A DNA stretch of 33,672 bases from Raineya orbicola (GTDB taxonomy: Bacteria; Bacteroidota; Bacteroidia; Cytophagales; Thermonemataceae). The translations under genes and the position numbers were made by a program. The notes below the pieces were generated by a model. It had not been told where the DNA came from, did not search any database, and saw only the letters and a list, made by a program, of their open reading frames with translations. The stretch lies in contig NZ_NKXO01000039.1 of assembly GCF_002843425.1 (NCBI RefSeq), forward strand, positions 1 to 33,672, written 5' to 3'. This document shows, piece by piece, positions 1 through 33,672 of the stretch. Every line of letters begins with the position of its first letter. The stretch's first letter is position 1.

Positions 1-36
1 TTCTGTTTGTAAAAGCAGGAGGATTTCTAATAAATT

Positions 37-86
37 TGGCATTTTTTTTAGGTTAATCGTTGGAAAATTTTCCTAAATAAATGCCA
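37..86 (+). terminator. Inverted repeat, terminator-like
   Basis: The left arm (37-52) and right arm (72-86) start and end with TGGCAT and ATGCCA and can pair over about 15 bp, around a 19-nt loop. A T-run at 87-93 follows directly on the plus strand, so this reads as an intrinsic terminator for a plus-strand gene lying left of the window. A second small palindrome, GGAAAATTTTCC (62-73), overlaps the loop and right arm. It also lies just downstream of the stop of the truncated minus-strand membrane gene. A mobile-element end cannot be excluded. Confidence 0.5.
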
Positions 87-119
87 TTTTTTTATTTTTC
101 CAAATACCTCAATTGGCGG

Positions 120-1094
120 TCATATTGAAGGAATAATCAATAATAAATTTATGCATATAAAAAAGAATATTTCTTTTAATTTTAATTTAAGCGTCAATAT
201 CAAGAATAAGCCAAATATACTAATCAATATCATCGGAATATTAGAGATTTTGATGGAAAAGCTATAAATACTCATTAAACTAGCAACAACAATCAAAGAA
301 ATCTTTTCTGTAGGCTGGTATCTTTCTATGCTTTCAGCTAAAAGTATAAAAGTAATGCTTACAAAAATGTATGAAGCCCAATCTGGACTTATAGTATTTA
401 CATAAGAGCTTCCAAAAGTAAAAAAGTTAGCCTCTGGGTATATCAAAGGCAATACGAAAAATGTTGATAAATAGTGGCTAATTCTGGCATTTTTTTGGAA
501 AATAGCATATAAACCTTTTATACTCGTAGCTATAAATATGATAAATAAAAAGCCATTCAAATCATTATGAAAGTAATTTTTTGAAAAATAACTATATTCA
601 AATAGGCTACTTAAATTGTGCCAATTACTATTGAAACCAAATCTTGTATGCAAATTAGCTAATCCATTAACAAATCCATAATTTTGTAACCATCTAACGT
701 GCTGAATATAGTAAAGACCCTCGTCATAATGACCAGTTGCAAAGAAACACCTTATCCAAGTAGCTAAAAATGCATACAGAAAAATTATCAAAAAAAATAT
801 TTTCTTTTTTGAACAAATTGTACTTGGTAAGTAAATTTTCTTCTTTTTTAGTAAGAGAAGCCAAATTATGAAAGATAAAAGCTCAAGAGCAATTTGAAAC
901 TTATAATTGATGGGGATATAAATCGCAAAAATATCAACTAACCAATTCAAAATTGCTAAACCAATAAAATTGCATAAAACAATAGATTGAAAAGATGTTT
1001 TGAACCATTTTTCCAAAATGGCAGTAATAAAAAATCTACCCCAAGTATAGCTTAAAAAGAAAATATTTACCCAAGATAACAAAATGACTATCAT
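120..1094 (-). CDS. LIC_10190-type integral membrane protein, C-terminally truncated
   Basis: This is a 324-residue polytopic membrane protein with many hydrophobic stretches. Residues 123-160 carry the pattern I associate with the LIC_10190 membrane family: a D-E-G-LYY segment, then a tryptophan, then GLANLHTRFGFNS. The biochemical role of that family is unknown; some members lie near glycan or surface-polysaccharide genes. From memory, members run to roughly 500-600 residues, whereas this frame ends at a TGA (120-122) right after a hydrophobic helix, so it seems to lack its C-terminal part. The other forward frames just past the stop do not recover family sequence. The start ATG overlaps the murQ stop (ATGA, 1091-1094), so translation could be coupled to murQ although the functions are unrelated. 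Base composition is extreme (10 G+C of 60 at 781-840, against 32 of 60 at 1441-1500 in murQ), which suggests recent acquisition or decay. Family call moderate; truncation is an inference from family length. Confidence 0.6.
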   Translation of the reverse strand: MIVILLSWVNIFFLSYTWGRFFITAILEKWFKTSFQSIVLCNFIGLAILNWLVDIFAIYIPINYKFQIALELLSFIIWLLLLKKKKIYLPSTICSKKKIFFLIIFLYAFLATWIRCFFATGHYDEGLYYIQHVRWLQNYGFVNGLANLHTRFGFNSNWHNLSSLFEYSYFSKNYFHNDLNGFLFIIFIATSIKGLYAIFQKNARISHYLSTFFVLPLIYPEANFFTFGSSYVNTISPDWASYIFVSITFILLAESIERYQPTEKISLIVVASLMSIYSFSIKISNIPMILISIFGLFLILTLKLKLKEIFFFICINLLLIIPSI

Positions 1095-1897
1095 TGCTTA
1101 TGATAATTTTCAATCACCTTTCTCACATTTCCATATTGTTGCAGGAGTTCTTGTGCTTTTTCAGAGGTAATGTTTAATTCAGCAGTAATAATACGAATAG
1201 CTCGGTCAATGAGTTTGGTATTGGCAAGTTGCATATCTACCATTTTGTTGCCTTTTACTCTACCGAGTTGTATCATTGTAGTAGTAGAAATCATATTTAG
1301 TACCAACTTTTGGGCAGTGCCTGCTTTCATACGTGTGCTACCTGTGATAAACTCTGCTCCTACAATTACCTCAATAGCAATATCGGCATATTGAGCCACA
1401 GGAGTATTAGGATTACAAGTAATACAAGCAGTAAAAATGCCGTTTTCTTGAGCTTTTCGCAAGCCGCCTACTACATAAGGCGTTCTGCCCGAAGCGGCAA
1501 TACCTACCAAAACATCAAGTTCGTTAATATGAAAATTCTGTAAATCTTTCCACGCTTGCTCGGTATCGTCTTCGGCAAATTCTACGGCTTTGCGGATAGC
1601 TTTATCACCACCAGCTATAATGCCAATTACCCAGTTATCAGGTACGCCAAAAGTAGGCGGACACTCCGAAGCATCAACAATACCCAAACGCCCACTCGTG
1701 CCTGCTCCTATGTAAAAAAGTCTGCCCCCCATTTGCATACGGGGTACAATTTCAGATATTAATTTTTCAATTTGTGGAATAGCTTTCTCTACGGCGAAGG
1801 GCACGGTTTTGTCTTCGGCGTTAATACCTTCCAAAATCTCACCAATAGACTTTTTTTCTAAATCTTGATATTTGGAATCGGCTTCGGTAAAGTTCAT
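1091..1897 (-). CDS. murQ: N-acetylmuramic acid 6-phosphate etherase
   Basis: MurQ cleaves the D-lactyl ether of MurNAc-6-phosphate to give GlcNAc-6-phosphate and lactate during cytosolic peptidoglycan recycling. The protein is 268 residues and is a single SIS (sugar isomerase) domain. Residues 62-84 hold the hallmark phosphosugar-binding and active-site segment YIGAGTSGRLG...DASECPPTFG, and GSTRMKAGTAQKLVLNM lies near residues 186-202. E78 and E109 align with the two catalytic glutamates of E. coli MurQ (E83 and E114) at a constant offset of five. The ATG at 1895-1897 gives the usual N-terminus ending in the EDKTVP motif. The 3' end overlaps the following membrane-protein gene by 4 nt. No other recycling genes are in the window. 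A TAnnTTTG-like box (TATTTTTG on the minus strand, 1954-1961) may be its -7 element, but I see no convincing -33 partner. Confidence 0.96.
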   Translation of the reverse strand: MNFTEADSKYQDLEKKSIGEILEGINAEDKTVPFAVEKAIPQIEKLISEIVPRMQMGGRLFYIGAGTSGRLGIVDASECPPTFGVPDNWVIGIIAGGDKAIRKAVEFAEDDTEQAWKDLQNFHINELDVLVGIAASGRTPYVVGGLRKAQENGIFTACITCNPNTPVAQYADIAIEVIVGAEFITGSTRMKAGTAQKLVLNMISTTTMIQLGRVKGNKMVDMQLANTKLIDRAIRIITAELNITSEKAQELLQQYGNVRKVIENYHKQ

Positions 1898-2031
1898 AAG
1901 TTCAAAAGTTCGGTAGCGTAAGGGTAGAGGGCATACTTACCATTCTATTGCTACAAAAATAAGTTTTTTCACTGATTTTGCTCATTTCTTACAAGTGTTT
2001 TTTTTGCTCAATTTGAAAAAACGAAACTCTT

Positions 2032-2802
2032 ATGTTCAACCTCACGAATCAAAAAGGACTGATTGTAGGTATTGCCAACGAAAAATCTATTGCGTATGGT
2101 TGTGCCAAAATTTTAGCCGAGCAAGGTGCTGAACTTGCAATTACGTATCTGAACGAAAAAGCAGAAAAGTTTGTCCGTCCTCTTGCCGAAGGACTGAATG
2201 CAAATATCATTGCCCAAATGGATGTTCAGAAAGAAGAGGAAGTAAAGGCAGTTTTTGAGCAAATTACCCAAAAATGGGGGAAATTAGATTTTCTTATACA
2301 TTCCATTGCTTTTGCACCTCTGGAAGACTTGAAAGGTAGGCTTATTGATTGCTCTGCTGATGGCTTCAAATTGGCAATGGATATTAGCTGTCATTCATTT
2401 ATTCGTTTAGCTCATTACGCAGAAAACTTGCTTTTACAAGGGCGAGGTTCACTGATTGCTATGAGCTATTATGGCTCGGAAAAGGTTATAAAAAACTATG
2501 CCATTATGGGACCTGTGAAAGCCGCTTTGGAAAGTACAGTACGTTATTTAGCTTTTGAATTGGGTGAGAAAGGCATTAACGTCAATGCAATTTCGCCGGG
2601 TACTATTGCCACGCGTGCCGCAGGAGGTTTGAGCGACTTTGATGAACTAATGAAAAAAACCGAACAAATTACACCACTCAAACGCTTGCCTACCATTGAA
2701 GATGTGGGTAAAATGGCGGCTTTCTTAATTTCAGACGAAGCTCAATATATTACAGGAGATACGTTCTACGTAGATGGAGGCTATCACATTATGGGAGTGT
2801 AG
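2032..2802 (+). CDS. fabI: Enoyl-[acyl-carrier-protein] reductase (NADH), FabI type
   Basis: FabI carries out the last step of each fatty-acid elongation cycle, reducing trans-2-enoyl-ACP with NAD(P)H in the cytosol. The 256-residue protein is an SDR-fold enzyme. The cofactor-binding start GLIVGIANEKSIAYG spans residues 9-23. D64 sits in the adenine-binding position. The Y-x6-K catalytic pair is Y156/K163, the same numbers as in E. coli FabI, within NYAIMGPVK. The C-terminus has the usual ITGDTFYVDGGYHIMG. Several segments (SIAYGCAK, TYLNEKAE, HSIAFAP, DISCHSFIRLA) resemble the alphaproteobacterial FabI2-like branch more than E. coli FabI. In the HSIAFAP segment residue 93 is Ala where E. coli has Gly93. 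The next gene starts 76 nt downstream on the same strand and may use its own promoter. Confidence 0.93.
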   Translation: MFNLTNQKGLIVGIANEKSIAYGCAKILAEQGAELAITYLNEKAEKFVRPLAEGLNANIIAQMDVQKEEEVKAVFEQITQKWGKLDFLIHSIAFAPLEDLKGRLIDCSADGFKLAMDISCHSFIRLAHYAENLLLQGRGSLIAMSYYGSEKVIKNYAIMGPVKAALESTVRYLAFELGEKGINVNAISPGTIATRAAGGLSDFDELMKKTEQITPLKRLPTIEDVGKMAAFLISDEAQYITGDTFYVDGGYHIMGV

Positions 2803-2849
2803 AGCCAAACATTTCTGAAAAAATTAACTTCTCCTTAACATAAAAATCT

Positions 2850-2857
2850 TACATTTG
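2850..2857 (+). promoter_or_regulatory. Possible -7 box of Bacteroidota promoter
   Basis: TACATTTG fits the TAnnTTTG consensus of the Bacteroidota housekeeping sigma factor and lies 21 nt before the ATG of the PhaC-like gene. I find no TTG at the expected -33 distance, so the call rests on one element. Confidence 0.4.
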
Positions 2858-2878
2858 TAAAAATTAAACTATAAGTCT

Positions 2879-4294
2879 ATGGCAACGGCAAAAACTAAAA
2901 ATACCACTTCCAAAGAAAAAGAAATTTTGGTAAATGGTAATGGAAATGGCAATGGTAAGCACGAAAACCAGTGGCTTTCGCCTTTCGGCAATTTTATGAA
3001 CTCTCAATGGTTTGAGCAGTGGCAGGAAACTTTGAAAAACCCTTTTGGGCAAAAAAAGGAAAAGCAAGAAATAGAAAATCCTTCTGTCGAGTGGCTTACC
3101 TCGCAATGGACAGCTTGGCAAAATTGGTGGCAAGAGCTTGCCAAAGCTGTAGCTGAAGATAGCGTTGAAAAAGCTCAAAAGCATATAGGCGATTTCTTAC
3201 TCAATGCCGAATTGCAAAAGCCTCTCATTAGTGCCGCCGATAGTTTCTTAGAACTCTCACAGCATATCCTTGATTTCAAGGAATTTATAGATTATGCTAC
3301 TATTGCACTCAATAAAAAGCCTGAATGGGTTACGCCTAATGTAGTGGTAGGTAAATTACGTTGCTTTGATTTGCGTCAGTTTTCTCCTAAAATAGATAAG
3401 ACGAAATCGGCTACGTTAGTGCTTCCGCCTTTCGCAGGGCATTACTCTACCATTGCTGATTTTTCTGAAAAACAAAGCCTTGTAAAGCACCTAATGGACT
3501 ATGGTGTTCCGAATGTTTATTGTTTGGATTATCATAGTGCTACCAAAGAAATGCAATACTACAATGTAGATGATTATCTGGCTCAGTTAGATGTATTTGT
3601 AGATGATATTGGCGACCACGTAAATCTCATAGGCTTGTGCCAAGGGGGCTGGTTTGGGGCAATTTATACGGCTCGTTTCCCTCAAAAAGTAAGAACTTTG
3701 GTGGTAGCAGGCTCGCCTATTGATACCAAAGCAGGCGATGGACACCTTGAAAATACCGTAGATAACGCATCTCCTACCTTTTTCAGCAATCTTGTAAAAA
3801 TGGGACAAGGCGTAATGGACGGCAAATTTATGGTGCAAGGCTTCAAGAATATGAATTTTATGCAACATTATTTTGAAAAATACCAACGCCTCTATAAAAT
3901 GGTAAAAGGTGCTCAAAATGATGAAGCGGGTCTGGAGCGTTACGAAAATTTTGAAATTTGGTACGAGAATACTATCAATTTACCCGGTAAATGGTATGAG
4001 CAAGTGATTGATGAACTTTTCCGCAACAATCATTTTGTTAATGAGCAATTTGTTGCTTTGGGCAGAAAGGTTAGTCCAAAAGATATCAAATGCCCCGTGT
4101 ATATGCTTGCAGGTGATAAAGATGATATTACTTTGCCTGAACAAGTGTTTGATATGGAAAAATACATTGGTACTCCTAAGGAAAAACAAGCCAAGGGTTT
4201 AGCCCAAGCAGGGCATATTGGATTATTTATGGGACGTGCCGTGCTTTCCAAAAATTGGAAAGAAATTGCTGAATGGATGATGAAACATCAATAA
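2879..4294 (+). CDS. PhaC/PhaZ-like alpha/beta hydrolase with Cys nucleophile
   Basis: This is a 471-residue cytosolic alpha/beta-hydrolase-fold protein. The nucleophile elbow GLCQGG (residues 252-257) matches the lipase-like box of polyhydroxyalkanoate synthases (G-x-C-x-G-G), making Cys254 the likely nucleophile. D416 (in GDKDDITLP, 412-420) and H446 (in AGHIGLFMG, 444-452) are in the right order to complete the triad. The GHxGxF pattern around the histidine also resembles intracellular PHB depolymerases, so synthase versus depolymerase or esterase activity cannot be settled here. Residues 1-30 are a charged, low-complexity leader with four Asn-Gly repeats; residues 31-90 are rich in Trp, Gln and Glu and probably helical, like the N-terminal region of class I/III PhaC. 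No phaE, phaR, phasin, phaA or phaB gene is nearby; the upstream neighbour is fabI. Fold and catalytic residues are seen directly; the substrate is inference. Confidence 0.7.
   Translation: MATAKTKNTTSKEKEILVNGNGNGNGKHENQWLSPFGNFMNSQWFEQWQETLKNPFGQKKEKQEIENPSVEWLTSQWTAWQNWWQELAKAVAEDSVEKAQKHIGDFLLNAELQKPLISAADSFLELSQHILDFKEFIDYATIALNKKPEWVTPNVVVGKLRCFDLRQFSPKIDKTKSATLVLPPFAGHYSTIADFSEKQSLVKHLMDYGVPNVYCLDYHSATKEMQYYNVDDYLAQLDVFVDDIGDHVNLIGLCQGGWFGAIYTARFPQKVRTLVVAGSPIDTKAGDGHLENTVDNASPTFFSNLVKMGQGVMDGKFMVQGFKNMNFMQHYFEKYQRLYKMVKGAQNDEAGLERYENFEIWYENTINLPGKWYEQVIDELFRNNHFVNEQFVALGRKVSPKDIKCPVYMLAGDKDDITLPEQVFDMEKYIGTPKEKQAKGLAQAGHIGLFMGRAVLSKNWKEIAEWMMKHQ
2933..2956 (+). repeat. Four in-frame hexamer repeats encoding Asn-Gly
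   Basis: Four tandem copies of AATGGN encode residues 19-26 (NG x4) of the PhaC-like protein. The third codon base varies (T, A, C, T) and every change is synonymous. That suggests selection for the flexible peptide rather than a fresh slippage product. Confidence 0.8.
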
Positions 4295-4304
4295 AAAATT
4301 TATG

Positions 4305-4337
4305 AGCGGCAACATTAACTCAAATAATGTTGCCGCT
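4305..4337 (+). terminator. Perfect 12-bp hairpin after the PhaC-like gene
   Basis: AGCGGCAACATT (4305-4316) and AATGTTGCCGCT (4326-4337) pair perfectly around a 9-nt loop, 10 nt after the stop of the PhaC-like gene. No T-run follows on the plus strand, but an A-rich stretch precedes it. An ATG at 4327 lies inside the right arm, which argues against that codon as the start of the next gene. Confidence 0.6.
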
Positions 4338-4347
4338 TATCAAAATT

Positions 4348-4542
4348 ATGTGTTTTATGTGTGGTATTCGCTTCAATCACGAAAAATTTGCCCATCAATG
4401 TTACCATTGTGGTAAATTAGCCTTACAAGAAGAACTCTTTTTCTTTCAGAAAAAAGGTATTTGGCTCTGCGAAGAATGTTTGGAAAAAGAGGAACAAAAC
4501 AACAAAGGAATAATTGAAAAAAGTAGCAACCTCAAAGAATAG
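4348..4542 (+). CDS. Small six-cysteine (zinc-ribbon-like) protein
   Basis: This is a 64-residue protein of no named family that I recognise. It carries three CxxC pairs, C2/C5, C18/C21 and C41/C44, with histidines at 11, 16 and 20. Four cysteines could hold one zinc in a ribbon or knuckle, and the third pair could belong to a second site; this is inference from spacing. The C-terminal third is acidic and lysine-rich (LEKEEQNNKG) and looks disordered. I chose the ATG at 4348 because the in-frame ATG at 4327 lies in the arm of a strong hairpin and would add only hydrophobic residues. The last codons run into the left arm of the terminator at 4518-4567. It could be read through from the PhaC-like gene if the hairpin at 4305 leaks. 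Confidence 0.6.
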   Translation: MCFMCGIRFNHEKFAHQCYHCGKLALQEELFFFQKKGIWLCEECLEKEEQNNKGIIEKSSNLKE

Positions 4543-4567
4543 ATAAAAATTGAGGTTGCTACTTTTT
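4518..4567. terminator. Bidirectional intrinsic terminator between convergent genes
   Basis: An 18-bp perfect inverted repeat (4518-4535 and 4550-4567) encloses a 14-nt loop. The arms end in A5 and T5, giving a U-tract in both directions. It overlaps the stop codon of the six-cysteine gene (4540-4542) and ends one base before the TAG of the minus-strand PAS gene (4568-4570), so one hairpin serves both convergent genes. Confidence 0.9.
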
Positions 4568-5362
4568 CTATATATGCACTTCCATACCCGATTTCACAAG
4601 GTCAGTAATATCAACCCTTACCCCAATGTATTTGTAAGGCTTGCCTTCGCTATCTAATACACCGCCAATGGTAGCAATTACCCAATAAGGTGTGCCGTCT
4701 TTGGCTCGGTTTTTTACAATACCTTGAAAGATTTTCCCTGCTTTGATAGTATCCCAAAGATTTTTGTACACTTCTTTGGGCATATCGGGGTGGCGGACAA
4801 TGTTATGAGGCTTGCCGATAAGCTCTTCGCGAGAATACTTGGAAATTTTGCAGAAGGTATCATTTACAAAAGTAATAGTTCCAAATTTATCCGTTTCAGA
4901 AACAATAGCGGCGGCATTGAGCAGATTGGTGCGAGCTTCTATTTCTGCTGATAGTCTATCTATCTCTTCTTCGCGACGAGCTATATCTTTATGAATAGTC
5001 TTCAAAAGTAATTTCATTTTCTCTTCTGTACTTTGATAGTTTGCCTGCATTTCTTTCAAAAGAAACACTTTGTAAAATTTCCCCTTTTCATATTCAAAGG
5101 TGCTTTCAATCATTTCTGCTAATGCTTTTTGCCCATCTAACTTTTTGATACTAACAACATTGGTATTGGTTTCAGATTTGAAGGGCAAAATTACATACTG
5201 CGACAAAGACGTATTACGCAAATCTACCGAAGTAGCACTGAAAAGTTGTAGAGCCGCAGGATTCGCATAGATAATTTTCTCTTCTCCTGTGGTAATTACG
5301 ATAGGCTGATGGATATTTTCAAAAATATCCTTCGCCGCTTGTGGTGTTGTAAAAGCGTTCAT
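4568..5362 (-). CDS. Aer-type PAS domain protein, second of a tandem pair
   Basis: This is a 264-residue soluble sensor protein with no recognisable output domain. Residues about 12-100 form a divergent N-terminal PAS-like domain (IVITTGEEKIIYANPAALQL). Residues about 108-150 are a charged coiled-coil linker (KDIARREEEIDRLSAEIEAR). Residues about 150-258 form a second PAS with PAC. The second PAS carries GKPHNIVRHPDMP and GIVKNRAKDGTPYWV, closely matching the FAD-binding PAS of the E. coli aerotaxis receptor Aer, so FAD binding and redox or oxygen sensing are plausible. There is no transmembrane segment, kinase, GGDEF or MCP signalling domain, so it probably signals through a partner. It follows its paralogue on the same strand after a gap of 45 bp, consistent with one transcript ending at the terminator at 4518-4567. 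Confidence 0.85.
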   Translation of the reverse strand: MNAFTTPQAAKDIFENIHQPIVITTGEEKIIYANPAALQLFSATSVDLRNTSLSQYVILPFKSETNTNVVSIKKLDGQKALAEMIESTFEYEKGKFYKVFLLKEMQANYQSTEEKMKLLLKTIHKDIARREEEIDRLSAEIEARTNLLNAAAIVSETDKFGTITFVNDTFCKISKYSREELIGKPHNIVRHPDMPKEVYKNLWDTIKAGKIFQGIVKNRAKDGTPYWVIATIGGVLDSEGKPYKYIGVRVDITDLVKSGMEVHI

Positions 5363-5407
5363 AGGAATGAAAATAGTTTAGGTACAAGAAAAAAATGGAT
5401 ATTTGTA

Positions 5408-6217
5408 TTAAGGCGCTAAGTATTTTTCTACTTGCATACCTCTTTTGATAAGGTCGGTGATATCAATTCTTACACCGATATATTTGTAAGGTTTGCCCTC
5501 GCTATCCAGTACGCCGCCAATGGTAGCAATTACCCAGTAAGGCGTTCCGTCTTTGGCTCGGTTTTTTACGATACCTTGAAAGATTTTCCCTGCTTTGATG
5601 GTATCCCACATTTCCTTGAAAACGGCTTTAGGCATATCGGGGTGGCGAACAATATTATGAGGCTTGCCAATGAGTTCTTGGGGTGTATATTTAGCGATTC
5701 GGCAGAAAGTGTCATTCACAAAAGTAATAGTGCCATATTGGTCGGTTTCGGAAACAATGGCGGCGGCGTTGAGTATTTGGGTACGAGCTTCTATTTCTGC
5801 CGAGAGCTTATCAATTTCTTCTTCTCTGCGAGCTATATCCTTATGAATGGTTTTGAGCAAGAGTCTTATCTTTTCTTCTGAGCTTTGGTATTGAGTTTGC
5901 ATTTCTTTGAGCAAAATAATTTTGTGCATTTTGCCTTCATATTCGGCAAGGCTTTCAATAGCTTCTACCAAAGTGGTTTTATCTTCATTAAGTTTTTTTA
6001 TGTTAGCAATGCCTTTCCCTTCTTCTCTTTTGTAAGAGGCAGTAAGAAAGTTTTTCAAGGGGGTATTTTTAATATCTACAGAAGTGGCGTTCAAGAGTTG
6101 TAATGCCGCAGGGTTAGCGTAAATCAAATTATCCAATTCGTTAGCAATAAGAACTGGTTGATGAATATTCTCAAATAGTTCTTTTACAGGTCGTAAGGAA
6201 GTGCGTGGCGTGTCCAT
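5408..6217 (-). CDS. Aer-type PAS domain protein, first of a tandem pair
   Basis: This is a 269-residue paralogue of the next gene, with the same order: divergent PAS (about 15-105), coiled coil (about 115-155), Aer-like PAS/PAC (about 155-262). The last 150 residues of the two are nearly identical, including HNIVRHPDMP and the whole PAC region, while the first 100 have diverged clearly. That points to a duplication with different N-terminal inputs, or to gene conversion at the 3' ends. I chose the ATG at 6215-6217 because its N-terminus lines up with that of the paralogue; an in-frame ATG at 6227-6229 and a TTG at 6245-6247 are alternatives. There is no membrane segment or output domain. Role in redox sensing is inferred from the Aer similarity. 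Confidence 0.85.
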   Translation of the reverse strand: MDTPRTSLRPVKELFENIHQPVLIANELDNLIYANPAALQLLNATSVDIKNTPLKNFLTASYKREEGKGIANIKKLNEDKTTLVEAIESLAEYEGKMHKIILLKEMQTQYQSSEEKIRLLLKTIHKDIARREEEIDKLSAEIEARTQILNAAAIVSETDQYGTITFVNDTFCRIAKYTPQELIGKPHNIVRHPDMPKAVFKEMWDTIKAGKIFQGIVKNRAKDGTPYWVIATIGGVLDSEGKPYKYIGVRIDITDLIKRGMQVEKYLAP

Positions 6218-6345
6218 AGTAGTAAGCATTAGCAATTTCTCTTGCAAAAATAATATAGCTGATTAAGGAAAAAAATGAAAAGTTTCATAAGAATAGATGA
6301 TAAAAATCAAAAAAAATGTAAATTTGAAGGGTAACTACTCAATTT

Positions 6346-7797
6346 ATGGAAAACATATCTACCGAAAAGCAAATTGAACTTTTAGAACAAAACTTGCACA
6401 AGGTAAAAGGCAAATTTACATTGGCAGATGCTTCCGCTATTACAGGAGTACCCATAGAATATGCTCGCGAACTTCTCAATGCTTTGATGAGCAAGTATAT
6501 TTGTCATTTACAAGTAACTGAAAATGGAGATTTAATTTATGATTTTGGTACTTCGCCCACGCGTCGCGATGCCAAAACTTTTGCTGAACATTTCAAAGAT
6601 TTTCAAAACTTTCTATGGAAGGCTTTTAAGGTATTTTTCAAAGCGTGGATAGCGGTTACTTTGGTAGTGTATTTTGTGATTTTTTTACTAATTCTTTTGG
6701 CAATTATTATTGGAAGTCTGAGCGGTGGGAAGGATAGTAAAAGATCAAGTAAAGGTGATGGGGCGTTGTTTCGGCTCATAGGCAATATTTTTTACGCAAT
6801 TTTCAGGTGGCAAACCATTCAAAATGCAACCTACTACGAAAAAGACCGATACGGCTATCCTTACAAAACTTACAAGCCACAAGAATTTTCACTTTTTCCT
6901 AAAAAAGATAACAACCCTAAATCCCAAAAAAACTTTATTAGTGCAGTTTATGATTTTGTTTTTGGACCGCCTCGTGTAGAACCCGAGCCTCTTGCCAATC
7001 AGAAGGAAGCCGCCGCTTATGCAAGAAAAAATAAAGGTGTAATGGTGCTTTCGGAGTTTAAGGCTCTTACAGGGTTAAAAAATGAAGAAGCTGAAAATTT
7101 GATGACTGATTGCATTGCTCGTTACAACGGCTCGGCAGAAATTAGTCCCAATGCCGTTTTATATGCAGATTTTTATGAACTTACCCGTAGCAAAATCCAA
7201 ACAGAAGATGCTCCTATTATTTTTTACTGGGACGAGTATGAGCCTGAATATGTGCTTACAGGCAATACAGCAGGAAAAAACACTTGGATAGCCTTTATGA
7301 ATAGCTTTAATTTACTTTTTGCACTTCTAATGTTAGGGGGCTATGAAGATTGGAGTAATGATATGGGTGTAAGCCCTGATGTTATTTATTACGGATTAGG
7401 AGTAGTTCCATTGGCGTTTTCAATTATTTTTTTTGCAGTGCCTATTTTTAGGTATTTTGTTCTTATTCCGAAAAGAAAACAAAGGCACAAGAATAATATC
7501 CGTAAGCGTATTGCGAAAGTTATTTATCAGATAGGCTCAAAAAGAGATTTGAATATCAATGAAATTCTTGCAGAGGTAAATAAAGCGGAAGGTTTGGAAA
7601 AACTTTCCAAAGTACAAGTAGAAAAAATTATGAACGAAATGATTATTGATTGGGGCGGTGAAGTTAATGTTCAAAGTGATGATACACTGATTTATTCATT
7701 TTCACAAATGAAAACAGAGTTACAAGAAATCCAACAAATTCGTTTGAAAAGAGTTGATGAAGGCTTGGGGAAAATCTATTTTGATACAAATAATTGA
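6346..7797 (+). CDS. Membrane protein with three winged-helix-like modules
   Basis: This is a 483-residue protein of no named family that I recognise. Three segments of about 55-65 residues look like repeats of one winged-helix-like module: about 12-68, 218-280 and 388-453. Each starts with a helix-turn-helix-like pattern (FTLADASAITGVPIEYARELL; VMVLSEFKALTGLKNEEAENL; a third around NEILAEVNKAEGL) and ends in a short beta wing with the pattern GDLIYDF, NAVLYADF or DTLIYSF. Hydrophobic segments at about 100-124 and 346-374, with a weaker one at about 315-332, place it in the inner membrane with modules between them. A Tyr-rich linker lies at 160-185. It could sense cytosolic ligands or nucleic acid at the membrane, but no function can be assigned. 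TAAATTTG at 6319-6326 fits a -7 box. rplS follows after 76 bp with its own promoter. Confidence 0.75.
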   Translation: MENISTEKQIELLEQNLHKVKGKFTLADASAITGVPIEYARELLNALMSKYICHLQVTENGDLIYDFGTSPTRRDAKTFAEHFKDFQNFLWKAFKVFFKAWIAVTLVVYFVIFLLILLAIIIGSLSGGKDSKRSSKGDGALFRLIGNIFYAIFRWQTIQNATYYEKDRYGYPYKTYKPQEFSLFPKKDNNPKSQKNFISAVYDFVFGPPRVEPEPLANQKEAAAYARKNKGVMVLSEFKALTGLKNEEAENLMTDCIARYNGSAEISPNAVLYADFYELTRSKIQTEDAPIIFYWDEYEPEYVLTGNTAGKNTWIAFMNSFNLLFALLMLGGYEDWSNDMGVSPDVIYYGLGVVPLAFSIIFFAVPIFRYFVLIPKRKQRHKNNIRKRIAKVIYQIGSKRDLNINEILAEVNKAEGLEKLSKVQVEKIMNEMIIDWGGEVNVQSDDTLIYSFSQMKTELQEIQQIRLKRVDEGLGKIYFDTNN

Positions 7798-7804
7798 CAA
7801 AAAA

Positions 7805-7836
7805 TTTGGTATTTATCCGAATTTGTTATACATTTG
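7805..7836 (+). promoter_or_regulatory. Bacteroidota-type promoter of rplS
   Basis: TTTG at 7805-7808 and TACATTTG at 7829-7836 are separated by 20 nt, matching the TTTG-N19/20-TAnnTTTG consensus. The start codon of rplS follows 37 nt after the box. Confidence 0.8.
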
Positions 7837-7873
7837 CACCTCATTTTAGAAAAGCAGAAAAATAGCAATATTT

Positions 7874-8233
7874 ATGAAAAACGCATTGCTTCAAGCTGTG
7901 GAAGCCGAAGTGCTTGCCAAGCGTGCCGATATACCTGATTTCAAGGCGGGTGATACTGTGAATGTGTATGTAAAAATTAAAGAAGGAAACAAAGAGCGTA
8001 TTCAGCAGTATCAGGGGGTAGTAATTCAAAGAAAAAATACTAACAGCATCAACGAAACCTTTACGGTGCGTAAAGTTTCAAATGGTGTAGGAGTAGAGCG
8101 TATTTTCCCAATTTTCTCGCCAAGTATAGATAAAATTGAGGTTATCCGCAGAGGAAAGGTACGCAGAGCAAGAATCTACTATCTACGTGGCAAAACAGGT
8201 AAAGCGGCTCGTATCAAAGAATTGCAATCATAA
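7874..8233 (+). CDS. rplS: 50S ribosomal protein L19 (bL19)
   Basis: bL19 sits at the interface of the large and small ribosomal subunits. The 119-residue length is normal for the family. Family features are the [16 protein letters not shown] strand pair (residues 23-38), the [11 protein letters not shown] segment, the [15 protein letters not shown] block in the middle, and the basic C-terminal [20 protein letters not shown]. In many bacteria rplS follows rpsP-rimM-trmD; none of these is next to it here, and it appears to be transcribed alone from its own promoter and closed by a hairpin terminator. No Shine-Dalgarno sequence precedes the ATG, as is usual in Bacteroidota. Confidence 0.98.
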
Positions 8234-8248
8234 GATTTTCTTTTTTGC

Positions 8249-8287
8249 CAAGACCTTACGAACTACTACATAGTTCGCAAGGTCTTG
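8249..8287 (+). terminator. Intrinsic terminator of rplS
   Basis: The 16-nt arms (8249-8264 and 8272-8287) pair with one mismatch around a 7-nt loop, and ATTTTTT follows on the plus strand. The T-run overlaps the stop codon of the minus-strand oxidoreductase (8293-8295), so the two genes converge on it. Confidence 0.85.
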
Positions 8288-8292
8288 ATTTT

Positions 8293-9414
8293 TTACAAAA
8301 TCAGTTGAGCTATCTCCTCGGCTACAGTAGTACCGATAGCTACTCCCATACCATTTAAGGCTACTCCTACGGCAATATTTTGCGTACAACATTCTATAAT
8401 TGGCTTACGATTGGGTGTGAATGCCATTATACCAGCCCAAGTTTGCTCTATTTCAAATTCTTGATTGGGAATAATAAGCGTTTTGAGCTTTTCAATTAAA
8501 TTATTGATGATTTTGGGCGTATTTTTGAGTTCAGTGGTAGTTTCTCCTTCAAAATCTAAATTTCTGCCTCCTCCAAATAAAATTTGGTTTTTTCCTACAT
8601 TTCGGAAATAGTAAAATCCTTCGTCAAAATGAAAATTACCTTTGAATAAAAGTTTTTTCAAAGGTTTGGTAACTAAAACTTGCCCTCTGCCCGGCTTTAC
8701 AGGGTAATGCGAGAAAAACTGCCCCACAAAACCATTGTTGCAAATAGCTACCTTTTTTGCAAAAAAAGAAATTTCCTGATTAACAAGCACTTCTACGCCA
8801 TTTTCAAAATCTCTGAACTGATTTACATTGCAACCATTCAAAATTTTTACTCCTTTTTTCTGCACATACTCCATTAAAGCACTGATGAGCTTGCCTGAAT
8901 GTAATTGCCCCTCAAAGCCGTTGTAAATGAGCATTTTCGCAAGTTTTTCATTAAACCCAAATTTCTGAATTTGTTCTTGTGGGCTAATATGAAAAACTTT
9001 TTCCTGAAAAATTGGGTGTAAAAGTTTGTTGAGGTAATCAACTTTTTGCTCAAAATTTTCGGAGATTTCCAAAATAATTTCATAGCTTCCTGCTTGCTTG
9101 TATTCCATTTTTTTATCTGAAATACGCTTTCGTAAAGCCTGCAAGCCTTTCCAACGCTTTTCTACAAGTTCTAACATAGCCTTTTCGCCTACGGCTTGAA
9201 TATCGGCAAGCAATTCGGTAGGTTTGCCAAAACACGCAAATCCTGCATTTTTCGTGCTTGCACCCGAAGGGAAAATACCTTTCTCTAAAATCAGTACTTT
9301 GGATTTGGGCTTTTTTTCTACCAAACTCGCCGCTACCGATAAACCCACCAAGCCGCTTCCTACAATAATGTAGTCGTATTTTGTGAAACTCTCTTTTTCC
9401 CAATAGCTGAGCAT
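8293..9414 (-). CDS. FAD-dependent oxidoreductase, DAO family
   Basis: This is a 373-residue flavoprotein of the D-amino-acid/glycine oxidase fold. The dinucleotide-binding motif VGSGLVG is at residues 18-24, followed by the ribose-binding acid E44 (LILEKG). The next conserved segment is PSGASTKNAGFACFG, where DAO proteins contact FAD. The C-terminus has TWAGIMAFTPNRKPII and a GVALNGMGVAIG segment, the second FAD contact typical of this family. Members oxidise amino or imino groups of small substrates, but the residues that set the substrate are not decisive here, so sarcosine, glycine or D-amino acid specificity is open. No thiamine genes or amine pathway lie beside it, which weakens a ThiO reading. 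It is a single-gene unit converging on rplS. Confidence 0.85.
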   Translation of the reverse strand: MLSYWEKESFTKYDYIIVGSGLVGLSVAASLVEKKPKSKVLILEKGIFPSGASTKNAGFACFGKPTELLADIQAVGEKAMLELVEKRWKGLQALRKRISDKKMEYKQAGSYEIILEISENFEQKVDYLNKLLHPIFQEKVFHISPQEQIQKFGFNEKLAKMLIYNGFEGQLHSGKLISALMEYVQKKGVKILNGCNVNQFRDFENGVEVLVNQEISFFAKKVAICNNGFVGQFFSHYPVKPGRGQVLVTKPLKKLLFKGNFHFDEGFYYFRNVGKNQILFGGGRNLDFEGETTTELKNTPKIINNLIEKLKTLIIPNQEFEIEQTWAGIMAFTPNRKPIIECCTQNIAVGVALNGMGVAIGTTVAEEIAQLIL

Positions 9415-9630
9415 ATTTATTGTACGTTATTACAGAAAAATACAAAAAAGCAAAGTTTTAGCAATTTACAATAATTTTCTGTATAATTGATAAAAATTCT
9501 CAACTTATATCTGCTTTATGAAAGAGAGGTAAATTTTCTTTTAGCAATGAATTAGTGAAATTTCTTTACCAAAAACACACAAGTTCTTGAAAAATATCTT
9601 TAATTTGCGGCGGGCTTAGCTTGTTTTCCA

Positions 9631-12162
9631 ATGAAAGTTTTTCGGGCAGTTATCATCATATTTTGGAGTGCTTTTCTGGCGATAGCCTTGCAGTTTAGGC
9701 TCGCTGAAATTCCTTTCTTGAAAAATTACATACCTGAACAATTGGCTTCGGCTCCACCTTTGGGCAGATTTTTAGACCCTTTCAATGGATTTTGGCAAAA
9801 TGCAGAAGCTAAAAAACGTCCTACGGAAATTAAAATACAAGTTCCAGAGCTAAAAAACAAAGTAGAAATTTGGTTAGATAGTCGTCTTGTACCACATATT
9901 TTTGCTCAAAATGATTATGACCTTTATTTTGCACAGGGTTATATGATTGCGTCTGAAAGACTTTGGCAAATGGATTTTCTTACCCGATTTGCCGCAGGCA
10001 GGCTTTCAGAAGTTTTAGGCGAAAAAGCCCTTGAAATTGACCGCTCCCAACGCCGAATGGGTATTCTGCATTCTGCCGAAAGAACACTTGCCAATTTGAA
10101 GGATAGTATTTCCAAAATGGTTTTACAGGCTTATGCTGATGGGGTAAATGCTTACATTGCTTCGCTGAAACCTCATCAGTTCCCTTTGGAATATAAAATT
10201 TTAGATTACGCTCCCGAGCAATGGTCGCCGTTGAAATCAGTGCTGATGCTCAAATATATGGCTTATGACCTTTCTATCGCTTATACTGATGACTTTGCCA
10301 ACAGCCTTGCCGCTTCAATGTATTCGGAAAAGGCTATTGATAGTCTTTTTCCAAATACACCCTATCGCATAGAGCCTGTTATTCCTCAAAAAACATCTTT
10401 GGATTTCAAACCTTTGAAAAAACCTCAAAGACCGCCCAAGTATGATTCTATCAGTAGGGCTTTGCATCAAAATTTGAAAGAACTGCAAAGTCTATTACAA
10501 GCTCAAGCCGCAGGCGAAAAAGTAAAGGGTAGCAATAACTGGGCTGTTGGAGCAAAAAAAAGTGAAACGGGTTTTCCTATTTTAGCAGGAGACCCTCATT
10601 TAAGCCTGAAACTGCCTTCTATTTGGTACGAAATGCAACTCATTAGCCCTACTTGCAATGTGTATGGAGTAACTTTGCCCGGCACCCCTACTATTGTGAT
10701 AGGGTTTAATGAAAAAATTGCTTGGTCGCTTACCAATGCTTACACCGATGCTTCTGATTTTTACCAAATTCGCTTCAAAGATGATAAATTAGACGAATAT
10801 TGGCACAATGGCACTTGGAAAAAAACTATTACTCGTAAAGAAACCATTAAGGTAAGAGGCAGAGAAAAAGAGGTAGTAGATTACATTCGTTATACGCATC
10901 ACGGAGCTATTGTTTTAGAAAGCCCCGCTAAATTAGTTGCAGGTGAGCCTAATAAACTTTACTCTTTGGAAGTACCTTACAGGCACGCCTTACGTTGGAC
11001 AGCCCACGATACCACTACTAACGAAATCATAGCCTTTTACAAATTAAACCGAGCCACCAATTACAAAGAATTTCAAGAAAGTTTTGTTACTTTTGGCTAT
11101 CCTACGCAAGTAGTGGCTTATGCCGATGTAGATAAAAACATTGCTTTGCAAGTAATTGGCAAAATTCCTTTGCGTTGGAATGGACAAGGAAAATACATTT
11201 TAGATGGTTCTAATTCAACTTACGAGTATCAAGAATTTATTCCTTACAGCCAAAATCCGAAAGTTTTTAATCCCGAGCAACAATATGTAGCCTCTGCAAA
11301 CCAACTTATCGCAGATACGCTCACATATCCATATTATTTGGGTTACGAATATGTTTCGCCTGAAAGGGCTATTCGTATCAATGAGCGTTTGCGTTCTTGG
11401 ACAAAAGTGAAATATGAACAAATGCGAGAACTGCAAAATGATGTTTTAGGCATACACGCCCGTGAGTTACTTCCTGCTTTACTTTCGCTTTTAGATAGCA
11501 CACAGATTTCCAAAGAAGGGCAAAAAATTTTGCAAATTCTCAAGAAATGGGACTATCTCTACAAAGCCGAGTCGCTTGGGGCTACCTGTTTTGAGGCTTG
11601 GTATGATGAACTTCGTAAGGCGATTTGGGCTGATGAATTGGGCAGTATTTCGCATTACCCCGTCACAGACCAAATGATTAGAATTGTTTTGAAAGATACA
11701 ACTTCTCATTGGATTGATAACAAGAACACCAAAGAAATAAAAGAAACCTTAAAGATACTTGTACAAGAGAGTTTTGAAAAGGCTACTCAAATTTTGCAAA
11801 GCAAGCATCAAGGAAATGATGAAAACTGGGCTTGGGGCAAATACAAAGGCTTTGAGCTAAAGCACTTGCTTATTCCAAATTTAGGCATAAAAAATTTGAT
11901 GACATCAGGTTCTAAACGCACTGTAAATGCCACAGGTAGCGACCACGGACCCTCGTGGCGTATGATTGTAATGCTTGGTGCAAATACGCCTAAGGCTTAT
12001 GGAATTTATCCGGGTGGGCAGTCGGGTAATCCGGGCAGTTTTTATTACGACAATATGGTAGAAAATTGGCGTTTGGGCGAACTGGAAGAGCTAATTTTCC
12101 TGAAAAATACCCAAAGCCGTAATCCGAAAATTCTTACCAAAATTGTAATGGAAACAAATTGA
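9631..12162 (+). CDS. Penicillin acylase family protein (Ntn hydrolase)
   Basis: This 843-residue protein is made as a precursor that should cleave itself before Ser301, in KGSNNWAVG (299-307), the hallmark of penicillin-acylase-type N-terminal nucleophile hydrolases. The alpha part (about 60-270) has the usual VPHIFAQNDYDLYFAQGYMIASERLWQMD pattern in pieces; a linker (about 255-300) would be removed; the beta part starts at Ser301 and contains AGDPHLSLKLPSIWYE and a conserved W-S-L-T-N segment. The N-terminus (about 5-22) is one hydrophobic helix without a clear cleavage site, so it is a signal anchor or signal peptide for the periplasm. Family members cleave amide bonds of penicillins, cephalosporins or acyl-homoserine lactones; the substrate cannot be read from sequence. 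It heads a close run of plus-strand genes leading into pyrH. Confidence 0.92.
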   Translation: MKVFRAVIIIFWSAFLAIALQFRLAEIPFLKNYIPEQLASAPPLGRFLDPFNGFWQNAEAKKRPTEIKIQVPELKNKVEIWLDSRLVPHIFAQNDYDLYFAQGYMIASERLWQMDFLTRFAAGRLSEVLGEKALEIDRSQRRMGILHSAERTLANLKDSISKMVLQAYADGVNAYIASLKPHQFPLEYKILDYAPEQWSPLKSVLMLKYMAYDLSIAYTDDFANSLAASMYSEKAIDSLFPNTPYRIEPVIPQKTSLDFKPLKKPQRPPKYDSISRALHQNLKELQSLLQAQAAGEKVKGSNNWAVGAKKSETGFPILAGDPHLSLKLPSIWYEMQLISPTCNVYGVTLPGTPTIVIGFNEKIAWSLTNAYTDASDFYQIRFKDDKLDEYWHNGTWKKTITRKETIKVRGREKEVVDYIRYTHHGAIVLESPAKLVAGEPNKLYSLEVPYRHALRWTAHDTTTNEIIAFYKLNRATNYKEFQESFVTFGYPTQVVAYADVDKNIALQVIGKIPLRWNGQGKYILDGSNSTYEYQEFIPYSQNPKVFNPEQQYVASANQLIADTLTYPYYLGYEYVSPERAIRINERLRSWTKVKYEQMRELQNDVLGIHARELLPALLSLLDSTQISKEGQKILQILKKWDYLYKAESLGATCFEAWYDELRKAIWADELGSISHYPVTDQMIRIVLKDTTSHWIDNKNTKEIKETLKILVQESFEKATQILQSKHQGNDENWAWGKYKGFELKHLLIPNLGIKNLMTSGSKRTVNATGSDHGPSWRMIVMLGANTPKAYGIYPGGQSGNPGSFYYDNMVENWRLGELEELIFLKNTQSRNPKILTKIVMETN

Positions 12163-12167
12163 TTCTT

Positions 12168-13478
12168 ATGCAAAAACTTGTTATCAACAATTTTGGACCT
12201 ATTAAACAATTAGACCTTGATATTAAGGAAATAATGTTATTTATAGGTGTGCAAGCCAGTGGAAAAAGTACCGTTGCAAAAACCGCCTTCTTTTTTAAGT
12301 CTTTGAAAGATGATTTGTATAAATTTCTATTCAACTCCTTTGAAAAAAATGATTTTCAAAAACCCATAGGAAATTTTGCAAGGGTTGTTCGTCAAAAATT
12401 CTTAAACTATTACGGAGCAAGCACCTATTTGAGCGATATACAACTTCATTTTACATATACCCATAAATTGTGGATAAGTATAGAGCTTGAAAGAACAAAT
12501 AAATATGTTACTCCAAGATTTAGTGAATTATTTAAAGAAAGGTTTAATGAGTTAGCCAGAAAGGTCAGTAATTATGCCAATAAATATCATAGTAAAAACT
12601 TTTCTTTGCTTACTTCTAACGACCTTGAACAGATTGAAAGTGAAAAAAAGATTTTCTTTCAACAAATCCGCAAAGAGTGCGAGGAATTATTTCAAGAAAA
12701 TAGAGAATGTATATTTATACCTGCGGGTAGAAGTCTGTTGGCGGTACTTTCTGAACAACTTCAAAATATAGATACGCGTAACATAGATTTATTAACTAAA
12801 AGTTTTCTTGAAAAAATTACGTTTATCAGACCTTTTTTTAGAAAATCGTTGCGAGAGTTATTGATTGAAAAACGATGGCTTTTTAATATATCGCCCCAAG
12901 AAAATGAAAAACTTAATTTAGCTATACAAACTATTGAAAAAATCTTGAAGGGGGAATATCGTTCTGATGCTAGCGGTGAAAAAATTTTTCACGCAGAAAA
13001 TAAGTATGTCAAACTTAATTTTGCCTCTTCGGGGCAACAAGAATCTCTTTGGATTTTACTTTTACTTTTTATTATTCTTTCAGAGCAAAAAAGTGCTTTT
13101 ATTGTTATTGAAGAACCCGAAGCTCATTTATTCCCTGAAACACAGAAAGAAATTATCAATCTTATTGCGTTAGTTGCTAATCAGAATAATTCACAAGTAA
13201 TGATTACTACGCATAGTCCTTACATATTGGCTTCTTTCAATAACTTAATTTTAGCTCATAAAGTTGGAAATTTTCAAAAAGAAAAGGTCAAAGAAAAAAT
13301 AAATCCTTTTTTTTGGATCGATAGCGAACGAATTACTGCATATTTGTTGAATAATGGAGAAATTACAAACATTATTGATAAGGAACTAAAAATCATTCAA
13401 CAAGAGCAATTAGATACAATTTCACAAACTATAAATGCAGAATTTGATTTTTTGTTTCAGTTTGAAAGTGAATGGTGA
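12168..13478 (+). CDS. AAA/ABC-type ATPase, RecF/OLD-like head, defence-like
   Basis: This is a 436-residue P-loop ATPase of the type found in RecF, SMC, OLD and AAA_15/AAA_21 proteins. Walker A is GVQASGKST (27-35, Lys33). The ABC-like signature is FASSGQQES (285-293). Walker B with catalytic Glu is FIVIEEPEAHLFPE (311-324), and the H-switch is TTHSP (347-351). The start (LVINNFGPIKQLDLDI) is typical. There is no TOPRIM domain at the C-terminus, so it is not an OLD nuclease. The middle (about 75-280) is helical, AT-rich and not recognised. A TTG at 12159, overlapping the upstream stop, could also start it; I prefer the ATG at 12168. The next gene overlaps by one base (TGATG). DNA at 12541-12660 has 36 G+C in 120, clearly lower than the neighbours (28 of 60 at 10501-10560 and at 13981-14040), which suggests acquisition as a cassette. 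Confidence 0.85.
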   Translation: MQKLVINNFGPIKQLDLDIKEIMLFIGVQASGKSTVAKTAFFFKSLKDDLYKFLFNSFEKNDFQKPIGNFARVVRQKFLNYYGASTYLSDIQLHFTYTHKLWISIELERTNKYVTPRFSELFKERFNELARKVSNYANKYHSKNFSLLTSNDLEQIESEKKIFFQQIRKECEELFQENRECIFIPAGRSLLAVLSEQLQNIDTRNIDLLTKSFLEKITFIRPFFRKSLRELLIEKRWLFNISPQENEKLNLAIQTIEKILKGEYRSDASGEKIFHAENKYVKLNFASSGQQESLWILLLLFIILSEQKSAFIVIEEPEAHLFPETQKEIINLIALVANQNNSQVMITTHSPYILASFNNLILAHKVGNFQKEKVKEKINPFFWIDSERITAYLLNNGEITNIIDKELKIIQQEQLDTISQTINAEFDFLFQFESEW

Positions 13479-13921
13479 TGGCTTGCGAACCTTTTGATAA
13501 GTGTTCTGAATTTATTGCTGAAAAAAGAAATATAGTAAGCATTGTTGATAAGAAATCATCAAATAAATTTATTTACGAAAATCATCGCCAAGATGAACTT
13601 TCAAAATATAAGATTGATGGCTGTTTAATAAATGATAATGGTGCAAAATGTGATTTTTTGTTATTGAATTGTACGCTTAAAAAATCTTATTTTATAGAAC
13701 TTAAAGGTTCTGACTTACTGAAAGCTATTGAGCAGATTGAACGCTCAATTGACTTGCTTCATTGCAACTTTCAAGATTTTTCCGTAGAGGCACGAATAGT
13801 TCTTACACGCACTAACACCATAGATTTAAAGAGCACCAAACTAATAAAATTTGAGAAAAAATTAAAAGAACTGAATGGTAGTCTCAAAAGGCAAAATAGA
13901 GAAATGAGAGAACTAAACTAA
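13478..13921 (+). CDS. PD-(D/E)XK nuclease-like small protein, partner of the ATPase
   Basis: This 147-residue protein matches no named family I can cite with certainty. The segment [20 protein letters not shown] holds Asp59, then Glu74 and Lys76, which fits the D-x(n)-E-x-K core of PD-(D/E)XK nucleases, and KAIEQIERS (82-90) places a Gln where motif IV often lies. Cysteines at 3, 9, 49 and 58 could form a metal site. An ATG six bases upstream (13472) is an alternative start. It overlaps the ATPase stop as TGATG, so the two are probably translated together in fixed ratio. An ATPase sensor paired with a small nuclease is the layout of several anti-phage systems (for example Septu, with HNH, or PARIS, with TOPRIM), but the effector type here differs. 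pyrH begins 11 bases after its stop. Nuclease activity is inference from motif spacing. Confidence 0.65.
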
Positions 13922-13932
13922 ATTATCTTAAA

Positions 13933-14652
13933 ATGAAATACCAACGAATACTTTTGAAACTGAGCGGTGAGGCTCTTGCAGGCGATAGGCAGGAGTATGT
14001 TATCAATCCGCAGATTTTGGAGCGTTACGCCAAAGAAATCAAGAAAGTAGTAGAAAAAGGTGTGCAAGTAGCCATTGTAGTAGGCGGAGGCAATATTTAC
14101 AGAGGCTCAGAGGCGAATGTTTCAGGCATTGATAAGGTGCAAGGCGATTATATGGGAATGCTCGCTACCGTTATCAATGGAATGGCTTTGCAAAGTGCTA
14201 TTGAAAAGCAGGGCATTTACACACGCTTGATGTCTGCTATTCGGATTGAACAAGTTTGCGAGCCTTTTATTCGCCGAAGAGCTATTCGCCATTTGGAAAA
14301 AGGACGTGTCGTGATTTTTGCCGCAGGCACGGGTAATCCTTATTTTACCACAGACTCTGCCGCCTCTTTGAGGGCTATTGAAATTGAGGCACAAGTTGTG
14401 CTGAAAGGTACAAAAGTAGATGGCATCTACACCGCTGACCCTATGAAAGATAGTTCTGCTACTCGTTACAATAATCTTACCTTTGATGAAGTGTATCAGA
14501 AAGGCTTAAATGTGATGGATATGACTGCCTTCACACTTTGCAAAGAAAACAATTTGCCGATTATTGTGTTTGATATGAACCAAGAAGGTAATCTTTTGCG
14601 TATTGTGGAAGGTGAGGAAGTAGGAACTTTGGTAGCAATGGAAGCAAATTAG
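13933..14652 (+). CDS. pyrH: Uridylate (UMP) kinase
   Basis: PyrH phosphorylates UMP to UDP in pyrimidine nucleotide synthesis in the cytosol and is essential in most bacteria. The 239-residue length is normal. It belongs to the amino-acid-kinase fold: KLSGEAL (9-15) and GGGNIYRG (51-58) bind phosphates, and [19 protein letters not shown] holds the UMP and ATP site residues. [14 protein letters not shown] is another family block. It sits 11 bp downstream of the ATPase/nuclease-like pair, so it may share their transcript; I see no TAnnTTTG box in the short gap, although a promoter could lie within the upstream gene. The cytochrome-b-like gene starts 30 bp later. In many bacteria pyrH is next to tsf and frr; neither is here. 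Confidence 0.98.
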
Positions 14653-14682
14653 TAAAAAGTTTTCAACAAAATTTATTCATAT

Positions 14683-15135
14683 ATGTATAATTTTACGCTT
14701 TTTCTGCATTCTTGGTCGCGTTGGTTAGTTTTAATTTTGGCAGTAATTGCCATTTTCAAGAGTCTTACGGGTTGGCTCGGTAAGCAATCGTTTAGCAAGC
14801 AAGATAATATTTTGGGGGCTTCTTTTGTGGGTTCTATGCACTTGCAACTGCTTTTAGGCTTGCTTTTGTATTTCTTTTTAAGCCCTATGGGGCTAAATGC
14901 AATTCAAGAGGTAGGAATGAAGGACGTAATGAAAAGCCCTTTGTACCGCTATTGGGCAGTAGAACATTTCGTTACAATGACTTTAGCGGTAGTTTTGGCA
15001 CAATTAGGTAGAATACAAAGTAAAAAAGCCTCTACCGATTTAATGAAGCATAAAAAAGCCTTCATTTTTTATACAATTGCTCTTGTTTTGGTTTTAAGCC
15101 GAGTGCCTTGGGATAGATTGGGCAGAGGATTGTAA
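14683..15135 (+). CDS. Four-helix membrane protein, Bacteroidota cytochrome-b-like
   Basis: This is a 150-residue inner-membrane protein with four hydrophobic helices at about 8-30, 47-68, 92-112 and 125-142. Histidines sit inside or at the edge of three helices (H9 in FLHSWSRW, H53 in GSMHLQLLLG, and H95 in AVEHFVTM), a layout that could ligate haem. Similar short proteins in Bacteroidota are commonly labelled cytochrome B, though I know of no direct assay for this family. The C-terminal LVLSRVPWDRLGRGL is short and basic. The BamA/TamA-like gene begins immediately after its stop, with no gap, so they are co-translated. Haem binding is inference. Confidence 0.65.
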   Translation: MYNFTLFLHSWSRWLVLILAVIAIFKSLTGWLGKQSFSKQDNILGASFVGSMHLQLLLGLLLYFFLSPMGLNAIQEVGMKDVMKSPLYRYWAVEHFVTMTLAVVLAQLGRIQSKKASTDLMKHKKAFIFYTIALVLVLSRVPWDRLGRGL

Positions 15136-16914
15136 GTGAAATACATTCAGATTTTGAACAGCAGTTGGGTTGGGTGTAAAACTTGTTTGCTTGCTTTTCT
15201 TTTGAAAGGAAAACAAGCCTTTCGCGTTTTTTTGTTTTTTTTCCTTTTTTCTGATGTCATATTTGCCCAAAAAAGCCTAAAACTGCATTTTCAGCCTTTA
15301 AGGGCTTATTCTTATCAAGATAAATTCCCTGATTCGGTTTCAAGAGAAAGATATTTGCAAAACTTTTTGCAGGAAATCAGGCGAAAGGGTTTTTGGTATG
15401 CTTATATCGTAGAAAAAAAATATCAGAAAGAAACTTTGCTTGTGCAAATACAATTAGGAGAACTTGTACTATGGAAAGAACTACGTCAGGGGAATGTAGA
15501 AAAGAATTTTTTAGAAAAAATCAAGCTCGCAAATTTCAAAAAACAGCCTTTTGATTATGAGGATTTTCGTAAAATAACTGAAAAAATTCTCTCAAATGCA
15601 GAAAACAGGGGGTATCCTTTCGCTCAGGTGCAGTTAGATAGTCTGCAAATAGAAAACAATCAGGTATCGGCAAGTTTGCTTATGCAAAAGGGTTTTTTCG
15701 TAACTTGGGATACCATAAGCCTGAAAGGAAATTTGAAAATCAGACGTAAATTTTTAGAAAAATACCTTCAAATCCGAAAAGATGAACCATACAGCCAGCA
15801 AAAACTTCAAAAAGCAGAAAAACTGCTCAAAAATTTAGGCTTTGTAACTTTTCATAAATCTACCGAAGTTGTTTTTGAAAATCAGCGGGCAAAACCTGTA
15901 TTCTATCTCAATCAGGGGCAGAGCAATGCCATAGACGGAGTGCTGGGCTTTATGCCGAATGAACTTGCCCCACAACAACTTTTACTGACAGGGCAAGCCC
16001 AGGTTCGCTTGCGAAACCTTTTTAACTCTGCTAAAAGTCTTGAATTAGAATTTCAGCAAACCAAGCCTCGTCATCAGTTGCTCAATATTTTTTACAAACA
16101 CCCTGTTCTATTTGGCTCGCGTTTGCAGGGAGAATTTGATTTCAAACTCTTGCGGGAAGATACTAATTTCGTGAATATTTATCGCAACATTCGTTTTGCC
16201 TATCTTTTGAATGAAAAATCTTTTTTGAAATTTTTTGGTGGTTGGCAAACCTCGCAAACTGGCTTTACGCCCAAACCTAATAATCCTTTACCCCTTACCC
16301 AAGAAACACGCTACAATTTCTATGGCATAGGTTACGAATGGAACAGCACCGATAATCTTTTCTTGCCCAAAAATGGGTTACATTTTTTGGTGCAGGTGCA
16401 AACAGGTAACAAAAAAATTACTCCCATTCCTTTTTTGCCTGCAAGCCTTTATCAAGATATTGAACTAAACTCTTTACAAACAGCTTTGGAGGGGCAGTTT
16501 CATTATTACAGAATGTTTAATCGTAAAAATGGTATCTACGGACGTTTGGGAGGAGCAAAATTATTCAATCCGAATTTGGTACAAAACGAATTGTATCGTT
16601 TGGGGGGCTTGTTCAATTTACGGGGCTTTAATCAGAATTTTTTCTTTGCTTCGGCTTATGTACTTGGTACGTTGGAGTATCGTTTATTTTGGGAGGAGGA
16701 ATCCTATTTTTTCTTTTTTTACGACCAAGCCTTTTTACAAACGCAAGTTTTACGGAATTTTACACAAGAAACCCCTTTGGGCGTAGGCGGGGGTATTAGC
16801 TTTCGCACCAAAGGGGGAATTTTTAATCTGACGTATGCTTTGGGAAAATCTGAAACACAAAATTTTAGCATAGCTAAATCCAAAATTCACTTCGGATTTA
16901 CAAGCAGATTTTAG
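15136..16914 (+). CDS. BamA/TamA (Omp85)-like outer-membrane protein
   Basis: This is a 592-residue outer-membrane protein of the Omp85 or surface-antigen D15 type. A hydrophobic N-terminal stretch ending in FLFSDVIFAQ (about 29-46) is the signal peptide, probably cut before or at the Gln. Residues about 50-260 look like POTRA modules (alternating basic helices and strands, with LKGNLKIRRKFLEKYLQI as the clearest). Residues about 265-592 are a beta-barrel rich in aromatic strands, with GLFNLRGF near 500 corresponding to the conserved L6-type RGF motif, and the C-terminal residue is Phe, as expected of outer-membrane barrels. No ATG is usable near the N-terminus; the GTG at 15136-15138 directly follows the upstream stop and gives the signal peptide. 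It ends in a 4-nt overlap with the convergent lipoprotein gene. Whether it assembles proteins or exports a partner is not shown. Confidence 0.85.
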   Translation: MKYIQILNSSWVGCKTCLLAFLLKGKQAFRVFLFFFLFSDVIFAQKSLKLHFQPLRAYSYQDKFPDSVSRERYLQNFLQEIRRKGFWYAYIVEKKYQKETLLVQIQLGELVLWKELRQGNVEKNFLEKIKLANFKKQPFDYEDFRKITEKILSNAENRGYPFAQVQLDSLQIENNQVSASLLMQKGFFVTWDTISLKGNLKIRRKFLEKYLQIRKDEPYSQQKLQKAEKLLKNLGFVTFHKSTEVVFENQRAKPVFYLNQGQSNAIDGVLGFMPNELAPQQLLLTGQAQVRLRNLFNSAKSLELEFQQTKPRHQLLNIFYKHPVLFGSRLQGEFDFKLLREDTNFVNIYRNIRFAYLLNEKSFLKFFGGWQTSQTGFTPKPNNPLPLTQETRYNFYGIGYEWNSTDNLFLPKNGLHFLVQVQTGNKKITPIPFLPASLYQDIELNSLQTALEGQFHYYRMFNRKNGIYGRLGGAKLFNPNLVQNELYRLGGLFNLRGFNQNFFFASAYVLGTLEYRLFWEEESYFFFFYDQAFLQTQVLRNFTQETPLGVGGGISFRTKGGIFNLTYALGKSETQNFSIAKSKIHFGFTSRF

Positions 16915-17411
16915 AAGCGTTTCAGATTGGTAGAACGAAACTCTCCATCAGTGATTTGTAACTCTACCCCTGAATTATTTACTACTGTACCATAGAACTT
17001 TCCCGCATAAACTTTTTGTACAGTATCTATTTCAGTAATGGTGAATTTGCCATTTTTGAAAGAGTAAGTATCAAAGGTATTGCTATATTTGGGGTAATAA
17101 ATACCATAAGCTTTGTTGGGGCTATTGGTAGCTCCTGTAAGTAAAAGGTCGTATTCGCCTGCTTGTGTGGCATTAACATTGATATTGATGGTTTTTTCAT
17201 TTTGGTGCATATTGCTGGTGATATTACAAGTGAACATATTACCTACTATTTTACCATAGCTGGCATTCCAAGCAGAAGTTTCTACTAATACCCCATTGAC
17301 TTTGAAACGCACAAAATCATTCGGATTAGTAGAAACTTCGTTTTTATTTTTTTTACCGCAGGCAGTCAATAAACCTACTGAAAGGACAAGTGATAAAATT
17401 CTTTGAAACAT
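16911..17411 (-). CDS. Secreted lipoprotein, DUF6252-like
   Basis: This is a 166-residue lipoprotein precursor. The signal peptide ends in a lipobox LLTAC, so Cys18 is lipidated. The mature part opens with a charged GKKNKNE stretch and then beta-strand segments (FVRFKVNGVLVET, ITSNMHQNEKTININV, GEYDLLLTG, KFTITEIDTVQKVYAGKFYGTV) ending in a VELQITDGEF pattern, which resembles the DUF6252 family of small Bacteroidota lipoproteins. Function is unknown. A Lys rather than Asp at position +2 fits outer-membrane retention by general rules, but Bacteroidota sorting differs. Its last 4 bp overlap the Omp85-like gene on the other strand. No clear promoter is visible in the 60 bp upstream. Confidence 0.75.
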   Translation of the reverse strand: MFQRILSLVLSVGLLTACGKKNKNEVSTNPNDFVRFKVNGVLVETSAWNASYGKIVGNMFTCNITSNMHQNEKTININVNATQAGEYDLLLTGATNSPNKAYGIYYPKYSNTFDTYSFKNGKFTITEIDTVQKVYAGKFYGTVVNNSGVELQITDGEFRSTNLKRF

Positions 17412-17471
17412 AATTTTTAAGGATTTAAGGTTAAACTTACATAAAAATTACATCAAATTTTATGCCAAAAC

Positions 17472-17590
17472 AAAAAAAGCCTTTCCATAAGAAAGGCTTT
17501 TTCCCGTATGAAAAAGTGTTAAACAGGTGTTTGAATAACCAAGTATCTATTCTCAAACATAGATACTTCTTCCGCTGTAAAGGTAACCAA
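17472..17590 (-). ncRNA. Possible small RNA or structured 3' UTR
   Basis: Between the WD40 gene and the terminator at 17474-17502 lies about 170 bp with no coding potential. It contains a perfect 10-bp hairpin (AAGTATCTAT at 17541-17550 with ATAGATACTT at 17559-17568, 8-nt loop). Read on the minus strand this is hairpin, linker, terminator, the typical build of a small RNA of about 100 nt. TACCTTTA on the minus strand just upstream of the hairpin (around 17583-17590) is close to a TAnnTTTG box, but I find no matching -33. A structured 3' UTR of the WD40 mRNA is equally possible. Confidence 0.3.
17474..17502 (-). terminator. Intrinsic terminator, minus strand (usable on both strands)
   Basis: Perfect 12-bp arms (17474-17485 and 17491-17502, core AGCCTTTC/GAAAGGCT) enclose a 5-nt loop. 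On the minus strand a T7 run follows, a classical intrinsic terminator for transcripts coming from the WD40 gene or from a small RNA in between. The plus strand has a shorter T5 run. Confidence 0.85.
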
Positions 17591-17674
17591 AAAATTATCA
17601 AAAAAGTTAAAAAAAATCTTGAATTTATCCTGAAAAATCTAATTGCTCAAAATGGGCAAACTTTTTGATAAAGT

Positions 17675-18592
17675 TTAATTTACATCATCAATTTGCCAAA
17701 TGTTAATGGTTCTATCATCGCTTCCACTCAATAGCCATTGTGTAGAGGTATGCCACAAAAGTTTATTGATAGAAGTGCCGTGTCCTGCGTAGCGTGCTTT
17801 GTCAATTACTTTCAGAAGCTGAAAGTTTTGGCTATCCCAAATTTTGATAGATTTATCCATACTACCTGTGGCAAAATATTTTCCACAGGGGCTGTTTGCT
17901 ATGTGGTTGATAGCAAACAAATGAGCAGGAATATCTTTCACAAGCTCATAATTTTCAGTAATACTCCAAACTTTCAGATGAGCATCACGGCTACCACTGA
18001 TAAGAAACTTTCCGCAGGAACTATAAGTTAAAGCAAATACTGAGTTTTTATGAGCTTGCCATTCGTGCAGTAATTTTTTGAGTTTTATGTCAAAAATTCT
18101 TATGTGGTAGTCGCTATAACCTACGGCTAAATGTTGATTTTCAGAGTGAATAGCTATGCTTCTTGCCGAAAGCATACTATTAAGAAAAGTGTGCTGAATA
18201 CGCCAGTTTGCCAAATCAATGATTTGCACAGAGCCATCGGCATTGGCAGTGAAAAGATAATTTTGGTAGTTTTTGAGGTCAAAAATGGCATTAGAGGTGG
18301 TTTTGAGCGTTTTTTTTTCTTGCATTTTATCCAAATCAATCCAATGCAAACCTTCCATATTTTGCCCTATAATAAGGGCTTCAAATTGAGGTAAAGCACA
18401 CAAAGCATAAACAGAATGGGGGACTTGTGCGACTAATTTGCCAATTTCAGGTTTTTGTAAATCCCAAATGGCAATCAGCCCATCTCCTCCTGCTGAAAAA
18501 AAATGATGATTTGTGATGCCATTTTCCAAACTATACACACAATCGCGATGCCCTGTGAGGGTGTTGATTTTTTGAGCATTGAGCCTTTGCAT
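17675..18592 (-). CDS. WD40 repeat protein, single beta-propeller
   Basis: This is a 305-residue protein made almost wholly of WD40 repeats, about seven, enough for one closed beta-propeller. Clear blades include TLTGHRDCVYSL...IAIWDLQ near the N-terminus, QAHKNSVFALTYSSCGKFL...LKVWSI in the middle, and GHGTSINKLLWH...TINIWQI at the end. There is no signal peptide or membrane segment, so it is a cytosolic scaffold for protein contacts. The partner is unknown. It lies 87 bp downstream of the 164-residue gene on the same strand but is separated from it by a terminator hairpin. Family call is sure; role is not. Confidence 0.9.
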   Translation of the reverse strand: MQRLNAQKINTLTGHRDCVYSLENGITNHHFFSAGGDGLIAIWDLQKPEIGKLVAQVPHSVYALCALPQFEALIIGQNMEGLHWIDLDKMQEKKTLKTTSNAIFDLKNYQNYLFTANADGSVQIIDLANWRIQHTFLNSMLSARSIAIHSENQHLAVGYSDYHIRIFDIKLKKLLHEWQAHKNSVFALTYSSCGKFLISGSRDAHLKVWSITENYELVKDIPAHLFAINHIANSPCGKYFATGSMDKSIKIWDSQNFQLLKVIDKARYAGHGTSINKLLWHTSTQWLLSGSDDRTINIWQIDDVN

Positions 18593-18623
18593 TGAAAAGA
18601 ATTTTTGTCAGAAAACAATAAAA

Positions 18624-18659
18624 AAACCTCATAGGTTTTTGGTAAAACCTACAAGGTTT
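18624..18659 (-). terminator. Intrinsic terminator, minus strand
   Basis: Two 16-nt arms (18624-18639 and 18644-18659) pair with two mismatches around a 4-nt loop. On the minus strand a T-run follows (complement of A7 at 18620-18626). It lies 20 bp after the stop of the gene at 18680-19174. The arms have the same style, with ACCT at the base, as other hairpins in this window. Confidence 0.8.
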
Positions 18660-18679
18660 GAAAAGTTTGATTATTGTGT

Positions 18680-19174
18680 TTAGGAGGCATCAGCCTCGTT
18701 ATCTTCGGTATCGGTTTCGCCTGTAATTCCTTGTTTCCATTTACGGTAGCGAGCGGATATTTTACGAGCAATTTTTTCGTAATTTTTCCAATTATCTTCT
18801 ACGTGATAAATGGAAGGCAAGTCGGAGGCAAGAGTTCTTTCGTAATCTTTTTTGTATTTACCACTTTGGTAATAATACTGACAGAATTCATTCCCTTCTT
18901 CATTAAAAAGTTCTGAACCTAGGTAGCCGTCCCATACCGCACTTAGGATAGAGCAACTGATTTGCCTACGGCGAAAACGCAAAATTTGCAGAGCCGCTTC
19001 TTCCTCAAAAAAATCGCTGTACAAATCGTTTTCACAAATCCAGCCTAAAAACATTCCTATATGTACATATGCCTGCTCAATGGGCAAAACACTCGGAAAG
19101 TTTCCCAAAAAATGATGTTTGGCTCTATCATAAATGAAATTCTTATGCTTATTGGATTGAGATAAGACCGCCAT
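18680..19174 (-). CDS. Conserved cytosolic protein, DUF7832-like
   Basis: This is a 164-residue soluble protein. The pattern DRAKHHFLGNFPSVLPIEQAY followed by VHIGMFLGWICENDLYSDFF (residues 16-55), then AVWDGYLGSELFNEEGNEFCQYYY and LPSIYHVEDNW, resembles the family I know as DUF7832, small proteins of unknown function, some near toxin or immunity genes. The last 15 residues are acidic and probably disordered. No toxin-like gene lies next to it here; it is a single-gene unit bounded by a terminator and by an AT-rich gap. TAAATTTG and TTTG boxes upstream form a plausible promoter. The domain number is from memory and should be treated as tentative. Confidence 0.6.
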   Translation of the reverse strand: MAVLSQSNKHKNFIYDRAKHHFLGNFPSVLPIEQAYVHIGMFLGWICENDLYSDFFEEEAALQILRFRRRQISCSILSAVWDGYLGSELFNEEGNEFCQYYYQSGKYKKDYERTLASDLPSIYHVEDNWKNYEKIARKISARYRKWKQGITGETDTEDNEADAS

Positions 19175-19195
19175 AAGTGTATCTTTTTAGCAATT

Positions 19196-19228
19196 CAAAT
19201 TTAATAATTTTTTTAGAAAAAAATCAAA
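19196..19228 (-). promoter_or_regulatory. Possible promoter of the 164-residue gene
   Basis: On the minus strand TTTG (complement of 19225-19228) and TAAATTTG (complement of 19196-19203) are 21 nt apart, one more than the usual spacing. The box lies 21 nt before the start codon. AT-rich context makes chance matches likely. Confidence 0.45.
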
Positions 19229-19310
19229 TTTTTCTAATTTTTTTCGCAAAAAAGAAAAATGGAGTGTAAATTCCTCTGTTTTTAGGGCTGATTTTTGATG
19301 TTTATGAAAA

Positions 19311-19359
19311 TTTTTGCAAATTTTTTTTGCAAAAATAAATTGTTTAGAATTATTCTAAA
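19311..19359. other. Two AT-rich palindromes 3' of the sugar mutase gene
   Basis: TTTTTGCAAA (19311-19320) pairs perfectly with TTTGCAAAAA (19326-19335), and TTTAGAAT (19343-19350) pairs perfectly with ATTCTAAA (19352-19359). Both lie just past the stop of the minus-strand sugar mutase (19363) and may act as its weak terminator. The 188-bp gap they sit in holds no gene. Confidence 0.5.
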
Positions 19360-19362
19360 TAG

Positions 19363-21063
19363 CTAAATTCCCAAATCTTGCCTGATAGCTTTTATCTTTT
19401 CTTGTAAAACTTGCTGAATTTTCTCGGTATTTTCTTGGAAATCTGTTTTGAGATTGAAATAAAACTTAATTTTAGGTTCAGTTCCCGAAGGACGAACAGA
19501 AATTTTAGTTCCATCGGCGGTGAAAAATTGAAGAACGTTTGATTTTTCATCAAAATTTAATGGCTTTTCTGTATGGTTTTGCCAATCTTTTTCGGTAAGG
19601 GCTTGATAATCTTTGACTTTTGCGACAGGCGAACCTGCTAAACTTTTCGGTGGATTCTGTCGGAAATTATTCATCATTGATTTGATTTCTTCCATTCCTG
19701 CAACGCCCTTTTTGGTAAGCGAAACCAAAGCGTCTTCGTACCAGCCAAATTCTTTGTAAATGTGCAAAAGCATAGCGTACAAACCGCCAAAATGTTCTTG
19801 GGCGTAGGCAGTCATTTCGGCAATGAAGGCACAAGCTGAAATTCCGTCTTTATCTCTTACAAAGTCCCCCACCAAGTAGCCGTAGCTTTCCTCGCAACCT
19901 GCAATGTAAGTAGCTTTGCTCTCGTTTTCACGCATTACAGAGGCAATGTATTTGAACCCTGTGTAAGTGTTGTAACATTGTACGCCAAATTTTTCGGCAA
20001 TCGCATCAATGAGTTCAGTAGTTACAATAGTTTTTACGATGTATTCTTTACCTTTGAGCTTTCCAAGTTTTTGCCACATTGTAAGCAGATAATACATCAG
20101 CAGTACGCCTGTTTGGTTGCCGTTGAGCAGTACGAAATTGCCTTGTAAATCTCTTACCGCAATTCCTACTCGGTCGGCATCGGGGTCGTTGGCAAGCACT
20201 AAATCAGCGTTGATTTCTTTGGCTTTTTGTAAAGCAAGTGTAAGAGCTTCCGCCTCTTCGGGATTAGGATAAATAACCGTTGGGAAATTACCATTGGGTT
20301 CGGCTTGCTCTTGAACAATATGAACATTCTGAAAGCCAAATCTTTGCAATACTTTGGGTACAAGCGTAATGCCTGTGCCGTGTAAGGCTGTATAAACAAT
20401 GCTTAAATTCGTGTATTTTTCGTTCAATTCAGGGTTTAAGGAGAGTTTAGCTACTTCTTGCAGATAGATTTCGTCAAAAGTTTCATCAAGATATGAAATT
20501 AAATTTTTTTGAGAGCTAAAATTTATATCTTGAATTTTTACCTTTTTAACTTCTGCAATAACGCCTTCATCGTGAGGTTTGACGAGTTGCGAGCCGTCAT
20601 TCCAGTAGGCTTTGTAGCCGTTGTATTCTTTGGGGTTATGCGAGGCAGTAAGCATTACACCACTTTGGCAACCCAAATGGCGAATAGCAAAAGAAAGTAG
20701 GGGAGTAGGGCGTAAGGATTGAAACATATACACTTGCACCCCATTTGCCGAGAAAACATCGGCGGTGATTTGTGCAAATTCTCGGCTTTGGTTGCGGCTA
20801 TCGTAAGAGATAGCAACTTTGATAGGTGTGGGAAAGGTTTTTTTCAGATAATTGGTTAATCCTTGTGTGGCAAGTCCTACGGTATATTTATTCATTCGGT
20901 TAGTGCCAATGCCCATAATTCCTCGTAAGCCACCTGTGCCAAATTCTAAATCTTGAAAAAAAGCCTCTTGCAACTCTTGAGGGGCTGTTTGCTGCATTTC
21001 AGTAATAGCTTGGCGAGTAGCTGTATCGGTATGACTGAGCCACTCTTGGATACGTTCTTGCAT
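19363..21063 (-). CDS. Phosphoglucomutase/phosphomannomutase (alpha-phosphohexomutase)
   Basis: This 566-residue cytosolic enzyme moves phosphate between C1 and C6 of hexoses, feeding glycolysis, storage glycan and cell-wall sugar synthesis. The phosphoserine loop is TASHNP (139-144, Ser141). The Mg-binding loop is DPDADR (293-298). The sugar-specificity loop GCEESYGY (389-396) is followed by a D-K-D-G segment. The phosphate-binding loop RPSGTEPKIKFYF is at 524-536. Length and motif spelling fit the PGM2/PgcA-like branch found in Firmicutes and Bacteroidota rather than short PMM/PGM. Main substrate (glucose or mannose phosphate) is not certain, so I give no symbol. It is divergent from the TPR-CHAT gene, with starts 128 bp apart. 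Confidence 0.93.
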   Translation of the reverse strand: MQERIQEWLSHTDTATRQAITEMQQTAPQELQEAFFQDLEFGTGGLRGIMGIGTNRMNKYTVGLATQGLTNYLKKTFPTPIKVAISYDSRNQSREFAQITADVFSANGVQVYMFQSLRPTPLLSFAIRHLGCQSGVMLTASHNPKEYNGYKAYWNDGSQLVKPHDEGVIAEVKKVKIQDINFSSQKNLISYLDETFDEIYLQEVAKLSLNPELNEKYTNLSIVYTALHGTGITLVPKVLQRFGFQNVHIVQEQAEPNGNFPTVIYPNPEEAEALTLALQKAKEINADLVLANDPDADRVGIAVRDLQGNFVLLNGNQTGVLLMYYLLTMWQKLGKLKGKEYIVKTIVTTELIDAIAEKFGVQCYNTYTGFKYIASVMRENESKATYIAGCEESYGYLVGDFVRDKDGISACAFIAEMTAYAQEHFGGLYAMLLHIYKEFGWYEDALVSLTKKGVAGMEEIKSMMNNFRQNPPKSLAGSPVAKVKDYQALTEKDWQNHTEKPLNFDEKSNVLQFFTADGTKISVRPSGTEPKIKFYFNLKTDFQENTEKIQQVLQEKIKAIRQDLGI

Positions 21064-21191
21064 AATTATTTACTCAATTTTGGTACAAAATTTGATTTAT
21101 CCTGCACAAAAATACAAAAATCATCTTTTTTTGAGAATTTAGCGAATTTTTTTGTAATTTTACCAAAACATACACTAATTGAAAATTGCCT

Positions 21192-24100
21192 ATGAAACAC
21201 TTATTTACGCTACTGCTATTTTGTTTGCTTTCAAATATTGGTTTTGCCCAAAAATGGCAAGAACTGAATGACCAAGGCAGACAGCTTCGTAAAGAGAAAA
21301 AGTACAATGAGGCGATAGCCGCCTTTGAGAAAGCACTTGCAAAATTGGACTCAAAGAGCAAAAATTATGCTATTGTGATGAACAATTTGGCTCTTACGTA
21401 TGATGATATGCAGAATTTTGCCAAAGCCGAAGAGTGTTACAAAAAAGCCGCAGACATCTATAAAGCAACCGTAGGAGAGAAAAATGAGAATTATATCACT
21501 ACCATTGAAAATTTGGGCTATTTATACCAACAACAAGGCAAATTTGCTTTGGCAGAAGAATATTATTCACAGGCTTTGGCTTTGAACAAAGAAGTTTTAG
21601 GCACAAAAGACCCTCGTTATGCAGAGGCTTTGGAAAGTCTTGCCAAACTCGCCGAAAAAGCAGGCAAACGCGAACGTGCCGAAGCTCTTTATATTGAGCA
21701 TCTTAAACTGCAAAAAGATAATTTAGGTGAAAAAGACCCCACCTACGCCTCGGCTATGGAAAATTTGGCAAAGTTTTACCAAAATGAGGGAAAATTCACG
21801 CTTGCCGAAGATTATTTCAAAGATGTTATTAAAATTCGCAAACGTAATAAACAAGAGCAAAGCCCTGAATACGCCAATACACTCAATAATTTAGCCATTC
21901 TCTACAAGGTTTCGGGGCGACCTGCTCTTGCTGAAACTACCTATGAGGAGGCTCTAACAATTTATAAAGCCACTTTGGGCGAAAAAAGTAACGCTTATGC
22001 TACCATTGTAAAAAACTTGGCTGATTTGTATTTTATGCAAGCCAAATATGCCAAAGCCGAAGAGTATTACAAAATCTCTCGAAATATTATCAGAGAAAAT
22101 GTGGGTGATAAGCACCCTGATTACGCCCTTGCCTTGAAAGATTTAGGCAAAATTTATTACATTCGTAGTGAATATGCTGAAGCAGAAAAGGTTTTCTCGC
22201 AAGCCATAGATATTCTGAAAGTGCGTGGTAAAAACAATCGTGAGTATGCCTCACTCATCAATGACTTGGCAAATATCTATCGTATGCAAGGGCTTTTAGA
22301 GAAGGCAGAACCTTTGCTTGCAGAATCTATTCAAATCAGTAAGGAAATTTATGGCAACAAACACCCTGACTATGCTCGTTCGCTTTACAATTTAGCCCTT
22401 TTGTATGCTCGTAAAGATGGGCAAAGCGAACGCGTTGAAAAAATGTATCAGGAAACTCTTGCCGCCTGCCGTGATAATCCTGCTGATGCACAACTTTACA
22501 GCTCAGTGCTGAATGCCCTTGCCAATATCTACAACAACCGAGGCGATTTTGAAAAAGCAGAGCCGCTTTATCAAGAAGGCTTAAAAATTGCAAGAAAAAA
22601 TTTAGGTAAAAAACACCCCGCCTATGCTCGCTCTTTGAACAATTTGGCGGTAATGTACCGACAAAAAGCTAAATTTGAAAAAGCCATAGAACTTTTTAAC
22701 GAAGTGGCTCAAATCAGAAAAGAAACTTTGGGCGAAAAACACTTAGAGTACGGCAGAACTTTGCGTAATATCGCCGAGTTGTATTACGTCCAAAAACAAT
22801 ACGACAAGGCTGAACCTTATTACACAGAAGCCAATCACATTTTTTTAGACCAAATTCGTAAAAACTTCGCTACGCTTTCTGAAAAAGAAAAGGAAGTGTT
22901 TTTCAAATATTTTCAGCAGTCATTTGTGATGTTTCATTCATTTATGCTCTTGCGTAAAGATGCCAATCCTGATTTGATAGAAGAAGCCTACAACAATCAG
23001 TTGGCAATCAAGGGGATTATGCTTTCGGAGCAAAATCGTTTGCGAAGCATTATTCTTAAAGGAAAAGACCAAGAACTCACAAAACTCTATCAAAAGTGGC
23101 AAGCAAAGAAAGACTCGCTTGCTCAGATTTATATGAAAAACAATGAAACGGATAGTGTGCGTATCAATACAGAACCTTTGGAAAAAGAAATTGAAGAAAT
23201 TGAAAAGCAACTTTCGCTCAAATCGGCACTTTTTGCCCAAACACAGCATAGAAATTTCACTACTTTCAAAGATGTACAAAACGCATTAGGGCTTGATGAA
23301 GTAGCGGTTGAAATTGTGCGTTTTCACAAGTTTGAATATCGTTTCACAGATAGCGTGTATTATGTGGCTTTTGTAGCTTCCAAAAATCATTCCAAACCGC
23401 AATTAGCTTTTCTGTGGCGTACTACCCCCAAAACAGAACAAGAGGAGCTTGCTTTTTACCGAAATTCTATACGCACTCGTAAAGAGGATTTGGCTTCTTA
23501 CAATTTATTTTGGAAGCCGATTGAACAAAAAATTAGGGAAATCAACCCGAATGCTAAAAAAGTATATTTGGCTTGCGATGGAGTGTATTATGCAATCAAT
23601 CCGAATACGCTTTTGAACCCTGAAACCAAAAAATATTTGATAGATGAGCGTCCTGTGCAGATTGTGATTAGTACAAGAGATGTCGCAAAACTAAAAAATA
23701 CTACACAGCATCTTGCTTTGAAAAATGCTTTGCTATTAGGTTACCCCGACTACGAAGCAGACGAAGCAGATGGCATTTCTGCCCCTGTGGATACATTGAA
23801 ATTAGCGGAATTAGATGATATTACTCGTTATCGTAGTACAATTGTGAGCTTGCCAGGTACTCGCAAAGAAGTTGATGCTATTGAAAAGCTCCTGAAAACC
23901 AAAAATATAGAGGTACAAAAGCTCATTGAAAAAAAGGCAAATGAGAAAAGTATAAAAGAGGCTCAAAGCCCAACGATTTTGCATATTGCTACTCACGGAT
24001 ATTTTTTAGAAGATGTGGAAGAGGATTTGAACGAAGCAAAAACTTCAGAAAGCAAAGCTAAAAATATGAACCCGCTTATTCGTTCGGGGCTTTTGCTGGC

Positions 24101-24479
24101 GGGGGTACAAAAAACTTTACGAAAAGAAAGAAAGCCTAATGAAGATGGAATGCTCACTGCTTTTGAGGCTCAAACGATAGACTTGGGCGAAACAGACTTA
24201 GTAGTGCTTTCGGCTTGTGAAACAGGAGCAGGGGAAGTGAAAAATACCGAAGGTATTTTTGGCTTGCAAAGGGCTTTTCAGGTGGCAGGTGCTAATGCTG
24301 TGGTTACAAGCCTTTGGAAAGTAGATGATGCCGCTACCGAATTTCTGATGACTAATTTTTACAATTCTTGGATTAAAGGTGCAAATAAATACGATGCTCT
24401 GCATAATGCAATGAAAGAAACTCGTAAAAAATTTCCACAACCTTATTATTGGGGAGCATTTGTAATGGTGAATAATTAA
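21192..24479 (+). CDS. Exported TPR-CHAT protein (caspase-like protease candidate)
   Basis: This is a 1095-residue protein. An N-terminal signal peptide ends in LSNIGFAQ (about 12-19), so it is exported, probably to the periplasm. Residues about 20-560 are some 12 tetratricopeptide repeats of the 42-residue kinesin-light-chain type, with patterns such as PAYARSLNNLAVMYRQ and LGEKHLEYGRTLRN. A coiled-coil-rich linker (about 610-690) follows. The C-terminal 290 residues are a CHAT domain: the catalytic His is H935 in HIATHGYF and the catalytic Cys is C1009 in LSACETGAGE, then GLQRAFQVAGA and VTSLWKVDD. CHAT proteases act in caspase-like cleavage, but most exported TPR-CHAT proteins have no known target. 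I chose the ATG at 21192 rather than the TTG at 21186 because it begins the signal peptide. The DUF2490 gene follows closely. Confidence 0.93.
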   Translation: MKHLFTLLLFCLLSNIGFAQKWQELNDQGRQLRKEKKYNEAIAAFEKALAKLDSKSKNYAIVMNNLALTYDDMQNFAKAEECYKKAADIYKATVGEKNENYITTIENLGYLYQQQGKFALAEEYYSQALALNKEVLGTKDPRYAEALESLAKLAEKAGKRERAEALYIEHLKLQKDNLGEKDPTYASAMENLAKFYQNEGKFTLAEDYFKDVIKIRKRNKQEQSPEYANTLNNLAILYKVSGRPALAETTYEEALTIYKATLGEKSNAYATIVKNLADLYFMQAKYAKAEEYYKISRNIIRENVGDKHPDYALALKDLGKIYYIRSEYAEAEKVFSQAIDILKVRGKNNREYASLINDLANIYRMQGLLEKAEPLLAESIQISKEIYGNKHPDYARSLYNLALLYARKDGQSERVEKMYQETLAACRDNPADAQLYSSVLNALANIYNNRGDFEKAEPLYQEGLKIARKNLGKKHPAYARSLNNLAVMYRQKAKFEKAIELFNEVAQIRKETLGEKHLEYGRTLRNIAELYYVQKQYDKAEPYYTEANHIFLDQIRKNFATLSEKEKEVFFKYFQQSFVMFHSFMLLRKDANPDLIEEAYNNQLAIKGIMLSEQNRLRSIILKGKDQELTKLYQKWQAKKDSLAQIYMKNNETDSVRINTEPLEKEIEEIEKQLSLKSALFAQTQHRNFTTFKDVQNALGLDEVAVEIVRFHKFEYRFTDSVYYVAFVASKNHSKPQLAFLWRTTPKTEQEELAFYRNSIRTRKEDLASYNLFWKPIEQKIREINPNAKKVYLACDGVYYAINPNTLLNPETKKYLIDERPVQIVISTRDVAKLKNTTQHLALKNALLLGYPDYEADEADGISAPVDTLKLAELDDITRYRSTIVSLPGTRKEVDAIEKLLKTKNIEVQKLIEKKANEKSIKEAQSPTILHIATHGYFLEDVEEDLNEAKTSESKAKNMNPLIRSGLLLAGVQKTLRKERKPNEDGMLTAFEAQTIDLGETDLVVLSACETGAGEVKNTEGIFGLQRAFQVAGANAVVTSLWKVDDAATEFLMTNFYNSWIKGANKYDALHNAMKETRKKFPQPYYWGAFVMVNN

Positions 24480-24513
24480 GTGTATGCTTGCCAATAATAC
24501 CTGCAAACATATT

Positions 24514-25299
24514 ATGATTGAAAGATACGTTTTTTGCACATTTTTAGCTTTGATTTTTTCAATTACTTCCATTTCAGCTCAAAATGGAAGAGTAAATGAA
24601 TACAATAACATAGGTTGGTACAACTATTTTGGAACTTTTAGACTTTCTAAAACTTGGGGCATACACACCGAGTATCAGTGGCGGCGTACCGAATGGATTA
24701 GTGCTTGGCAACAAAGTCTTTTGCGGGTAGGTGCGAACTATCAGTTGCACCCCAAAGTACAGATAAGAGTTGGCTATGGCTGGATTGAAACGTTTCCTTA
24801 TAGCCAAACTCCTATCAATGCTTTTGGTAAAGATTTTACGGAGCATCGGCTTTTTCAGGCGGTTACGCTTACAGATAAACTTTCAAGAGTTGATGTATTA
24901 CATCGCTTTATGTTAGAACAGAGGTGGCTTGGAGCATACTCCGATGCTTCTTTGCAAAGAGAGGATAGATATATTTTTCTCAATCGTTTGCGATATATGT
25001 TTCGCTTGCAAGTACCAGTTGTTAAAGAACCTGAAAAGGCATTTCCTTATGCGGCTATCTATGATGAAATTTTTATAGGTTTTGGAAAAAACTTAGGTGA
25101 GAATATTTTTGACCAAAATCGTTTAGGAATACTTGTTGGGTATCAGTTTGATAAGCGTTTCAAAGTAGAAGGGGGCTTTTTTAATCAGATTCTTCTGCTT
25201 GGTAGAGAAGTGAATGGGGTAAATATTCTGCAAAACAATACGGGTATTATCTTCAATGCTATTTTCAACATTTCTTTACAAAGACCCACCGAAGAATAA
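24514..25299 (+). CDS. DUF2490 outer-membrane barrel-like protein
   Basis: This 261-residue protein belongs to DUF2490, small predicted outer-membrane beta-barrels of unknown function in Bacteroidota. It has a signal peptide ending in TSISAQ. The mature part is made of aromatic alternating strands (YNNIGWYNYFGTFRL, WGIHTEYQWRR, KVQIRVGYGWIE, HRFMLEQRWLG, FFNQILLLG) with acidic or asparagine turns. I chose the ATG at 24514, which starts a normal signal peptide; the ATG at 24484 adds ten polar residues ahead of it. With the early start it would lie only 4 nt after the CHAT gene, so the two are probably one transcript, ended by the hairpin at 25305-25340. A shared cell-envelope role is an inference from adjacency. 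Confidence 0.85.
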   Translation: MIERYVFCTFLALIFSITSISAQNGRVNEYNNIGWYNYFGTFRLSKTWGIHTEYQWRRTEWISAWQQSLLRVGANYQLHPKVQIRVGYGWIETFPYSQTPINAFGKDFTEHRLFQAVTLTDKLSRVDVLHRFMLEQRWLGAYSDASLQREDRYIFLNRLRYMFRLQVPVVKEPEKAFPYAAIYDEIFIGFGKNLGENIFDQNRLGILVGYQFDKRFKVEGGFFNQILLLGREVNGVNILQNNTGIIFNAIFNISLQRPTEE

Positions 25300-25304
25300 A
25301 AGCC

Positions 25305-25340
25305 AAAACCTATAAGATATAAGTTGCTCTTATAGGTTTT
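25305..25340 (+). terminator. Hairpin terminator between DUF2490 gene and bL38 gene
   Basis: AAAACCTATAAG (25305-25316) and CTTATAGGTTTT (25329-25340) pair perfectly over 12 bp around a 12-nt loop. It begins 6 bp after the DUF2490 stop and ends 6 bp before the bL38 stop, so it can serve both converging genes. Confidence 0.75.
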
Positions 25341-25346
25341 GTGATT

Positions 25347-25502
25347 TTACTTCAAGGTTTCTTTCACTTGGTCAAGGGGAACGATTTCTTCTTTGAAAAT
25401 GTAAGCCCCTGTTTTTTCAGACTTCACCGCCTTAATTACTTTTGCGAAGTTTTTGGCATTGGGGTCTTCTTTTTTCAAGGTCGCAACTACTTTCTTTGCC
25501 AT
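25347..25502 (-). CDS. Bacteroidota-specific ribosomal protein bL38 (DUF4295)
   Basis: This is a 51-residue basic protein starting MAKKVVATLKKEDPNAKNF and ending EEIVPLDQVKETLK. The pattern KVIKAVKSEKTGAYIFKEE matches DUF4295, which was identified as the Bacteroidota-specific large-subunit protein bL38 in a Flavobacterium johnsoniae ribosome structure. The start ATG (25500-25502) is 18 bp downstream of the rpmG stop, forming a two-gene unit. In many Bacteroidota the order is rpmB-rpmG-DUF4295-ftsY; here both rpmB and ftsY are absent from the flanks. No Shine-Dalgarno sequence is visible. Confidence 0.9.
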   Translation of the reverse strand: MAKKVVATLKKEDPNAKNFAKVIKAVKSEKTGAYIFKEEIVPLDQVKETLK

Positions 25503-25520
25503 TGCTGTAAGGTTTTAAGG

Positions 25521-25706
25521 TTACTTAATTTCTTTGTGAATAGTGTACCTTTTGAGAATAGGGTTGTATTTTCTCAACTCTAAGCGTTCAGGGGTATTTT
25601 TTTTATTTTTGGTAGTAATATAACGAGACATACCCGGCATACCTGATGCTTTGTGTTCGGTACATTCTAAAATTACTTGCACACGATTTTCTTTTTTCTT
25701 CGCCAT
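25521..25706 (-). CDS. rpmG: 50S ribosomal protein L33 (bL33)
   Basis: bL33 is a small protein of the large ribosomal subunit near the E site. The 61-residue sequence has [20 protein letters not shown], then [19 protein letters not shown] and a basic tail, all typical of the family. Only one Cys (C15) is present, so this is the zinc-independent C- form, and any zinc-binding bL33 would have to be elsewhere. It is first in a unit with bL38 and has a good promoter upstream (25750-25779). Confidence 0.97.
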
Positions 25707-25749
25707 TGCCGTAAAATTTTAATTTTTTGTATGCTTTTCAAATGAGTGG

Positions 25750-25779
25750 CAAAGATACAAAAAAAAATTTAATTCACAA
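25750..25779 (-). promoter_or_regulatory. Bacteroidota-type promoter of rpmG-bL38
   Basis: On the minus strand TTG (complement of 25777-25779) and TATCTTTG (complement of 25750-25757) are separated by exactly 19 nt, an excellent match to the consensus. The box is 43 nt before the rpmG start. The -33 element lies inside the hairpin at 25773-25791. Confidence 0.85.
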
Positions 25780-25791
25780 TTTTTTTGTGAA
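25773..25791 (-). terminator. Short hairpin after the sensor gene, overlapping the rpmG promoter
   Basis: TTCACAA (25773-25779) and TTGTGAA (25785-25791) pair over 7 bp around T5. On the minus strand a T9 run follows a few bases later. It begins one base past the sensor stop and so can end that transcript, but its downstream arm contains the -33 element of the rpmG promoter. Confidence 0.6.
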
Positions 25792-25792
25792 A

Positions 25793-28393
25793 TTATTGTT
25801 GTTTTTTCTCTTCTAAAACTTGTAGTTTTCTTTCTAAATATTTTACCTTGTCTTCTAACTGAATTTCTTTCACTTTGCTTTCGGTGATGTCTGTTCCAAC
25901 CCAAAAGATGCTTTCAATTTCACCTTTTTTATCTTTTACGCTGGCGATGACCATTTTTACATAGCGGAAACCAAAATCAGCGGTTTTGAGCACTACCAGA
26001 CCTTCGGCAATACTTCTATTTTCAAGCTCTGCAAGTAGCGATTTGTAGTCCCAGCGTCCTAAAATTACTTCATCTATATGATGACCGATATAATCCAATT
26101 TAGCTATTTTTAAGTCATTTATTGCATATTCGTTCATATCTTTAATATGCAAATGATTATCAGTTTCAAAAACTAAAAAGGAATGTTCAAGCACAGTGTT
26201 TTTGAAGCCCGCTGTTTTTTGATTTTCTTGGTCACGAACTTCTTGCAACATTTTGCTCGTAATATCTGTACAAACACAGGTTACTTTCTGCAAGTTTCCA
26301 TCTTTATCTAACATAGGGAAAAACGAAGCTCGCATCCAAATTTCAGAGCCATTTTTTCGGAGGCGTTTGATAACTTTTTCAACGTAGTTTCCTTGTGAGA
26401 GTTGAGCCCATACCAAACTAAATTCAGCAGGGTCGGAGTCTTTGGGGGCATAAAAACTTCTGTGTTGCCCAATAACTTCTCGGCGGCTATAACCCGTAAT
26501 CTCTAAAAAGTTATCATTAACATCAATAAAATAGCCGTGTCTATCCAATTCGGTAACGATGGTAGCTTTCTGTATGGCTTGCACGAAAGCCGCCATATCG
26601 GCATTACGTTGTTCAAGGGCTTCTCTATCGGCTATGAGTTGAGCCATACTTTGCTCCATAGCTACCTTCTGGGCAGACATCTGCTCTATTTCTTGACTGG
26701 AAGAAGCAAGCAGTAGACGAGTTTCTTCATTAGACTTAATGGAATAAATAGCAGAAGCAATGTCTTCGGCAATCACCTCTAAAAAGTTCTTTTCTGTTTC
26801 GGTAAGCAGATTGAGCGAAGCTACTTCCAATACACCAAACACTTCATTACCTATTTTGATAGGCACAAGCAGAATAGAACGAGGAGCCTCTTCACCCAAA
26901 CCCGAAGCAATATGAACGTAATCTTTGGGAACTTTGAGCAAATAAATGCTTTCACCTTCTTGCCAACACTGCCCTACAAGTCCTTGTCCTACGTAAATTT
27001 GCTGTTTGATGTATTTCTTTTTATCCAAAGCATAAGCAGATTTTAATTCTAAATAAGGGGTTTCGCTTTCGTTACTGCTGATAATGTAGATACCGCCGTA
27101 TTGTCCTTTTACATATTTTACAGCATTGCGAACCAGATTGTCGTAAAGTTTTTGAGGGTTTTCGGTATCTCGGAGAATATCGGCAAATAGGGTAAGACCT
27201 TCGTTGAGCCAGTTTCGGATATTTTCTTGTTCTGATACATTTTTCAGACCTTCTTGCATTTGTAAGAAAGCTGTTCCAAGCACGCCCTTATCATCAAATA
27301 CGTGCAGTTGGGTTTCAAAGTTCCCTTGTCCGATTTGTTTGGCAAGTTCTTGGGTTTGAGATAGCTCGTAAGTGAGTTTTTCTATTTTACGTAAAATGGG
27401 AAGCGTTTCATCTTTTTCTCCTTGCCACTGAACTTTGGGTAGATCACCTTCGGAAAGAGAGAGCAGATACTCATCTACTTCTTGCAAACGCTTATAAATT
27501 TTTTGATTGATGTTTTTTCCTAACCAATATACTACTGCTATCATCAGTAGAACAAATAAAACACCCGCAATAATGAGCAAATTATTGTGTAAATCAAGGT
27601 ATTCACGCTCCAAACGAATTTGCTCTTTTCTGCCTTTGATGAGGCGGTCAATGTCGGTATAAATTTTTTGTGTAATTTCAAGGATTTGTCTTTGATAGAG
27701 TTGTTTAGCATTTTCAGAAAGAACCACAAAGCGTTCAGCGTCCATCTTTTCCCCCGAAGTTGTTTCAAAACCTTGTGTCTCTTTCCCTCTAACTATTTCT
27801 ATACCTTCAATGGAAGCCTCGACATCTGTATTAACAAAAGCAGATTTACTATCAAAGGTAGCTTCTTGTTGCTCTTCGGTGATATTGACACGTGTAGTAT
27901 CAGAGGTGTTAAAGTTCCCACCTGTGAAACTACCGCCTTCACGTTCTTGTTCTTCTACAATTCGGGAAATACTTCGCTGATAGCGTTTCAGCTTTTCTAA
28001 ATCGGTAAGGAGAGTGGCATAATCGGTTCTATCTTCCAAGAGTTTCCATTCTTTTTCGTAGCGAGCCAGCGTATCAGTGGTAGCTTTAATGAAATAACTC
28101 CATATATTTTCTCTTTCGGAAGCAAATAATGGATTTCTGTAAATAAGTTGATTTTGTAGTGCCGAATTGGTTTGAGCTACATATCCTTTGAGGGCTTCCA
28201 ATTGCTCTTGCGAAGGATAAGCAATGCTGATCAAGTAGTTTTTTCTTTCGGTAAGTTGGCTCATACGCAAAAGAAACAGGCTTGTTGCCAAAGCAAACAA
28301 AGCAAATACAAGGAACAGACCACCTACTATTTTTCTGCGTAAAGCATAACTGGGGCTGGTAAAGAAGTTAAAAATTATATTCTTGCGAGCCAT
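25793..28393 (-). CDS. Membrane sensor, HAMP-GAF-PAS-PAS, no output domain
   Basis: This is an 866-residue inner-membrane sensor. TM helices at about 22-43 and 270-291 enclose an extracytoplasmic region of about 225 residues that looks like a helical bundle interrupted at about 148-222 by a polar insert rich in Glu, Thr, Ser and Gly. HAMP-like segments follow at about 292-345 and 346-385. A GAF domain occupies about 400-552 (YVGQGLVGQCWQEG and PRSILLVPIKIGNEVFGVLEV are clear). A coiled coil (555-605) leads to PAS/PAC 1 (605-715) and PAS/PAC 2 (735-850), and the protein ends in a short coiled coil. There is no His kinase, GGDEF, EAL, phosphatase or MCP domain, so the signal must pass to a partner protein. 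The stop lies at the overlapped terminator and promoter of rpmG. Confidence 0.88.
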   Translation of the reverse strand: MARKNIIFNFFTSPSYALRRKIVGGLFLVFALFALATSLFLLRMSQLTERKNYLISIAYPSQEQLEALKGYVAQTNSALQNQLIYRNPLFASERENIWSYFIKATTDTLARYEKEWKLLEDRTDYATLLTDLEKLKRYQRSISRIVEEQEREGGSFTGGNFNTSDTTRVNITEEQQEATFDSKSAFVNTDVEASIEGIEIVRGKETQGFETTSGEKMDAERFVVLSENAKQLYQRQILEITQKIYTDIDRLIKGRKEQIRLEREYLDLHNNLLIIAGVLFVLLMIAVVYWLGKNINQKIYKRLQEVDEYLLSLSEGDLPKVQWQGEKDETLPILRKIEKLTYELSQTQELAKQIGQGNFETQLHVFDDKGVLGTAFLQMQEGLKNVSEQENIRNWLNEGLTLFADILRDTENPQKLYDNLVRNAVKYVKGQYGGIYIISSNESETPYLELKSAYALDKKKYIKQQIYVGQGLVGQCWQEGESIYLLKVPKDYVHIASGLGEEAPRSILLVPIKIGNEVFGVLEVASLNLLTETEKNFLEVIAEDIASAIYSIKSNEETRLLLASSSQEIEQMSAQKVAMEQSMAQLIADREALEQRNADMAAFVQAIQKATIVTELDRHGYFIDVNDNFLEITGYSRREVIGQHRSFYAPKDSDPAEFSLVWAQLSQGNYVEKVIKRLRKNGSEIWMRASFFPMLDKDGNLQKVTCVCTDITSKMLQEVRDQENQKTAGFKNTVLEHSFLVFETDNHLHIKDMNEYAINDLKIAKLDYIGHHIDEVILGRWDYKSLLAELENRSIAEGLVVLKTADFGFRYVKMVIASVKDKKGEIESIFWVGTDITESKVKEIQLEDKVKYLERKLQVLEEKKQQ

Positions 28394-28852
28394 TGCTACG
28401 TTTCAAGAGGTTTGAGCGTGTGAAAGTCCAAAAGTTTAATATTGATTTTTGCAAATCTACAAAATTCAAATTTAGTTCATTTTCCAAAGATACAGAAATC
28501 TTTTGGTGATTTGCAAAAATTTTTTTAGAGTAGTATCAGAGAAAGTTCTAATGTGTTAGCAAGTTTTTTATTCTAAAGTATTATGGACTATTTCAGAAAG
28601 AAAAAAAACTTTTACTGGTTGATTAAGAATATTTTCTATTGTTCATATGTTTGTGATATACTTTGATATGATGCTTTCTAAAATAGTTTTTTGGAGGTAT
28701 GGCTTCATATTGCTATGGAAAGTGTTTCTGCTCTTAAACAGGATTTCAACCGAATTTTTAGAGATACACGAAAAATTTAGATTTAGTTTGAATTTGCCTA
28801 AAAGACTTTTTATCTTAACCTATTTTTTTCATCTTTGCATAAATTTTGGGCT
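28394..28852. other. Non-coding gap between sensor and ABC ATPase genes
   Basis: About 460 bp of very AT-rich DNA separate the divergent sensor and MlaF-type genes. I find no convincing gene. An open frame at 28647-28856 (plus) is hydrophobic and AT-driven, overlaps the start of the ABC gene and matches nothing I know. Two TAnnTTTG boxes on the minus strand lie near the sensor start, and CATCTTTG (28830-28837) before the ABC gene is one base off a -7 box. The middle part, 28500-28800, shows no repeat or hairpin that I can support. Confidence 0.6.
28485..28492 (-). promoter_or_regulatory. Possible -7 box for the sensor gene
   Basis: TATCTTTG on the minus strand fits TAnnTTTG, with a TTG 21 nt upstream. 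It lies 92 nt before the sensor start codon. A second box, TAGATTTG (complement of 28452-28459), is closer to the gene but lacks a -33 partner. Confidence 0.4.
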
Positions 28853-29599
28853 ATGATTGAATTTAGAAATATCAGTAAGACTTTCGGGGAGCGTAAGGTA
28901 TTAGATGATGTTAGCGGTATTTTTGAAAAAGGCAAGTTGAGCCTCATTATTGGTGGCAGTGGAACAGGCAAGAGTGTGCTTCTCAAATGTATTGTGGGGC
29001 TTATCAAACCAGATGTTGGTTTTGCTTTGTATGATGGTAGAAATTTCACCGAAGGAGACGAAAGCACCAAACGCGAAATTCGTAAAGAAATCGGTATGCT
29101 TTTTCAAGGTTCAGCTCTTTTTGATTCCAAAACCGTAGAAGAAAATGTCCGTTTCCCACTGGATATGCTTACCAATATGAGTATGAGCGAAAAAATGGAT
29201 AGAGTGTATTTTTGTCTGAAACGCGTAGGATTAGAACAAGCAGGCAAACGTATGCCTTCTGAAATTTCGGGAGGTATGAAAAAACGTGTAGGTATTGCAA
29301 GGGCTATTGTGTTAAATTCTCAATACCTTTTCTGTGATGAGCCTAATTCAGGTTTAGACCCCCTTACAGCTATTCGTATAGATGAACTTATTCAAGAAAT
29401 TACTTACGAATATCAAACAACTACCGTGGTGGTTACCCACGATATGAACTCGGTAATGGGAATTGGCGATTATATTATGTTTTTGTATCAGGGCAAAAAA
29501 GTTTGGGAAGGCAACAAAAACAATATTTTAGAAACCCAAGAACCTGCATTGAAAGAGTTTTTATTCTGCTCACAACTTATCAGAGAAATGAGAAAATAA
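28853..29599 (+). CDS. ABC transporter ATPase, MlaF-type
   Basis: This 248-residue ATPase drives an ABC transporter at the inner membrane. Walker A is GGSGTGKS (34-41). The signature with the MlaF-like spelling SGGMKKRVGIARA lies near 138-150, Walker B is YLFCDEPNSGLDP, and the switch is VVVTHDMNS. The SGGMxxRV-ARA and PNSGLDP forms are typical of MlaF (YrbF), which with MlaE and MlaD moves phospholipids between membranes in Gram-negative bacteria. The MlaE permease and MlaD substrate-binding genes are not adjacent: upstream is a non-coding gap and downstream a PAP2-like gene. The ATG at 28853 gives the standard N-terminus MIEFRNISKTFG; a TTG at 28835 in the same frame is unlikely. The following gene starts on the base after its stop, so they are co-translated. 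Confidence 0.85.
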   Translation: MIEFRNISKTFGERKVLDDVSGIFEKGKLSLIIGGSGTGKSVLLKCIVGLIKPDVGFALYDGRNFTEGDESTKREIRKEIGMLFQGSALFDSKTVEENVRFPLDMLTNMSMSEKMDRVYFCLKRVGLEQAGKRMPSEISGGMKKRVGIARAIVLNSQYLFCDEPNSGLDPLTAIRIDELIQEITYEYQTTTVVVTHDMNSVMGIGDYIMFLYQGKKVWEGNKNNILETQEPALKEFLFCSQLIREMRK

Positions 29600-30232
29600 A
29601 TGCCCCAAAGACTTGCTTTTGCAATATCCTTAATTTTTCACCCATTACTGCTACCTACTTTTGTAATGGGACTGATGTTTTTTATCTCACCTAATTTGGT
29701 AGTGGTAGCAAGTAAAAAAGGGCGTTGGCTTCTTTTAGAAATGACTTTTTTGCTTACTTTTTCTGTTCCTGTACTAATAATGATAATTCTCAAACGTTTG
29801 CAAGTGATTGGTAGCTTGAGCCTACCCAGCCGAAAAGAACGCCGTTTGCCTTTTGCTATTATTTGCACAATTTATGTAGCTACGGCTTATCTTTTTTACA
29901 TTCTTACACAAAAAATTTATCTTGACGAAAAAATCTTACTCGTGTTTGGTAGTATTTGCTTTTCTTTGTTTTTGCTTACGGTAGTTACTTTTTTCTATAA
30001 GATTAGTGCTCATAATCTTGCCATAGCGGGTGTTTTTGGGGGTATGCTTGCGATGGCTTTACGTTATCAGGAGTATATTTTAGGCTTTCCTTTGGCAATT
30101 ACGGCAATTATATGGGGGGCTGTGGCTTCTGCACGACTTTCAATGAAAGCTCATAGTTGGCAGGAAGTTTTTTGGGGTAGTATGCTTGGCTTTTGGACAA
30201 ACTTTTTGATAATTTTGCTTTGGAAGGTTTGA
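29600..30232 (+). CDS. Degenerate PAP2-like integral membrane protein
   Basis: This is a 210-residue membrane protein with about six hydrophobic helices. PSRKERRLPF (75-84), KISAHNLAIAG (about 134-144) and ARLSMKAHSW (about 178-187) fall in the order and spacing of the three PAP2 lipid-phosphatase motifs. However, the second has SAH and the third lacks the usual Arg-x5-His-x3-Asp, with Glu-Val in place of the Asp, so activity is uncertain. Proteins like this in Bacteroidota are often labelled PAP2-like. Its start directly abuts the MlaF-type ATPase stop, so a shared lipid-linked role is plausible by position. Confidence 0.6.
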   Translation: MPQRLAFAISLIFHPLLLPTFVMGLMFFISPNLVVVASKKGRWLLLEMTFLLTFSVPVLIMIILKRLQVIGSLSLPSRKERRLPFAIICTIYVATAYLFYILTQKIYLDEKILLVFGSICFSLFLLTVVTFFYKISAHNLAIAGVFGGMLAMALRYQEYILGFPLAITAIIWGAVASARLSMKAHSWQEVFWGSMLGFWTNFLIILLWKV

Positions 30233-30293
30233 TAAACTAACGCTATTTGTTGAAATCAAATTTTATTTTTGCAGTTTATACCTTATTACTCAT

Positions 30294-30314
30294 TACTAAC
30301 TACTAACTACTAAC
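30294..30314 (+). repeat. Three perfect TACTAAC heptamers in a leader
   Basis: TACTAAC occurs three times without interruption (30294-30300, 30301-30307, 30308-30314) directly before the ATG of the HMG-CoA lyase gene at 30317. A partial copy (ATTACT-like) precedes it. It lies in the untranslated leader, where a change in copy number would alter leader length without changing the protein. Confidence 0.85.
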
Positions 30315-30316
30315 CT

Positions 30317-31165
30317 ATGATCCTCGTAGAATGTCCTCGTGATGCTATGCAAGGCATACACGAATTTATACCTACTGAAATCAAGGCAGAATATTTGAAT
30401 TTGCTTTTGAGAGTTGGTTTTGAAGTTTTGGATTTTGGCAGTTTTGTCTCGCCCAAGGCTATTCCACAAATGCAAGATACTGCCGAAGTGCTGAAAAAAT
30501 TAGATTTATCTGATACGAAAACCCAACTTTTGGCGATTATTGCGAACCTAAAAGGAGCGGAGCAGGCTTGTGAATTTGAGGAAATTCGCTTTCTGGGGTT
30601 TCCGTTATCGGTTTCAGAGGAATTTCAGAAAAGAAATACCAATAAAAGCATACAAGAGGCTTTGGAGGTGGTAGCTCAAATTCAGAATCTTTGCGAAAAA
30701 CATAATAAAAAGCAGGTGGTGTATCTTTCTATGGGCTTTGGAAATCCTTACAATGAGCCTTATTCACCTGAAATTGTAGAAATGCTTTCAGACAAATTGT
30801 TGAGTTTGGGGGTAAAAATTATAGCCCTTTCTGATACCATTGGCGTGGCTACTCCTGAAAGCATTAGCGAACTATTTACGCATTTGAGCCAAAAAATGCC
30901 ACAAGTGGAATGGGGTGTGCATTTGCATAGCAATCCCAGAACGGCATATAGCAAAATTGAAAGTGCCTACAAAGCAGGTTGTCGTAGGTTTGATGGAGCT
31001 TTAAGAGGTTTTGGGGGCTGTCCGATGGCAAAAGATGAACTCACGGGGAACATCGCTACGGAAACCATTTTGAAGTTTTTACAAGAAAAATCTATTCCAT
31101 ATACCCATAATGCTGAATTTTTAGAGAAGGCAATGGCTTTTTCGCACAAAGTTTTTGGCTTGTGA
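30317..31165 (+). CDS. Hydroxymethylglutaryl-CoA lyase
   Basis: This 282-residue enzyme splits 3-hydroxy-3-methylglutaryl-CoA into acetyl-CoA and acetoacetate, the last step of leucine breakdown in the cytosol. It is a metal-dependent TIM barrel. R8 and D9 in ECPRDAMQG match the conserved RD pair, FGSFVSPKAIPQM follows at 40-52, H202 and H204 in VHLHS match the metal histidines, and C235 in GFGGCPMAKDELTGN (231-245) matches the catalytic Cys. The N-terminus is short compared with animal enzymes but complete at the first strand. No other leucine-pathway gene is in the window. The pnuC gene begins on the last base of its stop (TGATG). Confidence 0.9.
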   Translation: MILVECPRDAMQGIHEFIPTEIKAEYLNLLLRVGFEVLDFGSFVSPKAIPQMQDTAEVLKKLDLSDTKTQLLAIIANLKGAEQACEFEEIRFLGFPLSVSEEFQKRNTNKSIQEALEVVAQIQNLCEKHNKKQVVYLSMGFGNPYNEPYSPEIVEMLSDKLLSLGVKIIALSDTIGVATPESISELFTHLSQKMPQVEWGVHLHSNPRTAYSKIESAYKAGCRRFDGALRGFGGCPMAKDELTGNIATETILKFLQEKSIPYTHNAEFLEKAMAFSHKVFGL

Positions 31166-31755
31166 TGAAAATTATTCTTGATTGGCTCAAAGACAACTAT
31201 CTGGAAATCTTGGGCTTTCTGACGAGCTTGTATTGTGTTTGGCTCAATATTAAAGCTAATCTCTGGGCTTGGTTTTGGGCGGTAGTTAGTTCGGCGATTT
31301 CTGCTGTATTCTTTTATCAATTGCGTTTATACGGCGATATGAATTTGCAATTTTTCTTTATCGCTACTTCTATTTATGGTTTTTGGCAATGGAAATTTGG
31401 AAAAAGGGGCTTACAAAGAGAAAATTTGACCATTGTTTTTTTACCAAAGCATCTGTACAAATGGGTTTTGCTTGCTTTTCTGATAATTTTTGCTCTGACT
31501 TACCAAGCACTTGCTTGGCTCAAAGGGGATATTCTGCTTTGGGATACGCTTACTACTACTTTAAGCATACTGGCTACGTGGCTACTGGCTCGGAAGTATG
31601 TTGAAAATTGGCTCGTATGGATAGTGGCTGATTTTATTTATGTAGGTATGTATTGGCATAAAACAGCCTATTTGTATGCTTTGCTCTATGCGATATTTTT
31701 AGGAATGGCAAGCAAAGGATTTTGGGAATGGCGAAAAGATGCAGTGAGTAACTAA
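31165..31755 (+). CDS. pnuC: Nicotinamide mononucleotide / riboside transporter, PnuC family
   Basis: PnuC proteins let nicotinamide riboside or NMN cross the inner membrane for NAD salvage. This 196-residue protein has about seven hydrophobic helices and family patterns: LTSLYCVWLNIKANLWAW near the N-terminus, RLYGDMNLQFFF then YGFWQWKFG, a D-T-L-T-T-T-L-S segment, and YVENWLVWIVADFIYVGMY near the end. I chose the ATG at 31165, which overlaps the lyase stop by one base; a GTG three bases earlier is an alternative. No NAD riboswitch or nadR-like kinase is visible. A strong hairpin follows the stop. Confidence 0.9.
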   Translation: MKIILDWLKDNYLEILGFLTSLYCVWLNIKANLWAWFWAVVSSAISAVFFYQLRLYGDMNLQFFFIATSIYGFWQWKFGKRGLQRENLTIVFLPKHLYKWVLLAFLIIFALTYQALAWLKGDILLWDTLTTTLSILATWLLARKYVENWLVWIVADFIYVGMYWHKTAYLYALLYAIFLGMASKGFWEWRKDAVSN

Positions 31756-31757
31756 AA

Positions 31758-31790
31758 ATCCCCAAGTCCAGAAATACTGGACTTGGGGAT
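31758..31790 (+). terminator. Strong hairpin after pnuC
   Basis: ATCCCCAAGTCCAG (31758-31771) and CTGGACTTGGGGAT (31777-31790) pair perfectly over 14 bp around a 5-nt loop, 2 bp after the pnuC stop. No T-run follows, but the stem is GC-rich for this genome. It lies downstream of the minus-strand tRNA-Leu and may also stop that transcript. Confidence 0.75.
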
Positions 31791-31844
31791 AATAAAGGTT
31801 GATGACTTTTGCTCCAAACTAAAACTCTAAACCTTAAATTTTTG

Positions 31845-31930
31845 TGCCAGGAACGGGAATCGAACCCGTACGGCGTTTTACCGCCACAGGATTTTAAGTC
31901 CTGCGTGTCTACCAGTTCCACCACCCCGGC
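31845..31930 (-). tRNA. tRNA-Leu (anticodon TAA)
   Basis: The minus strand folds as an 86-nt class II tRNA. The acceptor arms are GCCGGGG and TCCTGGC, with two G-U pairs. The anticodon stem CAGGA/TCCTG encloses CTTAAAA, giving anticodon TAA. The long variable arm has GGCG/CGCC, and the T arm is ACGGG-TTCGATT-CCCGT. The discriminator is A and CCA is not encoded. It follows tRNA-Gly on the same strand. Confidence 0.95.
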
Positions 31931-32004
31931 TCTGACTACACTGCTGTAGCCGTATATTTCACCCTAACCTACCAAATATGTTGCTTAAAAAGCAATAAAA
32001 AAAG

Positions 32005-32077
32005 AGCGGAAAACGAGACTCGAACTCGCGACCCCAACCTTGGCAAGGTTGTGCTCTACCAACTGAGCTACTTCCGC
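32005..32077 (-). tRNA. tRNA-Gly (anticodon GCC)
   Basis: The minus strand folds as a 73-nt tRNA. The acceptor arms are GCGGAAG and TTTCCGC, the D arm contains AGCTCAGTTGGTAGAGC, and the anticodon stem CAACC/GGTTG encloses TTGCCAA, giving anticodon GCC. The T loop is TTCGAGT. The discriminator is T and CCA is not encoded. A small T-rich hairpin (31981-31995) separates it from tRNA-Leu; the two probably share the promoter at 32111-32142. Confidence 0.96.
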
Positions 32078-32110
32078 TTTTTAGTTTCAGTGTTACCTGA
32101 ATTGTGGGTA

Positions 32111-32142
32111 CAAATATAGTAGGTTCAAGAAAACTATGCAAA
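32111..32142 (-). promoter_or_regulatory. Bacteroidota-type promoter of the tRNA-Gly/tRNA-Leu unit
   Basis: On the minus strand TTTG (complement of 32139-32142) and TATATTTG (complement of 32111-32118) are separated by 20 nt, a full match to the consensus. The box lies 33 nt upstream of the first base of tRNA-Gly. Confidence 0.85.
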
Positions 32143-32196
32143 TTTTTTTGCGAAAAAATTTTTAATTTTCTTTTCTGAAAATGCTTTTTTTCTGAT

Positions 32197-33432
32197 TTAC
32201 AATAACTTTTCAGGGCAAGTAGGTTCTACCATTATTACGGTTTCTTTTTCTACAATCACTTCGCCTGCTTCTAAATCTTTGGTTTTTCGGATAAATTTTT
32301 TGGGGGTAACAATCACGGGGCAAAACGTTTCGTTGCGTCTTTTGGAAAAATAAGCCGCTATTTGTGCCGCTTTTTCTATCACAGGTTTGGGAAAGTTTTT
32401 GCCTGCTTGGTATTTAATAATCACGTGAGAGCCGCTGACATCTTTGGCGTGAAGCCACAAATCTTCTTTGTAAGCATATTTTTGTGTGAGCAAATCGTTG
32501 TTTTGGGCATTTTTACCTACAAGAATGGTAAAGCCTTCTACCTGAAAAACTTTGAAAGGAATTGTCTCACTACTTTTCTCCTCTTGCAAATCCAACTTAT
32601 TTTCTTTCAGATAGTTACGCAAATCTTTTAAGTTTCTAATTTGCCTGATTTTTTCTAAATGATTTTTCAAGACATCTTTGTAAAGCTCTCGGGCTTGTAA
32701 ATTTTCTTCTAATTTAGCAATTTCAATTTTCTGGTTTTTTGCCTTTTTGTAATACCATTCGGCATTTTTTTGGGGTGAAAGTTCGGGTTTGAGCTTAATA
32801 GTAATGGGTTTATCGGTGTAAAAATCAGTAAGCGTAATGCTTTCGGCTTTTTCAGGAATTTCGTGCAAATGAGCCATTAAAATATGCCCAATTTTTTCCA
32901 AATTTTTGCTTTCCTCTAATTCTTGGAGTTTCTGATAGGTTTTTTGCAAGTAATTTTCGGTTTTTTCTAAAAGTTTTTCTACCTGTCTTATTGCTTGCAG
33001 ATGTTCTTTGGAAAATTGCGAAACTCGTGCATAGGCATAATAAAATTCGTTCAGAGCTTCTATGGCTGAAAGAAATTGCTTTTCGTTTTCCAAAATACCC
33101 TCCAAAAGGCTCAAAGCAGGTAAATGCTGATAAGTACCTACAAAAAATTGAGGTTCAAAAAGCTTTTGATGTAAGGCAAAGGCTTTTTCCCAAAGCATTT
33201 CGGGGGTATCTGCTTGGCTTTGAGCAAGTAAGTGTTTATCAAAAGTAGGGAAAATAGCTTTGAGATTGAAATTCTGCAAACAAAAGTTTTCCCAAGTTTG
33301 CTCAATAGGTTTAGCAAGAGCCGAAAGTTTTAAGTTCCAATCGTTTTGAAGTTTTTTGTGAAAAATATCTAATACATCATCATTTTCAAAAAGCAGAATA
33401 TTGGCTCGGTTGCCATACATTTTGAAAAGCAA
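32197..33432 (-). pseudogene. rqcH: RqcH/NFACT-family protein, N-terminally truncated
   Basis: RqcH (Rqc2/NEMF family) binds stalled 50S subunits carrying peptidyl-tRNA and adds alanine tails that mark the peptide for decay. The C-terminal NFACT-R domain is intact: DLWLHAKDVSGSHVIIK, then GKNFPKPVIEKAAQIAAYFS. A coiled-coil middle (about 110-275) also fits. The intact protein in Bacteroidota starts about 85-100 residues earlier. Here the same frame continues upstream with family sequence (ELFENAIGKKV, then NDRSW with the conserved Asp-Arg pair) for 38 codons beyond 33432, but meets a TAA at 33547-33549, and no ATG lies in between. The codon at 33430-33432 is TTG; the first ATG is at 33418-33420. 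So the NFACT-N domain is largely missing. It is either a decayed gene or a short form starting at a rare codon. Confidence 0.75.
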
Positions 33433-33546
33433 AGTTAGATTTTGTTCTAAAAAAATAGCCCAAGAGCGGTCATTGAGAGTAGTTTCAACCTTGAAAACTT
33501 TTTTGCCAATTGCATTTTCAAAGAGTTCAATCGTATTTTTTTTTGT

Positions 33547-33672
33547 TTAGTCCTCCGACAAAAGTTGAATAGTTTTTACAAGTTGTGGATATTGGGTATC
33601 ATTTAAGAGGCAATATTGCAAAAACAGGAAACCATACCTAAAAAAAGAGAACTCTCTACGCCCGTTAGGACA
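33547..33672 (-). CDS. C-terminal end of an unidentified frame at the window edge
   Basis: The minus strand is open from the window edge for 41 codons to the TAA at 33547-33549. The end reads NDTQYPQLVKTIQLLSED. It shares its reading frame with the truncated RqcH sequence that follows, separated by only this stop. It does not resemble an NFACT-N domain, so it is probably the tail of another gene, or of an inserted element, that replaced the rqcH 5' end. I do not recognise it, and it may be non-coding. Confidence 0.35.
   Translation of the reverse strand, partial: CPNGRREFSFFRYGFLFLQYCLLNDTQYPQLVKTIQLLSED

Follow-up and report, generated by a model that had tools for sequence, protein, structure and literature searches.

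The gene at 6346-7797

The window (the whole stretch of DNA that was analysed, 33,672 nucleotides) carries on its plus strand, at 6346-7797, an open reading frame for a protein of 483 amino acids, in which three modules predicted to fold as winged helices alternate with membrane helices. It is the only full-length copy of this gene in its own genome. The features of the protein are listed below, with residues numbered along the 483 amino acids.

6346..7797, plus strand: open reading frame of 483 aa, tri-winged-helix membrane protein
6361..6549, plus strand: module M1, predicted winged helix, residues 6-68 (hhalign, AlphaFold2, shuffles, matches to DriD and UFL1)
6643..6717, plus strand: TM1, residues 100-124 (best 19-residue KD >1.6 in 82/82 relatives)
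6757..6816, plus strand: predicted amphipathic helix, residues 138-157, interfacial or re-entrant (AlphaFold2, hydrophobicity)
6829..6873, plus strand: predicted beta hairpin, residues 162-176, TYYEKDRYGYPYKTY (predicted structures, conservation)
6928..6981, plus strand: most conserved segment, residues 195-212, containing FISAVYDFVFGPPR (mean conservation 0.676, top of 17 segments)
6982..7185, plus strand: module M2, predicted winged helix, residues 213-280 (hhalign, second prediction, shuffles, match to DriD)
7222..7272, plus strand: conserved segment before TM2, residues 293-309, FYWDEYEPEYVLTGNTA (mean conservation 0.642; N307 in 82/82)
7282..7344, plus strand: TM2, residues 313-333 (>1.6 in 80% of 82 relatives)
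7384..7461, plus strand: TM3, residues 347-372 (>1.6 in 94% of 82 relatives; R369 in 82/82)
7462..7530, plus strand: basic stretch after TM3, residues 373-395 (mean net charge +7.0)
7492..7704, plus strand: module M3, predicted winged helix, residues 383-453 (hhalign, AlphaFold2, shuffles, match to Zur)

Searched against Pfam and NCBIfam, the protein gave no match over the curated cut-offs, and an alignment of 26 rows (A2) produced only weak, scattered matches. The protein alone found no match among PDB sequences; the best match of a PDB profile search was 1q8c (E = 0.0034), spanning TM3 and the start of M3, and sequence comparison gave no convincing relative with a solved structure. No homologue turned up in the plasmids and viral contigs that were searched, and the part of the literature covered (on a plant protein considered below, on tandem winged helices in bacterial membranes and on PspA partners) held no description of the family. 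The protein represents a membrane protein family without a Pfam or NCBIfam name that is previously undescribed.

Three related winged-helix modules

The original prediction saw in this reading frame three related modules divided by membrane helices, and this is borne out by profile-profile matches, by shuffles and by the predicted folds. To compare the modules we used hhalign with family sub-alignments of 81-82 rows, and every pair shows a strong match [M1 (5-75) with M2 (208-285), probability 98.3, E = 2e-14; M1 with M3 (380-460), probability 96.2, E = 2.5e-9; M2 with M3, probability 96.3, E = 1.8e-9], against at most 6.6% for four control segments from outside the modules compared with any module, two of which overlap and hence match each other. 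When the columns of one partner were shuffled, the real score was reached in 0 of 60 shuffles for each pair [M1-M2, 69.9 versus a shuffle maximum of 17.6; M1-M3, 45.9 versus 17.3; M2-M3, 48.3 versus 14.6], so that the internal repeat is more alike than chance in all three pairs. The relation extends to single sequences, with M2 of the query matching module 1 of one relative (L006) at E = 2.7e-7. The hydrophobic segments that divide the modules lie at residues 100-124, 313-333 and 347-372.

AlphaFold2 models the full protein with a mean pLDDT of 80.5 and a pTM of 0.73, and in the model every module has the order H-S-H-H-S-S, with the two-stranded wing of a winged helix, at residues 6-66, 215-275 and about 383-451. 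A second prediction for residues 158-312, built from 66 of 77 listed stretches, likewise yields a winged helix, with a block pLDDT of 90-95 over 218-277. Compared with solved structures, the predicted modules match winged helices [M1: DriD, Z 8.8, 2.0 A, 66 aligned, and UFL1, Z 7.8, 1.7 A, 62 aligned; M2: DriD, Z 8.1, 2.4 A, 72 aligned; M3: Zur, Z 9.3, 2.1 A, 69 aligned], DriD being common to the matches of M1 and M2. As Z values of 8 to 9 are modest and are tied among many winged helices, these matches speak for the fold and not for a function. The proposal that each module would fold as a winged helix is upheld in the models. That a membrane protein should contain a winged helix in repeated form, which had been called unusual, is supported by the profile matches, the shuffles and the predicted folds alike. 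The motif (L/V)-(I/L)-Y-x-(D/S)-F, said to end the wing of all three, stands in M2 (VLYADF), whereas M1 (LIYDF) and M3 (LIYSF) do not fit it; when M1 and M2 are aligned on the invariant Phe, their Tyr residues are offset by one position.

Orientation in the membrane

Averaged over the family, net charge goes from +4.3 ahead of TM1 to -0.1 directly behind it; it is +4.0 over residues 158-213, -2.9 before TM2, -1.5 in the TM2-TM3 loop and +7.0 after TM3. Read by the positive-inside rule, the positive charge that follows TM3 and the negative charge of the TM2-TM3 loop argue that M3 is cytosolic, and M2 likewise. The side of M1 turns on the helix at 140-157, which is amphipathic (hydrophobic moment 0.36); a 19-residue stretch above 1.6 between residues 126 and 200 occurs in only 7% of the 82 relatives. 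M1 would be cytosolic if this helix returns the chain, and three crossings would put M1 outside. The expectation that all modules face the cytosol therefore agrees with the charge pattern for M2 and M3 and extends to M1 only in the case of a returning helix, and at least two of the three modules are probably cytosolic.

Conservation and charge

Conservation peaks outside the modules, in the segments 195-212 and 293-309 that flank M2 beside the membrane, and polar residues within or next to the membrane helices are conserved as well (N319, N322, R369). The latter would suit a sensor, channel or transporter in which the winged helices, by binding a small ligand or each other, would gate the membrane part; however, clear membrane helices number only three and matches to channel and transporter families are no better than chance (Ion_trans, E = 0.31 and 0.058; DddT, E = 1.2), and we regard such a role as quite unlikely. 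No His is conserved across the family and Cys53 is found in 68 of the 82 relatives, which speaks against a metal enzyme. A metal enzyme or iron-sulfur function was rejected because a conserved metal-binding pattern is absent, and a metalloprotease such as VIR3 was rejected because a family lacking a conserved His has no HEXXH; VIR3 itself is a different protein that has HEXXH (PMC9166295).

The fold is that of DNA-binding winged helices, and membrane-anchored winged-helix regulators exist, of which ToxR is reportedly one. One possibility would be a transcription regulator anchored in the membrane, as in ToxR/CadC, whose modules bind DNA. Against this, the modules are net negative on average over the 82 relatives [M1 -2.24, M2 -4.27 and M3 -0.51 in wider windows of 65-73 residues; -2.2, -4.9 and -4.6 in tight windows], and the whole module is above 0 in 9% (M1), 4% (M2) and 34% (M3) of them. 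The recognition-helix regions have a mean of about -1.5 and are above 0 in 2 to 12% of the 82 relatives, versus charges of 0 to +10 in six helix-turn-helix stretches of the same genome; the basic recognition helix and positive domain of a DNA-binding regulator are not seen. The 34% for M3 and the near-neutral charge (-1 to +1) of the single-module paralogues, described below, weigh the other way. With modules that are on average net negative and recognition helices that lack a basic character, the protein is unlikely to bind DNA; the nucleic-acid ligand that had been suggested for the modules finds no support, and the DNA-binding regulator was set aside on charge. It would also lack a conserved neighbour to regulate and, if M1 does not lie outside, a large extracytoplasmic sensor domain; altogether we hold this explanation to be very unlikely.

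Distribution of the family and single-module relatives

Scanning one genome of each species for a sequence pattern and confirming the hits by tblastn gave 79 loci. Going by their record titles, the 76 of them placed in the tree come from nine named phyla as well as KSB1, SAR324 and bins without a name. The tree mostly follows lineage, and transfer or mis-binned contigs may account for the mixing of some loci. The 82-row alignment and the 77-row tree leave out L072, L093 and L094, which are truncated or interrupted, and among the loci from the search of relatives' genomes only L003, L006, L008, L013 and L014 were added to the 82 rows. The named Bacteroidota strains among the carriers (L027, L035, L042, L070, L079, L085) are mostly filamentous bacteria, so that a link to filamentous growth is conceivable. 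One Chitinophagales MAG holds a homologue split (L093:7966-9096) by about 1.1 kb with a 358-aa reading frame that is transposase-like by eye, and this insertion-sequence-like interruption suggests that the gene may be dispensable there. Another genome (G006) has, some 115 kb from its full copy, a second copy truncated to the 3' end (L011:1462-1779).

Closer to the window, the full gene occurs in 9 of 39 order relatives (10 matches, one of which, in G003, is a single module) and in seven of the eight genomes of the window's own family. The remaining genome, G003 (92% complete), yielded a single-module gene alone and is counted as a non-carrier. A draw of 395 genomes from the window's phylum gave 14 matches, 11 to the full gene and 3 to single modules. 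G161 and G305, whose copies are split, and G423 (13% contamination) are counted as carriers.

Using a profile of M1 and M2, we found small single-module genes in six of the eight genomes of the window's family, including its own (C20:43034-43222, match at 43055-43213, E = 1.4e-10). Judged by eye, their layout is one membrane helix or hairpin, then a basic stretch, then one module, and in three genomes of other families membrane helices are followed by a C-terminal module. Since single modules thus stand behind membrane helices, the module is a reusable membrane-attached part, and the gene in the window a tripled version of it.

Genomic neighbourhood

We compared the gene neighbours at the 79 loci, taking as much as 7 kb to either side of each, and in the window. 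No cluster of shared neighbours occurs at more than 15 loci; the largest is a mixed signalling group (by eye, from one example), and the others reach at most 8. Operon logic was rejected, a conserved neighbourhood being absent over the 79 loci and the window. Synteny with the window is found in the closest relative, L020, alone. Downstream, a promoter-like site TTTG-N-TANNTTTG lies at 7805-7836, 37 bp before rplS, and sites of this type number 8 in the window versus 2.95 expected. As rplS has its own promoter-like site, the 6346-7797 gene is probably transcribed apart from it.

Other features of the window may be noted in passing. Two adjacent PAS-domain genes on the minus strand (4568-5362 and 5408-6247) look like a tandem duplication; both also lie beside the L020 copy of the gene, and each is about 70% identical to the other's counterpart there. 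At 12159-13921 sit an AAA_15/AAA_21 ATPase gene and a 149-aa reading frame without a Pfam match, flanked by a gene for penicillin amidase on one side and the gene at 13933 on the other. Both are absent from the otherwise syntenic L020, and they are a possible recent insertion and perhaps a defence pair. A TPR-repeat protein of 1097 aa with a C-terminal CHAT domain is encoded at 21186-24479.

Co-occurrence with PspA

PspA/IM30 is the bacterial ESCRT-III and mends membranes. It was the one family submitted to a partner test (PspA_IM30, PF04012), after ESCRT-II had appeared among the matches of M2 and tandem winged helices in papers on ESCRT. Among the order relatives, PF04012 exceeds its cut-off in 9 of 9 carriers versus 12 of 30 non-carriers. 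The same is true of 10 out of 10 further carriers elsewhere in the phylum and of 2 of the 20 non-carriers in the further-phylum sample, one of which (G036) is already among the order relatives. In the draw of 395 genomes, for which the first 7 candidates per genome were scored, PspA is over the Pfam cut-off in 155 and full-length in 57, where full-length means 100 bits or more, a line set after a gap in the scores was seen. All 11 carriers are within the 57, so that full-length PspA is present in 11/11 carriers versus 46/384 others, and by genus in 8/8 carrier genera against a base of 34/171 (P about 1e-6, with deeper phylogeny ignored). With Pfam's own cut-off the comparison is 11/11 carriers against a base of 155/395 (P = 2.7e-5); the carriers of this draw belong to only five families (f1, f47, f51, f52, f74), and these base rates are those of the window's phylum.

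Genomes with any module copy at E <1e-9 have full-length PspA in 16 of 17 cases (the weakest copy, in G320, has E = 1.1e-10), and in 16 of 19 once the weaker module matches of G380 (E = 2.6e-4) and G216 (E = 3.8e-4) are admitted. One genome with single modules, G316, has no full-length PspA among the candidates scored. When 50 carriers were taken from the 79-locus scan, PspA was found in 46, including 6/6 of the named Bacteroidota strains, and the four carriers without it are all MAGs. Merged into distinct carriers, with five overlaps recognised by identical PspA coordinates, the count is 60 of 64.

The two genes are not neighbours. The nearest pair among the coordinates listed is 15 kb apart (G021:C4), and the other pairs checked are on different contigs or hundreds of kb apart. 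In the window's own genome pspA lies at G000:C20:9825-10481, on the same contig as the single-module gene and 33 kb from it. The pattern is nested, with many PspA genomes lacking the gene and few carriers lacking PspA; it fits an accessory partner and equally two old genes that are kept or lost together. The link is correlative, and shared ancestry or lifestyle could explain the co-occurrence. In the available part of a 2024 survey of PSP partners, the protein is not described.

One must therefore weigh a protein-interaction scaffold or assembly factor of the membrane that is unrelated to PspA, the co-occurrence being phylogenetic. Repeated winged helices are scaffolds elsewhere, as in UFL1/UFBP1 (PMC9627666), and the lack of adjacency to pspA and of a conserved neighbourhood also speaks for this reading; the presence of PspA in 60/64 carriers, and of full-length PspA in all 8 carrier genera of the 395-genome draw, speaks against it. 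We consider this a possible, though tentative, alternative.

A proposed membrane scaffold with PspA as a candidate client

The best explanation, to which we assign a probability of roughly 0.42, is an integral inner-membrane scaffold whose winged helices bind proteins rather than DNA, with PspA as the most likely client. The three winged-helix modules would hang on three transmembrane helices of the inner membrane, would bind proteins and not DNA, and may recruit or hold PspA/IM30 at the membrane, as eukaryotic winged helices start ESCRT-III assembly; of these steps we infer protein binding, the identity of the client and its recruitment. Taken by itself the protein-scaffold part is fairly probable, and PspA as the client rather doubtful.

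That prokaryotes have in this protein a membrane receptor for PspA/Vipp1 is unlikely, but if so, winged helices recruiting ESCRT-III would not be a eukaryotic invention, and a homologue in the inner envelope of the chloroplast would serve to anchor VIPP1 to the membrane. A family found almost only alongside PspA, with the fold that recruits eukaryotic ESCRT-III, offers a concrete candidate for a further partner. Even without PspA, the family shows a winged-helix module put to repeated use as a part that is attached to the membrane and probably binds proteins.

Comparison with known systems

Among the weak Pfam names that come up repeatedly for the module is the C-terminal domain of EutK (PF16365), also a winged helix; EutK is a microcompartment protein. 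This domain weakly matches 2 of 26 single modules (best E = 0.0027). It also matches four of the six small paralogues, with E = 0.0021 at best, and no match of these six proteins exceeds the curated cut-off. Other weak names (AbiEi_4, HTH_15) score equally, so membership with EutK does not follow.

Winged helices of ESCRT-II (VPS25 and partners), of the CHMP7 N-terminus and of LEM2 recruit ESCRT-III in eukaryotes; they are tandem or membrane-attached and act, as we propose here, as protein adaptors at the membrane (PMC5069351, PMC7618577). An ESCRT-II chain (3cuq_A) ranks fourth among the matches of M2 (Z 7.8, 3.5 A, 69 aligned), tied with many winged helices. These systems, however, are eukaryotic and the match noted is one of fold, whereas here three modules are threaded between transmembrane helices of a single bacterial protein and the client is inferred. 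The winged-helix repeats of UFL1/UFBP1, the UFM1 ligase, serve as a scaffold (PMC9627666). They share with the window protein the repetition of winged helices, and the UFL1 winged helix resembles M1 in fold; a DDRGK1-UFL1 chain gives M3 a weak profile match (E = 0.57). The difference is that this is a eukaryotic ligase, and the likeness is one of fold only.

AT5G03900 of Arabidopsis would have the same order of parts as the protein studied here. A version of its sequence that does not come from a database scores 105.9 bits against the family profile, versus 2.5 for the best of 200 shuffles; because these letters are not those of a database record and may be biased towards the family, the relation is a lead and no test. 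It carries a label of iron-sulfur cluster biosynthesis, which has no support in the residues conserved here. Membrane partners of PspA that are named in the literature consulted are PspB/PspC, LiaI/LiaF and PspM, in Proteobacteria, Firmicutes and Actinobacteria (PMC11237479). AT5G03900 is described as an inner-envelope chloroplast protein with two transmembrane helices and unexplored function (PMC3565376), and the inner envelope of the chloroplast is where IM30/Vipp1 is reported as well (PMC13051332).
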